NCBI RefSeq assembly: GCF_001648775.1
Contig: NZ_LVEJ01000005.1
Span: 78,793 to 142,792, forward strand
Reading direction: 5' to 3'
Source of the DNA: Pseudomonas fluorescens
GTDB lineage: Bacteria; Pseudomonadota; Gammaproteobacteria; Pseudomonadales; Pseudomonadaceae
Length of the DNA stretch: 64,000 nt
Positions 1-64,000 of the stretch are shown one piece after another. A program made the position numbers and the translations under genes. Positions within the stretch are counted from its first letter, which is position 1, and the number at the start of each line of letters is the position of its first letter. The notes under the pieces were generated by a model. The model made no database searches and was not told the DNA's origin. It saw nothing but the letters and a program-made list of their open reading frames with translations.

Positions 1-1284
1 CATTTCGGCCTGATGGACAAGGGCTGGGAGGCATTTTGCGCGTCGGGCAAGTCTGCATCGAGTGGCAATCTGATGCAGGTCGCCCAGCAGGCAACGCCTT
101 ACACCAAACATGCAAAGCGCGGGCGTGGGATGTTTCTCAGTGAGCATCGTCGTTGCTGGCGCGAAATCATCGAGGTTTGCAACGAGCTGGTCTACAAGCA
201 GTTATTGCAGCCCTGCCGTGAGGAGGGGCCTCGTCGCTTGAGTCCGAGTCTGGGCTATGTACACCTGACAGGTCTTGATCAACGTGTCGGCAAAAGCAGA
301 TGCAATCAGATCGAGGCGCAGGTGATCGCCCATTGGTTGCAGGAGCATCGTGCCGAAATCGAATCCTCGTTCGCCGAAGACAAAAAGCCGTTCAAGGATC
401 TGGTCGCGGTAGTGACCCCTTTCGCGGCACAAACTTCGGCAATTCGCCAGGCACTGGATCGCCACCTCGGTGCGGATCACGGCATAACGGTTGGTACTGT
501 CCACAGTCTGCAGGGTGCAGAGCGCAGGGTTGTTATCTTTTCACCGACTTATGGTCTGGATACCGACCCAGGTTCGCCTTTTTTCGATAAGGACGCAGGT
601 TCGCTTTTGAACGTGGCGATCTCCCGGGCACAGGACGCGTTTCTGGTGTTCGGCAACATGAACCTGTTCAATCCAGTGGGGAAAAACCCATCTGCGATAT
701 TGGGCAGACATTTGTTCCGGGATGAGCGCAACGAACTCAAGGGAATCCCCCTGGAATGGTTGGTGCCGGCTTACAACCCTTATTTCACTGAGCAAATCAG
801 CGATCTTGACGGTCACAGGAAAACCTTGCGATCAGCGTTCAAGAATGCACAGCATCGCCTGATTATTGTGTCGCCCTATCTCACCAGGGACGCGATTGAA
901 CAAGATGACATTCAGGCACTGATTCAGGAGGCTTGCACCCGAGGCGTCAGCGTCGTAGTCATCAGCAGCCTTGAACTTTGCCGCGTCGATCCGAAAAAAG
1001 TGGCGACATTCAATGAGTGTGTGCGGTTGCTCGAACAGGCCGGAGCAAAATTCAGAAATACCCAGGTGCGCAGCGTGCACGCAAAAATGCTCCTGGTCGA
1101 CGATGCCTGGCTGGCCGTGGGATCTTTCAACTGGCTGTCTTCGGTGCGCCGTCCTTCGAGCAGCTACAGCTACTACGAATCGAGCATCCGTTATGACGGA
1201 GAGGCCGCCTCAGTGATGATTCAAGACAGTATGAAAGACTTGCGGGTGCTTTTGGGGGGCAAACCGACTCAGGCAACGGTATGA
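1..1284 (+). CDS. Superfamily 1 helicase / phospholipase D-like fusion protein, 3' part
   Basis: The reading frame is open from base 1, so the 5' end lies outside the window; the first Met (base 13) is probably internal. The visible 427 residues hold the C-terminal half of a Upf1/Dna2-like SF1 helicase: motif V-like GTVHSLQGAE and motif VI-like NVAISRAQDAFLVFG. A phospholipase D-type domain follows, with the HKD signature HAKMLLVDD and a GSFNW strand. The helicase half would unwind nucleic acid with ATP; the PLD half may be a nuclease, as in other helicase-PLD fusions. Only one HKD motif is seen, so it may act as a dimer. The Walker A half is not visible. The family is seen in defence and repair settings, but the upstream neighbours needed to judge this are absent. 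Confidence 0.75.
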   Translation, partial: HFGLMDKGWEAFCASGKSASSGNLMQVAQQATPYTKHAKRGRGMFLSEHRRCWREIIEVCNELVYKQLLQPCREEGPRRLSPSLGYVHLTGLDQRVGKSRCNQIEAQVIAHWLQEHRAEIESSFAEDKKPFKDLVAVVTPFAAQTSAIRQALDRHLGADHGITVGTVHSLQGAERRVVIFSPTYGLDTDPGSPFFDKDAGSLLNVAISRAQDAFLVFGNMNLFNPVGKNPSAILGRHLFRDERNELKGIPLEWLVPAYNPYFTEQISDLDGHRKTLRSAFKNAQHRLIIVSPYLTRDAIEQDDIQALIQEACTRGVSVVVISSLELCRVDPKKVATFNECVRLLEQAGAKFRNTQVRSVHAKMLLVDDAWLAVGSFNWLSSVRRPSSSYSYYESSIRYDGEAASVMIQDSMKDLRVLLGGKPTQATV

Positions 1285-1437
1285 CGACATCAAGCGCTTT
1301 CGGCATTGTAAAAAGCGAACCTCCACGGGTAACGAATGCTACCCTTTCAGCACTTTTAGCGGAGTCGAGCCGCGACCCGGTCACGGGTTCAGGGAAGACG
1401 ACCACACTCACAGCCACGGAAATCGATCAGGTCATTC

Positions 1438-2943
1438 ATGAATAAATCAGCAGGCGTGCTTCTCGGAATTGTTGTTGCCATCGGCGCGATCAGCGCAGGC
1501 GGGGCCTGGTACACCGGGACCAAGATCGAAGGCGTGCTGAACAATGCCGTCAGCAATGCCAACAAAGAGCTGCAGACCGCCATGGCCGGCTCCAACGGCA
1601 CCGCGTCGCTGGAGCTGGTGTCGCTGGAGCGCCACACCTTCACCAGCACCGCGCACTACCGTCTCAAGGGTGAAGGCGAGATGTTCGGCGATGCACCGGT
1701 CGAGTTGCTGTTTGTCGATCACATCGAACATGGTCCGCTGCCGTTCTCGCGTCTGGTTTCGCTGAAATGGCTACCGGTCATGGCCACCAGCAACTACGAG
1801 CTGGAAAAGAACCCGGCCACCGAAAAATGGTTCGCCGCGACCAAGGGCGCCGCGCCGCTCAAAGGCGTGACCAGCATCGGCTACGACGAATCCACCACCA
1901 GTACCCTCGACCTGCTGCCGTTCGAAACCGCACTGGATGAGCAGTCGAGCCTGAAGTTTTCCGGCCTGACCATGAACATTTCTGCCAACGCCCAGGCACA
2001 GAAGGTCAAGGCGGACGGTTACATGGACAACCTGAAACTGGTCACCGTCGCTGAAGATCAGGCGCCGGTGCAGGTCGAACTGAACGGTCTGACTCTGGCC
2101 AGCAACCTTGCCAAGAGCAGCTACGGCTACTACACCGGCGAAAACACCCTGGTGCTGACCAACAGCAAAACCACCTTCGGCACCAAGCAATCGGTGCTCG
2201 GTGTGAAGAACTTCGAAATGAAGAACCTCACCGAAGAAAACGGCAGCAATGCGTCCGGCCGTGCGGACTACAAGATTGGCGAAGTCAGCCTCAACGACAA
2301 GAAAGTCGGCTCGGCGAACATGGCCATGAGCCTGAAAAACCTCGACATTCCTTCGACCATGTCGCTGATGCAGATCTACCAGACCAAACTGCAGCCTTAT
2401 GAAAAAGCCGCTGCCGAGGCCGCTGCTCAAGGTCTGCCAGCGCCAGAGCTGAACCTGACCGAAGCGGAAAATGCCCAGGTCAAAGCCGACCTGCAGAAGC
2501 TGCTGGCCGCCGGCCCACAGTTTGCGCTGGAAAACCTCTCGTTCAACACCGCCAACGGCGAGAGCAAGGCCAATCTGGTGATCGACTTGACCAAGCCGCA
2601 ATCGATGGACTTGCCGCCGGATCAACTGGGCAAACAACTGATTGCGCTGCTTGACCTGAACATTCAGGTGTCCAAGCCGATGCTGGTCGATCTGCTCAGC
2701 GTGCAGGCGCAACTCGACGGTCAGACCGATGCCAAGGCCATTGTCGATCAGTCCAAGGAAGCCGCCGACATGTTCGCCGGCATGGCAGTCGGTTCGCAGT
2801 TGGCCGTTGTCGATGGCTCCAATGTGGTGACCAAGCTGCATTACGCCGCTAATCAGGTCGAATTCAACGGCCAGAAGATGACCGTCGAGCAGTTCGTCGG
2901 CTTCCTGATGAGCAAGTTCGCAGGCGTCACGCAAGTGCAGTAA
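1438..2943 (+). CDS. YdgA-family (DUF945) protein
   Basis: 501-residue protein with an N-terminal hydrophobic segment (about residues 5-26) that acts as membrane anchor or signal, followed by a long periplasmic region. The N-terminal pattern, an aliphatic helix then GGAWYTGTKIE, and the overall length match the YdgA/DUF945 family. This family is common in gammaproteobacteria and its biochemical role is not firmly known. The ATG at 1438 follows an AGG ribosome site at a normal distance. It stands alone, 153 bases after the helicase gene, and is closed by a strong terminator. Confidence 0.75.
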   Translation: MNKSAGVLLGIVVAIGAISAGGAWYTGTKIEGVLNNAVSNANKELQTAMAGSNGTASLELVSLERHTFTSTAHYRLKGEGEMFGDAPVELLFVDHIEHGPLPFSRLVSLKWLPVMATSNYELEKNPATEKWFAATKGAAPLKGVTSIGYDESTTSTLDLLPFETALDEQSSLKFSGLTMNISANAQAQKVKADGYMDNLKLVTVAEDQAPVQVELNGLTLASNLAKSSYGYYTGENTLVLTNSKTTFGTKQSVLGVKNFEMKNLTEENGSNASGRADYKIGEVSLNDKKVGSANMAMSLKNLDIPSTMSLMQIYQTKLQPYEKAAAEAAAQGLPAPELNLTEAENAQVKADLQKLLAAGPQFALENLSFNTANGESKANLVIDLTKPQSMDLPPDQLGKQLIALLDLNIQVSKPMLVDLLSVQAQLDGQTDAKAIVDQSKEAADMFAGMAVGSQLAVVDGSNVVTKLHYAANQVEFNGQKMTVEQFVGFLMSKFAGVTQVQ

Positions 2944-2961
2944 TTCTGCGCTCTAAATAGC

Positions 2962-3002
2962 AACGCCCGGCCTCCGTATCGCACGGACGCCGGGCGTTTT
3001 GC
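2962..3002 (+). terminator. Rho-independent terminator after the YdgA-family gene
   Basis: Perfect 10-bp stem AACGCCCGGC (2962-2971) with GCCGGGCGTT (2989-2998), 17-nt loop, then a short T run. It sits 18 bases past the stop codon at 2943. Confidence 0.85.
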
Positions 3003-3200
3003 TGTCTGGCGTTCGGGTTTTCGGTGTCGTGGCCGGGCCGCCGCTTCGATTCTGAACAAATATTGTGTTCTGAATTCTGGTCTACGCTTGCGTGCAAGAC
3101 TGCCTGACTAAGCTTGGCCGAGTGCTGTCAGTTTCGGCCACCGTTACGAATGGGCAAGGAGGGCATTGCGACCCGGCTGGCCATGTAAGGATGCTGACGA

Positions 3201-5681
3201 ATGCCGCGTATTGATGTTCCTGTATTACATCGTGGTTTACGCCCGTTGTTCCGAGTCGCGCTGTGCAGCCAGTTGCTCTGGCCGGCGCTGGCGTTTGCCG
3301 ACACACCCTACGATCAGATGGTGCGCGACGCCCGTGCCGGGCAAACCACGCCCGCGCTGACGGTATTGCGTCAGGTGCCGCCGGGGCAGTCGACCACCGG
3401 GCAGATCAGCGATCACCTGCAAATCGCCAGTTGGGCCGGTCTCGACGCCGAAGTGGTGCAGGTCTATGAAACCCAGGGTCGCGACCGCGTCCTGCCGGTT
3501 CAGGCGCTGACAGCCACCGCCCGCGCCTATCGCAACCTCAAGCGCTGGGATCAGGCAACTCAGGTCTACAACAAAGCCTTGGCGCTGGAGCCGGATAATG
3601 CCGACCTGCAACTGGGTTTGGCCCTGACTCAGGCTGACGCCGGTAAACCCGACGAAGCGGTGACCCGCGCCAAAGCGCTGGTGGCAGCCAAACCCGATGA
3701 TCCGTCGCGCCGTCTCGCCTTGGGCTACGCCCTGACCCGCGCCGGCAAGCAATACGATGCGCTGTTCGAATACGATCAGGCTTTCAAGCGCGCCGGCACT
3801 AAACCGGAGGTCGCTCGCGAATACGTGGTCGCCCTGCAAAAGGCGCGTCTGCCGGAACCGGCGCTGCGTTTGGCCAATCAACGCCCGGGGCTGATCGATC
3901 CGGTGACCTTGCGCCGCCTCGAAGGCGATCTGGCCGCCGAGCGCGTACGCCTCGCCGAATACGCCACGCGCAGTGAGAGTGAACGCTACGTCATCGCCGA
4001 CCGCGCGCTGGCCGACTACGACAAACTGCTCGCCACCTGGACGCCTGACGCCACGGCGCACGACGATGTGGTTCGCTGGCGCATCGACCGCATGGGCGCG
4101 CTCAAGGCCCGGGCGCGCACCGCCGACGTCATCAGCGAATACCAGAAGCTGCAATCCGAAGGCGTGAAGATTCCGACCTACGCGTTGCGCTGGGTGGCGG
4201 CGTCTTATCTGGATCAACGCGAGCCGGAAATCGCCATCGATCTCTATCGTCAGGTGCTTTCCGCCCCGGACGCCGATGCCGGTGATCGCCTCGAAGACAC
4301 CACGGCGCTGTATTACTCGCTGCTGGAAAGCGACCGCGCCGATGAGGCGCGAAAAGTCGCTGAAGACGCCGCCAAGTCCCAGCGCCCGCGTATCGAACTC
4401 AAGGGCTTGCCGATCGGCAACCCCAACGATGAATGGATGGACGCCCAGCAACTCGCGGCGCAGGCCGGCACCTATGGCTCCGATTTGCCCCACGGTGAGG
4501 AGCGTTTGCAGACCCTGGTCGATCAAGCGCCGGGCAACGTCGGTTTGCGTCTGGCCCAGGCCGATTTGTACCTTGCCCGCAACTGGCCGCGCCGCGCAGA
4601 AATGCAGCTCAAGGAAACCGAGAGCATGGTGCCGCACGACATGGGCCTGGAAATTGGTCAGGCCCACACGGCCATGGAACTGCAGGAATGGCGGCAAATG
4701 GATGCGCTGACCGACGACGTCGTCGCGCGCTATCCGGACAACCGTCAGGTGCAGCGTCTGGCCCGCGAACGCGAAGTGCATGACATGTCCGAGCTGCGCG
4801 TCGAAGCCTATGGCGGCAAGGCCAATGGTGGCGGCAGTGGCGATGCCGGCGCGGTCAGCGGCAGCCGCGACTTTGGCATCCAGACCACCTTGTACAGCCC
4901 GCCGATCGATGAAGACTGGCGCGTGTTTGCCGGGGCTGGCTATGCCACCGGCGACTTCGCCGAAGGCACCGGCAACCACCGCTTCCAGCGTGTCGGCCTG
5001 GAGCGGCGCACCCGCGACATGACCCTTGAAGCGGAAGTCTCCAACCATTCCTACGGTTTCGGCGACAAACAGGGCGCGCGCTTGGCGATCGCCCGTGACA
5101 TCAACGATAACTGGCAGTACGGCGGCAGCCTCGAATACCTCTCGGCCGAAACCCCGCTGCGCGCGCTCAACAGCGACATCAAGGCCAATGGCGGCAGCGG
5201 TTTCATTCGCTGGCGCGCCAATGAAAGCCGCGAGTGGAAACTGTCGGTAAGCCCCTCGCACTTCAGCGACGGCAACAACCGCGTCGAGGCCTTGCTCACT
5301 GGTCGCGAAGGCGTTTACAGCGCGCCGAACGTGCAGGTCGACGCCGGTCTGGAAGTCGGCACCAGCCACAACTCCAAGTCCGATGACGTGCCGTACTTCA
5401 ACCCCAAATCCGACTTCAGCGTGATGCCGCTGGTCAACGTCAATCACGTGCTCTACCACCGCTACGAAACTTCGTGGAGCCAGCAATTTCAGGCCGGCGC
5501 GGGGACCTACAGCCAGCGTGATCATGGCACCGGCGGCATGGCCCTGCTCGGTTACGGCCAGCGTTATGCCTGGAACGACGTGTTCGAGGTGGGCGGCTTG
5601 TTCAGTGTGATCAACCGGCCCTACGACGGTGATCGGGAGACCGATCTGCGTCTGCTCGTCGACCTCACTTTCCGCTTCTAG
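3201..5681 (+). CDS. pgaA: PNAG export outer-membrane porin PgaA
   Basis: 826-residue protein, the usual length for PgaA, which exports poly-beta-1,6-N-acetyl-D-glucosamine across the outer membrane. A signal peptide ends near ALAFA-DTP (residue about 34). The N-terminal half is a periplasmic TPR superhelix (repeats such as WDQATQVYNKALALEPDNADLQLGLA around residues 118-140). The C-terminal 280 residues are rich in alternating beta strands and end in the barrel signature LTFRF with a terminal Phe. ATG at 3201 has AAGGA eight bases upstream. First gene of pgaABCD, seven to twelve bases before pgaB. Confidence 0.92.
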   Translation: MPRIDVPVLHRGLRPLFRVALCSQLLWPALAFADTPYDQMVRDARAGQTTPALTVLRQVPPGQSTTGQISDHLQIASWAGLDAEVVQVYETQGRDRVLPVQALTATARAYRNLKRWDQATQVYNKALALEPDNADLQLGLALTQADAGKPDEAVTRAKALVAAKPDDPSRRLALGYALTRAGKQYDALFEYDQAFKRAGTKPEVAREYVVALQKARLPEPALRLANQRPGLIDPVTLRRLEGDLAAERVRLAEYATRSESERYVIADRALADYDKLLATWTPDATAHDDVVRWRIDRMGALKARARTADVISEYQKLQSEGVKIPTYALRWVAASYLDQREPEIAIDLYRQVLSAPDADAGDRLEDTTALYYSLLESDRADEARKVAEDAAKSQRPRIELKGLPIGNPNDEWMDAQQLAAQAGTYGSDLPHGEERLQTLVDQAPGNVGLRLAQADLYLARNWPRRAEMQLKETESMVPHDMGLEIGQAHTAMELQEWRQMDALTDDVVARYPDNRQVQRLAREREVHDMSELRVEAYGGKANGGGSGDAGAVSGSRDFGIQTTLYSPPIDEDWRVFAGAGYATGDFAEGTGNHRFQRVGLERRTRDMTLEAEVSNHSYGFGDKQGARLAIARDINDNWQYGGSLEYLSAETPLRALNSDIKANGGSGFIRWRANESREWKLSVSPSHFSDGNNRVEALLTGREGVYSAPNVQVDAGLEVGTSHNSKSDDVPYFNPKSDFSVMPLVNVNHVLYHRYETSWSQQFQAGAGTYSQRDHGTGGMALLGYGQRYAWNDVFEVGGLFSVINRPYDGDRETDLRLLVDLTFRF

Positions 5682-5693
5682 AAGAGTTTGAAG

Positions 5694-7691
5694 ATGCCTT
5701 TGATTTCGCGTTTCATCCTTCTGCTGGGAGTGCTGCTGGTCAGCGCCTGCGCCCAGCAAGCTCCGGCCTTCGCGCCGCCGTCCGAGCGTCCGCTGGCGGC
5801 CAGTGAAAAACCGTGGCCGAAAAATCACGTGCTCGGCATTGCCTACCACGATATCGAAGACCGCGACCCCGATCAGGCCGTGGTGGCGGTGCGCACCGAG
5901 CGCATGATCGAGCAGCTCGCCTGGCTGCGCGAAAACGGCTACAAGCCAGTCACGGTCGACCAGATCATGGCGGCGCGCAGGGGCGGCCCGGAGCTGCCGG
6001 CGAAAGCGATTCTGCTCAGCTTCGACGACGGCTATTCGAGCTTCTACACCCGCGTCCTGCCGGTGCTGCGCGCCTATAACTGGCACGCATTGCTGGCGCC
6101 GGTCGGCAGCTGGATCGATACGCCGCTCAATCAACCGGTGGATTTCGCCGGCGCGCCGCGTGCGCGTTCCGACTTCCTGACCTGGGATCAAGTGCGCGAG
6201 ATCTCGCAATCCGGTCTCGTAGAAATCGCTGCGCACACCGATGCCAACCACAAAGGGATTCTGGCCAACCCGCAGGGCAATATGCAGCCGGCGGCGGCGA
6301 CCCGGCGCTACGATCCAGTGACCAAACGCTATGAATCCGAGGCCGATTTTCAGGCGCGGATTCGCACCGACGTGAATAACATCTCGGAGAAAATCCGCAA
6401 AGTTACCGGCAAGAAACCGCGCGTCTGGGTCTGGCCGTACGGCACGGCGGACGGCACCTCGCTGACCGTGGTCGGCGAGGAAGGCTACGAGATGGCCCTG
6501 ACCCTGGACGACGGTCTCGACGCCCTCGACAACCTGATGAGCAGCCCGCGATTTCTCGTCGCCTCGGACCCTGATGGTGAACATTTCGCCAACAGCGTCG
6601 TTGGTGTGCAGTCGGATTTCGCCATGCGCGTGGTGCATGTCGATCTGGATAACGTCTACGACCCGGACCCGGCGCAGCAGGACATCAACCTTGGCAAACT
6701 GGTGCAGCGCATGGCCGACATGGGCGCCAACACGGTGTTCTTGCAGGCCTTCGCTGATCCTAAGGGCGATGGTCTGGTGCACTCGCTGTACTTCCCCAAC
6801 CGTCACTTGCCGGTGCGCGCCGACATCTTCGATCGCGTCGCCTGGCAGCTGCGCACCCGTGCCCACGTGAAGGTGTTTGCATGGATGCCGGTGCTGAGTT
6901 TCGGCCTCGATTCGAAACTGCCTCGCGTTACCCGCTGGGATCCGAAAACCGGCACTACTGCGGTGGACCCGAATCAGTACCAACGCCTGTCGCCGTTCGA
7001 TCCCGAGGTGCGGCGGATCATCGGTGAAATCTACGAGGACGTGGCGCGCCTGACCTCGGTCGACGGCATCCTCTATCACGACGATGCGCTGCTGTCGGAC
7101 TTTGAAGATGCCAGCCCTGAAGCCTTGAAAGCCTACGCCGCCCAAGGTTTGCCCGGCTCGATTGCCGCGCTGCGCGATGACCCGGCAGCGATGCAGCGCT
7201 GGACGCGCTTCAAGAGCAAATACCTCATCGACTTCACCAACGAGCTGACCGCCAAAGTCCGAGCAATTCGTGGTCCGCAGGTGCAGACCGCACGCAATAT
7301 TTTCGCCGAGCCGATGCTCAATCCACACAGCGAAGAGTGGTACGCACAGAACCTCGATGACTTCCTCGCGACCTACGACTGGACCGCGCCGATGGCCATG
7401 CCACTGATGGAAAAACAGACCCAGGCCGAGTCCGGCCCTTGGCTGGAAGCGTTGGTGGCCACGGTCAAGAAACGCCCCGGCGCGCTGGGTCGCACAGTGT
7501 TCGAATTGCAGGCTCGGGACTGGACGAAAAAGGATCAGGCCGACATCGATGGCGCGCATCTGGCGGACTGGATGAGCCGCCTCAAGCGTCAGGGCGCGAC
7601 CAGTTTCGGTTACTACCCGGACAACTTCCTCGACAATCTGCCGGACCTGAAAACCGTAAGGCCTGCGCTCTCCAACAAATGGAATCCATAA
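5694..7691 (+). CDS. pgaB: PNAG N-deacetylase lipoprotein PgaB
   Basis: 665-residue outer-membrane lipoprotein; a lipobox LVSAC is visible at residues 16-20. The N-terminal NodB-type polysaccharide deacetylase domain has the metal and catalytic motif [10 protein letters not shown] and the AAHTDANH histidine pair. The C-terminal half is the PgaB glycoside-hydrolase-like domain ([12 protein letters not shown] region). It partly deacetylates PNAG in the periplasm, which is needed for export by PgaA. I chose the ATG at 5694 with GAAGAG seven bases upstream over the TTG at 5688. One base separates its stop from pgaC. Confidence 0.92.
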
Positions 7692-7692
7692 C

Positions 7693-9048
7693 ATGCTGGA
7701 TAGACTGTTAGCCCTGCTTGTTCTGGCGCTCGTGCTCGGCGTGCCGCTGGGCCTGATCTTCCTGGTCACCGGGCAGTTCCTGATGGACTTCGTGTTCTTC
7801 TACCCGCTGTTCATGTCCGGGTTGTGGATTGCCGGTGGTCTGTATTTCTGGCTGCACTGGGAGCGCCACTGGCCGTGGCAGGACGACACCTTGCCGCCGC
7901 CACTGGAAGGCGAACCGCTGATCTCGATCCTGATCCCTTGCTACAACGAAGGTGACAACGCCGCCGACACCATCCACGCGGCACTGGCCCAGCATTACCC
8001 GAACATCGAAGTCATCGCGATCAACGACGGCTCCAAGGACAACACCGCGCAAGTGCTCGACGCGTTGGCCAAGGAAGATCCACGGTTGCGCGTGCTGCAT
8101 CTGGCGGAAAACCAGGGCAAAGCCGTCGCTCTGCGCATGGGCGCGATCGCGGCGCGCAGCGAATATCTGGTGTGCATCGACGGTGATGCGTTGCTGGCGC
8201 CGAACACCGCGGCGTATCTGGTCGCACCGATGCTGGATAACGCACGCCTTGGCGCGGTGACCGGCAACCCACGGATTCGCACACGCTCGACGCTGGTCGG
8301 GCGGGTGCAGGTCGGCGAGTTCTCGTCGATCATCGGGCTCATTAAGCGTACGCAACGGGTGTTCGGGCGGATCTTCACTGTCTCCGGCGTGATCGTTGCG
8401 TTCCGCCGTACGGCGCTGAACCGGGTCGGTTACTGGAGCCCGGACATGATCACCGAAGACATCGACATCAGCTGGAAGCTGCAACTCGATCACTGGAGCA
8501 TCTTCTACGAGCCGCGTGCATTGTGCTGGATCCTGATGCCGGAAACTCTCGGTGGCCTGTGGAAGCAGCGTCTGCGCTGGGCCCAGGGCGGCGCCGAAGT
8601 GCTGTTCAAGAACATCCGTGGCATCTGGCAGTACCGCCATCGTTACCTGTGGCCGCTGCTGTTCGAATACTGCCTGTCGACCGGTTGGGCGTTCACCTTC
8701 CTGCTGTCAGTGATTTTCTGGGGCGTCGGCAAGTTCGTGGTCATGCCAGAGGCGATCGCGGTGGATCACCTGATGCCGCCGGCGTTTACCGGGTTGCTGC
8801 TGGCGTTTGTCTGCCTGGTGCAGTTCGCGGTCAGCATCATCATTGACCGTCGCTACGAGCCGGGGTTGGGCAAGACCATGTTCTGGGTGGTCTGGTACCC
8901 GATTGCATTCTGGTTTGTCAGTTTGCTGACCACGCTGGTCAGCTTCCCGAAAGTCTTGTTCGGCCAACATCAGAAACGTGCGCGTTGGGTCAGCCCTGAC
9001 CGCGGCATCAAACCGATCGGGGACGACGAAGAGGAGGTCATCAAATGA
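7693..9048 (+). CDS. pgaC: PNAG synthase glycosyltransferase PgaC
   Basis: 451-residue family 2 glycosyltransferase of the inner membrane that polymerises UDP-GlcNAc into PNAG. Two N-terminal membrane helices (about 2-50), then the GT2 catalytic domain with [13 protein letters not shown], the DGD metal motif (CIDGDALL), the TEDIDISW acid and the processive QRLRW motif. Three or four C-terminal helices follow. Its stop overlaps the pgaD start by four bases, so the two are translationally coupled. In E. coli the PgaC-PgaD pair is activated by c-di-GMP, relevant given the GGDEF proteins at 27.6-32.0 kb. Confidence 0.93.
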
Positions 9049-9572
9049 AAATCATCCGGACCCGCCAGCGGCCTTTCCTGGTCGTGGTCGATGTGATTCT
9101 TACCGTGGTGGCGTGGGTGGGGCTGCTGTTCTTGCTGATCCGCGGATTGTGGCCCCTGATCGAAACCCACGCCGGCGGGCCGCGCATCGACAACTCGGCG
9201 TTCGAGGCGTTGGGCACGTTGCAGATTTATCTGTGGGTGGCGTTGGTCAACGCGGTGATCCTGATTTCCTGGGCGCGTTATCAACAGCGCAAAAGCCGCA
9301 GCTTCGCTCAGCGTCGCTTGCCTTCACCGGTGATCGACGATGAAGGGCTGAGCAAGAGCTTCAAGCTTTGCGACGACCGCTTTCAGAAACTGCGCACGCC
9401 TGGGGTGATGACCATTCACAACGATCAGGAAGGCGACATCAGCCACGTGGTGACGCATTTCTGGCCGGTGCAGCAGGAAGAACTGCCGCCGCCGCTGGCA
9501 CCGCTGGAGCATCCGCGGGTGATTTTTCTGCATGCCGAGGATGACGATAATCGCGAACCGCTGACGCGCTGA
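9045..9572 (+). CDS. pgaD: PNAG synthase accessory protein PgaD
   Basis: 175-residue protein with two membrane helices (about 14-36 and 60-80) and a cytoplasmic tail. Size, position after pgaC and the ATGA overlap fit PgaD, which stabilises PgaC and in E. coli forms the c-di-GMP binding interface with it. Sequence conservation in this family is low, so the call rests mainly on context and topology. Last gene of the operon; it converges on the oxidoreductase gene at 9609. Confidence 0.85.
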
Positions 9573-9578
9573 CCGGTT

Positions 9579-9610
9579 GATCGTTACCCACGCAGAGCGT
9601 GGGAACGATC
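9579..9610. repeat. REP-like hairpin between convergent genes
   Basis: GATCGTT-A-CCCACGC, AGA loop, GCGTGGG-AACGATC. This is a common Pseudomonas intergenic palindrome (CCCACGC...GCGTGGG core). It touches the stop codon of the oxidoreductase gene and may end transcription from both sides. Confidence 0.7.
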
Positions 9611-11138
9611 AAGCGTAATCACGGATCAGTGTCCACGCATCTTCCATCGGCAGTGGTTGTTTCATGCGTTCGGCCAGTAGCGCCATCGCCCGTTCCTTCT
9701 CGCAAGCGACTGCAGCGACCAGAATGCCGTTTCTGCCAAACAACCCAATGAACGGCGGTTGCTCGGGTTCGCCAAGAAACTCCACCTCATCCCAGTGCTC
9801 AGCGTGGCCAAGGTAGTCGTAATTCTTGCCGAAGTGCCAGGTCCAGAAGAACGGAACGTCGAGGTAATGTTCGTCGCCACCGAGCATATTGGCGGCGGCG
9901 ATGCGCGCATGCTGCTGAGCCAGGCGCCAGTGTTCGATGCGTTGCGGCTGGCCGTGCAACGGGAACGTCGCGATGTCGCCGATCGCCCACAGGCCTTCCG
10001 TGACGCGCATGCCGTCATCGACGCGCAATGACTGGTCTTTTTCCTTCGGCAGAGAAGCGAAAGCTTTGGTCGCCGGGTGCACACCGATCCCCGCCAGCAC
10101 CAAATCCGCAGACAGGCGCAGGCCATTGTCCAGCAGCACGGCTTCGACCTTGCCGTCGCCGATGATCTCTGTCGCCTCGTGCTCGCTGATGAATTTCACA
10201 CCGTTTTCTTCGTGCAACGCGCGAATCGCTTTACCCACGGCCTCGCCGAATTGCGCGGCGAAGGGAATCGCGTGGCGAGCCAGCACCGTGACGTCGAGGC
10301 CATATTGGCGCAGGGCCGAGGCGCATTCGAGGGCGATGAAGCTGTCGCCGATGATCACCGCACGTTGCTCCGGTTTGGCCGCCTTCATTATTTGCTCTGC
10401 CTGGGCTTTCGAGCGCAGCACGAAGACCTGTGGCAGGTCGGCACCGGGCAGTTCCAGCGGGTTGGGCTCGCCACCGGTGGCGAGCACCGCGGCGTCGTAG
10501 CGCAGCGTCTGGCCATCGTTGAGGTGAAGGGTTTTGTTCGAAGCGTCGATTGCGCTGATTTCGCCAGGTTGGCGTTCAATGCGCTGCTCTTTATAGAAGT
10601 CATCTTCACGCAGCGACGGTGTTTCGTTGGGCGGCATATCCCCGGCAAGGACAAATTTGCTCAACACGGTACGGTCGTAACCGGCATCCGCCTCGCGATC
10701 AATCATCACAATCCGGCCGCCGAAACCCTTTTCCCGCAACGCCGCCGCGCACGCCGTGCCTGCCGCACCGGCGCCGACAATCACAAAGGTGCGCGAACCA
10801 TCCGCCGGCGGCGTGTGCGGATCCGGCAATGGCTGATCATCGACCCAGACCTCATCGCCACGCAGTTCCAGCGGATAACGCTTGAGGCTGTCGAGCGCCG
10901 GTGGCTCGCACAATGCACCGTCTTCAGCCCGAAACGCAGCCTTGTGCCACGGACAGACCAGGCGTCCGTGACACAACGCACCGTCAGCCAACGGCGCGCC
11001 GGCATGTGGGCATTCGCCCTGAAAGGCACGGAACTGGCCGTTGGTGCGCAACAGCACAATCTTGCAATCGCCGATTTCAACTTGCAGGCCACGGTCTTCA
11101 GGGACATCGGCGATTCGGGCGACAGGGTGCAGGGGCAT
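9609..11138 (-). CDS. Rieske [2Fe-2S] / FAD-dependent pyridine nucleotide oxidoreductase (AIF-like)
   Basis: 509-residue fusion. The N-terminal Rieske ferredoxin domain has CPHAG (Cys-X-His) and CPWHK (Cys-X2-His) cluster ligands, around residues 40-65. The FAD/NAD(P) domain starts with VIVGAGAAGTACAAAL, carries a second nucleotide fold (RAVIIGDSFIALECA) and ends with AIGDIATFP, the FAD-binding GD motif. This order is that of AIFM3-type or ferredoxin-reductase-type proteins; the electron partner is unknown. The start at 11138 has AGGAAG seven bases upstream and is preferred to the upstream ATG at 11159. Divergent from the PEBP gene. Confidence 0.8.
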   Translation of the reverse strand: MPLHPVARIADVPEDRGLQVEIGDCKIVLLRTNGQFRAFQGECPHAGAPLADGALCHGRLVCPWHKAAFRAEDGALCEPPALDSLKRYPLELRGDEVWVDDQPLPDPHTPPADGSRTFVIVGAGAAGTACAAALREKGFGGRIVMIDREADAGYDRTVLSKFVLAGDMPPNETPSLREDDFYKEQRIERQPGEISAIDASNKTLHLNDGQTLRYDAAVLATGGEPNPLELPGADLPQVFVLRSKAQAEQIMKAAKPEQRAVIIGDSFIALECASALRQYGLDVTVLARHAIPFAAQFGEAVGKAIRALHEENGVKFISEHEATEIIGDGKVEAVLLDNGLRLSADLVLAGIGVHPATKAFASLPKEKDQSLRVDDGMRVTEGLWAIGDIATFPLHGQPQRIEHWRLAQQHARIAAANMLGGDEHYLDVPFFWTWHFGKNYDYLGHAEHWDEVEFLGEPEQPPFIGLFGRNGILVAAVACEKERAMALLAERMKQPLPMEDAWTLIRDYA

Positions 11139-11277
11139 GATTGGCTTCCTCGCGGGCATTTCTCTTGTGAGTTTGCGCGGTCGTGCGAGGTTCAGCCATT
11201 TGCTACTGCCACGGCACGAACGGTACGGCTATAGTTTGCAAGCCGACGACGGCCCCACTGCACAAGGTGCTCCCGGA

Positions 11278-11838
11278 ATGACCCGATTGACCTCTCTCAA
11301 CCCCTGGCTGGCAGCGCTCGCTGTCACCCTTTGCGTGCAGTTTCCGGCGCAGGCCCAGGAACGTTTCACCCTGAACATCCCGGGTGTTTCCGATAACCGC
11401 CTGTTCACCTCGGCAGCGGCCAGCGATGCGCCCGGTTGCGGCGGCAAGAACCAGTCGCCAGCCCTGAGCTGGAATGCTGGTCCCACCGCGACCCAGAGTT
11501 ACGCGATCGTCATGCACGATCCTGACGGCCAGAAAGGCCTGGGTGTCGATCACTGGATTCATTACGGCATCAAAGCCACCACGCACCAGATTGCCGCGGG
11601 CGTAGGCGCCAAATCCGCGCTCGAAGGCGTCGGCGGTACCAACAGCAAGGGCAACACCCATTACATGGGGCCGTGCCCACCGGTGGGCGACAGTGCGCAC
11701 CACTACATCATCCAGATCTACGCACTGGATCTGGCGCCAGACGCCTTGCCGGCCGGTTTGACCCGCGCCGAGTTGATGGAAAAAATCAAAGGCCACGTGC
11801 TGCGCAACAGCAGTGCGGTGCGGCGTTATCACCGCTGA
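11278..11838 (+). CDS. YbhB/YbcL-type phosphatidylethanolamine-binding (PEBP) family protein, exported
   Basis: 186 residues. A signal peptide ends at about PAQAQ-ERF (residue 24). The mature part has the PEBP landmarks: NQSPALSW, an acidic HDPDGQ ligand-site loop, HWIHYGI and a GGTNSKGNTHYMGPCPP segment. Bacterial members resemble Raf kinase inhibitor protein but have no settled function. A longer frame runs upstream, but the ATG at 11278 is the one that gives a clean signal peptide. It is followed by a palindrome covering its stop codon. Confidence 0.8.
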   Translation: MTRLTSLNPWLAALAVTLCVQFPAQAQERFTLNIPGVSDNRLFTSAAASDAPGCGGKNQSPALSWNAGPTATQSYAIVMHDPDGQKGLGVDHWIHYGIKATTHQIAAGVGAKSALEGVGGTNSKGNTHYMGPCPPVGDSAHHYIIQIYALDLAPDALPAGLTRAELMEKIKGHVLRNSSAVRRYHR

Positions 11839-11853
11839 AAATATTTTCAGCGG
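11832..11853. other. 22-bp perfect palindrome over the PEBP stop codon
   Basis: CCGCTGAAAAT is followed directly by its reverse complement ATTTTCAGCGG. It includes the TGA stop (11836-11838). With no loop and only a CGTTTAA tail it is a weak terminator; an operator for the next operon is also possible. Confidence 0.5.
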
Positions 11854-11925
11854 CGTTTAACCCGAACTGAAAGGGCTGCCCGTCTCAGTGGATGAATGAT
11901 CAATTTCATCCCGAGGTCAGCCCCC

Positions 11926-13611
11926 ATGTCCCTTTCTGAGTATTTCCTGCGGCCCGTAACGATCGGCGTTTTGCTGGCAGTGGCCGGTTGCGGCGTGTCC
12001 TCCAACCCGGAATCCGCCGCCGTGCCGGCACCCGCTCAGCCTGCGCAGATGATTCAGCAGGAGGCGGTGATGGCTGACAGCGCAATGGCCAAACGTGCGA
12101 TGTACACGATGCCCAATGCGGGCAGTGCGCCGATGCCGTTGCGGGAAAGTTATCCACAGGGCTATCGCGACGAGCAGCGCGAGCAGTATCAGGCGTTGGC
12201 CGATAACCCGATCCACAGCGTTGCTGAAACGCCGGTTTCTACCTTCAGTGCCGACGTCGACACCGGCGGCTATGCCAACGTCCGCCGCTTGCTCAATCAG
12301 GGCCGCCTGCCGCCGGAAGGCGCTGTCCGTCTGGAGGAAATGGTCAACTACTTCCCCTACGACTACGCGCTGCCCAGCGATGGCTCGCCGTTTGGCGTGA
12401 CCACCGAACTCGCCGCTTCACCGTGGAACCCGCACACCCGCTTACTGCGCATCGGCATCAAGGCGTCCGACCGGGCGGTGACGGAATTGGCCCCGGCCAA
12501 TCTGGTGTTTCTGGTCGATGTGTCCGGCTCGATGGACCGCCGCGAAGGGCTACCGTTGGTCAAAAGCACGCTGAAATTGCTGGTCGATCAGTTGCGTGAT
12601 CAGGATCGAGTGTCGCTGGTGGTCTATGCCGGTGAATCGAGAGTGGTGCTGGAACCGACTTCCGGACGCGAGAAAGCGAAAATTCGTACAGCCATCGAGC
12701 AATTGACTGCCGGCGGCTCGACGGCTGGCGCCTCCGGTATCGAAATGGCCTACCAAATGGCGCAGCGAGCCTTCATTCCCAAAGGCATCAACCGCATCCT
12801 GCTGGCCACCGATGGTGACTTCAACGTCGGCGTCAGCGACTTCGACAGCCTCAAGCAAATGGCTGTGGATAAACGCAAAAGCGGGATTTCGCTGACGACC
12901 CTGGGTTTCGGTGTGGATAACTACAATGAACACCTGATGGAACAACTGGCTGACGCTGGCGATGGCAACTACGCCTACATCGACAACCTGCGTGAGGCGC
13001 GCAAAGTGCTGGTAGATCAGCTCGGCTCGACCCTTGCGGTGGTGGCAAAAAACGTCAAACTGCAGGTGGAGTTCAACCCGGCGCAGGTCAGCGAATATCG
13101 CCTGCTCGGCTACGAAAACCGTGGGTTGAAGCGTGAGGATTTCAGCAATGACAAAGTCGATGCCGGTGAAATCGGCGCAGGACATACGGTGACCGCGTTG
13201 TACGAAATTGTCCCGGCAGGTGAGAAGGGCTGGCTGGAACCGCTGCGTTACGGCAATTCCGACGCCGCTGTTTCGGCAAAGAGCGGGGAATTGGCAATGC
13301 TGCGTGTGCGTTATCAACAGCCTGAAGGTGGGAAAAGTCTGCTGATCGAGCGGCCGATCGCCAACCAAGTCGCAACCGCCAGCGAAGATCTGCGTTTTGC
13401 CGCCGCCGTGGCCGCATTCTCCCAGCAACTCAAGGACGCTCGCTATACCGGCGACTTCAGCCTGAAAGACACCGAGGCCTTGGCCCGTGGCGCTCGCGGC
13501 GACGATCGCTTCGGTCTGCGCAACGAGTTCGTGCAACTGGTCGAGCTGGCGCAGAGCTTGCGCAACTCAACCGCGTCGAACGCGCTGGCCACTGAACGAC
13601 GGATTGAATAA
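11926..13611 (+). CDS. VWA-domain lipoprotein (YfbK-like)
   Basis: 561-residue predicted lipoprotein: hydrophobic leader, then lipobox AVAGCG with Cys at about residue 20. A YfbK-type N-terminal domain (FSADVDTGGYANVRRLLNQG) precedes a von Willebrand factor A domain with an intact metal site, VFLVDVSGSMD (DxSxS). A DUF3520-like C-terminal region follows. I prefer the ATG at 11926 (GAGG 9 bases upstream) over 11896 because it begins the lipoprotein signal. The ECF sigma gene starts at the base after its stop, so the two are one unit. The molecular role is unknown. Confidence 0.82.
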   Translation: MSLSEYFLRPVTIGVLLAVAGCGVSSNPESAAVPAPAQPAQMIQQEAVMADSAMAKRAMYTMPNAGSAPMPLRESYPQGYRDEQREQYQALADNPIHSVAETPVSTFSADVDTGGYANVRRLLNQGRLPPEGAVRLEEMVNYFPYDYALPSDGSPFGVTTELAASPWNPHTRLLRIGIKASDRAVTELAPANLVFLVDVSGSMDRREGLPLVKSTLKLLVDQLRDQDRVSLVVYAGESRVVLEPTSGREKAKIRTAIEQLTAGGSTAGASGIEMAYQMAQRAFIPKGINRILLATDGDFNVGVSDFDSLKQMAVDKRKSGISLTTLGFGVDNYNEHLMEQLADAGDGNYAYIDNLREARKVLVDQLGSTLAVVAKNVKLQVEFNPAQVSEYRLLGYENRGLKREDFSNDKVDAGEIGAGHTVTALYEIVPAGEKGWLEPLRYGNSDAAVSAKSGELAMLRVRYQQPEGGKSLLIERPIANQVATASEDLRFAAAVAAFSQQLKDARYTGDFSLKDTEALARGARGDDRFGLRNEFVQLVELAQSLRNSTASNALATERRIE

Positions 13612-14223
13612 GTGAGTCGTCTGAAAGGCTTCATCAGTCAGCTGTTTGCCTCGGCAGACAGCTCAACCGCCAACAGCGATGAATCGCTGCTGGCGCGTTA
13701 TCGCGACGGCGACGGCGCGGCGTTCGAGATCTTGTACGCGCGCCATCGTCAGGGTTTGTACCGGTTTCTGCTCGGATTGAGCGGTAAACCGGAACTGGCC
13801 GACGAGGTGTTTCAGGACACCTGGCTGAGCCTGATCCGTAGCAGCAGTCAGCCACAAGGCCGGGCGACATTTCGCACATGGTTGTTCCAGATTGCCCGCA
13901 ATCGTCTGATCGACCATTGGCGCAAACACGGCGCCCGGCAACCGCTGCATGACAGCTATGACGAGCAACATCACGCGATCAGCGATGAAACGCACGATCC
14001 CGAACAGCTGCTCACTCTCAGCCGTGACAGCCAACGCCTGGACAGCGCCCTGCAAACCCTGCCCGCCGACCAGCGCGAAGTGTTCCTGTTGCGCGCCCAC
14101 GGCGACCTCGACCTGGCACAAATCGCCAGCCTCACCGAAGCACCGCTGGAAACCGTCAAAAGCCGCTTGCGCTACGCCCAGCAAAAACTGCGTCGGCTGC
14201 TGGCCGAGGAGGTACTGACATGA
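13612..14223 (+). CDS. ECF RNA polymerase sigma factor
   Basis: 203 residues with GTG start at 13612, directly after the TAA of the VWA gene. Sigma region 2 (YARHRQGLYRFLLGL...DEVFQDTWLSLIRS, about 40-80) and region 4 (LPADQREVFLLRAHGDLDLAQIASLTEAPLETVKSRLRYAQQKL, about 145-190) are clear. The stop overlaps the start of the next gene (ATGA). It should direct RNA polymerase to its own regulon, probably including this operon. The target promoters cannot be named from the sequence. Confidence 0.88.
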   Translation: MSRLKGFISQLFASADSSTANSDESLLARYRDGDGAAFEILYARHRQGLYRFLLGLSGKPELADEVFQDTWLSLIRSSSQPQGRATFRTWLFQIARNRLIDHWRKHGARQPLHDSYDEQHHAISDETHDPEQLLTLSRDSQRLDSALQTLPADQREVFLLRAHGDLDLAQIASLTEAPLETVKSRLRYAQQKLRRLLAEEVLT

Positions 14224-14816
14224 CTGACGCCCGCCAGACACCCGAAGATCCGCTGATCAAGCATGTACGCGAGCAGCACAATGCCGAACCGCCAGCGCAC
14301 ATTGATGCGTTGATCCTCAGCGCTGCGCATCGTCAAACCCCGGCGCCGAAACCAAGCCTGTGGCAACGCTGGCTGGACGCTTGCCGCAAACCACGCTGGC
14401 AAGTCGCGTTCGCCAGCCTCGTTGGCGTGGCATTGATGTTGTCACTGGTGCAGCGCGCCCCTGAGCCGCTGCGTCAGTACGACTACGCCCCAACCCCCAA
14501 ACTTGCTGTCCCCATGACCGAAACGGACTCCGCGCAGATGCATCGATTGTCCGCCCCGGCCGGCGCCATGCCAGCACCTGTGCCGATGATGGAAATGGCC
14601 GCGCCGATGCAAGATCAAGCCATCAGCGCCGGTGAAGCCAAACTCAGCAAGCGTACCGCCGCCCCGGCCAATGGCCTCGACGCCCAACTGCGCGAAGTCC
14701 TGCGCCTGCGCGAATCCGGTCAGTCGCAAGCCGCCGATAACCTGTTCAACAACCTGCACAAACGCTACCCGAACACCGATCTCGACGCGCGTCTCGAACA
14801 GTTGCAGAAAAAATGA
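14220..14816 (+). CDS. Single-pass membrane protein, candidate anti-sigma factor
   Basis: 198 residues: cytoplasmic N-terminus of about 60 residues, one membrane helix (about 61-78, within QVAFASLVGVALMLSLV), then a Pro/Ala/Met-rich periplasmic segment and a C-terminal helical part with a TPR-like look (LRESGQSQAADNLFNNLHKRYP). No zinc-type HxxxCxxC anti-sigma motif is present. Position directly after an ECF sigma gene, with coupled translation, suggests an anti-sigma or sensor role; this is inference from context only. Confidence 0.6.
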   Translation: MTDARQTPEDPLIKHVREQHNAEPPAHIDALILSAAHRQTPAPKPSLWQRWLDACRKPRWQVAFASLVGVALMLSLVQRAPEPLRQYDYAPTPKLAVPMTETDSAQMHRLSAPAGAMPAPVPMMEMAAPMQDQAISAGEAKLSKRTAAPANGLDAQLREVLRLRESGQSQAADNLFNNLHKRYPNTDLDARLEQLQKK

Positions 14817-14896
14817 CCGCTTGATCCCCCAGCCATTTGGCATTACCCCGCAAAAACGCGCACTATCGGGGCATTGCCGATGCGCTGGAGGACAAC

Positions 14897-15106
14897 GTGG
14901 CATCAAAAATTGACCGCATCGCCCAACTGCTCAACTGCCCGGAGAAGGGCGAAGAGATGCGGCGCGCGATTACCGAAGCACGTAAGGAGTTTCTGCTGAA
15001 TCAGCCGGAAGAGGATGTCGTTGATGAAGACGAGGTTTTTGAGGACGAGATTGAGGCGGAAGAGGACGACGAGGATTACGATGAATTCGATTGGACGACG
15101 GAGTAA
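14897..15106 (+). CDS. Small acidic hypothetical protein
   Basis: 69 residues from a GTG start with GAGGA six to nine bases upstream. The N-terminal half is a helical segment (SKIDRIAQLLNCPEKGEEMRRAITEARKEF); the C-terminal 30 residues are almost all Asp/Glu. The upstream in-frame ATG at 14837 lacks a ribosome site. Function unknown. It is the last native gene before the tRNA-Arg island. Confidence 0.6.
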   Translation: MASKIDRIAQLLNCPEKGEEMRRAITEARKEFLLNQPEEDVVDEDEVFEDEIEAEEDDEDYDEFDWTTE

Positions 15107-15138
15107 CGCCGCTCCAGTCCCTTTGCATCGGCCACAAA

Positions 15139-15175
15139 AAAGCCCCGGACCATCACAGTCCGGGGCTTTCTCGTT
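15139..15175 (-). terminator. Bidirectional terminator, ancestral tRNA-Arg terminator
   Basis: 12-bp perfect stem AAAGCCCCGGAC (15139-15150) / GTCCGGGGCTTT (15158-15169). The six-T run is on the minus strand, so it is best read as the original terminator of the tRNA-Arg gene before the island separated them. It can also serve the small acidic gene on the plus strand. Confidence 0.8.
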
Positions 15176-15228
15176 TAAATCAATGGTGCACCAGGCGGGA
15201 TTCGAACCCACGACCCCTGCCTTCGGAG
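15164..15228. repeat. Left attachment-site repeat with tRNA-Arg 3' fragment
   Basis: 65 bases repeated directly at 22712-22776 with a single mismatch (T at 15187, C at 22735). It contains the last 45 bases of tRNA-Arg, including CCA, T arm and part of the anticodon stem, but no 5' half. This is the displaced native 3' end left by integration. Confidence 0.9.
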
Positions 15229-15463
15229 TCCTAAAAGTCGACGTTTAGATGGAATTAACCATGTAATCAACGAGCTATCATAGCTGAGTGCAGCGGGATT
15301 TCGCCCAAGTTAGCGGGGTGAGTGTGTCAATTTGTGGCATTCGATCAGTGGGTAAACCTATCCGCACACCTATTGATTGGACTCACCCAGAGTAGCCAGT
15401 AAAGCGGCCGGTATACCCTATAGTAAATATTTCGTTTTTTGTTTTTCAGTAATTTATAGACGC
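15229..15463. other. Non-coding left end of the island
   Basis: AT-rich stretch between the left repeat and the hsdM terminator. No reading frame with a credible start, no integrase remnant and no strong repeat was seen. It may contain integrase-arm sites or simply be scar DNA. Confidence 0.5.
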
Positions 15464-15496
15464 AAAACAAGGCATTGCTATCCGTGTAATGCCTTG
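15464..15496 (-). terminator. Terminator of the hsd operon
   Basis: Stem CAAGGCATT (15468-15476) / AATGCCTTG (15488-15496), 11-nt loop, followed on the minus strand by TTTTG. It lies 28 bases past the hsdM stop. Confidence 0.75.
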
Positions 15497-15523
15497 AAAT
15501 GGTCCCATTAAATCGCATTGCGG

Positions 15524-17146
15524 TCACACTAAGGGTGGCAGTCCCAGCTCTTTCAAGAAGGCATTGTGTTTGTCCCGTGACGCCTGAATTTTTTTTTCCA
15601 GTGTGACCAGTTCGGTGTTCACTTTTTGTAAATCAATCTCTGCCTCTGCGCTTGCCATGCTGACGTAGCGAGAAATATTCAGGTTGTAGCCGTTCTTCTC
15701 GATCTCCCCCATCTCAACCCGGCGGGCATAGTGAGGCTCCTCTTTACGGAACTGGTAGGTTTCGATGATATTGGTGATGTTCTCATCGGTTAGTTGGTTC
15801 TGACGCTTACCTTTAATGAAGTGTTCAGCCGCATTGATAAACAACACGTCATCCGGTTGCTTGCACTTTTTGAGCACAAGAATGCACACCGGGATACCTG
15901 TTGAATAAAACAGGTTGGAGGGCAAGCCGATCACAGTGTCGATATGACCGTCTTTTAGCAGCTTGGTGCGGATGCGTTCCTCGGCACCGCCACGGAACAG
16001 CACGCCGTGGGGCAGGATGATGGCCATCACGCCCTCGTCTTTCAGAAAATGAAAGCCGTGCAGCAGAAAGGCAAAGTCGGCAGCCGATTTCGGAGCCAGG
16101 CCGTGGTTTTTGAAGCGCACGTCATCGGCCATGGCTTCTGTTGGGTCCCAGCGGTAGCTGAAGGGCGGGTTGGCGACGACTGCATCGAACGCGGGTTTTT
16201 TAGCCGGGTTTAGCTCGCGCAAAATGTCCCAGTCGTTGCTCAAGGTATCGCCGTGGTAAATTTCGAACTCGGTGTCTTTCACCCCGTGCAGCAGCATGTT
16301 CATGCGGGCCAGGTTGTAGGTGGTGATGTTCTTTTCCTGGCCATAAATCTTGCCAATGCCATGCGCGCCCATACGCTTGCGTACGTTAAGCAGCAGCGAA
16401 CCAGAGCCACAGGCAAAGTCCAATACGCTTTCCAAGCGTTTTTTCGGGCCGGTATTAGGGGCCTGGCTGTCCAGGGTGACGATGGCGGATAGGATGTCGG
16501 ACATCTGTTGGGGCGTATAGAACTCGCCCGCTTTCTTGCCCGAGCCTGCGGCAAACTGGCCAATCAGGTATTCATAGGCATCGCCCAGTGCATCACTATC
16601 TGTGGAAAAGTCCGCCAGCCCCTCAGCGATCTTCTGGATGATGGTGCAGAGCTTAGCGTTGCGCTCCGTATAGCTCCTACCCAGCTTGGGGGAGCCCAGA
16701 TCGATTTCTGAGAAAAGGCCTTGGAAGGTGCTCTCAAAGGACTCAGTTTCGATGTATTTAAAGCCCGCTTGCAGAGTTGTGAGCAGGTCATAGTCCTGGG
16801 TGCGGGCCATATTAGCGATGCTGTTCCACAGGTGCACCGGCTCAATGACGTAATGCACCTTACGGCGCATCTGCTTCTCGAAGGCTGGGATGTCCGCTTT
16901 GTTCTCCTCATACCAGACTTGCAGAGGAGTCGATGCCCCCGTTTTTTGCAAAACGTCGATGGGTAACTCTGGATAGTCTTTTCCAAGTTCCTTCTTGGCC
17001 GCTATCTCGTAGTTGTCGGAGAGATAGCGCAGGAAAAGGAAGGACAGCATGTAGTCGCGAAAGTCGTCCGCATCCATAGCTCCTCGAAGTTGGTCGGCAA
17101 TGGCCCAGAGGGTGGAGCCCAGTTTCTTTTGGTTGGTGTCGTTCAT
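15524..17146 (-). CDS. hsdM: Type I restriction-modification DNA methyltransferase subunit HsdM
   Basis: 540 residues, typical HsdM length. N-terminal HsdM helical domain (about 8-150), then the N6-adenine methyltransferase domain with SAM-binding FACGSG (244-249) and catalytic NPPF (326-329). It methylates the recognition sequence set by HsdS and protects host DNA. Its start overlaps the stop of the PrrC-like gene by four bases, so it is last in an R-S-C-M operon. In many hsd loci hsdM comes before hsdS, so this order is uncommon. All key motifs are intact. Confidence 0.93.
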   Translation of the reverse strand: MNDTNQKKLGSTLWAIADQLRGAMDADDFRDYMLSFLFLRYLSDNYEIAAKKELGKDYPELPIDVLQKTGASTPLQVWYEENKADIPAFEKQMRRKVHYVIEPVHLWNSIANMARTQDYDLLTTLQAGFKYIETESFESTFQGLFSEIDLGSPKLGRSYTERNAKLCTIIQKIAEGLADFSTDSDALGDAYEYLIGQFAAGSGKKAGEFYTPQQMSDILSAIVTLDSQAPNTGPKKRLESVLDFACGSGSLLLNVRKRMGAHGIGKIYGQEKNITTYNLARMNMLLHGVKDTEFEIYHGDTLSNDWDILRELNPAKKPAFDAVVANPPFSYRWDPTEAMADDVRFKNHGLAPKSAADFAFLLHGFHFLKDEGVMAIILPHGVLFRGGAEERIRTKLLKDGHIDTVIGLPSNLFYSTGIPVCILVLKKCKQPDDVLFINAAEHFIKGKRQNQLTDENITNIIETYQFRKEEPHYARRVEMGEIEKNGYNLNISRYVSMASAEAEIDLQKVNTELVTLEKKIQASRDKHNAFLKELGLPPLV

Positions 17147-18264
17147 GGCGTGCCTAGGGGAACTGATACGGGCGCTGGCGCGTGCAGCACAAAGTTGTAC
17201 TTTTCCTTGAGGCCTTTGAATATCTTGTCAAAGGTCTTCAAGTTGTCGGGCACTACTTCATCGGATTCGAAATAGTAAACTTTTTTGTGCGAGAGCGTGT
17301 TAACGATGGTAGCTACTTCATCAGCATCCTCGATTCCTATCTGCTGGAGGACATAGCCAAACTGTCCTACCCCGAGGAACGAAGCAACGTTTTCTAAGAC
17401 CTGACGAAGCAGTGCAAAGTGATAGGACTTCACTTCACCTGCAGCGTGCGCCTGCTCCAAAACTTGAAGAAGGCGGAGGTGGTAGAGAAAGACATCCTTA
17501 CGGCAGCTCTCAAGTGAAATTTCACCGCTCTTTGAGCTGAGAGTGCAAACTCGCGCCTTGTCTTTGAATTTAGAGGCCTTCTCACCCTTCATCAGCCAGT
17601 CTGACATTACTGAAAAGAAACCGATGTGATGGGTGGTGATGACGAATTTCCGCGCTTTATAGTGCTCTTCAATCAAGTCAAAGAGGGTTGAGGCCGTGAT
17701 GAATATATTGTGGTCGTCCAGGCTCGAAACAGGATCGTCAATGAAGAAGTGGGAAGACTGCTTGTCTGCCCATCCCTCGACCTCAAAAAGGGCGAGAAAA
17801 AAGCACCAAACAAAAATCCTTTCTTCGCCCCGCGAAATTTTGCGCGGTACCTTTGAAATATTGTTTGGATCTTTCGGGTCGGCGACCTCATCAAAGAACA
17901 GCACAGACTTGATCCCATCTTCAGGGTTGTCGTGAGGGATGAAGTCAAACCTGTAATCTGGACGGAATCTGTTCAGCTTGTTGCGGATGTCATCTTCAGA
18001 GAGTGAGCTGTGAAAGCGATTCAAGCTACTCTTTCGAATATCTAGCTGGACGTTTGCTTCACCGTTTTCAGAATCGTTGTCCCATATAAAAAGATCTTCG
18101 CTGTAAGCATTGTAGTAGACACCAGTATGGGTGCCATCTGCGCTCTTTGTGGCGTCTTTGAAAGCAACGGACAATCTTGTCTTTCCGGTCGCGTTGAAGG
18201 CGTAGATGAGCACGATCTGCTCCTTAGCCCCCGCAAGCTCGTTGGCGATTATTGCGTGATTCAT
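17143..18264 (-). CDS. PrrC-like anticodon nuclease candidate (ABC-type ATPase plus C-terminal R-x3-E...H)
   Basis: 373 residues. An ABC/SMC-type ATPase domain comes first: Walker A AFNATGKT (22-29), signature SRGEE (144-148), Walker B FFIDD (173-177), D-loop SSLD, switch TTHH (211-213). The segment YYNAYSEDLFIWDND (50-64) is typical of the PrrC-type ATPases of restriction loci. In the C-terminal domain R287, E291 and H326 are placed much like the PrrC catalytic triad (Arg320, Glu324, His356). PrrC cleaves a tRNA anticodon loop when its partner type I enzyme is disabled by a phage inhibitor. Here it lies between hsdS and hsdM with four-base overlaps on both sides, which supports a physical link to the Hsd complex. 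Target tRNA unknown. Confidence 0.7.
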   Translation of the reverse strand: MNHAIIANELAGAKEQIVLIYAFNATGKTRLSVAFKDATKSADGTHTGVYYNAYSEDLFIWDNDSENGEANVQLDIRKSSLNRFHSSLSEDDIRNKLNRFRPDYRFDFIPHDNPEDGIKSVLFFDEVADPKDPNNISKVPRKISRGEERIFVWCFFLALFEVEGWADKQSSHFFIDDPVSSLDDHNIFITASTLFDLIEEHYKARKFVITTHHIGFFSVMSDWLMKGEKASKFKDKARVCTLSSKSGEISLESCRKDVFLYHLRLLQVLEQAHAAGEVKSYHFALLRQVLENVASFLGVGQFGYVLQQIGIEDADEVATIVNTLSHKKVYYFESDEVVPDNLKTFDKIFKGLKEKYNFVLHAPAPVSVPLGTP

Positions 18265-19553
18265 GCCACCTTCTCTTGAGTCGGGAAAAGTTGCTGCATA
18301 AGCCCTTGCTTGTGTGACCTAAGGGTTTCGTGTTTTTGGATTTGTGCGGCGATCAGGTCATCGAGGCTGGTGAGGCACGAGGCGATGCGTTGTTGTTCGG
18401 CTTTGTCTTTCGGAAAGCCGAACGGGAGAGTGCGTATGAGTCCTTGACTCAAACTCCCCTGTCCAGCAGTGTTGCTTAGTGCTCGAATCTCTTCGTAGCG
18501 GCTACACAAATTCAGAAAAGTGAAGTTAGGAATCACGACCTCAGTTGGTAGGATTGCGGCACAGTTCTGGTTAGTCGACGCTTCGCAGTCGAGTAATGCG
18601 ACTTTTCCGCGAGTTTTTCCTTGCCCAATCAGCGCGACCAGCACTGTATGTTTGGGAAATAACTTTGCCGAAGAGTTTTTTAAACCTTCATTAGTAATGA
18701 ATTCTTCTGCGCAGCTGATGACATTGAAATCTACTAGAGATGTTGTCACCCACGGAATTGAGCCATTCCAATATTCCAATTTAGAACGCTCTGGCGTCCC
18801 ACCTGCGGATGTGTCGAAAATGTCTCCTATCGTCTTCATCTCCCACCCCTCCGCGGTTTGGAATTCGGGGAAGCGGAACCGAGGTTGGGTTTCGCCTTTG
18901 CGGGGGAAAAGCTGCTGCATCAGCCCTTTTTGATGATACTTGAGTGCCGCCACTTTGCGGGCTTGCACGGCAATCAGCTCGTCCACCGAATTCAGGCACT
19001 CGGCGATTTTTTGTTGTTCGGCTGATTGCGTCGGAAGCGGCAAACGGCCAGAAAGGAAAGTCGTGTTTGTGATTTGGAGCGTATTCTTCGCACCCTTTTG
19101 GCAAAGAGGCGAAAGAAAGTCCTTCGACCGGTTTGGCGATTCAAAATAAGCTTCGATCATCAACCCTAGATGCTGGTTGAGCGGCGTGAAGACGCCGTAA
19201 AGAGGCGAGAGTGCTACTTCGCCGTCGAATTTGCATTGTTTTACAACTCCGAACGGGAAAGCCTTCAACGGACTCTTCGTGTAAACCACATCAAAGCGTC
19301 TACCTATCGTGTAGTTGGACGTGTCGGCGGCTGCGAAACTGCGGCCCAAGAGCTCAATCTGGTTGACGATCCCGTATTCCATCGAAACCGAAAAAACATC
19401 ACGGCCGGCGGTGTTCTTTATTTTGTGTTCTTTGAGGGCCTTCGAGAGCGGGTCATATGACCAAGGCTCGTCGAAGCCCGGAAACCGAAGTTTCGGCACC
19501 AGCGTAGCCTTGCTTTCTTCCTTTGCGCCGGTTGTATTTGTCTTACTGTTCAT
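18261..19553 (-). CDS. hsdS: Type I restriction-modification specificity subunit HsdS
   Basis: 430 residues with two target-recognition domains. The first spans about residues 20-190 and is followed by a conserved helical spacer (AEQQKIAECLNSVDELIAVQARKVAALKYHQKGLMQQLFP). The second runs to about 400 and is followed by a near copy of that spacer (EQQRIASCLTSLDDLIAAQIQKHETLRSHKQGLMQQLFP). The duplicated helices set the distance between the two half-sites. The start overlaps the hsdR stop by 11 bases. Target sequence cannot be inferred. Confidence 0.92.
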   Translation of the reverse strand: MNSKTNTTGAKEESKATLVPKLRFPGFDEPWSYDPLSKALKEHKIKNTAGRDVFSVSMEYGIVNQIELLGRSFAAADTSNYTIGRRFDVVYTKSPLKAFPFGVVKQCKFDGEVALSPLYGVFTPLNQHLGLMIEAYFESPNRSKDFLSPLCQKGAKNTLQITNTTFLSGRLPLPTQSAEQQKIAECLNSVDELIAVQARKVAALKYHQKGLMQQLFPRKGETQPRFRFPEFQTAEGWEMKTIGDIFDTSAGGTPERSKLEYWNGSIPWVTTSLVDFNVISCAEEFITNEGLKNSSAKLFPKHTVLVALIGQGKTRGKVALLDCEASTNQNCAAILPTEVVIPNFTFLNLCSRYEEIRALSNTAGQGSLSQGLIRTLPFGFPKDKAEQQRIASCLTSLDDLIAAQIQKHETLRSHKQGLMQQLFPTQEKVA

Positions 19554-22500
19554 AAGCGCTCAGTCCTGAAATTTCGCGACCTTGGGCGCGTTTAATAAGT
19601 AAGCCGTGCAGCTGTTTCATCAGCGCCAGTTCGGCCTGGGCGCGGGCTTTCCAGCCGAGGTCGAGCGGGGCCATAAGGTCGCTGAGTTGTTCGCCGTCGA
19701 AGACCATACGCTGCAGAATGCCCTCGACAAAATTTTGCAAGGCGGCTGGGGCTAGCCGGTGGTTGTTCGCAATATCAGCGAGTTCGGCAGCGTCTTTTTG
19801 TTGTTTAAAGCGGCTGTAGCCTTCGCGAATAGCCGTTTCGCTCAGGCCCTCACCAGCCTTGAGAGTGGCGATATAGGCGGCAATGTCTTCGCGCTCGTTA
19901 ATAAACTTGGCATCTGCTTGGATCAGGCCAATAAGCTGATCACGGCTCATCTTCTGCTTACTGGGTTCTTGCTGCGAGAAGCGTGACATCAGACCCATGA
20001 TGTAGTCGTAGTCGATTACGGCAGAGGCGAATAGCACGAATTCGAAATCGAGTTGGTCCACTGCATCGTTTTTGTCATCGGGGTTTTTGCTGTTCTTATC
20101 TTGCTGGGCTTTGAGGCGCTGGGCTGTTTCCAGATAGGCACCGCGAAACCCCAGCAGGCTGTCCTTGGGCAGAATCTGTTCGATGGCGGCGGCGTTGTCC
20201 GCGGTGAGGTCAGTGTATTGGTCGAGCTGGGTTTTGAGGCGCTGCACTTCCTTGAAGTGGCTGATAAAAGCGGCACGGGCATCGTCGCCTTTCAGGTTAT
20301 GCACGGCCTCCGGCGCGCAGGCTACGCCTTGCGATTGCATAAAATCATCTAGCTTTTGTACGGCAGCCTGTAGTTTTTCAATCACCACGGGGGCTTTGTC
20401 CACCAGCCAAATTTCCCGGGCCTGTGGGCTGGACTCTTCACCAGAAAATAGGCTGACGGCTGCGTCCACGGCCTCTTGCTGATGGCGGAAGTCGAGGATG
20501 TTGCCGAACGGTTTTATCCCAGTAGGGCCCTTGTCCGGTGCCTGAGTACTACTGAGCACACGGTTGGTACGCGAGAAGGCCTGGATCAAACCGTGATACT
20601 TAAGGTTTTTATCCACGTACAGGGTGTTCAAGTATTTGGAGTCGAAGCCGGTTAGCAGCATGTCGACTACGATGGTGATGTCGATTTTCTGCGCATGCGG
20701 GTGGTCGGCATTTGGCCACTGTTGATCTTTAATGCGCTTTTGCACATCTTGGTAGTAGAGGTCGAACTCGCTGATGCTATGGTTGGTGCCGTAGCGGCCG
20801 TTGTAGTCGGCCAAGATGGCTTTGAGCGACGCTTTTTTGCCTTCTGGATCTTCTTCATTGTCCTGCTTTTCTTGCGGCAGGTCTTCCTGAATTTGTTTGA
20901 CGTCCGCATTGCCTTCGGCAGGCGGCGAGAATACGCATGCGATATTCAGCGACTGGTAGTCAGAGTCGGCCAGTTGTTTGGCGTGTTGCAGTTCGGCAAA
21001 CAGGCTATGGTATTCGATGGCGTCGTTGATGCTGGCCGTCGCCAAAATGGCATTGAAACGGCGCTGCGCGGTAGCCATGTCGTGTTTGGCGAGAATGGCT
21101 TCTACCACGGCTCGCTTGGCTAAACCTTCCCCTGGCTTGGGTGTTTTCTTGCCTTCTGGTTTGAAGTAATCGATATGGAAGCGCAGCACGTTGGCGTCTT
21201 CAATCGCGTGGGTAATGGTGTAAGCGTGTAGCTGCTTCTGGAACAGCTCATTCGTGGTTTGGTAAGACGCCTGCTGGTCTTCCACTTTTACCCGTGAGGC
21301 GTTCTCTTCAAAGATGGGCGTGCCGGTAAAGCCAAAAAGCTGGGCCTTGGGGAAGAATTCTTTGATGGCTTTGTGGTTATCCCCAAACTGGGAGCGGTGG
21401 CATTCATCGAAGATAAACACAATGCGTTTGTCGCGCAGTGGGGCCAACAGCTCTTTGTAGGTGGGCTGGTCGTTGCGTTGGCGCTGCTTGTTGCGTTTGC
21501 TGCTTTCATCAAGGGCGAGACCGAGCTTCTGGATTGTGGTGACGATGACTTTATCTGCGTAGTCCTCGGACAGCAGCCGACGCACCAGTGCAGCGGTGTT
21601 GGTGTTTTCTTCGACGCAGCCTTCCTGGAACTTGTTGAATTCCTCACGGGTCTGGCGGTCGAGGTCTTTGCGGTCCACTACAAAGAGGCATTTCTCGATC
21701 TCCGGGTTGTCCTTGAGCAAGGTGGACGCTTTGAAAGACGTGAGTGTTTTGCCGCTACCGGTGGTGTGCCAGATATAGCCATTGCCACAGTTTTGCTCGA
21801 TGCAGTCGACAATGGCTTTGACGGCATAGACCTGATACGGGCGCATCATCATGAGCTTTTGCTCGCTCGCTATCAGCACCATGTAGCGGTTGATTGTTTG
21901 GCCAAGCGTGCATTTGACGAGGAAGGTCTCGGCGAAGCGGTCGAGGTAGGTAATCTTTTTGTTCGCCTCGTTAGCAAACTGATAGATGGGCAAGAAGCGC
22001 TCATCGGCGTTGAACGAGAAGTGACGGGCGTTATTGTTGGCAAAGTAGTAGGTGTTGTCGCGGTTGCTGACGATGAACATCTGCAGGAAGCAAAGCAAGG
22101 ATTTGGTGTAGCCGTTGCCGGGATCGTTTTTGTATTCGACGATTTGTTCCATGGCGCGGCGCGGATTAATACCCAGCGTTTTCAACTCAACTTGAACGCA
22201 CGGCACACCGTTGATGAGGATGAGCACATCGAAACGGTGGTGGCTGTTGTCGGTGTTGATGCGCAGCTGATTGACCACCTCGAAGGTGTTTTTGCACCAG
22301 TCTTTAATATTGACCAGTGTGTAGTTCAGCGGCGTGCCGTCTTCGCGGGTGAAGGCATTACGCTCGCGCAGGATACGCGCAGCAGCAAACACATCAGGGG
22401 TAACGATCTCGTCGAGCAGGCGAGCAAATTCGCCATCAGTGAGGCGAACACGGTTGAGGGCCTCGAATTTCTCGCGAAAATTTCGCTCTAGCGAGGCGCG

Positions 22501-22581
22501 GTCTGTGATGTCTGGGCGGTAGCTGTATTTGAGCTCAATTAGCTTGTCGATAAAGCCTTGTTCGATTCTTTGCTCACTCAT
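19543..22581 (-). CDS. hsdR: Type I restriction endonuclease subunit HsdR
   Basis: 1012 residues from the ATG at 22581; the frame extends to 22683, but the added residues look unlike HsdR. The N-terminal PD-(D/E)xK nuclease has D118 and the E-x-K pair E132/K134. The SF2 translocase follows with TGSGKT (about 274-279) and DECH (in FIFDECHRSQFG). The C-terminal helical part contacts HsdM. It cuts unmodified DNA after ATP-driven translocation. It is the first gene of the operon, so its promoter is in 22582-22711, next to the tRNA terminator. Confidence 0.93.
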   Translation of the reverse strand: MSEQRIEQGFIDKLIELKYSYRPDITDRASLERNFREKFEALNRVRLTDGEFARLLDEIVTPDVFAAARILRERNAFTREDGTPLNYTLVNIKDWCKNTFEVVNQLRINTDNSHHRFDVLILINGVPCVQVELKTLGINPRRAMEQIVEYKNDPGNGYTKSLLCFLQMFIVSNRDNTYYFANNNARHFSFNADERFLPIYQFANEANKKITYLDRFAETFLVKCTLGQTINRYMVLIASEQKLMMMRPYQVYAVKAIVDCIEQNCGNGYIWHTTGSGKTLTSFKASTLLKDNPEIEKCLFVVDRKDLDRQTREEFNKFQEGCVEENTNTAALVRRLLSEDYADKVIVTTIQKLGLALDESSKRNKQRQRNDQPTYKELLAPLRDKRIVFIFDECHRSQFGDNHKAIKEFFPKAQLFGFTGTPIFEENASRVKVEDQQASYQTTNELFQKQLHAYTITHAIEDANVLRFHIDYFKPEGKKTPKPGEGLAKRAVVEAILAKHDMATAQRRFNAILATASINDAIEYHSLFAELQHAKQLADSDYQSLNIACVFSPPAEGNADVKQIQEDLPQEKQDNEEDPEGKKASLKAILADYNGRYGTNHSISEFDLYYQDVQKRIKDQQWPNADHPHAQKIDITIVVDMLLTGFDSKYLNTLYVDKNLKYHGLIQAFSRTNRVLSSTQAPDKGPTGIKPFGNILDFRHQQEAVDAAVSLFSGEESSPQAREIWLVDKAPVVIEKLQAAVQKLDDFMQSQGVACAPEAVHNLKGDDARAAFISHFKEVQRLKTQLDQYTDLTADNAAAIEQILPKDSLLGFRGAYLETAQRLKAQQDKNSKNPDDKNDAVDQLDFEFVLFASAVIDYDYIMGLMSRFSQQEPSKQKMSRDQLIGLIQADAKFINEREDIAAYIATLKAGEGLSETAIREGYSRFKQQKDAAELADIANNHRLAPAALQNFVEGILQRMVFDGEQLSDLMAPLDLGWKARAQAELALMKQLHGLLIKRAQGREISGLSAYEQ

Positions 22582-22683
22582 GATGGTGCTCTGCAATCTT
22601 CGTATGGCCAGTAGTAAAACATGACTATTGTTGTTACCGCACACTCGAATCAGACTCAACCAGTTTGATTTTTCGTAAAGCAC

Positions 22684-22720
22684 AAAAAAGCCCCAAACCC
22701 AAAGGGCCTGAGGCTTTCTC
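22684..22720 (-). terminator. Present terminator of tRNA-Arg, carried in by the island
   Basis: On the minus strand, AAAGCC pairs with GGCTTT around an inner GGCCC/GGG stem, and is followed by TTTTTTG. It differs from the ancestral terminator at 15139, as expected if the island brought its own tRNA 3' end and downstream DNA. Confidence 0.65.
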
Positions 22721-22776
22721 GTTTAAATCAATGGCGCACCAGGCGGGATTCGAACCCACGACCCCTGCCTTCGGAG
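22712..22776. repeat. Right attachment-site repeat
   Basis: Direct copy of 15164-15228 with one mismatch at the tRNA discriminator base. It now forms the 3' part of the working tRNA-Arg gene. Confidence 0.9.
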
Positions 22777-22808
22777 GGCAGTACTCTATCCAGCTGAGCT
22801 ACTGGTGC
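22732..22808 (-). tRNA. tRNA-Arg (anticodon CCG)
   Basis: 77-nt cloverleaf on the minus strand: acceptor GCACCAG / CTGGTGC, D arm with AGCTCAGCTGGATAGAGT, anticodon stem CTGCC / GGCAG around loop CTCCGAA (anticodon CCG), T arm GTGGGTTCGAATCCCGC, encoded CCA. It is the integration target of the island on its left. The 5' 32 bases are native; the rest was restored by the island copy. Confidence 0.95.
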
Positions 22809-22818
22809 AGCGGGCGAC

Positions 22819-22847
22819 ATCATACCTAGGTCGGCTCGGGGCGTCCA
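22819..22847 (-). promoter_or_regulatory. Sigma-70 promoter of tRNA-Arg
   Basis: On the minus strand -35 TGGACG (22842-22847), 17-bp spacer, -10 TATGAT (22819-22824), then a GC-rich discriminator typical of stable-RNA promoters under stringent control. The tRNA 5' end follows 10 bases later. Confidence 0.65.
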
Positions 22848-23250
22848 TGCTGGGTTTGAGCAGGTATTGTCAGTGCGCGTGTCGGCGCAAATCGCTGCAT
22901 TCCATAAAGCTGTAACGTCCTGCAAAACCCTCGCTTGGCGCTTTCCCGGGACTGATCTAAGTTTTGCCTGCGGCTGGAGCTTTTTGCTCGTTGATCTGAA
23001 AATTTCCACAAACACGGCGTTTTTGTTCTTTTTTTCGAACGACCTATTGTCCTTTACCCCCTTTGATCCTACGATCCGTTTGAGATTTCAAACGCTCTTA
23101 GGCTGGGTGTTGCCGCGCTGGTGGTTCGAAATGTCCACGGTTGATGCGCCACACCCGGTCACTGATTTCCCTGACGGCAGCCTTGCGAGGCGCCTTTCTA
23201 CAATCATAATTTGCTCCGCGCAGGCCGCGGTGCTGTTAAGGAAAGCCGAC
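22848..23250. promoter_or_regulatory. Intergenic region upstream of gabD
   Basis: About 400 bases without a supported gene. The gabD frame stays open through it, but there is no start with a ribosome site and no protein-like pattern. A possible sigma-70 promoter is TTGCGA (23183-23188), 16-bp gap, CATAAT (23205-23210), which would give a leader of about 35 bases. Confidence 0.4.
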
Positions 23251-24693
23251 ATGCAGCTTAAAGACACCCTGTTGTTCCGCCAGCAAGCCTTCATTGATGG
23301 CGCTTGGGTCGATGCGGACAACGGTCAGACGATCAAGGTCAACAACCCGGCCACCGGCGAAATCCTCGGTACCGTGCCAAAAATGGGCGCCGCTGAAACC
23401 CGCCGTGCCATCGAAGCTGCAGACAAAGCGCTGCCAGCCTGGCGTGCACTGACCGCCAAAGAGCGTGCTGGCAAGCTGCGCCGCTGGTTCGAACTGATGA
23501 TCGAGAACCAGGACGACCTCGCGCGCCTGATGACCCTCGAACAGGGCAAGCCGCTGGCCGAAGCCAAGGGTGAAATCGTTTACGCCGCTTCGTTCATCGA
23601 GTGGTTCGCCGAAGAAGCCAAGCGCATCTACGGTGACGTGATTCCGGGTCACCAGCCAGACAAGCGCCTGATCGTGATCAAGCAGCCAATCGGCGTGACC
23701 GCAGCCATCACCCCGTGGAACTTCCCGGCCGCGATGATCACCCGTAAAGCCGGCCCGGCACTGGCTGCCGGTTGCACCATGGTGCTCAAGCCGGCTTCGC
23801 AAACGCCGTTTTCCGCTTTCGCCCTGGCAGAACTGGCTCAGCGTGCCGGCATTCCTGCGGGCGTGTTCAGCGTCGTGTCCGGCAGCGCCGGCGACATCGG
23901 CAGCGAGCTGACCAGCAACCCGATCGTGCGCAAGCTGTCCTTCACCGGTTCGACCGAAATCGGTCGTCAACTGATGGCGGAATGCGCCAAGGACATCAAG
24001 AAAGTCTCGCTGGAACTGGGCGGCAACGCGCCGTTTATCGTGTTCGACGACGCGGACCTGGATAAGGCCGTCGAAGGCGCGATCATTTCCAAGTACCGCA
24101 ACAACGGCCAGACCTGCGTCTGTGCCAACCGTCTGTACATTCAGGACTCGGTCTACGATGCATTCGCCGAGAAGCTGAAAGTGGCCGTGGCCAAACTGAA
24201 GATCGGCAACGGTCTGGAAGACGGCACCACCACCGGTCCGCTGATCGACGAAAAAGCCGTGGCCAAGGTGCAAGAGCACATCGCTGACGCTGTATCCAAA
24301 GGCGCCACCGTACTCGCTGGCGGCAAGCAAATGGAAGGCAACTTCTTCGAGCCGACTATCCTGACCAACGTGCCGAAGAACGCCGCCGTGGCCAAGGAAG
24401 AAACCTTCGGTCCACTGGCGCCACTGTTCCGCTTCAAAGATGAAGCCGAAGTGATCGCGATGTCCAACGACACCGAGTTCGGTCTGGCTTCGTACTTCTA
24501 TGCTCGCGACCTCGGTCGTGTATTCCGTGTCGCGGAAGCGCTGGAATACGGCATGGTCGGCGTCAACACCGGGCTGATCTCCAACGAAGTCGCGCCGTTC
24601 GGCGGCATCAAGGCCTCGGGCCTGGGTCGTGAAGGCTCCAAGTACGGCATCGAAGATTACCTGGAAATCAAATACCTCTGCCTGGGCATCTAA
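23251..24693 (+). CDS. gabD: Succinate-semialdehyde dehydrogenase (NADP+)
   Basis: 480 residues, standard GabD length, beginning MQLKDTLLFRQQAFIDGAWV after GGAAAG. Aldehyde dehydrogenase motifs: ITPWNFPAAMI, SFTGSTEIGRQL (cofactor site), catalytic Glu in LELGGNAPF, catalytic Cys in NNGQTCVCANR. It oxidises succinate semialdehyde from GABA to succinate in the cytoplasm. gabT follows 185 bases later on the same strand. The long upstream in-frame extension is rejected for lack of start signals. Confidence 0.95.
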   Translation: MQLKDTLLFRQQAFIDGAWVDADNGQTIKVNNPATGEILGTVPKMGAAETRRAIEAADKALPAWRALTAKERAGKLRRWFELMIENQDDLARLMTLEQGKPLAEAKGEIVYAASFIEWFAEEAKRIYGDVIPGHQPDKRLIVIKQPIGVTAAITPWNFPAAMITRKAGPALAAGCTMVLKPASQTPFSAFALAELAQRAGIPAGVFSVVSGSAGDIGSELTSNPIVRKLSFTGSTEIGRQLMAECAKDIKKVSLELGGNAPFIVFDDADLDKAVEGAIISKYRNNGQTCVCANRLYIQDSVYDAFAEKLKVAVAKLKIGNGLEDGTTTGPLIDEKAVAKVQEHIADAVSKGATVLAGGKQMEGNFFEPTILTNVPKNAAVAKEETFGPLAPLFRFKDEAEVIAMSNDTEFGLASYFYARDLGRVFRVAEALEYGMVGVNTGLISNEVAPFGGIKASGLGREGSKYGIEDYLEIKYLCLGI

Positions 24694-24715
24694 GCCCGGA
24701 CAAGGATCGCTGCAA

Positions 24716-24749
24716 ACGCAAAGGGCACGAGAGCGCTGTCCCTTTGCGT
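24716..24749 (+). other. Hairpin between gabD and gabT
   Basis: Perfect 10-bp stem ACGCAAAGGG (24716-24725) / CCCTTTGCGT (24740-24749), 14-nt loop, followed only by CGTTTC. Without a T run it is more likely a processing or stability element between the two genes than a full terminator. Confidence 0.5.
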
Positions 24750-24878
24750 CGTTTCAAACCGGAATTTTCTCTGCGGCCAGGAACGCCGTGGCAGTCGATC
24801 ATCGCATGCTGCCACCGTCGATTTCTCCCGCTTAATCCTTGAACCACGCCGCCCGATGAGCGGCGAATGAGGACTGTA

Positions 24879-26156
24879 ATGAGCAAGACTAACGCTGAAC
24901 TGATGGCCCGTCGTACCGCAGCTGTTCCACGTGGTGTTGGCCAGATTCACCCGATCTTCGCTGAGTCGGCAAAAAACGCTACCGTGACTGACGTTGAAGG
25001 TCGTGAGTTCATCGACTTCGCCGGCGGCATCGCTGTACTGAACACTGGCCACGTGCACCCGAAAATCATCGCTGCCGTGACCGAACAGCTGAACAAGCTG
25101 ACCCACACTTGCTTCCAGGTGCTGGCTTACGAGCCGTACGTTGAGCTGTGCGAAAAGATCAACGCCAAGGTGCCAGGTGATTTCGCCAAGAAAACCCTGC
25201 TGGTCACCACCGGTTCGGAAGCCGTAGAAAACGCCGTGAAAATCGCCCGCGCCGCCACTGGCCGCGCTGGCGTTATCGCTTTCACCGGCGCCTACCACGG
25301 TCGCACCATGATGACCCTGGGCCTGACCGGTAAAGTCGTGCCGTACTCGGCCGGCATGGGCCTGATGCCAGGCGGCATCTTCCGCGCGCTGTACCCGAAC
25401 GAACTGCACGGCGTGAGCATTGACGATTCGATCGCTTCCATCGAACGCATCTTCAAGAACGACGCCGAGCCGAAAGACATCGCCGCGATCATCATCGAGC
25501 CGGTTCAGGGCGAAGGTGGTTTCTACGTCGCGCCGAAGGAATTCATGAAGCGTCTGCGCGCGCTGTGCGACCAGCACGGCATCCTGCTGATCGCTGACGA
25601 AGTACAGACTGGTGCTGGCCGTACCGGTACGTTCTTCGCCATGGAACAGATGGGCGTTGCTGCCGACCTGACCACTTTCGCCAAATCCATCGCTGGCGGC
25701 TTCCCGCTGGCCGGTGTGTGCGGCAAGGCCGAATACATGGACGCCATCGCACCAGGCGGCCTGGGCGGCACCTACGCCGGTAGCCCGATCGCTTGCGCCG
25801 CTGCTTTGGCGGTAATGGAAGTGTTCGAAGAAGAGCAACTGCTGGACCGCTGCAAGGCTGTCGGCGAGCGTCTGGTCACTGGCCTGAAAGCTATCCAGGC
25901 CAAGTACCCGGTGATCGGCGAAGTCCGTGCCCTCGGCGCGATGATCGCGGTCGAGCTGTTCGAAAATGGCGACAGCCACAAGCCGAACGCTGCTGCTGTA
26001 GCGTCGGTGGTGGCCAAGGCGCGCGACAAGGGCCTGATCCTGCTGTCCTGCGGCACTTACGGCAACGTTCTGCGCGTGCTGGTACCGCTGACCTCGCCGG
26101 ACGAGCAACTGGATAAAGGTCTGGCGATCATCGAAGAGTGCTTCTCCGAGCTCTGA
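24879..26156 (+). CDS. gabT: 4-aminobutyrate aminotransferase
   Basis: 425 residues starting MSKTNAELMARRTAAVPRGV, with GAGGA seven bases upstream of ATG 24879. Class III PLP aminotransferase: cofactor-binding motifs TTGSEAVENAVKIAR and IADEVQTGAGRTG, and the Schiff-base lysine in TTFAKSIAGGFPL. It transfers the amino group of GABA to 2-oxoglutarate, giving succinate semialdehyde for GabD. A clear terminator follows. Confidence 0.95.
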   Translation: MSKTNAELMARRTAAVPRGVGQIHPIFAESAKNATVTDVEGREFIDFAGGIAVLNTGHVHPKIIAAVTEQLNKLTHTCFQVLAYEPYVELCEKINAKVPGDFAKKTLLVTTGSEAVENAVKIARAATGRAGVIAFTGAYHGRTMMTLGLTGKVVPYSAGMGLMPGGIFRALYPNELHGVSIDDSIASIERIFKNDAEPKDIAAIIIEPVQGEGGFYVAPKEFMKRLRALCDQHGILLIADEVQTGAGRTGTFFAMEQMGVAADLTTFAKSIAGGFPLAGVCGKAEYMDAIAPGGLGGTYAGSPIACAAALAVMEVFEEEQLLDRCKAVGERLVTGLKAIQAKYPVIGEVRALGAMIAVELFENGDSHKPNAAAVASVVAKARDKGLILLSCGTYGNVLRVLVPLTSPDEQLDKGLAIIEECFSEL

Positions 26157-26182
26157 TCACCCCGTGTGACCTGATCGACAAA

Positions 26183-26207
26183 AAACCCGCTTCGGCGGGT
26201 TTTTTTA
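26183..26207 (+). terminator. Rho-independent terminator after gabT
   Basis: AAACCCGC, TTCG tetraloop, GCGGGTTT and a run of seven T. Starts 27 bases after the gabT stop. Confidence 0.92.
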
Positions 26208-26293
26208 CGCCCTCTGAAACACATCGGGCGCATTAGCGCTGTATCGAATGGCCAGCATTGGCTAAGGTTCAGGCATTGCAAGGGAGAGCGCGC

Positions 26294-27505
26294 ATGACTG
26301 CCGTTGATTTACCCGCCGTACCTCGAGTGCTGATCGCCGAGGCTGACCCATGGTCTCGCGACCTGCTCAAACACGTGCTGCTGAACGTGCGTTGCGATGC
26401 GCGGCTGGACCTGTGTGCCGATGGCCAGCAAGCCATGTCGTTGCTCAGCGAAGTGCCCTATGACCTCGCCATCGTCGACTGGGAGCTACCCGGCGTCGAT
26501 GGTCTGAATGTGCTGCGCAGCGTCCGTCAGCGCAAACGCAATCCGCCGTTGCCGTTCATTCTGATGAGCAGCCGCAATGACAGTGCCAGCGTGCGCGAAG
26601 CGATTCCGCTGGCGCCGACGGCGTATCTGACCAAACCCTTGAACATGGAAAGCCTGACCGAGCGTTTGCAGGGTTTGTTGCTCAATGCCGGTGAAGAAGT
26701 ATTTTGCGAAGTGCCGGCACTGGCGCCAGGCATGACCTTGTCGGTGTTTCTTGAACGCCGCCGTGAGCAGGCCGATGGCGCGCCGCTGATGACCGACGTG
26801 CAAGTGGCGGTGAAGCGCAGCCTCAATCCCGATGGCCTTGATCTGAAGCTGTTGGAAGATGAGATCAAAACCGACCCGCAAATCACCGCAGTACTGATCG
26901 CGGCGGCCAACAGCGCGGCGCAGCACCATGGCGCGCCGGTGCAAACATTGGCGCAGGCCCTGCATCGGTTGGGCACCGGACAGAGCATGAACCTGATTCT
27001 GGGGCTGGCACTCAAGCGCAGCGCCAGGCTCAGCGATCCGTGTCTGGCGGATTACGCCGAGCGCTACTGGGGGCTGTCGCTGCACACCGCAGAATACGCG
27101 CGCACGCTGGCGCGCTTGCTCGATCTGGATCAGGAGCGCTGCTACTGCGCGGGCATGCTGCATCGTCTCGGCGATCTGGCGTTGCTGCGTTGTTTGCAGG
27201 AATGGCAGCAGGCCGGTGGTGAGCTGGATGAACTGGAGGAAGTCGGCGAGGCGCTGGCGGAATTTGGTGCGGCTTACGGTTCGGCGCTGCGCACCCGCTG
27301 GCGATTACCGTTGGAACTGCGTGAGTTGATTGCGTCGGTCTACCAGCTCGGTGGCGGGGTGTATTCGCGTGAGGCGCTGGTGATGAACATGGCGGCGCAG
27401 ATGGCGCATCTGACTGAGCATGAGGGCGTTGAGGAACTGGCGAAGAGCCGCACGGCGCGTTTGCTGAAGATTGGCTTGCCGGAATTGATGCGGATGCGCA
27501 AATAA
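26294..27505 (+). CDS. Response regulator with HDOD output domain
   Basis: 403 residues from ATG 26294 with AGGGAGAG upstream; an in-frame TTG at 26258 is less likely. The receiver domain (about 10-130) has the phospho-acceptor Asp in LAIVDWELPG, the Thr/Ser strand FILMSS and the Lys in YLTKPL. The HDOD domain (about 170-360) is a degenerate HD hydrolase used as a signalling module. No cognate kinase is adjacent. HDOD response regulators of this build occur in biofilm and c-di-GMP circuits; the role here is not shown. Confidence 0.82.
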   Translation: MTAVDLPAVPRVLIAEADPWSRDLLKHVLLNVRCDARLDLCADGQQAMSLLSEVPYDLAIVDWELPGVDGLNVLRSVRQRKRNPPLPFILMSSRNDSASVREAIPLAPTAYLTKPLNMESLTERLQGLLLNAGEEVFCEVPALAPGMTLSVFLERRREQADGAPLMTDVQVAVKRSLNPDGLDLKLLEDEIKTDPQITAVLIAAANSAAQHHGAPVQTLAQALHRLGTGQSMNLILGLALKRSARLSDPCLADYAERYWGLSLHTAEYARTLARLLDLDQERCYCAGMLHRLGDLALLRCLQEWQQAGGELDELEEVGEALAEFGAAYGSALRTRWRLPLELRELIASVYQLGGGVYSREALVMNMAAQMAHLTEHEGVEELAKSRTARLLKIGLPELMRMRK

Positions 27506-27524
27506 CCTGCATCAGCACTGACTC

Positions 27525-27613
27525 TGTGGGAGCGAGCTTGCTCGCGAAAGCGGTGTGTCATTCAGCGCTACGTTGACAGACAAGACGCCTTCGCGAGCAA
27601 GCTCGCTCCCACA
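27525..27613. repeat. REPIN (paired inverted REP)
   Basis: TGTGGGAGCGAGCTTGCTCG...GCGG at the left and its inverted copy ending CTCGCTCCCACA at the right, about 35 bases apart. Sits between convergent genes. Confidence 0.9.
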
Positions 27614-27643
27614 GTAGTCATGTGTTGGGTTTAGGTATTGGGC

Positions 27644-28633
27644 TCAGGCAGAAATGATGCGGTTTTTGCCCTGTCGCTTGGCCTCATACATGGCCGCATC
27701 CGCGCGGGCGAACAGGCTGTCGAGGCTTTCGTCTGCCTCGGTCAGGCTGGTCAGCCCCTGGCTGACGGTGATGCCAAACGTCTGTCCGTCATGGCTGAAG
27801 CTCAAACGCTGAATCTCTTGCTGCAACCGCTCGGCCACTTGCATGGCCATGTCCGGCGCGCAGCCGGGAAACACTGCGGCAAACTCCTCCCCGCCAATCC
27901 GTCCGAACAGGTCCCCTCGACGCAACGACCCGCGCCCGCACTCGGCAATCCGTTGCAGCACGTTGTCGCCTTCCGGATGGCCGTAGGTGTCGTTGATCAT
28001 TTTGAAATCATCGATATCCAGTAGCAGAAAGGCCATTTGCGAACCTTGCACACGCGCCTCGTCAAATTCGCGGTTAGCGCATTCGAAGAAGTGTCGGCGG
28101 TTGCTGCTTTGCGTCAGCACGTCGGTGGTCGCCAAGCGATGCAGCTCGGTTTCCATCTGCTTCTTGTCGGTGATGTCCTCGGCGATGCCGACGATGATCA
28201 CCGGTTGCCCCGGTTCGTCCTGACGGTTGATGAAGCATTTGTCGCTGAGCCAGCGCACCTGGCCGTCGGCGGCGATGATCCGGTATTCGCGATCTTCCAC
28301 CGCGCCCTTGTGCAGCACTTCGGCGAGGCTGCGTTCGGCGTATTCCAGGTCATCGGGGTAAATGCTGTCGCGCCACTGGTTATAGTCGGCCAGCAACAGG
28401 CCGGCGGAGCGGCCGAAAATCCGTTCGTAGGCGGGGCTGACGTACAGCACCTGCCGGGTTTCCCAGTTGAACGCCCAGAGCACGGCGTTGACGCTGACCA
28501 GCAGCGAGCTAAACAGCTGTTCGCGTTCGCTCAGACGGGCGACTTCGCCCTGGGCGTGCATCAACGCCATGAGGGTTTGCGCGGCCTCGGGCCACTGCGG
28601 GAGGGATGAGTCTTTTTGGTTGTTATTGACCAT
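27644..28633 (-). CDS. PAS-domain diguanylate cyclase
   Basis: 329 residues from ATG 28633 (alternative GTG or TTG starts lie just upstream). The PAS/PAC sensor (about 45-160) shows YVSPAYERIFGR and GIAEDITDKKQME. The GGDEF domain (about 165-325) has an intact active site GGEEF and an intact inhibitory I-site RRGD five residues before it. It should make c-di-GMP from two GTP and be feedback-inhibited. No membrane segment is visible, so it is cytoplasmic. It converges on the HDOD gene. Confidence 0.88.
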   Translation of the reverse strand: MVNNNQKDSSLPQWPEAAQTLMALMHAQGEVARLSEREQLFSSLLVSVNAVLWAFNWETRQVLYVSPAYERIFGRSAGLLLADYNQWRDSIYPDDLEYAERSLAEVLHKGAVEDREYRIIAADGQVRWLSDKCFINRQDEPGQPVIIVGIAEDITDKKQMETELHRLATTDVLTQSSNRRHFFECANREFDEARVQGSQMAFLLLDIDDFKMINDTYGHPEGDNVLQRIAECGRGSLRRGDLFGRIGGEEFAAVFPGCAPDMAMQVAERLQQEIQRLSFSHDGQTFGITVSQGLTSLTEADESLDSLFARADAAMYEAKRQGKNRIISA

Positions 28634-28776
28634 CGGCACAGATCTCAAAGGACGTGCCGCAATTCGACAACGGCCACAGTACAGCCCGCCGGGATGGCGA
28701 AGTGTCTTTGAGATAGGCGATTTTTAGCGAAGTTCCGAAGGGTGCACCCGGGAGCCGGGTGCACCGATCAACGGTC

Positions 28777-29961
28777 TCAGACCGCCGCAGGGCGCAGCGA
28801 GTAGGTTTTCAACTGGTCAGCGAATTCACGCAGGGACTGGATGCCGCTGGCTTCTGCCTCGTGAATCCATTCCTTGATGGCGGCGAGCATGTCGTGGCCA
28901 TTTGCGCTGGTCTTGACCCAGATCTGCTGCAGGGCCAGGCGTTTTTCGTAAATTACCTTCAGCGCCTGGCTGTGCTCGAGCATGGTCTGGATGCGCAAGT
29001 GGTGACGATCTTCCAGCAGGCTGGTTTCCCGCGACAACAAACGCTTGGCGCGGTGGAACTGGTGACGCACCGAATGATCGACCTTGGCCAGTTCTTGCTT
29101 GACCAGCGGGCCGATGACCAACTTGCGGTACTGGGCCATGATCTGGAAGCGGTTGTTGAGGATCGCCATGGCGGTGTCCATGTCCAGACTGCCCTTGCCT
29201 TCGACGCGGTGGGCAATCGGCGCTACACGCTGGACCTTGGCCAGACGCAGGAAGCTGAAGACTTTGATCCACGCCCAACCGAGATCGAACTCCCACTTCT
29301 TCACCGACAGTTTTGCCGAGTTAGGGTAGGTGTGATGGTTGTTGTGCAGTTCTTCGCCGCCGATCAGGATGCCCCAAGGCACCAGATTGGTTGCCGCGTC
29401 GCGGCATTCGAAGTTGCGATAGCCAACGGCATGGCCCAGACCGTTGATCACGCCGGCAGCCCACACCGGGATCCACATCATCTGGATCGCCCAGATGGTG
29501 ATGCCGATGGTGCCGAACAGCAGCAGGTCGATGACGCCCATGATCGCCACGCCCAGCAGTGGGTAGCGGCTGTAGACGTTGCGTTCGATCCAGTCTTCGG
29601 GGCAGTTCTTGCCGTAGATGCGCAGGGTTTCCGGGTTCTGCGCCTCGGCACGGTACAGCTCGGCGCCGGTGCGCAGTACGGTGGAAAGGCCTTTGATGAC
29701 CGGGCTGTGCGGGTCATCTTCGGTTTCGCACTTGGCGTGGTGTTTGCGGTGGATGGCGGTCCACTCGCGGGTGTTCTGCGCCGTGGTCAGCCACAGCCAG
29801 AAACGGAAAAAGTGCTTCAGGCCGGCATTCAGCTCCAGCGAGCGATGGGCCGAGTAACGGTGCAGATAGACCGTGACGCCGACAATTGTCACGTGGGTCA
29901 TCAGCAGGGTGACCGCGACCAGAGACCAGGCCGACAAGCCAAGAAAACCTTCGTACCACAT
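28777..29961 (-). CDS. Acyl-CoA / fatty acid desaturase (delta-9 type)
   Basis: 394 residues with N-terminal membrane helices and the three histidine boxes of the membrane desaturase family: HRYSAHR (H-x4-H), HRKHH and HNNHH. These bind the di-iron centre that introduces a double bond into a saturated acyl chain. The long C-terminal cytoplasmic part after the third box is typical of the Pseudomonas DesA/DesB kind. It is divergent from the GGDEF/EAL gene and shares a 134-base promoter region with it. Confidence 0.85.
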   Translation of the reverse strand: MWYEGFLGLSAWSLVAVTLLMTHVTIVGVTVYLHRYSAHRSLELNAGLKHFFRFWLWLTTAQNTREWTAIHRKHHAKCETEDDPHSPVIKGLSTVLRTGAELYRAEAQNPETLRIYGKNCPEDWIERNVYSRYPLLGVAIMGVIDLLLFGTIGITIWAIQMMWIPVWAAGVINGLGHAVGYRNFECRDAATNLVPWGILIGGEELHNNHHTYPNSAKLSVKKWEFDLGWAWIKVFSFLRLAKVQRVAPIAHRVEGKGSLDMDTAMAILNNRFQIMAQYRKLVIGPLVKQELAKVDHSVRHQFHRAKRLLSRETSLLEDRHHLRIQTMLEHSQALKVIYEKRLALQQIWVKTSANGHDMLAAIKEWIHEAEASGIQSLREFADQLKTYSLRPAAV

Positions 29962-30069
29962 AGGCTATAGGGCCCTCGATAAAGATAAAAACAGCCGTTG
30001 CATTATCACCAAGCACACAGATAAAACCAGTCGCCCTTTCAGATAAGAGTCGCTGGATGTTTCTTGACC

Positions 30070-30075
30070 TATAAT
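30070..30075 (+). promoter_or_regulatory. Probable -10 element of the GGDEF/EAL gene
   Basis: A consensus TATAAT lies 20 bases before the first ATG. No good -35 hexamer is seen at 16-18 bases, so activation may be needed. Confidence 0.4.
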
Positions 30076-30095
30076 TCCAACCTTTTTGTAGGGAC

Positions 30096-32027
30096 ATGGA
30101 CAGCCGAATGCCTGCCACTTACCGCGATGCTTTGCGTGCAGCGCTGCTCTATCTCGTGCTTGCCGCTATCTGGCTGCAAGGCACTGATCATTTATTAAAC
30201 AATTTCTTCGATAACTCCGTCGATCTTGCCCGATGGCAACTGATCAACGGTTATGTGTTTGCGGCGCTCAGCGCCGGGCTGATCTTCCTGGCGCGGGCGC
30301 GTTTGTGCGAGTTCCTCGGGATCGGTGCCCGCTTGCGTGAGCGTCACGCCGATCGCGAACGCTTGCGCCAGGCGGCGGCCGTGTTCGATTGCACCCGCGA
30401 GGGCGTGTTGGTGACCAACCGTGATGGATTGATCGTGCACGTCAACCGCGCGTTCATGGCAATCACCGGCTATCAGCGCGAAGAAGTCCTCGGCCAGCAG
30501 CCGAGCCTGTTCAAGTCCGGCCACCATCCGCCGGGTTTCTACCAGTCGATGTTCGCCACGCTGCAATCGCAGGGTGAATGGAGCGGCGAGATCTGGAACC
30601 GGCGCAAAAGCGGCGAGATTTATCCACAGTGGCAGACCATCCGGGTCATTCACGATGATCAGGGCCGCCTCAGCCATTACGTCGCGGTGTTTTCCGATAT
30701 CAGCGCGATCAAGGACTCCGAGCATGAGCTGAAACATCTTGCGCACCACGATCCGCTGACCGACCTGCCCAATCGCCTGCTGTTCAGTGACCGCGCCGAG
30801 CAGGCGCTGGCGTCGGCGCAGATCCACAAGCGTGGCTGTGCCTTGCTGATGCTTGATCTCGATCACTTCAAAATGATCAACGACAGCCTCGGCCATAACA
30901 TCGGTGACCGCTTGCTCAAAGCCGTTGCGGCGCGGTTACAGGAACTGTTCGGACCTGTGATTACCCTGGCGCGGCTTGGCGGCGATGAGTTCGCCGTGCT
31001 CGCAGAAAGCTGTCCACAGCCAGGGCAGGCGGCGGCACTGGCCCAGCGCATCCTCGACGCGCTCAAGGAGCCGTTCTGCATCGATGGCCACGAATTGTTC
31101 ATTAACGCGAGTATCGGCATCAGCCTGTTCCCCAGCGATGCGTTGAGCGCCGATCAACTGTTGCGCAACGCCGATGCGGCGCTGTTCAAGGCCAAGAGCA
31201 GCGGCCGCAACGGTTACGCCTTGTACACCGAAGAACTCACCGCCCACGCTCAGCAACGGGTCGAAATCGCTTTCGAACTGCGCCGCGCGCTGGAACAGCA
31301 AGAACTGCGGGTTTACTACCAGCCGGTGCATGAGTTGAAAACCAGTCGCCTGATCGGCGTCGAAGCGTTGGTGCGCTGGCAGCATCCGCAACGCGGTCTG
31401 GTCTCGCCTGCGGAGTTCATCCCGATTGCCGAACGCACCGGTTTGATTGCTGAAATCGACGCCTGGGTCATGCAGCAAGCGTGTCGGCAGATGTGCCAAT
31501 GGCAGCAGGCCGGAGTGGTGCTGTCGTTTGTCGCGGTGAATGTCTCGTCGCGCCTGTTTGCCCGCCGTGAGTTGTATCAGCAGGTGGCGCAGGTGCTGCA
31601 CGACACCGGGCTGGATCCGGCGTATCTGGAGCTGGAAGTGACGGAAAGCGCGGTGATGGATGATCCGGAAGTGGCGCTGGAGCAGATGCACCGGTTGCGT
31701 GAGTTGGGCATTCGTCTGGCCATCGATGATTTTGGCACTGGCTATTCATCGTTGTTACGACTCAAGCGCTTGCCGGTGCAAAAGCTCAAGATCGATCAGG
31801 GTTTCGTTGCCGGGCTGCCGTGGGATGAGGATGACGCGGCGATTGTCCGGGTGATTATCGCGCTGGCGCGCAGCATGGGCATGCAAGTCCATGCCGAGGG
31901 TATCGAACAGGTTGAGCAGGCGGCGTTTTTGCTGGGGCAGGAGTGTGATTTGGGGCAGGGCTACTGGTTTGGGCGGCCGAGTCCTGCGGCGGATATCGAT
32001 TGGGCGCGTGCGCCCTTTATCGGCTGA
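30096..32027 (+). CDS. Membrane PAS-GGDEF-EAL c-di-GMP enzyme
   Basis: 643 residues. Two N-terminal membrane helices (about 10-30 and 45-65), a PAS domain (about 95-210), a GGDEF domain with intact GGDEF (LARLGGDEFAVL), and an EAL domain with intact EAL (GVEALVRWQHP) plus DDFGTGYSSL and the catalytic-base region KIDQGF. Both synthesis and breakdown of c-di-GMP are possible. The start is ambiguous: AGGG is only two bases from ATG 30096 and fourteen from ATG 30108, which begins MPATYRDALRA. With the PAS cyclase at 27.6 kb it is one of two c-di-GMP proteins near the PNAG operon. Confidence 0.88.
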   Translation: MDSRMPATYRDALRAALLYLVLAAIWLQGTDHLLNNFFDNSVDLARWQLINGYVFAALSAGLIFLARARLCEFLGIGARLRERHADRERLRQAAAVFDCTREGVLVTNRDGLIVHVNRAFMAITGYQREEVLGQQPSLFKSGHHPPGFYQSMFATLQSQGEWSGEIWNRRKSGEIYPQWQTIRVIHDDQGRLSHYVAVFSDISAIKDSEHELKHLAHHDPLTDLPNRLLFSDRAEQALASAQIHKRGCALLMLDLDHFKMINDSLGHNIGDRLLKAVAARLQELFGPVITLARLGGDEFAVLAESCPQPGQAAALAQRILDALKEPFCIDGHELFINASIGISLFPSDALSADQLLRNADAALFKAKSSGRNGYALYTEELTAHAQQRVEIAFELRRALEQQELRVYYQPVHELKTSRLIGVEALVRWQHPQRGLVSPAEFIPIAERTGLIAEIDAWVMQQACRQMCQWQQAGVVLSFVAVNVSSRLFARRELYQQVAQVLHDTGLDPAYLELEVTESAVMDDPEVALEQMHRLRELGIRLAIDDFGTGYSSLLRLKRLPVQKLKIDQGFVAGLPWDEDDAAIVRVIIALARSMGMQVHAEGIEQVEQAAFLLGQECDLGQGYWFGRPSPAADIDWARAPFIG

Positions 32028-32036
32028 ACCCGAATC

Positions 32037-32131
32037 TGTGGCGAGGGAGCTTGCTCGCGCTCGAGTGCGAAGCGCTCGCAGTTTTCTTGGGCCCGCTGCG
32101 CAGTCCAGCGGGAGCGAGCTCCCTCGCCACA
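32037..32131. repeat. REPIN variant
   Basis: TGTGGCGAGGGAGCTTGCTC at the left and the inverted GGGAGCGAGCTCCCTCGCCACA (split around the centre) at the right. It belongs to a different REP sub-type from the TGTGGGAGCGAG copies. Confidence 0.8.
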
Positions 32132-32211
32132 GGGGGTTGTGGTGTTCTTATGAGCCGCGAACAGCGCGCAAACCCTTGCCCGGCCACATAATGTTTTCTA
32201 GTTATATAAAC

Positions 32212-32256
32212 ATTCTTAAATAGTCTTTTTAAGAATATCCGTGCCTCTCTTATATT
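32212..32256 (+). promoter_or_regulatory. Inverted repeat and promoter upstream of the sulfate-uptake genes
   Basis: Perfect 9-7-9 inverted repeat ATTCTTAAA (32212-32220) / TTTAAGAAT (32228-32236), directly before a -10-like TATATT (32251-32256). The right arm occupies the -35 position, as expected for an activator-dependent promoter. CysB is the natural candidate in Pseudomonas sulfate genes, but this is inference. Confidence 0.5.
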
Positions 32257-32318
32257 GCTCCCACGCCGAACGCAGTGCCGCCCACTGTCAGGCAAATCCC
32301 ATTCAAAGGAGCAGCACC

Positions 32319-32501
32319 ATGAGCGCATCCCTTCGCAGCGTTGACGGTCAGGACGAAAGCACCATCTTGCGTGAAATCCAGAGCGCCCTGCGCGATCTGC
32401 GTTTCGGCGCGGTGGAGATCACTGTGCATAACGCGCAAGTCGTGCAGATCGAACGCAAAGAGAAATTCCGTTTGCAGCAACCCGGTAAGCAACCGGGCTG
32501 A
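32319..32501 (+). CDS. YezD-like (DUF2292) small protein
   Basis: 60 residues from ATG 32319 with AAGGAG upstream. The core [38 protein letters not shown] (read in parts) fits the DUF2292/YezD family, small proteins often encoded beside sulfate or sulfur transport genes. Function unknown. It precedes sbp and is separated from it by a REP hairpin that starts at its stop codon. Confidence 0.7.
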
Positions 32502-32568
32502 AAGATCGCCGCCTGCGCCAGTTCCTGCGGGGAGATTGATGCAGGAGCTGCCGCAGGCGGCGATCTTT
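32501..32568. repeat. Inverted REP pair of the GATCGCC type
   Basis: 17-bp perfect arms, AAAGATCGCCGCCTGCG (32501-32517) and its reverse complement (32552-32568), within an almost fully palindromic 68 bases. It lies inside the yezD-sbp operon and may weaken read-through or stabilise mRNA ends. Confidence 0.8.
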
Positions 32569-32637
32569 GAACCGACACACCCGATTTGCGCAATACATAA
32601 GAAAAAGCCACCACCAAGAATTCCAGGAGCTTTCACC

Positions 32638-33651
32638 ATGTCGTCGATTCGCCGTTACGCTTTGGCCGCCCTGGCCAGCGCTGTGTTTGCCGGTTCCGCG
32701 GTTGCCAAGGATTACGAGTTGCTCAACGTGTCGTATGACCCGACGCGCGAGCTGTATCAGGACTACAACGCTGAATTCATCAAGTTCTGGCAGAAAGATC
32801 ACGCCGGCGACACCGTGAAAATTCAGCAATCCCATGGTGGTTCGGGTAAACAGGGCCGCGCGGTCATCGACGGTCTGCGCGCTGACGTCGTGACTCTGGC
32901 CCTGGCTGGTGACATCGACGAAATCGCCAAACTCGGCAAGACCCTGCCCGCCGACTGGCAGAAGCGTCTGCCGGAAGCGAGCACGCCGTACACCTCGACC
33001 ATTGTGTTCCTGGTGCGCAAGGGCAACCCGAAAGGCATCAAGGACTGGGGCGATCTGGTCAAGAACGACGTCTCGGTGATCACCCCGAACCCGAAAACCT
33101 CCGGTGGCGCGCGCTGGAACTTCCTCGCCGCATGGGCCTACGGCCTGAAAGCCAACGGCGGTGACGAAGCCAAAGCCAAAGAATACGTACAGACCCTGTT
33201 CAAGCACGTGCCGATTCTCGACACCGGTGCACGCGGTTCGACCATCACCTTCGTCAACAACGGTCAGGGTGACGTGTTGCTGGCCTGGGAAAACGAAGCG
33301 TTCCTGGCGCTGAAAGAAGATGGCGGCGCCGACAAGTTCGACATCGTTGTGCCTTCGCTGTCGATCCTCGCCGAGCCGCCAGTGGCCGTGGTCGACAAGA
33401 ACGCCGAGAAGAAGGGCAACGAGCAGATCGCCGAAGCCTACCTGAAGCACCTGTACAGCCCGGCCGGTCAGGAAATTGCTGCGAAGAACTTCTACCGTCC
33501 GCGTGACAAGGACGTGGCCGCGAAGTACGCCCAGCAGTTCCCGAAACTGGACCTGGTGACCATCGACAAGGACTTCGGCGGCTGGAAAACCGCGCAGCCG
33601 AAATTCTTCAATGACGGTGGCGTGTTCGACCAGATTTATCAGGCGCAGTAA
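32638..33651 (+). CDS. sbp: Sulfate-binding periplasmic protein
   Basis: 337 residues. Signal peptide ends at [13 protein letters not shown] (about residue 22). The mature sequence has the sulfate/thiosulfate-binding family signatures [22 protein letters not shown] and [13 protein letters not shown], and ends with [22 protein letters not shown]. It delivers sulfate to CysTWA. The ATG at 32638 has CAGGAG eight bases upstream. A REPIN separates it from cysT, so expression of the binding protein and the membrane parts may differ. Confidence 0.93.
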
Positions 33652-33695
33652 TCTGACTTCAGCCACACATCAAGCCTGAAGCCAGGCGCGGAAAA

Positions 33696-33784
33696 TGTGG
33701 GAGCGAGCTTGCTCGCGAAAGCGGAGTGTCAGACGACGTAGAGTTGACTGATACTCCCTCTTCGCGAGCAAGCTTGCTCCCACA
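33696..33784. repeat. REPIN (paired inverted REP)
   Basis: TGTGGGAGCGAGCTTGCTCG start and inverted copy ending CTTGCTCCCACA, between sbp and cysT. Confidence 0.9.
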
Positions 33785-33824
33785 TTGGTGCGTTCAGCGG
33801 AATGCTTTTTAACCAAGGACTTTT

Positions 33825-34643
33825 ATGTCGCGTCGTATCTCCCCCGTCATACCCGGCTTCGGGCTGACGCTGGGTTACACCTTGGTGTACCTCAGCCTGA
33901 TTGTGCTTATCCCGCTGGCGGCAATGTTCGTCCACGCCGCTCAACTCACCTGGGATCAGTTCTGGGCGATCATCTCCGCACCGCGCGTGCTGGCGGCGTT
34001 GAAGCTGAGCTTCGGCACCGCGCTGTGCGCCGCGATCATCAACGGCATCATCGGCACGCTGCTGGCCTGGGTGCTGGTGCGCTACACCTTCCCGGGGCGC
34101 AAGGTGATCGACGCGATGATCGATCTGCCATTCGCGCTGCCGACCGCCGTGGCCGGTATCGCGCTGACCGCGCTGTACGCGCCAGCCGGTCTGGTCGGGC
34201 AATTCGCCGCTGACCTCGGTTTCAAAATCGCTTATACCCCGCTCGGTATCACCCTGGCGCTGACCTTCGTCACGCTGCCGTTCGTGGTGCGCACGGTGCA
34301 ACCGGTACTGGCCGACATTCCCCGTGAAGTCGAAGAAGCCGCCGCGTGCCTCGGCGCGAAGCCGTTGCAGGTGTTCCGCCACATTCTGGTCCCCGCGCTG
34401 CTGCCCGCGTGGCTGACCGGTTTTGCTCTCGCGTTCGCGCGGGGCGTTGGCGAGTACGGTTCGGTGATTTTCATCGCCGGCAACATGCCGATGAAAACCG
34501 AGATCCTGCCGCTGCTGATCATGGTCAAGCTCGACCAATACGATTACACCGGCGCTACCGCCATCGGCGTGCTGATGCTGGTGGTTTCCTTCGTCCTGTT
34601 GCTGCTGATCAACTTGCTGCAGCGGCGCATCGAAACCCCATAA
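33825..34643 (+). CDS. cysT: Sulfate/thiosulfate ABC transporter permease CysT (CysU)
   Basis: 272 residues with six predicted membrane helices. The ABC permease EAA loop is visible as EVEEAAACLGAKPLQVFRHILVPALLP. Forms the inner-membrane channel with CysW. ATG 33825 with AAGGAC upstream. Twelve bases separate it from cysW. Confidence 0.92.
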   Translation: MSRRISPVIPGFGLTLGYTLVYLSLIVLIPLAAMFVHAAQLTWDQFWAIISAPRVLAALKLSFGTALCAAIINGIIGTLLAWVLVRYTFPGRKVIDAMIDLPFALPTAVAGIALTALYAPAGLVGQFAADLGFKIAYTPLGITLALTFVTLPFVVRTVQPVLADIPREVEEAAACLGAKPLQVFRHILVPALLPAWLTGFALAFARGVGEYGSVIFIAGNMPMKTEILPLLIMVKLDQYDYTGATAIGVLMLVVSFVLLLLINLLQRRIETP

Positions 34644-34655
34644 GGAGGCGCGAAC

Positions 34656-35528
34656 ATGTCCCAATCGTCTATTGCGGCCGCCTCTTCGGCCAATGCTGCA
34701 CGCCGTGGCAGTGCCACTTCGCGCAGAGTCCTGATCGGCCTTGGCTGGCTGGTTTTTTTCCTGTTTTTGCTGCTGCCGTTGTTCATCGTCGTATCGCAGG
34801 GTTTGAAGAATGGCCTCGGTGCATTCTTCACCGCGATTTTTGAACCGGATGCACTGTCGGCACTGAAACTCACCGTGTTCGCCGTATTGATTTCGGTGCC
34901 GCTGAACCTGGTGTTCGGCGTCAGTGCCGCCTGGTGCGTGAGCAAATATTCGTTCCGCGGCAAGAGCATGCTGGTGACGCTGATCGACCTGCCGTTCTCG
35001 GTGTCGCCGGTGATCGCCGGTCTGGTCTACGTGCTGATGTTTGGTGCGCAGGGCCTGTTCGGGCCGTGGCTGCAGGATCACGACATCCAGATCGTCTTCG
35101 CCTTGCCGGGCATCGTGCTGGCGACGATCTTCGTCACCGTGCCGTTCGTGGCCCGTGAGCTGATCCCGTTGATGCAGGAACAAGGCACGCAGGAAGAAGA
35201 AGCCGCGCGCCTGCTCGGCGCCAATGGCTGGCAGATGTTCTGGCACGTCACCGTGCCGAACATCAAGTGGGGCCTGATCTATGGCGTGGTGCTGTGTACC
35301 GCGCGGGCCATGGGTGAATTCGGTGCGGTGTCGGTGGTCTCCGGGCACATTCGCGGGGTGACCAACACCTTGCCGCTGCACGTCGAGATCCTCTACAACG
35401 AATACAACCACGTGGCCGCGTTCGCCGTGGCGAGCCTGTTGCTGATCCTGGCGCTCTTCATCCTGCTGGCCAAGCAGTGGAGCGAAAACCGTATCAACCG
35501 CCTGCGCGCCAGCGCCGCGGAGGAATAA
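34656..35528 (+). CDS. cysW: Sulfate/thiosulfate ABC transporter permease CysW
   Basis: 290 residues, six membrane helices, EAA loop [25 protein letters not shown]. The CysW-typical segment [16 protein letters not shown] is present. Strong ribosome site AAGGAGG ten bases before ATG. It overlaps nothing; cysA follows three bases later. Confidence 0.92.
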
Positions 35529-35531
35529 TTC

Positions 35532-36521
35532 ATGTCGATCGAAGTGCGTAACGTCAGCAAGAACTTCAACGCGTTCAAGGCGCTGGACAACATCAGCCTG
35601 GACATTCACAGCGGTGAACTGGTCGCGCTGCTCGGCCCGTCGGGCTGCGGCAAAACCACGCTGCTGCGGATTATCGCCGGTCTGGAAACCCCGGATCAGG
35701 GCAACATCGTCTTCCACGGTGAAGATGTCTCTGGCCACGACGTGCGTGATCGCAACGTCGGTTTCGTGTTCCAGCACTACGCCTTGTTCCGCCACATGAC
35801 CGTGTTCGACAACGTCGCCTTCGGCCTGCGCATGAAGCCGAAAAACCAGCGCCCGAGCGAAAGCCAGATCGCGGTCAAGGTTCACGAGCTGCTGAACATG
35901 GTGCAGCTGGACTGGCTGTCGGATCGTTATCCGGAGCAGTTGTCCGGTGGTCAGCGCCAGCGCATCGCTTTGGCCCGCGCCTTGGCGGTGGAGCCGAAAG
36001 TGTTGCTGCTGGATGAGCCGTTCGGCGCGCTCGACGCCAAGGTGCGTAAAGAACTGCGCCGCTGGCTGGCGCGGTTGCACGAAGACATCAACCTGACCTC
36101 GGTGTTCGTGACCCACGACCAGGAAGAAGCGATGGAAGTCGCCGACCGCATCGTGGTGATGAACAAGGGCGTGATCGAGCAGATCGGCTCACCGGGCGAC
36201 GTCTACGAAAACCCGGCCAGCGATTTCGTCTATCACTTCCTCGGCGATTCGAACCGCTTGCTGTTGAGCGACGACAATCACGTGCTGTTCCGCCCGCATG
36301 AAGTGTCGTTGTCCAGGCATGAGCTGGAGGATCACCACGCGGCAGAGGTGCGTGATATCCGGCCGTTGGGCGCGACTACGCGGGTGACGTTGAAGGTGGA
36401 AGGGCAGACTGATCTGATCGAGGCCGAAGTGGTAAAAGATCACGACAGCCTGATCGGTTTGGCCAAGGGTGAAACCCTGTTCTTCAAACCGAAGGTCTGG
36501 CAGAAAATCGCCAGCCTTTAA
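35532..36521 (+). CDS. cysA: Sulfate/thiosulfate ABC transporter ATPase CysA
   Basis: 329 residues. ATPase motifs: Walker [10 protein letters not shown] (about 35-43), signature LSGGQRQR, Walker [13 protein letters not shown], switch His in [12 protein letters not shown]-terminal regulatory TOBE-like domain (about 240-325) is present. It powers sulfate import with CysT/CysW. Last gene of the set; REP elements follow. Confidence 0.94.
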
Positions 36522-36531
36522 GATCAAAAGC

Positions 36532-36630
36532 TTCGCGAGCAAGCTCGCTCCCACAGGGATTTTGGTTGTTCACAAATTTTGTGTTCAACACCCATCCACT
36601 GTGGGAGCGAGCCTGCTCGCGAATGCGGTC
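36532..36630. repeat. Two inverted REP units
   Basis: CTTCGCGAGCAAGCTCGCTCCCACA unit at 36532-36556 (read as two halves) and TGTGGGAGCGAGCCTGCTCG unit at 36601-36630, arms facing outward. The second touches the end of the Mpo1-like gene. Confidence 0.85.
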
Positions 36631-37154
36631 TAGACAGCCGCACGATTCGGATTGACCCGCACCACCCCCGCCCGCGCCTCGATCTGCTCTTTCAGCTCGT
36701 GCCGCATCCCGAGCATGAACGCCAGCTCGGCCACCACAAACAACGGCCCGACAATCAGCCCGCTGACGTCATCGACAAACGCCGGCTTACGCCCTTCATA
36801 GTGATGCCCGACAAACTGGATCACCCAGCCAACGACAAACATCGCCAGCCCGCTGCTCAGCCAGACCATCGTGCTCTGCTGCGCCAATACATGCCCGGCC
36901 CAGACTGACAGCCCCATCAGCACCGTCATCAAAACCCCGAGCTTCACTTCCAGACGCAGGTAAAACCACGCCGAGGCCAGCGCCAACACAACCGCTGGCG
37001 ATATCCACAACCCGCCCAGCGTCCATTCCGGCCGCGACAACAAAACCGCCACAGCCACCACAATCAGCGGAATGCCGATAAAGTGGCTGGCGATGTTGCG
37101 CGGATCACGGTGGTAGGCGGCGTATTGACTGAGGTGGTCGACGAGGCTTTTCAT
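36630..37154 (-). CDS. Mpo1/DUF962-family membrane protein
   Basis: 174 residues beginning MKSLVDHLSQYAAYHRDPRN, with GGAGGA before ATG 37154 (revised from an upstream in-frame start). Four membrane helices. The family landmarks are the early YHRDPRNIASHFIGIP and the later QFVGHHYEGRKPA histidine motif. Yeast Mpo1 is an iron-dependent dioxygenase in 2-hydroxy fatty acid breakdown; bacterial members share the histidines, but the substrate here is not known. Confidence 0.75.
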   Translation of the reverse strand: MKSLVDHLSQYAAYHRDPRNIASHFIGIPLIVVAVAVLLSRPEWTLGGLWISPAVVLALASAWFYLRLEVKLGVLMTVLMGLSVWAGHVLAQQSTMVWLSSGLAMFVVGWVIQFVGHHYEGRKPAFVDDVSGLIVGPLFVVAELAFMLGMRHELKEQIEARAGVVRVNPNRAAV

Positions 37155-37238
37155 TGTTGTTCCTCCAGTAGGGTTGATCGCATCATCCCTCGGGATCAGG
37201 GTTCGCTCTGTCAGGCAGGCGACAATCCAGGAGTGTTT

Positions 37239-37916
37239 ATGCAAATTCGTTCACGGCTGATGAGCGGGCAATGGTTCAGTCATCTGCCGGTGTCCTTTCA
37301 GGATAGCTTGCTGGCGGCGGCCCGAGAGCGGCGGCTGACGGCGGGGCAACGGTTGTTCCAGCGCGGTGATGCACCTTGCGGTTTGTACGCGGTGCTTGAT
37401 GGCGCGGTGCGCATCGGTGCGGTGAGTGAGCAGGGTAAGGAGGCGTTGTTGAGTCTGGTCGAAGCGCCGCACTGGTTCGGTGAAATCTGCTTGTTCGATG
37501 GCCAGCCGCGTACCCATGACGCGTACGCAGTCGGGCCGTGCACCTTGGTGAATATTCCGCAGGCGACGTTGCTGAAACTGCTCGATGAGCAGCCGGTGTA
37601 TTGGCGGCATCTGGCGCTGCTGATGAGCCATAAACTGCGCCTGACGTTTATCAACCTCGAACAACTGAGCCTGCTGCCGGCCCCGGCACGCCTGGCCCAT
37701 CGCTTGCTGATGATCGCCGAAGGCTACGGCGAACTCGACGCGCCACGCCGGGTGCTGCAACTGCCGCAAGAGCAGTTGGCGTCGATGCTGTCACTGTCGC
37801 GGCAGACCACCAACCAGATTCTCAAGGATTTGCAGGGGCAGGGGATTATCGGACTCGGGTATGGCGAGATCGAAATCCTTGATGCCGTGCGATTGCGCGC
37901 TCTCGCCACGATCTGA
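37239..37916 (+). CDS. Crp/Fnr-family transcriptional regulator
   Basis: 225 residues from ATG 37239 with CAGGAG seven bases upstream. The cyclic-nucleotide-binding fold (about 15-135) has the beta-roll signature LFQRGDAPCGLYAVLDGAVRIG and FGEICLFDGQPRTHDAYA. The C-terminal Crp-type winged helix includes the recognition helix LSLSRQTTNQILKDLQGQG. No cysteine cluster for an Fe-S centre is visible, so it is not a true Fnr. Ligand and targets unknown. Confidence 0.85.
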   Translation: MQIRSRLMSGQWFSHLPVSFQDSLLAAARERRLTAGQRLFQRGDAPCGLYAVLDGAVRIGAVSEQGKEALLSLVEAPHWFGEICLFDGQPRTHDAYAVGPCTLVNIPQATLLKLLDEQPVYWRHLALLMSHKLRLTFINLEQLSLLPAPARLAHRLLMIAEGYGELDAPRRVLQLPQEQLASMLSLSRQTTNQILKDLQGQGIIGLGYGEIEILDAVRLRALATI

Positions 37917-37934
37917 CAATTCACCCAAGCCCCT

Positions 37935-38023
37935 GTGGGAGCGAGCTTGCTCGCGAATGCGATTTAACATTCAACATGATTGCTGACTGACACACCGCCT
38001 TCGCGAGCAAGCTCGCTCCCACA
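37935..38023. repeat. REPIN (paired inverted REP)
   Basis: TGTGGGAGCGAGCTTGCTCG start, inverted copy ending CTCGCTCCCACA. Between convergent genes. Confidence 0.9.
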
Positions 38024-38038
38024 TGGGGCAGTATTGAT

Positions 38039-38449
38039 TTAGGAACCGCGATAGGTCGAGAAGCCGTACGGGCTGAGCAGCAGCGGGATGTGGTAGTGCT
38101 GATCGGTTTGCTTCACTTCGAAGATCACCGGAATCTCCGGGAAGAACGTGTCGTGTTTGACCTTCTTGAAGTATTCGCCGGTTTTGAACACCACGCGATA
38201 TTCACCTGCTTCAAAAGGCTGTTTGGCCGGGAACAGTTCGGCAATCCGCCCTTGTTCATTGGTGGTGCCCTGAGCCAGCGGCTGCCAGTTTTCGCCGACG
38301 TGTTTCTCCAGCGTCACGTCGATGCCCGGCGAAGGCAGGCCGTTTTCCAGATTGAGCACGTGCACGCTCAACGGGTTGCCCGCGGCCATGGCCAAACTTG
38401 AAAAAGCGCTCAGGCCGAGCGCGGCAAGGGTCATGCGCATAGTCGTCAT
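38039..38449 (-). CDS. Periplasmic 5-hydroxyisourate hydrolase-like (transthyretin-like) protein
   Basis: 136 residues. Signal peptide ends at SLAMA-AGN (about residue 22). The mature part matches the HIU hydrolase family: LSVHVLNLENGLPSPGIDV at the start, TNEQGRI, HYHIPLLLSPYGFSTYRGS at the end, the last four being the hallmark YRGS. Family members hydrolyse 5-hydroxyisourate in purine breakdown. Here the protein is exported and sits 12 bases after a GlcG/HbpS-like gene, divergent from a two-component system, as E. coli hiuH lies beside hprRS. Confidence 0.82.
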   Translation of the reverse strand: MTTMRMTLAALGLSAFSSLAMAAGNPLSVHVLNLENGLPSPGIDVTLEKHVGENWQPLAQGTTNEQGRIAELFPAKQPFEAGEYRVVFKTGEYFKKVKHDTFFPEIPVIFEVKQTDQHYHIPLLLSPYGFSTYRGS

Positions 38450-38461
38450 GAATGAAACTCC

Positions 38462-38947
38462 TTATTGGGAACGGGTAGTGGCCAGACCGGTTTTTTCGGC
38501 TGCCTTGATCGCACAGTTTTCGTCTTGCTCACCGCCGCCGGAACCGGCCACGCCCATGGCGCCGACCAGTTCAGTGCCAAGGAACAGTGGAATACCGCCA
38601 CCAAGCAGCAGCAATTCGTCGAGGGTATTGAGGTTGGCGGTTTCCGGGTTGTTGCGAGCGCGCTCGGCAAACGAACGGGTGGCGGTTTTGGTCGACAGCG
38701 CGGTGTACGCCTTGCGTTGGCTGGCGGCGGTGTTGTGCGGGCCGATGCCATCGCCGCGCAGGGTCACCAGCAGATTGCCGCCACGGTCGAGCACCGACAC
38801 CGTGCCGGTGCAATTGGCCAATGCGGTGTCGGCGAGCAGCCTTGCAGTTTTCAGGTCGAGATCAGCGTGACGCGGCAACTCAGGACTGGCCACAGCGATG
38901 CCACTGAGGCCGATCATCAGGCTTGCAACGAAGTATTTGACGGTCAT
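38462..38947 (-). CDS. GlcG/HbpS-family (DUF336) periplasmic heme-binding-type protein
   Basis: 161 residues from ATG 38947 with GGAG seven bases upstream; the TTG at 38953 is less likely. Signal peptide ends at GIAVA-SPE (about residue 21). The core SVLDRGGNLLVTLRGDGIGPHNTAASQRKAYTA and GGGIPLFLGTELVGAMGVAGSGGGEQDE fit the HbpS/GlcG fold. Streptomyces HbpS binds heme and senses redox stress together with a two-component system. It is first in an operon with the hiuH-like gene. Confidence 0.78.
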   Translation of the reverse strand: MTVKYFVASLMIGLSGIAVASPELPRHADLDLKTARLLADTALANCTGTVSVLDRGGNLLVTLRGDGIGPHNTAASQRKAYTALSTKTATRSFAERARNNPETANLNTLDELLLLGGGIPLFLGTELVGAMGVAGSGGGEQDENCAIKAAEKTGLATTRSQ

Positions 38948-39013
38948 GGACAAGCTCCAAAAGCGAAGGTCGCCACCTTAATCGCCGAGCTTCGTCAGAA
39001 CCTCGTCAGTCTG

Positions 39014-39029
39014 ATTACAAGTTTGTAAT
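39014..39029. promoter_or_regulatory. Perfect palindrome ATTACAA-GT-TTGTAAT, candidate response-regulator box
   Basis: Lies between the divergent GlcG-like and response-regulator genes. The core ACAA-N2-TTGT matches the known CusR/HprR/CopR-type box. No other copy was noticed in the window. Confidence 0.6.
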
Positions 39030-39082
39030 GGGCAACGCCGCCGAAGGCGCCTAGCCTGTGTGCCTGTCAATCGAGGTGTGCC

Positions 39083-39763
39083 ATGCGTTTGCTGGTCGTA
39101 GAAGATGAAGCCAAAACCGCGAATTTCCTCGCCAAAGGCCTGGGCGAGTCGGGTTTTGCCGTGGACGTGGCGCTCAATGGCCTCGATGGTCGCTACTTTA
39201 TCGAGCAGCAGGCATATGACCTGATCATCCTCGACGTGATGCTCCCCGGCCTCAACGGCTGGCAATTGCTGCAACTGATCCGCCAGCGCGGCGCCACGCC
39301 AGTGCTGTTCCTCACCGCCAAGGACGCCATCGAAGACCGCGTGCGCGGTCTCGAACTGGGCGCCGACGACTATCTGCTGAAACCCTTTGCTTTCGCCGAA
39401 CTGCTCGCGCGGGTGCGCACGTTGCTGCGGCGCGGGCCGATGCGCGAAGCCGAGTCGTACACCATCGCCGATCTGGAAATCGACGTGCTGCGTCGCCGCG
39501 TCAGTCGCGGCGGCCAGCGCATTGCCCTGACCAACAAAGAGTTCGCCCTGCTGCAATTGCTCGCCAGCCGTCAGGGCGAAGTGCTGTCGCGCACCTTGAT
39601 TGCCTCGCAGGTGTGGAACCTGAATTTCGACAGCGACACCAACATGGTCGAAGTCGCGGTGCGCCGTCTGCGCGCGAAAGTCGATGATCCCTACATGCCG
39701 AAACTGATCCACACCGTGCGCGGTGTCGGTTATCAACTGGAAGCGCCTGACGATGCGCTCTAG
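39083..39763 (+). CDS. OmpR-family response regulator (HprR/CopR/IrlR type)
   Basis: 226 residues. Receiver domain with acidic pocket (VVEDEAK), phospho-acceptor Asp in [10 protein letters not shown], Thr in LFLTAKD, Lys in LLKPFAF. OmpR-type winged-helix DNA-binding domain with [26 protein letters not shown] and the ending VRGVGYQLE. This is the heavy-metal/redox-stress subgroup. It overlaps the kinase gene by 11 bases. Likely binds the palindrome at 39014 and controls both its own operon and the divergent periplasmic genes. Confidence 0.88.
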
Positions 39764-41138
39764 GTCGATCGCCTGGCGCCTGGCGCTGGCGTTCGCATTG
39801 GTCTGCGCTTTGGTGTTGAGTGCGATTGGTGTGTTTCTCTATCGGTCGCTGGCCGCAGAAATCGCCTACCGCGACGACCTCGCGTTGCTCGGTCGACTGG
39901 AGCAGGTGCGCGCCTTGCTCGCCGACAGCGACAGCCTCGATGCCTTGCAGGCACGGCCACGGCTGTATCAAAACATGCTCGGCAATCTCGACAGTCTGTT
40001 GCTGGTGCGGCGTGCAGACGGTTCCAGCGTGATCGCCATCAACCCGCGTCAGCGCGATCTGCCAACCCTCAATGCGATCCCCCGCGAGCAAACGCCGCAG
40101 CGCCGCGACGTGCTGACGTGGCAAGCGCCGGACGGTGCCGAACTGGCGCTGTTATCCGGTGAAGCCCAAGGGCCAAACGGTGAACCGCTGACGATCATCG
40201 CCGGCAAGGTGCTGAGCGAGCGCGAATCGATGCTCGGCAGTTATCGCATGCGCTTGTACTTGTCCGTTGGGATCGGTGCGTTACTCGCTTTTGCCTTGGG
40301 TCTACTGCTACTGCGAAGGGGCCTGCAACCGCTACGTCAGTTGAGCGAAGCGGTACGCGGCATCGATCTGCGCAGCCTCGATCAACGCCTGTCCGCCGAT
40401 GGCACGCCCGCCGAATTGCTGGAACCGGTGCAGGCGCTCAACGGCATGCTGGCGCGGCTGGACGACAGCGTGCAGCGCCTCTCACAGTTCTCCGCCGACC
40501 TCGCCCACGAGATTCGTACGCCGCTGCACACCTTGTTGGCGAGCAACGGTCAGGCGCTGAATCATCCGCGCAGCACCGAGGAGTATCAGGAAGTGCTGGC
40601 GTCGAACATGGAAGAATTCGAACGGCTCAAGCGCATGGCGGAAAACCTGATGTTCCTTGCCCGCGCAGAGCAGGCGGAACGTGCGCTCAATCTGCAAACG
40701 CTGGATTTGCACAGCGTTGGCGGTGAACTGTGTGATTACTTTGAAGCCTTGGCCGATGACCGCGATCTGCGGCTGGACAATCAACTGCAGGGTGAACTGC
40801 GCGCTGATCAGCAACTGTTGCAACGGGCGCTCGGCAATCTGTTGGCGAATGCCGTGCGTCATGCCGACTCCGGAACTGTGATCAGTCTGCGTCGCCGCGA
40901 TGAGTCGGGTTGGTGCTGGTTGCAGGTGCATAACCACGGGCAGGCGATTGCGCCGGAGCATCTGGGCAAACTGTTTGACCGTTTCTACCGCGTTGATCCG
41001 TCGCGGGCAGAACCGGGGGATTCGGGTGGGTTGGGGCTGGCGATTGTGCAGTCGATCATGCAGTTGCATGGCGGGCGGGTGCGGGTGAGCAGTAATGCTG
41101 ACGGCACCGTTTTTGAGCTGGGTTTTTTAGTGAATTGA
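39753..41138 (+). CDS. Heavy-metal-type sensor histidine kinase (HprS/CopS-like)
   Basis: 461 residues from ATG 39753. Two membrane helices (about 8-30 and 160-185) flank a periplasmic sensor of about 130 residues; a HAMP segment follows. Phosphorylation site H in [15 protein letters not shown]-box [12 protein letters not shown] and G-box [12 protein letters not shown] are intact. The periplasmic domain shows no obvious metal-binding Cys/His cluster. The hiuH-like neighbour suggests an oxidant-sensing rather than a copper-sensing pair; this is inference. Confidence 0.88.
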
Positions 41139-41144
41139 AGGGCC

Positions 41145-41216
41145 CCTTCGCGAGCAGGCTCGCTCCCACATTTGGAATGCGTTTCCCCTGTGGGAGCGAG
41201 CCTGCTCGCGAAGGCG
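41145..41216. repeat. Inverted REP pair
   Basis: CCTTCGCGAGCAGGCTCGCTCCCACA and its inverted copy TGTGGGAGCGAGCCTGCTCG...AAGG around an 18-base centre, after the kinase gene. Confidence 0.88.
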
Positions 41217-41246
41217 CCGGATCTGACGATCCAGCGTTGGGATCAG

Positions 41247-42251
41247 TCAGCGCAACCCATCACGAAACTGCCCCGGCGTCAGCCCCGTCCAGCGCTTGAA
41301 AGCGCGGCTGAAACTGCTGGTATCGGCAAACCCGAGCAAATAACTCACCTCACTCAACGAACACTGCGGATCGCGCAGGTGCAGCAGCGCCAGGTTCTCG
41401 CGGCTCTCATTGAGCAATGTGTCGAAGCGACACCCTTCATCTGCCAGATGCCTCTGCAAACTGCGCAAACTCAGGTGCAACGCCTGGGCAATGCGTTCGG
41501 CACTTGGCTCACCTTCCGGTAGTTGCTCTTCAATGGCATCGCGCACCTTGCGCTCCCAGGTCAGTGGTTTGAGCTGAGCCATCGTGCGTTTGAGCACGGC
41601 TTCGTTGTGCTCGGCGAGTTCCGGGTTGGCGTCGTCGAGGTGGCTGTCGAAGTCGGCGAGGGCGAATTCCAGGCGATCCTCGGCACAGCCGAAATGCACC
41701 GGGGCGCGGAAGACTTTGTGCCATTGGTGCGCATCGGTTGGTTCCGGGCGGCGCAGATACACGGCGAGTGGCGCGTAATCACGGCCGAGGCGATTGCGGC
41801 AGGTGCGCACGTATATTGCCGCGAACGCATCGATGGCTTCGAAGGCCGGCGCCGGATTGCCTGACGGTATTTTCAGACGAAATTGATAGCGGTCATCGCC
41901 GCGACTCAGCTCCAGCTCCAGCGCATCGCTGACCACCGGGTGATAACGCACGATGCGTTCGAACACCTCACGCAAGCTACCGCTGGCGACCAGCGCGTAA
42001 CCGAGGGCATGGAAGGTGGTCGGGCTGACGAAGCGTGACACGCGCAAACCAATCGCCGGGTCGCCACTGACCTGCACGGCGATTTCCCACAGGCGCGTGG
42101 TGCCGGACAGCGGATAACGCGCGTTGGGGTCGTCCATCAATTGCGGGTCGAGCCCGGCCTGCTGGCACAGGGCAATGCTGTCCAGCCCCAGCGCATCGAG
42201 TTGCTTGCGCAAGGCACGGGTCCAGCTGGCGAGAGAGGTCGGTTCCTTCAT
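41247..42251 (-). CDS. AraC-family transcriptional regulator
   Basis: 334 residues. The N-terminal arabinose-binding-type domain of the OruR/ArgR class (about 10-200) includes PTTFHALGYALVASGSLREVFERI. The C-terminal AraC double helix-turn-helix ends with LSEVSYLLGFADTSSFSRAFKRWTGLTPGQFR, the family signature. It is divergent from the desaturase at 42352 and probably controls it. The ligand may be a fatty acid or related hydrophobic compound. Confidence 0.85.
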   Translation of the reverse strand: MKEPTSLASWTRALRKQLDALGLDSIALCQQAGLDPQLMDDPNARYPLSGTTRLWEIAVQVSGDPAIGLRVSRFVSPTTFHALGYALVASGSLREVFERIVRYHPVVSDALELELSRGDDRYQFRLKIPSGNPAPAFEAIDAFAAIYVRTCRNRLGRDYAPLAVYLRRPEPTDAHQWHKVFRAPVHFGCAEDRLEFALADFDSHLDDANPELAEHNEAVLKRTMAQLKPLTWERKVRDAIEEQLPEGEPSAERIAQALHLSLRSLQRHLADEGCRFDTLLNESRENLALLHLRDPQCSLSEVSYLLGFADTSSFSRAFKRWTGLTPGQFRDGLR

Positions 42252-42351
42252 GCTGATTGGCGCTTCCGGTCAACAGGTTGGCGTTCTCGGCTACCGCGAT
42301 TCAAGGCCTGACGAGGCACGATGCGAACATCCATAAACAGAGGATGGAAGC

Positions 42352-43422
42352 ATGGACGGTACTTCTGCAAGTCCCCAGCGACACAATGCTGCCCAGCGAT
42401 CAGCGCATATTCGCGAAGTGGTGCTGGCCAAAGGCGTTGAGTTGCGCGAACGCTACCCGATTCTCAAGCATCAGGATGCATTGGGCGCGGGGATACTGGC
42501 CTTTGCCCTGATCGGGATGATCGGTTCGGCGGCGCTGTACATCAGCGGCCACATGGCGTGGTGGGTGTGCCTGCTACTCAACGCGTTTTTCGCGTCGCTG
42601 ACCCATGAGCTGGAACACGACCTGATCCACAGCATGTATTTCCGCAAGCAGCGCGTGCCGCACAACCTGATGATGGGCCTGGTGTGGCTGGCGCGGCCGA
42701 GCACGATCAATCCGTGGATTCGTCGCCATCTGCACCTCAATCATCACAAGGTCTCCGGCACTGAAACCGACATGGAAGAACGCGCGATCACCAACGGCGA
42801 ACCGTGGGGTTTTGTGCGCTTGCTGATGGTCGGCGACAACGTCATGTCGGCGTTCATCCGCATGCTGCGGGCCAAGACCTGGGCGCACAAGTTCAGCATC
42901 ATCAAGCGCACGCTGAAGGTGTATGCGCCGCTGGCGCTGGTGCATTGGGGCGCGTGGTATGTGTTTCTCGGTTTTCATGCAGCCAATGGCATCGCCTATC
43001 TGCTGGGCGCGCCGATCGAATGGTCAGCGACCACGCTGTCGGTGATGCAGGTGATCGATATCGCTGCCGTGGTGATCATCGGCCCGAATGTGTTGCGCAC
43101 GTTTTGCCTGCACTTCATTAGCTCGAACATGCATTACTACGGGGATGTTGAACTGGGTAATGTGTTGCAGCAGTGCCAGGTGTTGAACCCTTGGTGGTTG
43201 TGGCCGTTGCAGGCGTTCTGTTTCAACTTTGGCAGCAGCCACGGCATTCATCATTTTGTCGTGAAGGAGCCGTTTTACATTCGCCAGATGACCGTGCCGG
43301 TGGCGCATAAGGTGATGCGTGAGATGGGCGTGCGGTTTAATGATTTCGGGACGTTTGGGCGGGCTAACCGGTTTGTTCGTCGGGATGAAGTCGCGGTGTC
43401 TGGTGAGGTGGTGGAGGCCTGA
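42352..43422 (+). CDS. Fatty acid desaturase / alkane-hydroxylase-like membrane di-iron protein
   Basis: 356 residues, four or more membrane helices, histidine boxes HELEHDLIH, HLHLNHH and SSHGIHHFV plus an extra SSNMHYYGD. These fit the membrane fatty-acid desaturase superfamily. The spacing differs from the DesA-like protein at 28777, so it is not a close paralogue. Substrate unknown; regulation by the divergent AraC protein is likely. ATG 42352 follows GAGGATGG. Confidence 0.78.
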   Translation: MDGTSASPQRHNAAQRSAHIREVVLAKGVELRERYPILKHQDALGAGILAFALIGMIGSAALYISGHMAWWVCLLLNAFFASLTHELEHDLIHSMYFRKQRVPHNLMMGLVWLARPSTINPWIRRHLHLNHHKVSGTETDMEERAITNGEPWGFVRLLMVGDNVMSAFIRMLRAKTWAHKFSIIKRTLKVYAPLALVHWGAWYVFLGFHAANGIAYLLGAPIEWSATTLSVMQVIDIAAVVIIGPNVLRTFCLHFISSNMHYYGDVELGNVLQQCQVLNPWWLWPLQAFCFNFGSSHGIHHFVVKEPFYIRQMTVPVAHKVMREMGVRFNDFGTFGRANRFVRRDEVAVSGEVVEA

Positions 43423-43429
43423 CAAGCGG

Positions 43430-43600
43430 CCCTCACCCTAGCCCTCTCCCGGAGGGAGAGGGGACCGATTGGGGGATATTGAAGAGTTACGCCGACGTGA
43501 AAGTGCTTCGTTGAATCCATAATCGACTCGTTTTCACAGGTCGATATTTAACGGAAGACACCTCGGTCAGTCCCCTCTCCCTCCGGGAGAGGGTTAGGCG
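43430..43600. repeat. CCCTCACCC-type intergenic repeat, copy 1
   Basis: About 170 bases with inverted ends CCCTCACCCTAGCCCTCTCC and GGAGAGGGTTAGG and a conserved interior (ATATTGAAG, ACGCCGACGTGAAAG, AATCCATAATCGA, CAGGTCGAT, GACACCTCGGTC). Related copies lie at 51113 (inverted), 60903 and 63816. Confidence 0.85.
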
Positions 43601-43637
43601 GGCGGCGTTCCGATGAGGGGGCTTTTGATCTTCCCCT

Positions 43638-46074
<2,437 letters not shown>

Positions 46075-46078
<4 letters not shown>

Positions 46079-47673
46079 GCGTGTCTCCAGCGGGTCGCGC
46101 GAATTTCCAGGCGTTGGCCAATGAGGTTGAGCAGGGCGCCGGTGAGCCCGACGAAAAGCATGCCGGCCATGATCAGGTCCATGCGCAGCAACTGTTGTGC
46201 GCCGATCATCTGGCTGCCGATGCCGCCATTGGACGGCATGAAATATTCCGCACCGATGGTGCCGAGCCAGGCGTAGATCAGGCTCAGTCTGAGACCTGCG
46301 AAAATCCCCGGCGCGGCGCCCGGCAGCACCAGTCGACGCAGGCGCTGGCCGAGGCTCAGGCGCAGCACTTTTGCGGCTTCGTTGAGTTGCGGCGAAAGGT
46401 TGGCGACGCTGCGTTGTGTGGCGATAAACAGCGGAAAGAACGCGGCGAGGGCGACAAATACCCACTTGGCCAATTCGCCGAGACCGAACCACGCGGTAAG
46501 CAGCGGCACCCAGGCGAAAATGGCAATTTGGCGAAGGGCGGCGAGGGTCGGACCGAGCAGTCGTTCGCTGATGTTCGACAGACCCAGCAGCAGGCCCAGG
46601 GCAAATCCGAGGCTGCCGCCGAGCAACAGGCCACCGAGTGTGCGGCCAAGACTGAGGGCCATACCACTGATCAAAGTGCCGTCGAGCAGACCGTCCCATG
46701 CCGTGCTCAAAACGGCCAGCGGGCTGACCAGAATGTTGGCATCAACCCACTGCAGTTCGTTCGCCAATTGCCATAGCGCCAACAAGCCCAGCGGCAGCAG
46801 CCACGGTTGCAGACGCTGCCAGCCTTCATAACGCGGGCCACGACGAATTTCGGCGGTGGCCGGGTGCGGCCAGTGCACCAGTTTCTTGTCCAGCAGGCCG
46901 ATGCCACGATCCATCGCCACGCCAATCAAACCGATCACCACGATGCACACGAAAACGATGTCGAGCATGAACAGTTGCCGCGCCCAGACCATCAGGTAGC
47001 CGATGCCTTCGCTGGAAGCCAGCAGTTCGACGGCCAGCAACGAAGTCCATCCGGCGGCCAGCGCCAGTCGCACGCCAGCCATGAACGCGGGGAGGGCGGC
47101 GGGCAACACCAGGCGACGGATCAACAGGCGTGGCGGCAGACGTAAAACAGCGGCAGCTTCGCGCAGTTTCGGTTGGGCATCTCTTACGCCGACCAATGTG
47201 TGCAAGGTCACCGGCACCACAATCGCTTTGATCAGCACCACCAGTTTCAGCCCTTCGCCGATGCCGAAAAACACCATGAACAATGGAATCCACGCCAGCG
47301 TCGGCACCTGCGCCAACCCGGCGAAAGTCGGGAAGACCAGACGTTCCAGGCGCTGACTGAAACCCAGCGCGGCACCGAGCAGAGCCCCCGCCGAAATCCC
47401 GGCGAGCAGGCCCCAGAACAAACGTTGCAAACTGATCCACAAGTGGTTCCATAACTCGCCTTGCGACAACTCGACAGCGCTGTTCCACACCAGCGAGGGC
47501 GCAGGCAGGATCTGCTCGCTCATCCATTCGTTGCGGGCGGCCAGCCACCACAGGGCAAACAGGCCAAGCGGCAGCAGCCATGGCAACAGGCGCTGGTTCA
47601 GGCTTGGCCAGGTACGGCGGCTTTTCAGCGGCGGCGCGGGCAGTGGAAGACTGAGCAAGGATTGGCGGGCCAT
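46075..47673 (-). CDS. atsB: Double-domain ABC permease for sulfate esters (AtsB-like)
   Basis: 532 residues from ATG 47673 with GGAGGT upstream. Two homologous permease domains are fused: first EAA-type loop DAQPKLREAAAVLRLPPRLLIRRLVLPAALP, second NLSPQLNEAAKVLRLSLGQRLRRLVLPGAAP. Each half has about six membrane helices. Most SsuC/TauC permeases are single-domain and dimerise; AtsB of P. putida is known as a double protein, which supports the assignment. First gene of the operon running to the sulfatase. Confidence 0.85.
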
Positions 47674-47981
47674 GGGTGACCTCCGTTGTCGGGTTGGCTC
47701 AAGATCTTTAGCGGTATTAGCTAAAAACAAAAAGTTATAACAATGTCGATATAGATTCTTTTAGGAGATAAGCGAGGCCATTTAAGGCTTCCAGCCGACA
47801 CGCATCCAATGCATTCGAAGAATATTTTCGATGCTGTTAATGCATACGCCGCTGCAAGCCCCGCCGCTGCTCGCTTAGCGCAAAAAGCTATAAAAATGTG
47901 CATTTATAGTATTTAAGCGAAGGTGTGCATTCGGCCTACTTTCGGCTCCTCAATGCCCGTCGTGATCAAGGAGCTGCACCC
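47674..47981. promoter_or_regulatory. Divergent atsB / atsR control region
   Basis: 308 AT-rich bases. Minus-strand motif AAAATAT-N6-AATGCATTGGAT at 47804-47828 is nearly the same as one at 54062-54086. A perfect inverted repeat CTATAAA-N8-TTTATAG lies at 47888-47909, about 75 bases before atsR. No clear -35/-10 pair of consensus quality was found, which fits activator-controlled, sulfur-starvation expression. Confidence 0.55.
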
Positions 47982-48995
47982 ATGAACCTCCCCTTCAAAC
48001 GTGTTTTCAGTCTGTTTGCCGTTCCTGCTCTGGCGGGCCTGCTGGCGTTTACCGCGCATGCCGACGAACTCAAGGAAATCAGAATCGCCGTGCCGGACCT
48101 GAGCGCCGGCACTCAGCACAGTGGCGGTGGTGTAGTCGATGTCTTGCGCGATCAGCAGATCTTCGAGAAAGCCTTTGCCGAGCAAGGCATCAAGATTCAG
48201 TGGAGTTTCTTCAAAGGCGCCGGCCCGGTGATCAATGAGGCGTTTGCCAACGGCCAGGTTGATCTGGCGTATCTGGGTGATCTGGCGGCAATCATCGGCA
48301 AGTCCAATGGCCTGGATACGCGTTTGCTCAGCGCCAGTGCCCGTGGGGTGAAGCAGTATCTGGGCGTGGTGCCGGGGTCAGGGATCAAGACGCTCCAGGA
48401 TCTCAAAGGCAAGCGTGTGGCGATTTTCCGCGGTACCGCGACGCAGTTGTCATTTGATGCGGCGCTGGCCAGTCAGGGTTTGAGCGAGAAGGATCTGAAG
48501 GTCATCAACCTCGACTTTACCGGCGCAACTGCAGCGTTGGCGGCGAAGCAGATCGATGCATCGTGGGGCAGTTCCGGGTTGGCGGCGTTGCAGATCAAGG
48601 GCCTGGCCGAATTGCCGTTGAACACCAAGGATCTCGGTGGTGCCGGCAGTGTGCAGTCGGTGCTGGTAGGCACGGGCAAGTTTGTCGATGCGCACCCGGA
48701 GGCGGTGGCCAAACTGCTCAAGGCGCAGCAGCAGGCGGTGGAGTGGCTGACCCAGGACAGCAACAAGGCTGCCTATGTGCAATTGGTCTCGGGGCTGGCG
48801 AGCTATCCGCCGGTAATCCTCACCGAGGATCTCAAGGATCAGAAATTGAGCGAAGTGTTCCCTTCGGCGCTGGATCCGGTGTTCCTCGGCAGCTTGCAGG
48901 ACAAGGTTGATCTGGCGGCGCAGCAGAAGCTGATTCGCAAGCCGTTCAAGGTCAATGATTGGGTGGCGCCTGAGTTGGCAGCGGCCAAGCTCTGA
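47982..48995 (+). CDS. atsR: Sulfate-ester/sulfonate-binding periplasmic protein (AtsR-like)
   Basis: 337 residues from ATG 47982 with AAGGAG ten bases upstream. Signal peptide ends at FTAHA-DELKEIRIA (about residue 27). The fold is that of SsuA/TauA-type aliphatic sulfonate-binding proteins: GQVDLAYLGDLAAIIG, LKGKRVAIFRGTA and FTGATAALAAKQIDASWG. It is divergent from atsB-atsC-atsA and presumably supplies that transporter. The literature atsR of P. putida is also a binding protein, so the symbol is used with moderate confidence. Confidence 0.82.
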   Translation: MNLPFKRVFSLFAVPALAGLLAFTAHADELKEIRIAVPDLSAGTQHSGGGVVDVLRDQQIFEKAFAEQGIKIQWSFFKGAGPVINEAFANGQVDLAYLGDLAAIIGKSNGLDTRLLSASARGVKQYLGVVPGSGIKTLQDLKGKRVAIFRGTATQLSFDAALASQGLSEKDLKVINLDFTGATAALAAKQIDASWGSSGLAALQIKGLAELPLNTKDLGGAGSVQSVLVGTGKFVDAHPEAVAKLLKAQQQAVEWLTQDSNKAAYVQLVSGLASYPPVILTEDLKDQKLSEVFPSALDPVFLGSLQDKVDLAAQQKLIRKPFKVNDWVAPELAAAKL

Positions 48996-49018
48996 ATCTT
49001 TAGCGCCTGCTCTGGCCT

Positions 49019-49087
49019 CTTCGCGAGCAGGCTCGCTCCCACAGGGAAATGCATTCCAATTGTGGGAGCGAGCCTGCTCGCGAAAGG
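49019..49087. repeat. Inverted REP pair
   Basis: CTTCGCGAGCAGGCTCGCTCCCACA (read in halves) and inverted TGTGGGAGCGAGCCTGCTCG around a short centre, between convergent genes. Confidence 0.88.
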
Positions 49088-49090
49088 GCC

Positions 49091-50011
49091 CTAAACGGCG
49101 ACACTGACTTCCTGCCGATCCACCGCCACCAACGTCTCGATCAGCGCCCGCGCCGCCGGCGACAGCCGAAACCCGGTGCGACTGACAATCCCGCAGCGCG
49201 CATTCATGCTTTCCAGGTTCTGCGGCAGATTGCGCCAGTGCAGCAACACCAGCGAACCCTTGGCAATGTCCTCGACAAACGCCTCCTCCGTACCGACGCC
49301 GATCGCATTGGATTGCAGCACCACTTTCACCAGCGCCGGAAAGTGCTCGGTCTCGATGGTCGGTGAAAAATCGATGCGTCCACTGAGGTTCGCCAGCAAT
49401 TTACGAATGCCCGGCGGGATCAGCGTGGTCGCCAGCGGGTAGTCGAACATGTCGTTGGTCGACAGGCTTTCCTTGGCCAGTAACGGATGCCCCGGCCGGC
49501 AGAAAAACACCCCGCGTTTGGGCGTCAGTGCCTGGGTCTGGAAGTTTGGATCGGACTCGAAATGGCGGATGTCGGCGATGAAGAATTCGATCTCTTCACG
49601 GCTCAACGCGCGGCTGAGTTTTTCCCAGTTATCCACTTGAAAACAGGTGCGCACTTTCGGGTGCGCATTGATGAATTGCGCCACCGCGTCGGGCACCAGT
49701 TTCACCGCCGGTGCCGGGCCGCAACCGAAGTGCACTTCACCGGCATCGAGCTTGGTCATCTGCGTTACTTCCGCACTGAGCAACGCTGCGCCCTGCACCA
49801 GGCTCAGGGCGTGTTGCAGCACCACCTGGCCCTCAGGCGTGGGGCGCAGATCCTTGTTGCCGCGATCCACCAGCACGCAGCCGAACTCCTGCTCCAGCCC
49901 TTGAATACTGCGGCTGAACGCCGGTTGAGTGATGCCCATTGCGTCCGCCGCACGGACAAAACTGCGGTGTTCGTTGAGGGCGATGAAGTAACGCAACTGG
50001 CGAAGATCCAT
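49091..50011 (-). CDS. LysR-family regulator (SftR-like), divergent from atsK
   Basis: 306 residues from the ATG at 50011 (GGAA five bases upstream); a second ATG at 50026 would add five residues. N-terminal winged helix LRQLRYFIALNEHRSFVRAADAMGITQPAFSRSIQGLEQEFG, then a LysR substrate-binding domain. P. putida SftR, a LysR protein, represses ats genes unless sulfate esters are present; position next to atsK and ats transport genes makes this the likely equivalent. It is a close paralogue of the regulator at 53106. Confidence 0.82.
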   Translation of the reverse strand: MDLRQLRYFIALNEHRSFVRAADAMGITQPAFSRSIQGLEQEFGCVLVDRGNKDLRPTPEGQVVLQHALSLVQGAALLSAEVTQMTKLDAGEVHFGCGPAPAVKLVPDAVAQFINAHPKVRTCFQVDNWEKLSRALSREEIEFFIADIRHFESDPNFQTQALTPKRGVFFCRPGHPLLAKESLSTNDMFDYPLATTLIPPGIRKLLANLSGRIDFSPTIETEHFPALVKVVLQSNAIGVGTEEAFVEDIAKGSLVLLHWRNLPQNLESMNARCGIVSRTGFRLSPAARALIETLVAVDRQEVSVAV

Positions 50012-50192
50012 ATGCTTTTCCGGCATCCTAAAAATAGCTCGAAGGCATTTGCGACGAGGGTTGCTAGAGGTTTTAAATGCAAGCTCTTATTCCGTCAACG
50101 AAGCAAGTGAATATCTATTAGATGTAAATGGAATATAGATAGAGCGTTGTTTCGCTGCCGTCCAACCGTAAGCAGTCGATGAGGGTCTACCC
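50012..50192. promoter_or_regulatory. Divergent LysR / atsK control region
   Basis: Contains AAAATAG-N5-AGGCATTTG (50031-50052), a weaker version of the motif at 47804 and 54062, directly upstream of the LysR gene. An inverted repeat TATCTAT-N16-ATAGATA (50112-50141) lies about 55 bases before atsK. Confidence 0.45.
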
Positions 50193-51101
50193 ATGAGCAA
50201 TGCCGCACTCGCAGTAAAACCCGCTGTCCACGCGCTGGAAATTCATCCGGTGGCCGGTCGTATCGGCGCCGAGATTCGTGGCGTGCATTTGTCCGGTGAG
50301 CTGGACGCCGCCACCGTCGAAGCCATTCAACAGGCACTGGTTCAGTACAAAGTCGTGTTTTTCCGCGAACAGAGCCAACTCGACGATCAGCGTCAGGAAG
50401 CCTTCGCCCATCTGCTCGGCGAGCCGGTGGCGCATCCGACCGTGCCGTCGCGTGAAGGCACGCGTTATCTGCTCGAGCTGGACGGCGCTGAAGGTCAGCG
50501 CGCCAACTCCTGGCACACCGACGTGACCTTCGTCGACGCCTACCCCAAAGCCTCGATCCTGCGCTCGGTGGTGGCCCCGGCCTTCGGTGGCGACACCCTG
50601 TGGGCCAACACCGCGACGGCGTACAACGGCTTGCCGACCGAGCTGCGTGAACTGGCCGACAAACTGGTCGCCGTGCACAGCAACGAATACGACTACGCCA
50701 GCGCCAAGCCGGACGTCTCGGCGGAGAAGCTGGAGCGCTATCGCAAGGTCTTCACCTCCACCGTTTACGAGACCGAGCACCCGGTGGTGCGCGTACACCC
50801 GATCAGCGGCGAGAAGAGCTTGCTGCTGGGGCATTTCGTCAAACGCATCAAGGGTTATTCGCAGGCGGATTCGGCGCATCTGTTCGGGCTGTTGCAGGGT
50901 CATGTGATCCGCCAGGAAAATACCGTGCGCTGGCGCTGGAAGGCCGGTGATGTGGCGATCTGGGATAACCGTTCGACGCAGCATTATGCGATTGATGATT
51001 ACGGGACTCAGGATCGGGTGGTGCGTCGGGTGACGTTGAAAGGTGAGGTGCCGGTTGGGGCTTCTGGGCAGCGTAGCCATACCATCAAAGGTCGCGATTG
51101 A
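50193..51101 (+). CDS. atsK: Alkylsulfatase: 2-oxoglutarate/Fe(II)-dependent sulfate-ester dioxygenase AtsK
   Basis: 302 residues of the TauD/TfdA family. The iron-binding facial triad H108, D110 (in NSWHTDVTF) and H264 (in NRSTQHYA) falls at the same residue numbers as in P. putida AtsK as I recall them. The 2-oxoglutarate-binding Arg near the C-terminus is also present (DRVVRRVTL). It oxidatively cleaves alkyl sulfate esters to aldehyde and sulfate, with oxygen and 2-oxoglutarate as co-substrates. Cytoplasmic. No other gene shares its transcript; a repeat follows. Confidence 0.92.
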   Translation: MSNAALAVKPAVHALEIHPVAGRIGAEIRGVHLSGELDAATVEAIQQALVQYKVVFFREQSQLDDQRQEAFAHLLGEPVAHPTVPSREGTRYLLELDGAEGQRANSWHTDVTFVDAYPKASILRSVVAPAFGGDTLWANTATAYNGLPTELRELADKLVAVHSNEYDYASAKPDVSAEKLERYRKVFTSTVYETEHPVVRVHPISGEKSLLLGHFVKRIKGYSQADSAHLFGLLQGHVIRQENTVRWRWKAGDVAIWDNRSTQHYAIDDYGTQDRVVRRVTLKGEVPVGASGQRSHTIKGRD

Positions 51102-51112
51102 AGATCAAGAGC

Positions 51113-51289
51113 CCCTCACCCCAGCCCTCTCCCAGAGGGAGAGGGAGCCGACCGAGTTGTCTCGCGTTATGCATCGACCTGAAAGATCTTTATCGATTAT
51201 GGATTCGGTGAAGCACGATCAGGTCGGTGTACCTCTGAAATATCCCCCATTCAGTCCCCTCTCCCTCCGGGAGAGGGTTAGGGTGAGGG
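51113..51289. repeat. CCCTCACCC-type intergenic repeat, copy 2 (inverted)
   Basis: Same element as at 43430 in opposite orientation; inverted ends CCCTCACCCCAGCCCTCTCC and GGAGAGGGTTAGGGTGAGGG. The interior reads ATTATGGATTCGG, complement of the AATCCATAAT core. Between convergent atsK and sulfatase. Confidence 0.85.
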
Positions 51290-51299
51290 GCTCTTCCCG

Positions 51300-52916
51300 C
51301 TACCAAACACCAATCTGCACAACCTTCTCGGCTTCCGGCTCACCATAACGAAACCGCTGCCCACGCAAATCAATCTCCTGATGACTAATGGTCGTGCGCC
51401 GCTTCAACCCGCGCACCCACTCAAACAAATACCCCGCATGCTCCTCGCGCACCGCCGCGAATTCCGGGTCATCCCCCAAATCACGCAACTCCTGCGGATC
51501 ATTCAACAGATCAAACAACTGCGGTCGAAAACCGTCGTACGCCAGGTATTTCCAGCGCTCGCTACGCACCATGGTCATGCGGCAACGGTCGATCGGCTGA
51601 CCCAAACGCTCACGCGCCGGCGCCTGAAAGGCGTAGTCGTATTCGCTGATCGCATAGTGGCGCCAGTCCGGGGTTTCGCCGTGCAGAAGCGGAATCAACG
51701 AACGCCCTTCAAGCCGATGCTCCGCTCCCGGCAATCCCAAGGCTTGAAGAAAGGTCGGCAACGCATCGATGGTTTCCGCCAGTCGCTCATCCACCGTTCC
51801 ACGCGTGACATCCGCTGCCGCCCGAGGATCACGCACGATCAACGGCACGCCCACTGCCTGCTCCAGCAAAAACTCCTTTTCCCCAAGCCAGTGATCACCG
51901 AGAAAGTCGCCGTGATCGCTGGTGAACACGATCAACGTGTCGTCCCAGCGACCATTGCTCTGCAGAAAATCGAACAGTCGCCCGAGTTGATCATCCACCT
52001 GCTTGATCAGGCCCATGTAGGTAGGGATTACAGTCAATCGTACTGAGTCACGGGAGAAGTTCAGGCTTTCCTCATGCTGGCGAAAGGCAGTGTATACAGG
52101 GTGTTTGCTGGCTTCGGAGGGCGTCGCGCGGACCGCTTCGAGAATCGATTTCGTACTGTACAAGGCGTGGTACGGCGCTGGTACGATGTAGGGCCAGTGC
52201 GGTTTGATATAGGAAAGGTGTAAACACCACGATTTCTCGCCTTGCTCGGTGATGAAGTCGATGGCTCGATTTGTAGTGTAGACAGTCTCTGAGTGTTGCT
52301 CGGGAATTCGTGCTGGCAAATTCGCATGACGCATTTGCCAGCCACTGAGGATTTCGCCGTTCTCGCCTTCGGCGGCGTTGGCCCAGTCGTGCCAGGGGTT
52401 TTTGCCGTCGAAGCCGTGTTCGCGCAGGTAATGGGTGTAGGGCGCGGATTCGCGTTTGTCGTCGAACAGCGGATCGTCGGGGAAGATGCCGTCGTGGCGC
52501 ATGTAGGGTTCGAAACCGACTTCGTTGAGGATTTCGGCTTGCTCGCTTTGCGGATTGATCGCCAGGCGTTGCAAGGCATCGATATTCGCCGTCGCGTGGG
52601 TCTTGCCGACCAGTGCGGTACGGATGCCGTGCGGGCGCAGGTAATCGCCGAGGGTCAGTTCTTCCAGCGGCAGCGGCACGGCGTTCCACGCCACTTGATG
52701 GCTGCTGACGTAGCGCCCGGTGTAGGCCGACATCCGTGACGGGCCGCAGATCGTGCCTTGGGTGTAAGCGCGGCTGAAGCACACGCCGGCCGCAGCGAGT
52801 CGATCGATGTTCGGTGTGTGCAGATGTGGGTGGCCGTAGCAGGACAGGTAATCGCGGCGCAGTTGATCGCACATGATGTACAGCACGTTGCGCACGGGGG
52901 TTGGCGAGTTGGACAT
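51300..52916 (-). CDS. Second sulfatase (sulfatase / phosphonate monoester hydrolase type)
   Basis: 538 residues. Metal-binding Asp 17 (IMCDQLRRDYL), formylglycine motif CGPSR at 57-61 followed by the MSAYTGRY extension, and downstream DHGDFLGDHWLGEKEF. CDQLR plus the CGPSR context is typical of the sulfatase branch that includes phosphonate monoester hydrolases and choline sulfatases. So the substrate could be a sulfate ester or a phosphonate/phosphodiester. No signal peptide is visible. It stands as a single gene upstream of the second LysR regulator. Confidence 0.82.
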   Translation of the reverse strand: MSNSPTPVRNVLYIMCDQLRRDYLSCYGHPHLHTPNIDRLAAAGVCFSRAYTQGTICGPSRMSAYTGRYVSSHQVAWNAVPLPLEELTLGDYLRPHGIRTALVGKTHATANIDALQRLAINPQSEQAEILNEVGFEPYMRHDGIFPDDPLFDDKRESAPYTHYLREHGFDGKNPWHDWANAAEGENGEILSGWQMRHANLPARIPEQHSETVYTTNRAIDFITEQGEKSWCLHLSYIKPHWPYIVPAPYHALYSTKSILEAVRATPSEASKHPVYTAFRQHEESLNFSRDSVRLTVIPTYMGLIKQVDDQLGRLFDFLQSNGRWDDTLIVFTSDHGDFLGDHWLGEKEFLLEQAVGVPLIVRDPRAAADVTRGTVDERLAETIDALPTFLQALGLPGAEHRLEGRSLIPLLHGETPDWRHYAISEYDYAFQAPARERLGQPIDRCRMTMVRSERWKYLAYDGFRPQLFDLLNDPQELRDLGDDPEFAAVREEHAGYLFEWVRGLKRRTTISHQEIDLRGQRFRYGEPEAEKVVQIGVW

Positions 52917-52992
52917 GGGTTCACCGGTCAGAGAGACAGGTGGGGTTTTTCGCTTTCAGTGGGGGTGTTCGGCAAGTGCATTTGGGGAATGG

Positions 52993-53015
52993 GTTTTATG
53001 CAGGAAATGCATCGG
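52993..53015. promoter_or_regulatory. Candidate sulfur-regulon motif upstream of sulfatase 2
   Basis: TTTTATGCAGGAAATGCATCGG about 80 bases before the sulfatase start (read in halves) shares TAT-x-C-x-GGAAATGCAT-x-GG with the site at 54062. It also contains the palindrome ATGCA-N5-TGCAT. Confidence 0.45.
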
Positions 53016-53030
53016 TGCCTGCACTGGCCC

Positions 53031-53098
53031 TTTCGCGAGCAAGCTCGCTCCCACATTTAGACTGCGTTTCCCTGTGGGAGCGAGCTTGCTCGCGAAGA
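53031..53098. repeat. Inverted REP pair
   Basis: TTTCGCGAGCAAGCTCGCTC...CACA and inverted TGTGGGAGCGAGCTTGCTCG around a short centre. Confidence 0.88.
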
Positions 53099-53105
53099 GG
53101 TCCGA

Positions 53106-54050
53106 TCAGACAGCGAGATTCTGCAGCGAGCAAACCTCTTCATCCTGCTGATCAATCGTCTTGATCTGCTCAATCATCGCCTCCGCCAACGGCGACAACC
53201 GATACCCCGCGCGGCTGACAATCCCATAGCGGGTGTACAGCTCTTCAAGATCATCCGCCAATCCTTCAATGCGCAAACACACCAGTTCACCCTTGGCCTG
53301 ATGCAGTGCATCCGAGTAGGCGCCAACAATCCCGATTGCATCCGAACGCAGCACCACGCTGAGCAAACTCGAGCTGTTTTCACACTCCACATTCGGCGTG
53401 AAATCCGGCCGCCCACTGAGATCGACAATGACTTTGCGCAAGTTCGGCGGACGAATACTCACCGCCAGCGGATAGCTCATCAATTGCTCTGCGCTGACCT
53501 TATCGAAACCCGCCAGCGGATGCCCTGCGCGGCAGCAGAAATGCCACTTGCGCGGTCGCAACCGGTAGGTCAGGTAATCCGGATCGGCCTCGAAGTGCCG
53601 AGTGTCAGCGACAAAGAATTCAAACTCTTCGCTGAGTAATCGCTTGCTCAGACTTTGCCAGTCATCGACCTGAAACTGCACCCGCGCTTTCGGGTAGCGC
53701 CCGATGAAGCTGCCAATTGCCCGAGGAATCAATCCCGCTGCCGGCGCCGGCCCACAACCGAAACGCAATTCTCCCGCCTCCAGCCCGTTGAACTGACTGA
53801 TCTCGTTGGCCATTTGCTGCGCACCGCTGACCAGTCGCCGTGCGTGCTCAAGCAGCACCTGGCCTTGTTTGGTCGGCGGTAATTCCTTGCGTCCGCGATC
53901 GACCAACTGACAACCGACGCTGTGCTCCAGCGCCTGAATGCTGCGGCTGAACGCCGACTGCGACAGGTTCACCGCCTGCGCGCCGGCGACGAAGCTGCGT
54001 TGTTCAGCCAAGGCAATGAAGTGACGAAGTTGACGCAAGTCGATATGCAT
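53106..54050 (-). CDS. LysR-family regulator, divergent from the TonB-dependent receptor
   Basis: 314 residues. Winged helix LRQLRHFIALAEQRSFVAGAQAVNLSQSAFSRSIQALEHSVG and a LysR effector domain. Paralogue of the regulator at 49091 (same GCGPAPA, FQVDDW/FQVDNW, EFFVADTRHFE/EFFIADIRHFE segments). It is divergent from the receptor-arylsulfotransferase operon, which it likely controls in response to sulfur status or a sulfate ester. Confidence 0.85.
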   Translation of the reverse strand: MHIDLRQLRHFIALAEQRSFVAGAQAVNLSQSAFSRSIQALEHSVGCQLVDRGRKELPPTKQGQVLLEHARRLVSGAQQMANEISQFNGLEAGELRFGCGPAPAAGLIPRAIGSFIGRYPKARVQFQVDDWQSLSKRLLSEEFEFFVADTRHFEADPDYLTYRLRPRKWHFCCRAGHPLAGFDKVSAEQLMSYPLAVSIRPPNLRKVIVDLSGRPDFTPNVECENSSSLLSVVLRSDAIGIVGAYSDALHQAKGELVCLRIEGLADDLEELYTRYGIVSRAGYRLSPLAEAMIEQIKTIDQQDEEVCSLQNLAV

Positions 54051-54061
54051 TTTTCACATAA

Positions 54062-54086
54062 AAAATATCCGGGAAATGCATTGGAT
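54062..54086. promoter_or_regulatory. Candidate LysR/sulfur-regulon operator
   Basis: AAAATAT-CCGGGA-AATGCATTGGAT. Both outer blocks and the 6-base spacing are the same as at 47804-47828 (minus strand, spacer TCTTCG). Lies 12 bases before the LysR gene and about 130 bases before the receptor gene. Confidence 0.55.
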
Positions 54087-54215
54087 ATGCATTAGGTCGA
54101 CTCCTTATAAAGGCAATCTCTTATGCAGTAAATATTTGTAAAACCATAAATAAATAACTTAAAAGAATATGCAGCGCTGAAGATGTCTGTGTGTTTTTTG
54201 ACCAGGAGCCACGCC

Positions 54216-56576
54216 ATGAGTCCGTTGAACCTTGCGTCACCCTTAACGCCACGACGGCTCAAACGCCTGCCTCTGGCCCTGTTGTTGGCAGGGAGCGCGA
54301 GCTGGACTCACGGCTACGCCGCCGACTCTGAAACCCCGGCGCCAATATCGGCCGGCAAGCCTGCCGCGAACAGTTCACAGTTGGAAACCGTGACCGTCAC
54401 CACCCGCCGCCGCGAAGAAAGTTCACAAGATGTACCAACGCCGATGAGCGTGGTCAGCGGCCAGAATCTGGAGACGCAGCGGGTCTACCGGATTCAGGAT
54501 TTGCAGCAGTTGGTGCCCAGCGTCAACGTCGCCTACATGCACGCACGCCAGTCCAGCGTGTCGATTCGTGGCCTCGGTAATAACCCGGCCAGCGATGGCC
54601 TGGAAGGTAGCGTCGGCCTGTACATCGACAACGTTTATCTGGGCCGCCCGGGGATGGCGGTGTTTGATTTGATGGACATCGAACAGCTCGAAGTCTTGCG
54701 TGGGCCGCAGGGCACGCTGTTCGGCAAAAACACCACCGCCGGGGTGATCAACATCAGCACCCGCGCGCCGACCTTCACCCCTGAGCGCAGCATCGAAACC
54801 TCGGTGGGCGAGGACGGTTATTTCCAGACCAAGGGCACCATTTCCGGGCCGCTCAATGATCAACTGGCCGGACGTTTTTCGGCCTATCGCACGCGCAGCG
54901 ACGGCGACATCAAAAACGAATACGACGGCCATGATTTGAATGGCGGCTCGCGCGATGGCTTCCGCGCGCAACTGCTGTTCAAGCCCAATGAAGATTTCAA
55001 CCTGCGCTGGATCGGCGACTACAACGAAGAGGATTCCAGCGCGGGCACCCGCGTGTTGTACAACACCGGGCCGACCATCAACGGCGTCAACCTTTACCAG
55101 GCGCGCGCCAACGCCGCCGGCGCGACATTGGTCAACGGCTCACACCGCAAGGTCAATCTGGACAACGACCAGCATGTCACCGTGCATCAGGGCGGCACGT
55201 CGGTTGAGGCCAACTGGACGCTGCCGAGCGACTTCACGCTGACCTCGATCAGCTCCTATCGCTTCTGGAATTTCACCCCGCGCAACGACGACGGCCTCAA
55301 CGTGCCGGCGAGCTACAACGCCGGGGTCTCGGTGGAGGACAAACAGTATTCGCAGGAATTTCGCCTGGCCTCGCCCAAGGGTGAGTTCTTCGATTACGTC
55401 GTGGGCGCCTACTACTTCGGTTCGGATCTGAACAACAAATCCTTCGCCTATTACGGACCCCGGGCGGATATCTGGAACGGCACGCCGGCCGGTGCACTGG
55501 CCAACGTCACCAGCGTTGGCAACGGCCATATCAAGACCGACAGCTTTGCGCTGTTCGCCCAAGGCACCTGGCACCTCAGCGAACGTCTGGATTTCACCGC
55601 CGGGGTGCGCGGCACTTATGAAGAAAAATCCGCCTGGGTCACGCGCGATGCCCCGGTCGGTGGCGCCGCGGTAGCGGGCGCTGCGGCCACAGCGCGACGC
55701 GGTCGTGCCGGCGCTTACGATTCCGGCGACTTGAATCAGTACAGCTCCAGTCCGTCCGGGCTGCTCAACCTCAGCTATCGCATCACCGATGACGTGCTCG
55801 GCTACGCCACGTTGTCCCACGGCGAGAAATCCGGCGGGGTCAACCTCGCCGTCGGTTCTGCTCCGGTGGCCGGCGCCGATTCGTTGCTGATCGGCACTGA
55901 GCGCGCGAACAACGCCGAACTCGGCTTCAAGAGCACGCTGTGGGACCACCGCTTGCAACTCAATGCCAACGTGTTCTGGACCCAGGTCAACGCTTACCAG
56001 ACCAACGCCTACGACGCCGAAAATCGCGTGCAATACCTGACCAACGCCGGTTCCGTGCGTTCGCGCGGCGTCGAGTTCGAAAGCACGGTGATCCCGCTGC
56101 GCGGCCTGACCCTGAACATCAACGGCTCTTACAACGACGTCAGCTACCTCTCGTACAAAGATGCTCCGTGCCCGCCGGAAGTCAGCCAGGCGCCGGGTGC
56201 TCCAGCCTCCTGCGACCTCAGTGGTCATCAAGTGGTCGGCGCCTCGAAATGGATCGGCAACGCCAACGGCGAATACAAATGGAATCTGGATAACGGCTTC
56301 GAACCCTACGTCACCGCGAGCTATGCGTTCCGTTCGAAAGCAGTCGGCACAGTCGAGGATTCCGACTACGGGCAGATCCCGAGTTACGCCGTGGTCAACT
56401 TCTCCACCGGCCTGCGCGGCGATTTCAATCAGGGCCAGTGGGACGTGTCGCTGTGGCTGAAAAACGCCTTCGACAAAACCTACTACACGACCCTGTGGAC
56501 GGGCGGCAACGGCGGCTATGAAGGCCTGCTCGGCACGCCGCGCACCCTCGGCGTCACCGGTCGCTACGACTTCTGA
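54216..56576 (+). CDS. TonB-dependent outer-membrane receptor
   Basis: 786 residues from ATG 54216 with AGGAG ten bases upstream. Signal peptide ends near GYAAD-SET (about residue 36). A TonB-box-like LETVTVTT is at about 56-63. The plug domain (SIRGLGNNPASDG, IEQLEVLRGPQGTLFGKNTTAGVINI) is followed by a 22-strand barrel ending in the C-terminal aromatic RYDF. No siderophore gene is near. The neighbours (arylsulfotransferase, sulfatases, LysR) suggest uptake of a sulfated compound. The arylsulfotransferase gene follows after 23 bases. Confidence 0.88.
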   Translation: MSPLNLASPLTPRRLKRLPLALLLAGSASWTHGYAADSETPAPISAGKPAANSSQLETVTVTTRRREESSQDVPTPMSVVSGQNLETQRVYRIQDLQQLVPSVNVAYMHARQSSVSIRGLGNNPASDGLEGSVGLYIDNVYLGRPGMAVFDLMDIEQLEVLRGPQGTLFGKNTTAGVINISTRAPTFTPERSIETSVGEDGYFQTKGTISGPLNDQLAGRFSAYRTRSDGDIKNEYDGHDLNGGSRDGFRAQLLFKPNEDFNLRWIGDYNEEDSSAGTRVLYNTGPTINGVNLYQARANAAGATLVNGSHRKVNLDNDQHVTVHQGGTSVEANWTLPSDFTLTSISSYRFWNFTPRNDDGLNVPASYNAGVSVEDKQYSQEFRLASPKGEFFDYVVGAYYFGSDLNNKSFAYYGPRADIWNGTPAGALANVTSVGNGHIKTDSFALFAQGTWHLSERLDFTAGVRGTYEEKSAWVTRDAPVGGAAVAGAAATARRGRAGAYDSGDLNQYSSSPSGLLNLSYRITDDVLGYATLSHGEKSGGVNLAVGSAPVAGADSLLIGTERANNAELGFKSTLWDHRLQLNANVFWTQVNAYQTNAYDAENRVQYLTNAGSVRSRGVEFESTVIPLRGLTLNINGSYNDVSYLSYKDAPCPPEVSQAPGAPASCDLSGHQVVGASKWIGNANGEYKWNLDNGFEPYVTASYAFRSKAVGTVEDSDYGQIPSYAVVNFSTGLRGDFNQGQWDVSLWLKNAFDKTYYTTLWTGGNGGYEGLLGTPRTLGVTGRYDF

Positions 56577-56599
56577 TTGGTCATTCAAGGAGCTGCATC

Positions 56600-57943
56600 A
56601 TGTTGCGTATCAAAACCGCTTTGCCGGTGTTGCTGTCCGGCGCAGTGCTCAGTGTCGGCGTCTTCGCCGCACCGAGTGTTTACCCGACCGGCGTGACCCG
56701 TTACGACCCGAACAAGGCGTTTAACCAGTACGTGATTTTCAGCGGTGCGGACAAGCAGACGCACCTGATCGACATGAACGGCAACGAGGTGAAAACCTGG
56801 CCGCAGGCAGGCTTTCCGTCAGCGATCATCGACCCGAAACTGGTCGGCGGCGAGCGCGGGCATGTGCTGCTGCAACTGAGTGAAAAGGATCCCGGCAAGC
56901 TCGGTTCGGCCGGCAATGGTCTGGGCAACCAGAGCGTCGGCGAACTGGACTGGAACGGCAAAGTCGTCTGGCAGTGGGGCGACAAGGCGCCCGGTGGCGC
57001 GGCGCAGCAGCATCACGATCAACGCCGGTTGAGCAACGGCAACACCGTGGTGCTGGCGAACAAGGTGCACAAGGTCAAAGGCTTTAAAGTCCCCGAGGTG
57101 ATCGACGATGCAATCTATGAAGTCAGCCCCGACGGCGCGGTGAAATGGCAGTGGCTGGCCTCGGAACATCTCAATGAATTCGGCTTCACCGCCGAGCAGT
57201 TGAAGCTGGTGCGCGCCAGTGAAAATCCGGATTACCTGCACATCAACAATCTCAGCCTGGTCGGGCCGAACAAGTGGTTCGATGCCGGTGACAAGCGCTT
57301 CAATCCGGACAATCTGCTGATCGATTCACGCAACGCCAATTTCATCGCGATCATCGACAAGCACAGCGGCAAAGTGGTCTGGCGTCTTGGGCCGAACCTA
57401 CCGCTGAGCAACCCGAAAACCGCGCAGAAACTGCCGCGCCCGGTGGATCAGTTTGTCGGCCAGCATGATGCGCACATCATTCCGGCAGGATTGCCTGGAG
57501 CCGGTAACTTGCTGGTGTTCGATAACCAAGGATCGGCGGGTTATCCCAATGTCACCCTCGGGCTGATTTCCGGTTCGCGGGTATTGGAAATCGATCCGCT
57601 GAAAAACCAGATCGTCTGGCAGTACAGCGCAGCCAATTCTAAGCAACCGGGATGGGCGTTCTACAGTTCGTTTATCAGCAGTGCGCGGCGCTTGCCCAAC
57701 GGCAACACGTTGATCGACGAAGGCATGAACGGGCGGTTTTTCCAGGTGACGGCCAACGGTGAAAACGTCTGGGAATACGTCAGCCCCTATCTCGGCAAAG
57801 CGCCAGGCAGCGACGCGATCAGCAACTGGGTGTATCGGGCGCTGCCTGTGAGTTATGACTGGGTGCCAACGAGTACACCACGCTCCGAGACGGCGGTTAA
57901 TGCACCGGTTGTCAGCGTGCAGCAAACCAATGCCAGTCGTTAG
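56600..57943 (+). CDS. Arylsulfate sulfotransferase-type (ASST) periplasmic protein
   Basis: 447 residues with AAGGAG upstream of ATG 56600. Signal peptide ends at GVFA-APS (about residue 24). The repeated blades (LIDMNGNEVKTWPQAG, ELDWNGKVVWQWGDKA, EVSPDGAVKWQWLASEH, IIDKHSGKVVWRLGP, EIDPLKNQIVWQYSA) form the beta-propeller of the arylsulfotransferase family. HH in QQHHDQRRL, H in DYLHINNL and QHDAH are candidate active-site histidines. ASST moves sulfate from one phenolic ester to another without PAPS. Co-transcribed with the receptor. Confidence 0.8.
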   Translation: MLRIKTALPVLLSGAVLSVGVFAAPSVYPTGVTRYDPNKAFNQYVIFSGADKQTHLIDMNGNEVKTWPQAGFPSAIIDPKLVGGERGHVLLQLSEKDPGKLGSAGNGLGNQSVGELDWNGKVVWQWGDKAPGGAAQQHHDQRRLSNGNTVVLANKVHKVKGFKVPEVIDDAIYEVSPDGAVKWQWLASEHLNEFGFTAEQLKLVRASENPDYLHINNLSLVGPNKWFDAGDKRFNPDNLLIDSRNANFIAIIDKHSGKVVWRLGPNLPLSNPKTAQKLPRPVDQFVGQHDAHIIPAGLPGAGNLLVFDNQGSAGYPNVTLGLISGSRVLEIDPLKNQIVWQYSAANSKQPGWAFYSSFISSARRLPNGNTLIDEGMNGRFFQVTANGENVWEYVSPYLGKAPGSDAISNWVYRALPVSYDWVPTSTPRSETAVNAPVVSVQQTNASR

Positions 57944-58132
57944 TTGAATTGGAATTAATGTTCGATTGAATGGCGATAAGTTATGAGTCGGATGAACAGT
58001 GCTTATTGCAAATCAGTTAGTAAGTCACATGGACAATATTGGAATGCCCAACCATCCTGACTGTCGTGAGTTTCCAGGAGGAAACTTGCTCTCATCGGAA
58101 GACACTTATCCAACGATAAAGGAAATCTCGTT

Positions 58133-58459
58133 ATGTCGACTATTAATGGCAATTATGTAAACGCTAACGCTGGCGCCAAACTGACGATTACCGATGGCAA
58201 CGATTCCAACGGCACCTTCAGCGGCAAATTCAGCCAGAACGGCGTGAATTACGATATCGCTTACGGTCACTACCATTTCCAGAACAGCACCGGGCAGCCT
58301 ACGATCATCACGTTCACGGCGTTGAATGATGGCACTGGGTATCAGTCCTGGACACTGTTCTCGCCGGATCACAATTACTCGAAAGTTCGCGCGGTTGGCT
58401 CGCGCACCAACTTCGATGGTGATGTTGTTGGCGTGGCAGGGGAGTTCGTCAAGCAATAA
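58133..58459 (+). CDS. Small beta-rich protein of unknown family, weakly avidin-like
   Basis: 108 residues with AAAGGAAA before ATG 58133. No signal peptide, no Cys, and a strand-turn pattern throughout: INGNYVNANAGAKLTITD, NGTFSGKFSQNG, YDIAYGHYHF, TIITFTAL, QSWTLFSPD, KVRAVGSRTNF, VVGVAGEFVK. The G-x-Y...G-x-x-x-G...G-x-Y...W-T order recalls avidin-type eight-strand barrels, but the key biotin-site tryptophans are not clearly conserved, so the resemblance is only suggestive. It has its own terminator and AT-rich promoter region. I do not recognise a function. Confidence 0.55.
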   Translation: MSTINGNYVNANAGAKLTITDGNDSNGTFSGKFSQNGVNYDIAYGHYHFQNSTGQPTIITFTALNDGTGYQSWTLFSPDHNYSKVRAVGSRTNFDGDVVGVAGEFVKQ

Positions 58460-58471
58460 AAGCTGATTAAA

Positions 58472-58510
58472 CAAAAAGGCCGGCGCACGACAGTGTGCCG
58501 GCCTTTTTGT
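58472..58510 (+). terminator. Strong rho-independent terminator
   Basis: CAAAAAGGCCGGCGCAC pairs with GTGTGCCGGCCTTTTTG around a short loop; T run on both strands. 12 bases after the small protein gene. Confidence 0.9.
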
Positions 58511-58842
58511 TTGTTTTTTTGGAAAGATAATAATCGACTATCTAGTTGGTATTAATTGTCCGGCAAAACCGGGTCAGCCAAATTCGATGCGTTGAATGAA
58601 TACTTTCAATGCCTGAAAAGCATGCGCTTTTTCACGCATCGCTGCAGCCCGCGTAACACGCGGCTTTGGCGGAATTGATCAATTCATATATTCCATAAAG
58701 GCCTATGCATAACGTTAAAGATTACTTTCGGAGATAAGCATCAAGCCCAATGATTCACCCATCGATCCACCGTGGGGGATTCAACAAACGGTCGATCGGC
58801 AGTTTTTGTAGAGAACGCAAAAAGACCGCAGGGAGTGAATCA
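58511..58842. promoter_or_regulatory. Intergenic region upstream of tonB
   Basis: About 330 AT-rich bases with no supported gene. A tonB in-frame extension reaches 58750 but lacks a ribosome site. ATGCAT-like elements occur (CCTATGCATAACG near 58705). No consensus promoter stands out. Confidence 0.4.
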
Positions 58843-59652
58843 ATGGGCAATGTCCAGACCGCCGCCAGCGCAGAGGAATTGCTGTGGCGTCAGACGCCAA
58901 GTGGCGAATTGGTCGATCTCGGCCGGCCGCACCGTGTGCCGTTGGGGCAGTTGCGTTTGCAGCGTGCGCCCAAAGGCATTCTGAGCCGGCGCGAAACCCT
59001 TCTGCTTGGCGTGCTCGCGCTGGTAGTGCACGGCGCGGTGATCTACTGGATCAGCCAGAAGCCGACGCCGGTGCTGCCGATTGTGCCGCCGGAAATTCCG
59101 CCAATGACCATCGAGTTCTCGCGCCCGGCACCGCCAGCGCCACCGGTTGTCGAGCCGCCGCCACCTGCACCAGTGGTAGAACCACCACCGCCGGTGGAAG
59201 ACGAACTCGCGGTAAAACCGCCGCCGCCCAAACCGGTTCCGAAACCCAAACCGGTGGTTAAACAGGTACCCAAACCAGCACCGAAAGCGGTCGAGCAACC
59301 ACCGGCGCCCTCACAACCAGCCGCTCCGGTTGCAGCGCCAGCGCCACCTGCACCTCCCGCGCCGGCACCGGTAACCCCGGCCTCAGCGAATGCCGCATAC
59401 CTGAAAAACCCGGCGCCGGAGTACCCGTCACTGGCTCAGCGTCGCGGTTGGGAAGGCACGGTGTTGCTGCGCGTGCACGTGTTGGCCAGCGGCAAACCGG
59501 GTGAGATCCAGATAGCAAAAAGCAGTGGCCGGCAACAGCTCGACGACGCGGCGCTGAATGCCGTGAAGCGTTGGAGTTTCGTCCCGGCCAAGCAGGGTGA
59601 TGTCGCCCAGGACGGCTGGGTCAGCGTGCCCATCGATTTCAAGATTCATTAA
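58843..59652 (+). CDS. tonB: TonB energy-transducing protein
   Basis: 269 residues from ATG 58843 with AGGGAG eight bases upstream. Cytoplasmic N-terminus of about 55 residues, one membrane helix (about 52-72, LLGVLALVVHGAVIYWI), a Pro-rich periplasmic spacer (about 85-185) and the C-terminal TonB domain with YPSLAQRRGWEGTVLLRVHVLASGKPGEIQIAKSSGRQQLDDAAL. The longer than usual cytoplasmic N-terminus is notable. It transmits proton-motive force to receptors. Together with exbBD it is a dedicated set located by the sulfate-ester receptor. Confidence 0.9.
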   Translation: MGNVQTAASAEELLWRQTPSGELVDLGRPHRVPLGQLRLQRAPKGILSRRETLLLGVLALVVHGAVIYWISQKPTPVLPIVPPEIPPMTIEFSRPAPPAPPVVEPPPPAPVVEPPPPVEDELAVKPPPPKPVPKPKPVVKQVPKPAPKAVEQPPAPSQPAAPVAAPAPPAPPAPAPVTPASANAAYLKNPAPEYPSLAQRRGWEGTVLLRVHVLASGKPGEIQIAKSSGRQQLDDAALNAVKRWSFVPAKQGDVAQDGWVSVPIDFKIH

Positions 59653-59697
59653 ACCGAAACCAAATTCGCGCGAAACGTTTACACGAGGGAATACATC

Positions 59698-60423
59698 ATG
59701 ACGTTACTGGCATCTCCACTGGAATCCATCGAAAGCGCGGTGATCTGGCTGCTGGTGGTTTTTTCCGTCGCCACCTGGGGCCTGGCATTGCTCAAGGCTT
59801 GGCAGTTCGGGCGTCTGAAGGCGCAGGATCGGCGCTTTCATAAACGTTTCTGGGCAGCGTCGAGTCTCGACTCTGCCGCTGAATTGAGCGAGACCCAACC
59901 CGGCGCAGCAGCACGAGTAGCACAGGCCGGTTACGCGGCGATTCAGGTGGGCGAGGCGCCGCAGGCGAATGATTTGAGCCAGGCGATCAACCATCAGGAT
60001 CGACTGGAGCGCGCACTGCGTCAGCAGATCGTCCGCGAACGCCGTTCGCTGGAAACCGGTCTGGCGGTCGTCGCAAGTATTGGTAGCACCTCGCCGTTCA
60101 TTGGCTTGTTCGGCACGGTGTGGGGAATCATGGAAGCGTTGAAGGGAATCAGCGCGGCCGGTTCGGCGAGCCTGGAAACGGTGGCCGGCCCGATCGGTGC
60201 GGCACTGGTCGCAACGGGCGTGGGGATCGCCGTCGCGGTGCCGGCGGTACTGGTTTACAACTACTTTTTGCGCCGGTTGAAGCTGACGGCGGCGGATCTG
60301 GATGACTTCGCCCACGACTTCTACAGCCTGGCGCAGAAGAGTGCATTCCGCGTGTTGATCCACCCGACGGCGCACAAGGTCGCAACCCCGGGCAACGCGG
60401 CAAAAGTGAAGGAGGCGTCCTGA
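59698..60423 (+). CDS. exbB: MotA/TolQ/ExbB proton-channel protein
   Basis: 241 residues with three membrane helices (about 10-30, 120-145, 160-185). The family motif LGLFGTVWGIMEALKGIS is present in helix two region, followed by GAALVATGVGIAVAVPAVLVYN. Forms the pentameric proton channel that drives TonB. Forty-five bases after tonB; next gene starts two bases after its stop. Confidence 0.9.
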   Translation: MTLLASPLESIESAVIWLLVVFSVATWGLALLKAWQFGRLKAQDRRFHKRFWAASSLDSAAELSETQPGAAARVAQAGYAAIQVGEAPQANDLSQAINHQDRLERALRQQIVRERRSLETGLAVVASIGSTSPFIGLFGTVWGIMEALKGISAAGSASLETVAGPIGAALVATGVGIAVAVPAVLVYNYFLRRLKLTAADLDDFAHDFYSLAQKSAFRVLIHPTAHKVATPGNAAKVKEAS

Positions 60424-60424
60424 T

Positions 60425-60826
60425 ATGGCCTTCTCCACGCAAGACAGTGATGAGGTACTCAGCGAGATCAACGTAACGCCGCTGGTGGACGTGATGCTGG
60501 TGCTGCTGGTGGTGTTTATCGTCACCGCGCCGCTGCTGACCAACGCGATCCCGATCAACCTGCCGAAGACCGAAGCGGTGGCGCCGGTCGAGCAGAAGGA
60601 TCCGCTGGTGGTGAGCATCGACGGTGCCGGCAAGCTGTTTATCAACAAGGATGAGATTCAGCCGGACTTGCTGGAATTCAACCTCAAGTCGGCCAAGGCC
60701 AAAGACCCGGAAGTGCGCGTGCAGTTGCAGGCCGATGACGGGGTGAATTACGGCGAAGTGGCGCGGGCGATGGCTTCGATTGAACGGGCGGGGATTACCA
60801 AGTTGTCGGTGATTACCGCGCGGTGA
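60425..60826 (+). CDS. exbD: ExbD/TolR-family protein
   Basis: 133 residues, one membrane helix (about 18-38) with the essential Asp in PLVDVMLVLLVVFIV, and a periplasmic domain ending KLSVITAR. Partner of ExbB. Ends the tonB-exbB-exbD operon. Confidence 0.9.
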   Translation: MAFSTQDSDEVLSEINVTPLVDVMLVLLVVFIVTAPLLTNAIPINLPKTEAVAPVEQKDPLVVSIDGAGKLFINKDEIQPDLLEFNLKSAKAKDPEVRVQLQADDGVNYGEVARAMASIERAGITKLSVITAR

Positions 60827-60844
60827 CAGATTTTACGTTTTTCC

Positions 60845-60880
60845 GGGGCCGTCTCCTTGGCAGGGTGCGGCCCTTTTTTT
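60845..60880 (+). terminator. Rho-independent terminator after exbD
   Basis: GGGCCG pairs with CGGCCC around a partly paired loop, followed by seven T. About 20 bases past the exbD stop. Confidence 0.75.
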
Positions 60881-60902
60881 ATTTCTGGCATTAGAAGCGA
60901 AG

Positions 60903-61061
60903 CCCTCACCTTAGCCCTCTCCCGGAGGGAGAGGGGACTGACCGTGGTGATTGTTCAAGGTACGCCGACCTGAAATATCCAGTCGAACTCCGGATTGGAA
61001 AGGCTAGGTGATCGGCTCCCTTTCCCCCTCGCCCCCTTGGGGGAGAGGGCTGGGGTGAGGG
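60903..61061. repeat. CCCTCACCC-type intergenic repeat, copy 3
   Basis: Inverted ends CCCTCACCTTAGCCCTCTCC and GGGAGAGGGCTGGGGTGAGG. The interior keeps GGTACGCCGACCTGAAA but is more diverged than the other copies. Confidence 0.8.
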
Positions 61062-61123
61062 GGAAAAGCTTTCAAGCCAAGCACACATCGCATATTCAAT
61101 TCAGATCTTAATAAATAGCTTCT

Positions 61124-61158
61124 TATTCCTTAACGAATATAAATCCCCTCCCTATACT
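61124..61158 (+). promoter_or_regulatory. Sigma-70 promoter with inverted repeat at -35
   Basis: -35 TTAACG (61130-61135), 17-bp spacer, -10 TATACT (61153-61158). The -35 lies inside TATTC-N6-GAATA (61124-61139), which resembles the arrangement upstream of the sulfate genes (32212-32236). Confidence 0.5.
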
Positions 61159-61193
61159 CGTTCAGGAACAGACACGACGCAGGAGAGCTCCCC

Positions 61194-61775
61194 ATGCGCA
61201 ACGAATCAATCCGCTACCTGATTGTGCCGGGCTGGCAAGGATCGCCAGAAGATCATTGGCAAAGCCATTGGCAAAACAGCCTGCCGAACAGCGCGCGGGT
61301 CGAGCAGGCCGATTGGCTGACGCCGCGTCGTGAAGACTGGGTGGCGGCATTGGCCGAGGCGATTGCCGCTGACGACACGCCAGTGATCCTTATCGCCCAC
61401 AGCCTGGGTTGCGTCACCGTTGCGCATTGGGCGGCCACTGCACCGCTGCAATACCTGCGTCAGGTTCGCGGCGCGTTGCTGGTCGCGCCAGCGGATGTCG
61501 AGCGCCCGACCTGCGCGCCAGCGCTGCGTAACTTCGCACCGATTCCGACTGACCTGCTGCCGTTTCCGAGCCAGGTGGTCAGCTCCGACAACGACGCCGC
61601 CGTGAGTGCGCCGCGCGCTTTGGAGCTGGCGCGTAACTGGGGCGCCGAGGCGGGCATTCTTGCTGGTGCCGGACACATCAACGTGAAGTCCGGGCATCAG
61701 CGCTGGGAGCAGGGTTTTGCCTATCTCTATCGCCTGCAAAACCGCATGGAACACCACGCCCGTCGGCGCGCCTGA
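61194..61775 (+). CDS. RBBP9/YdeN-type serine hydrolase
   Basis: 193 residues with AGGAG ten bases before ATG 61194. Alpha/beta hydrolase of the short RBBP9 kind: YLIVPGWQGSPEDHWQSHWQ at the start, nucleophile Ser in IAHSLGCVTV, acid in SSDNDAAVS, catalytic His in GAGHINVKSG. The natural substrate is unknown. It precedes the sigma-54 activator and a MetQ-type gene on the same strand, and its promoter looks like a sulfur-regulated one, so a role in organosulfur use is possible. Confidence 0.82.
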   Translation: MRNESIRYLIVPGWQGSPEDHWQSHWQNSLPNSARVEQADWLTPRREDWVAALAEAIAADDTPVILIAHSLGCVTVAHWAATAPLQYLRQVRGALLVAPADVERPTCAPALRNFAPIPTDLLPFPSQVVSSDNDAAVSAPRALELARNWGAEAGILAGAGHINVKSGHQRWEQGFAYLYRLQNRMEHHARRRA

Positions 61776-61830
61776 TTTCTTTTTTCTTTAAACGCCCCCG
61801 TCTCCCGGCGGTTCTGGGCGGGAGTCTGCC

Positions 61831-62763
61831 ATGAGTTTCGAAACCTTCGGTCAGCCGTTGCTGACCTTTCCCGATGCGGAAAAGAGTCCCCTGAGCATTC
61901 GCGCCAAGGCGCTGGTGTTTGTCGACCCCCGCTCACGTCAATTGCGCGAAGAGCTGGAGCAATTGGCGCCGCGCTCGGTCTCGGTGTTGATTCGCGGTGA
62001 GACCGGCACGGGCAAGGAACTGCTTGCCCGACACATCCATCGCGCCAGTGATCGCAGCGGTCTGTTCGTCTCGGTCAATTGCGGTGCGATCAGCCCGACC
62101 TACGCCGATGCCGAACTGTTCGGCTACGCCGCCGGCAGTTACAGCGGCTCGGCCAGCAGTCGCGCGGGCTGGTTCGGCTCGGCCAATGGCGGCACCTTGT
62201 ATCTGGATGAGATTGGCGATTTGCCGTTGCCGATCCAGATCAAATTGCTGGCGGCGCTGGAGAATCACGAAGTCACTCGCGTCGGTGCGCCGCAGCCGAG
62301 CCCGGTGGATGTACGTCTGGTCGCGGCGACCAGCATCGATCTGGCGCAAGCGGTGGACGCCGGAAAATTCCACGAGCGGCTCTATCACTACTTGAGCGAA
62401 GGGCAACTGGAACTACCCGCCTTGCGCGCGCGCATCGGCGACATTCTTTCGTTGGCCGAGTATTTCCTCGGCATTTATAGCCAGCGCCTCGACTTGCCGG
62501 TGCCGCTGATCAGCGAGGCAGCGCAGCACGTGCTCGAACAACACAGTTGGCCGGGCAACACCCGCGAGCTGGAAAACGTCATTCATTTTGCGTTGCTGGT
62601 GAGTACCGGCGACGAGATTCTGCCGGAGCACCTGAACCTGCCCGAGGTGTCTGGGCCGCAGCTTCAGATCGAACGGCTGGTTGCACAAATCAACATCGGC
62701 GGCAGCGTCGTCGAGCGTAAGGCATTGAAAGATTTACTGTTGAGCTTGAGTCAGGCGTTGTAA
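61831..62763 (+). CDS. Atypical sigma-54-type AAA+ activator, without sensor or HTH domain
   Basis: 310 residues, almost only the central AAA+ domain (about 20-255): Walker A GETGTGKE, Walker B LYLDEIGDLP, C-terminal WPGNTRELENVIHFA. The sigma-54 contact loop, normally GAFTGA, reads GSYSGS. There is no N-terminal regulatory domain, and the last 45 residues show no Fis-type helix-turn-helix. Short activators lacking a sensor occur in sulfur metabolism (SfnR), but those keep the HTH. It may act from solution or with a DNA-binding partner. Next to a MetQ-type gene. Confidence 0.75.
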   Translation: MSFETFGQPLLTFPDAEKSPLSIRAKALVFVDPRSRQLREELEQLAPRSVSVLIRGETGTGKELLARHIHRASDRSGLFVSVNCGAISPTYADAELFGYAAGSYSGSASSRAGWFGSANGGTLYLDEIGDLPLPIQIKLLAALENHEVTRVGAPQPSPVDVRLVAATSIDLAQAVDAGKFHERLYHYLSEGQLELPALRARIGDILSLAEYFLGIYSQRLDLPVPLISEAAQHVLEQHSWPGNTRELENVIHFALLVSTGDEILPEHLNLPEVSGPQLQIERLVAQINIGGSVVERKALKDLLLSLSQAL

Positions 62764-62929
62764 CCGTTTCGTTCAACATGAACAAAATGGAATATGAAGC
62801 TGAATAAACGTTATTGTCCGGGAATAAAAAATCCCGGTATCGTCCGACCCACGCCAGCGATATCACTTCACTGGCACACGTATTAATGCCGTCGTCGATG
62901 ACGACCGTGATTTTCGATAAGGACACTGC

Positions 62930-63727
62930 ATGAAAAAGGTTCTGTTGTTTACCGCATTGGCGGCTGCTCTGACTGCTTCCCTGGCCAACGCCGGCGAAAA
63001 ACTGGTGGTTGCTGCGACCCCGGTGCCGCACGCTGAAATCCTCGAGCTGATCAAACCGATCCTCGCCAAAGAAGGCGTGGATCTGGAAATCAAAGTCTTC
63101 ACCGACTACGTTCAGCCGAACGTACAAGTGGGCGAGAAGCGTCTGGACGCCAACTACTTCCAGACCCTGCCGTACCTGAACAGCTTCAACCAGGGCAAAT
63201 ACAAGGACGACAAGTCCAAGTACCTGGTGACCGTGCAAGGCGTGCACGTTGAACCGTTCGGTGGTTACTCGAGCAAGTACAAGACCCTGGCTGAACTGCC
63301 GGACGGCGCGACCATCGCCATCCCGAACGAAGGCAGCAACAGCGGCCGTGCGCTGATCCTGCTGCAGAAGGCTGGCCTGATCGAGCTGAAAGACCCGAAA
63401 AACGCTCTGGCAACGCCGAAAGACATCGCCAAGAACCCGCACAATTTCAAGTTCAAGGAACTGGAATCGGCCCTGCTGCCACGTGTTCTGAAGGAAGTTG
63501 ATCTGGACATGATCAACACCAACTACGCGCTGGAAGCCAAGTTGAACCCGACCAAGGACGCCCTGGTGATCGAAGGCGCTGACTCGCCGTACGTGAACTT
63601 CCTGGTGGCCCGTGAGGACAACAAGAACAGCGACGCGATCCAGAAACTGGCCAAGGCCCTGACCAGCCCGGAAGTCAAAGCGTTCATCGAGAAGAAATAC
63701 AACGGCGCGGTACTGCCGGCGTTCTGA
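62930..63727 (+). CDS. metQ: MetQ/NlpA-family periplasmic substrate-binding protein
   Basis: 265 residues with AAGGAC before ATG 62930. Signal peptide ends at LANA-GEK (about residue 22); there is no lipobox Cys, unlike typical E. coli MetQ. Family signatures: VAATPVPHAEILELIKP, VQPNVQVGEKRLDANYFQTLPYL, IPNEGSNSGRALILLQKAGLI and NTNYALEA. It would bind methionine or a related organosulfur compound. No metN or metI gene is adjacent in this window, so its transporter is elsewhere or beyond the right edge. A 6-3-6 inverted repeat GTCGTC-GAT-GACGAC lies at 62891-62905. Confidence 0.88.
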   Translation: MKKVLLFTALAAALTASLANAGEKLVVAATPVPHAEILELIKPILAKEGVDLEIKVFTDYVQPNVQVGEKRLDANYFQTLPYLNSFNQGKYKDDKSKYLVTVQGVHVEPFGGYSSKYKTLAELPDGATIAIPNEGSNSGRALILLQKAGLIELKDPKNALATPKDIAKNPHNFKFKELESALLPRVLKEVDLDMINTNYALEAKLNPTKDALVIEGADSPYVNFLVAREDNKNSDAIQKLAKALTSPEVKAFIEKKYNGAVLPAF

Positions 63728-63760
63728 TCTGACGCTTGAAACACCCCCTTCAAGGTGTGA

Positions 63761-63797
63761 AAACGCCGATGGCCAGTGATGGTCATCGGCGTTTTTG
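63761..63797 (+). terminator. Rho-independent terminator after metQ
   Basis: AAACGCCGATGGCC pairs with GGTCATCGGCGTTT (one bulge) and is followed by a five-T run. Confidence 0.88.
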
Positions 63798-63815
63798 TGT
63801 GTGTGCGGAAAGCGG

Positions 63816-64000
63816 CCCTCACCCTAACCCTCTCCCAGAGGTAGAGGGGACTGATTGGGGGATATTGACGCAATACGCCGACGTGAAAGATCTCTGCCGA
63901 ATCCATAATCGACTCAGTCTTTCAGGTCGATGTATGACGAAAGACACCTCGGTCGGCCCCTCTCCCAGAGGGAAAGGGGACTGATTGGGGGATGCTGTAG
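63816..64000. repeat. CCCTCACCC-type intergenic repeat, copy 4, running off the window
   Basis: Same element as at 43430 in the same orientation (ATATTGACG, ACGCCGACGTGAAAG, AATCCATAATCGACTC, CAGGTCGATG, GACACCTCGGTC). After the right arm the text GGGGACTGATTGGGGGAT begins again, so a second unit may start before the edge. Confidence 0.8.

Follow-up and report, generated by a model that had tools for sequence, protein, structure and literature searches.

The protein encoded between hsdS and hsdM in a type IC restriction-modification operon of Pseudomonas fluorescens belongs, as judged from its sequence, to a separate and well-supported lineage of the PrrC family, and close relatives of the operon carry a PrrC of another lineage on similar hsdR and hsdM genes. 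It represents a distinct lineage within PrrC rather than a novel type of system. We hold with considerable confidence that this protein is a PrrC-family member by sequence and likely a tRNA anticodon nuclease, predicted to be held silent by the type IC enzyme until a phage disables restriction. A PrrC-like anticodon nuclease had already been proposed in a preliminary description of the window (the whole 64,000-nucleotide stretch of DNA analyzed here); the present analysis adds the distinct lineage with its changed recognition segment, the replacement of one lineage by another on shared Hsd genes, and the identification of the operon as an insert at a tRNA-Arg gene.

The operon has the order hsdR-hsdS-prrC-hsdM, with prrC as its third gene:

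19543..22581, minus strand: hsdR, type IC restriction subunit (PF12008 EcoR124_C, 1.5e-65); listed ORF start at 22683 (GTG)
18261..19553, minus strand: hsdS, specificity subunit, 430 aa, with two Methylase_S stretches
17143..18264, minus strand: prrC of the window-type lineage, ABC-type ATPase head and predicted C-terminal HEPN-like nuclease domain, 373 aa, ATG start
15524..17146, minus strand: hsdM, type I methyltransferase, 540 aa (PF02384, 6e-103; HsdM_N, 5.5e-23; TIGR00497, 392 bits)

The preliminary description had placed the open reading frame between hsdS and hsdM, giving no strand, and had noted four-base overlaps on both sides; both observations hold, prrC sharing ATGA with hsdS and with hsdM. 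The ATG at 22581 is the likely start of hsdR, because homology to relatives begins only at residues 31-36 of the listed ORF. Scans for promoters and terminators gave no more matches than in shuffles. We consider the prrC reading frame genuine rather than a chance ORF, since it has 4475 relatives at E<=0.001 among 6983 candidate proteins, has evolved under purifying selection relative to the P. umsongensis copy (dN 0.021, dS 0.228, dN/dS 0.094) and retains a catalytic triad that is invariant in three PrrC groups. Among the best 120 of the 4475 matches, the closest named protein is an "anticodon nuclease" of P. umsongensis with 94% identity. A tblastn search for a phage origin found no match in 50,697 phage records.

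Several lines of evidence place the protein in the PrrC family. The best PADLOC model was PrrC (E=1e-104; next model 2e-13), and ABC-type ATPase motifs occupy the N-terminal two thirds of the protein. All motifs named in the preliminary description were found in the translation, including SRGEE (residues 144-148), FFIDD (173-177), TTHH (210-213) and the following:

18178..18201, minus strand: Walker A motif AFNATGKT, residues 22-29; G27, K28 and T29 invariant in 69 aligned sequences
18073..18117, minus strand: PrrC box YYNAYSEDLFIWDND, residues 50-64; Ser55 lineage-specific, Thr in both other groups
17404..17406, minus strand: Arg287, in the alignment column that holds the catalytic Arg in other PrrCs; invariant in 89/89
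17392..17394, minus strand: Glu291, in the alignment column that holds the catalytic Glu in other PrrCs; invariant in 89/89
17287..17289, minus strand: His326, in the alignment column that holds the catalytic His in other PrrCs; invariant in 89/89
17179..17529, minus strand: residues 246-362, C-terminal domain; a separate prediction gives five helices in a HEPN-like arrangement

The YYNAYSEDLFIWDND stretch we take, by its conservation, to be the published 15-residue PrrC box. The earlier proposal had been made to depend on conservation of R287, E291 and H326 among homologues, and the triad is present in 64/64, 21/21 and 4/4 proteins of the three PrrC groups described below. Linkage to a type IC restriction-modification system was found in the same operon, whose HsdR carries EcoR124_C. 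Because whole-model Foldseek and VIA searches mainly picked up the ATPase head, which is Rad50/SMC-like in the model, the C-terminal domain was predicted alone; its predicted model, when compared with HEPN folds, appears to be a HEPN-like helical bundle. Sequence searches of the PDB matched no PrrC or RloC (the best E was 0.44 for the protein by itself and 0.077 for alignment A1, the latter hit being an ABC ATPase), viral predicted structures gave no match at E<=0.001, and Pfam returned nothing above cut-off for the C-terminal piece and likewise for an E. coli-type control piece. Profile, motifs, predicted fold, operon context and tree together support membership of the PrrC family.

How such a protein might act is suggested by two characterized relatives. 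E. coli PrrC is reported to be silenced by EcoprrI and freed by the T4 Stp protein, its cut being undone by T4 repair enzymes (PMC2610378). PrrC170, from an HsdR-HsdS-PrrC-HsdM operon, acts against T1 and T7 and arrests growth when overexpressed; tRNA sequencing pointed to tRNA-Lys as its target, and phages were rescued by phage tRNA-Lys (PMC11555353). For P. syringae, a correlation is described between the presence of PrrC and resistance to certain phages (PMC12447246). From E. coli PrrC and PrrC170 we infer, by analogy, silencing, a trigger, cleavage and phage protection for the window PrrC. Its ATPase head would dock on the Hsd complex, from which an anti-restriction protein, perhaps together with a changed nucleotide pool, would release it; PrrC anticodon nucleases are expected to be freed either by an anti-restriction factor or by dTTP. 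The C-terminal HEPN-like domain (R287, E291, H326) would then cut an anticodon loop, and translation would stop in the infected cell.

The family was surveyed by a scan of genome contigs in which at least 592 stretches matched, 569 of them encoding relatives, and the best 80 of these 569 were kept. Together with plasmid, E. coli and relative loci, these 80 loci gave 95 aligned PrrC proteins, which fall into three groups: the window type (Ser before EDLF); a "170" type, named after PrrC170 and found in R-S-C-M operons (hsdR, hsdS, prrC, hsdM); and an E. coli/Enterococcus type. In the PrrC tree of 88 rows each group lies on one side of a branch, with support of 100/100, 99/97 and 100/100 and a long-branch warning for the deep joins; the groups were labelled by a single PrrC-box residue and the box columns were kept in the tree. 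Seven of the 95 rows were left out of it, two as truncated (L070, L091) and five as near-copies (L056, L059, L060, L093, L097). L070, which has no PrrC box, was labelled window-type by hand. Column counts rest on 89 rows (64 window, 21 "170" and 4 E. coli type), with L097 kept in the E. coli-type group, and L013 and G294 represent one P. umsongensis genome with 100% identical PrrC. Median PrrC identity is 32% between the window and 170 types, 30% between the window and E. coli types, and 34% between the 170 and E. coli types. PrrC170 itself probably belongs to the 170 lineage, because it is 35% identical to E. coli PrrC and the 170 type shows 30-40% identity to the E. coli type, versus 26-34% for the window type. 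Among the best 80 of the 569 relatives, the titles of window-type loci name Pseudomonadota, Bacteroidota, Cyanobacteria, Nitrospira, Spirochaetes, Campylobacter, Paenibacillus, Chloroflexi and Planctomycetota. In plasmid records, 113 had a PrrC match, all below 60% identity and none above 39% among the 40 listed.

The lineages also differ in the segment that aligns with the tRNA-recognition peptide of E. coli PrrC. Peptide 284-294 of E. coli PrrC crosslinks the tRNA-Lys anticodon stem-loop, and its Asp287 is thought to touch the modified wobble base (PMC3014915); this Asp has been published as conserved in only a subset of PrrCs, and the same review suggests that PrrC substrates may vary since the recognition sequence varies. 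The corresponding segment of the window PrrC is:

17479..17508, minus strand: residues 253-262, counterpart in the alignment of peptide 284-294, the tRNA-Lys recognition peptide of E. coli PrrC; Lys256 lies in the Asp287 column

In the Asp287 column all four E. coli-type proteins have D, and the 21 of the 170 type have D 13, E 5, N 1, A 1 and S 1; the 64 window-type proteins have K 30, N 19, S 5, R 4, D 3, G 2 and T 1, so that 3/64 are acidic. This column was mapped through E. coli-type relatives rather than E. coli PrrC itself and may be off by one or two residues, because the published Asp287-Arg320 spacing is 33 and that in the relatives used here is 31. Lineage-specific residues occupy 25 of the 324 columns examined, 19 in the ATPase part and six in the C-terminal part, four of these six at residues 258-263; their enrichment (p 0.006) refers to a region chosen after the alignment had been seen. 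Since the segment differs, the window PrrC likely does not read its target just as E. coli PrrC reads tRNA-Lys, and the target could be a different tRNA, or tRNA-Lys with another modification.

A simpler account, to which we assign a chance somewhat short of even, is that this is an ordinary PrrC that cuts tRNA-Lys as E. coli PrrC and PrrC170 do, the segment having drifted and the lineages having been exchanged by recombination or by hitchhiking with hsdS, with the target unchanged. Residue 257, one position past the Asp287 column, is D or E in 48 of the 64 window-type proteins, and a shift could thus preserve the contact; moreover, most of the lineage-specific columns lie in the ATPase part rather than the nuclease domain. 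Drift fits less well with the Pro that follows the Asp287 column in 21/21 proteins of the 170 type and 4/4 of the E. coli type and is replaced by Val in 58/64 of the window type, or with Gln288, adjoining the catalytic Arg, which never varies in the window type and does not occur in either of the other groups. The protein might instead be an RNase or ATPase effector that leaves anticodons uncut and cleaves, for example, mRNA or another part of tRNA. Such an effector would accommodate both the changed segment and the varied RNase activities described for HEPN folds (PMC3710099); we consider it improbable, as box, triad, size and operon slot are the same as in PrrCs shown to target tRNA-Lys.

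The preliminary description had also called for a comparison of hsd loci, and this revealed PrrC lineages replacing each other on similar hsdR and hsdM genes. Even sampling of a larger group provided 298 genomes of the genus; nine of them encode a close HsdR (E<=1e-250), and all nine carry a PrrC between hsdS and hsdM. Two of these PrrCs are window-type (the window genome and P. umsongensis G294) and seven are of the 170 type, labels that were checked by nearest relatives (57-100% identity to the 170 group, 32-36% to the window group). Identity to the window HsdR/HsdM/PrrC is 95/93/94% in G294 and falls for PrrC in G234 (92/93/36%), G288 (91/91/33%), G264 (91/90/32%) and G026 (86/84/32%). At the DNA level, a 91% alignment with G294 runs straight through prrC, while in the other four genomes hsdR and hsdM match at 79-88% and prrC has no blastn match. 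PrrC is of the E. coli type (51%) in two further genomes (G128, G204), whose Hsd genes are distant (HsdR 36%), and in G236 (L151 3572-6717) hsdR is split into two overlapping ORFs, with prrC and hsdM appearing whole.

On an HsdM tree of 87 proteins from a quick search, 13 changes of PrrC type are needed, 8-9 of them forced by well-supported branches; this tree left out L051 and L069 (too short), the near-copies L056, L059, L060, L093 and L097, and L001, and L083, which has both types, was uncounted. A quick-search HsdR tree of 71 proteins, with ORFs below 900 aa left out, needs 10 changes, 8-9 of them forced. On both trees the PrrC types are still more clustered than in shuffles. Because these trees need many changes and yet the types cluster beyond shuffles, exchange appears to be repeated but not free. 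We found no description of such exchange on one Hsd chassis in the literature searched, which did not extend to subscription papers on PrrC.

Other parts of the operon vary as well. hsdS is 29-63% identical to the window gene in the genus relatives, and hsdS and prrC may therefore move together, as the ordinary tRNA-Lys account would have it. The part of hsdS encoding the first target-recognition region (window 19022-19478) has no blastn match in the P. umsongensis operon (L013), which is otherwise 91-94% identical, and likely marks a specificity swap. The place between prrC and hsdM is a second variable slot of the same operon, holding an extra gene in seven loci: RhuM in L015, L020, L043 and L089, YhcG/DUF1016 in L030, Schlafen AlbA_2 in L079 and Bro-N in L087. 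In three enterobacterial 170-type operons (L006, L093, L096), hsdR is separated from hsdS by genes for a TrlF-family ATPase and for an RNA-binding protein. In a Halomonas MAG (L083, 5293-13086), hsdR and hsdS are followed by a window-type prrC, an LA2681-type HEPN protein, a 170-type prrC, RhuM and hsdM; that both lineages are kept side by side suggests that they are not redundant, which speaks against an unchanged tRNA-Lys target.

In view of the very different PrrCs that close relatives carry in the same slot, the operon resembles a socket into which tRNA cutters, perhaps with different targets, can be exchanged. We tentatively propose, at clearly less than even odds, that R-S-C-M type IC operons are sockets for interchangeable tRNA-cutting warheads, and that the two lineages, differing in the segment that would read the anticodon, cut different tRNAs (or differently modified tRNA-Lys) and have been repeatedly swapped on one Hsd chassis and sometimes stacked because phages escape one warhead through their own tRNAs or repair enzymes. 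In our reading, the PrrC slot varies where hsdR and hsdM do not because phage tRNAs and repair enzymes favor variation of the target; neutral replacement, or hitchhiking with the variable hsdS, could also account for the pattern.

The operon sits at a tRNA gene and is bounded by a repeat:

22732..22808, minus strand: tRNA-Arg(CCG), insertion site of the operon
22681..22776, no strand assigned: 96-nt repeat, copy holding the 3' 45 nt of the tRNA gene
15133..15228, no strand assigned: 96-nt repeat, second copy (89%), at the far end of the insert

In three relatives (G019, G011, G016) both flanks are joined at a single repeat copy, an empty site, and we therefore conclude that the window carries a 7,548-bp insert (15133-22776 region). 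According to the ORF list it holds the four operon genes only and has no integrase of its own. In G026 a larger insert of about 15.9 kb occupies the same tRNA-Arg gene; its tyrosine integrase (PF00589, 1.1e-18) adjoins the tRNA, and a 170-type hsd operon lies at the far end, beside the tRNA fragment. The P. umsongensis copy lies near a tRNA-Met instead, and a search for direct repeats around it found no pair flanking the operon, so the tRNA-Arg insert is not the operon's sole home. The tRNA-Arg 3' end occurs in extra copies in G015 (L122 4113-4157, about 0.9 kb away) and in G009 (L123 260-304, about 11 kb away), suggesting that this tRNA carries further inserts there.

PrrC is the classic example of a defence that protects another defence, and most of what is known about its target concerns tRNA-Lys. 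Within one genus, two well-separated lineages sit on Hsd genes that are closely similar, so that PrrC, or the hsdS-prrC block, could be identified as the source of a difference in tRNA target, trigger or phage range. The idea of varying PrrC substrates raised in the review (PMC3014915) becomes testable with this shared chassis, which could also serve to identify the Hsd surfaces able to accommodate two PrrCs with only about a third of their residues in common.

Among known systems, PARIS (AriAB) and PrrC are named side by side as "RM guardians", PARIS being one that senses when restriction is inhibited (PMC12707154). AriB also cuts tRNA, but it is a Toprim rather than a HEPN nuclease (PMC12409363), and the PADLOC model search gave no PARIS family match for the window PrrC. 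RloC shares the ATPase head and the Arg-x3-Glu...His nuclease domain, and the Rad50/SMC-like head of the window protein could be taken to indicate an RloC-like, DNA-damage-responsive nuclease merely located in an hsd operon. We regard this as very improbable: RloC proteins are described as having 658-897 aa and a zinc-hook coiled coil and as linked to restriction-modification genes in 8/73 cases (PMC2610378), whereas PrrC is linked to Hsd genes in 80/80 loci, and its PADLOC model is far ahead of the next. Membership in RloC was rejected for the window protein, which has 373 aa and neither CXXC nor zinc hook. E. coli PrrC, which works with the type IC enzyme EcoprrI, is alike in its ATPase motifs, PrrC box, catalytic triad and place beside hsdS in a type IC operon; it differs in its identity between lineages (median 30%), in its recognition segment, which is changed in the window protein, and in gene order, the E. 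coli-type loci (L010, L094, L095, L097) being M-S-C-R and the window operon R-S-C-M. PrrC170 of Klebsiella quasipneumoniae comes from a four-gene HsdR-HsdS-PrrC-HsdM operon, and since the window operon has the same parts in the same order, the same logic is the best explanation for how it would work.
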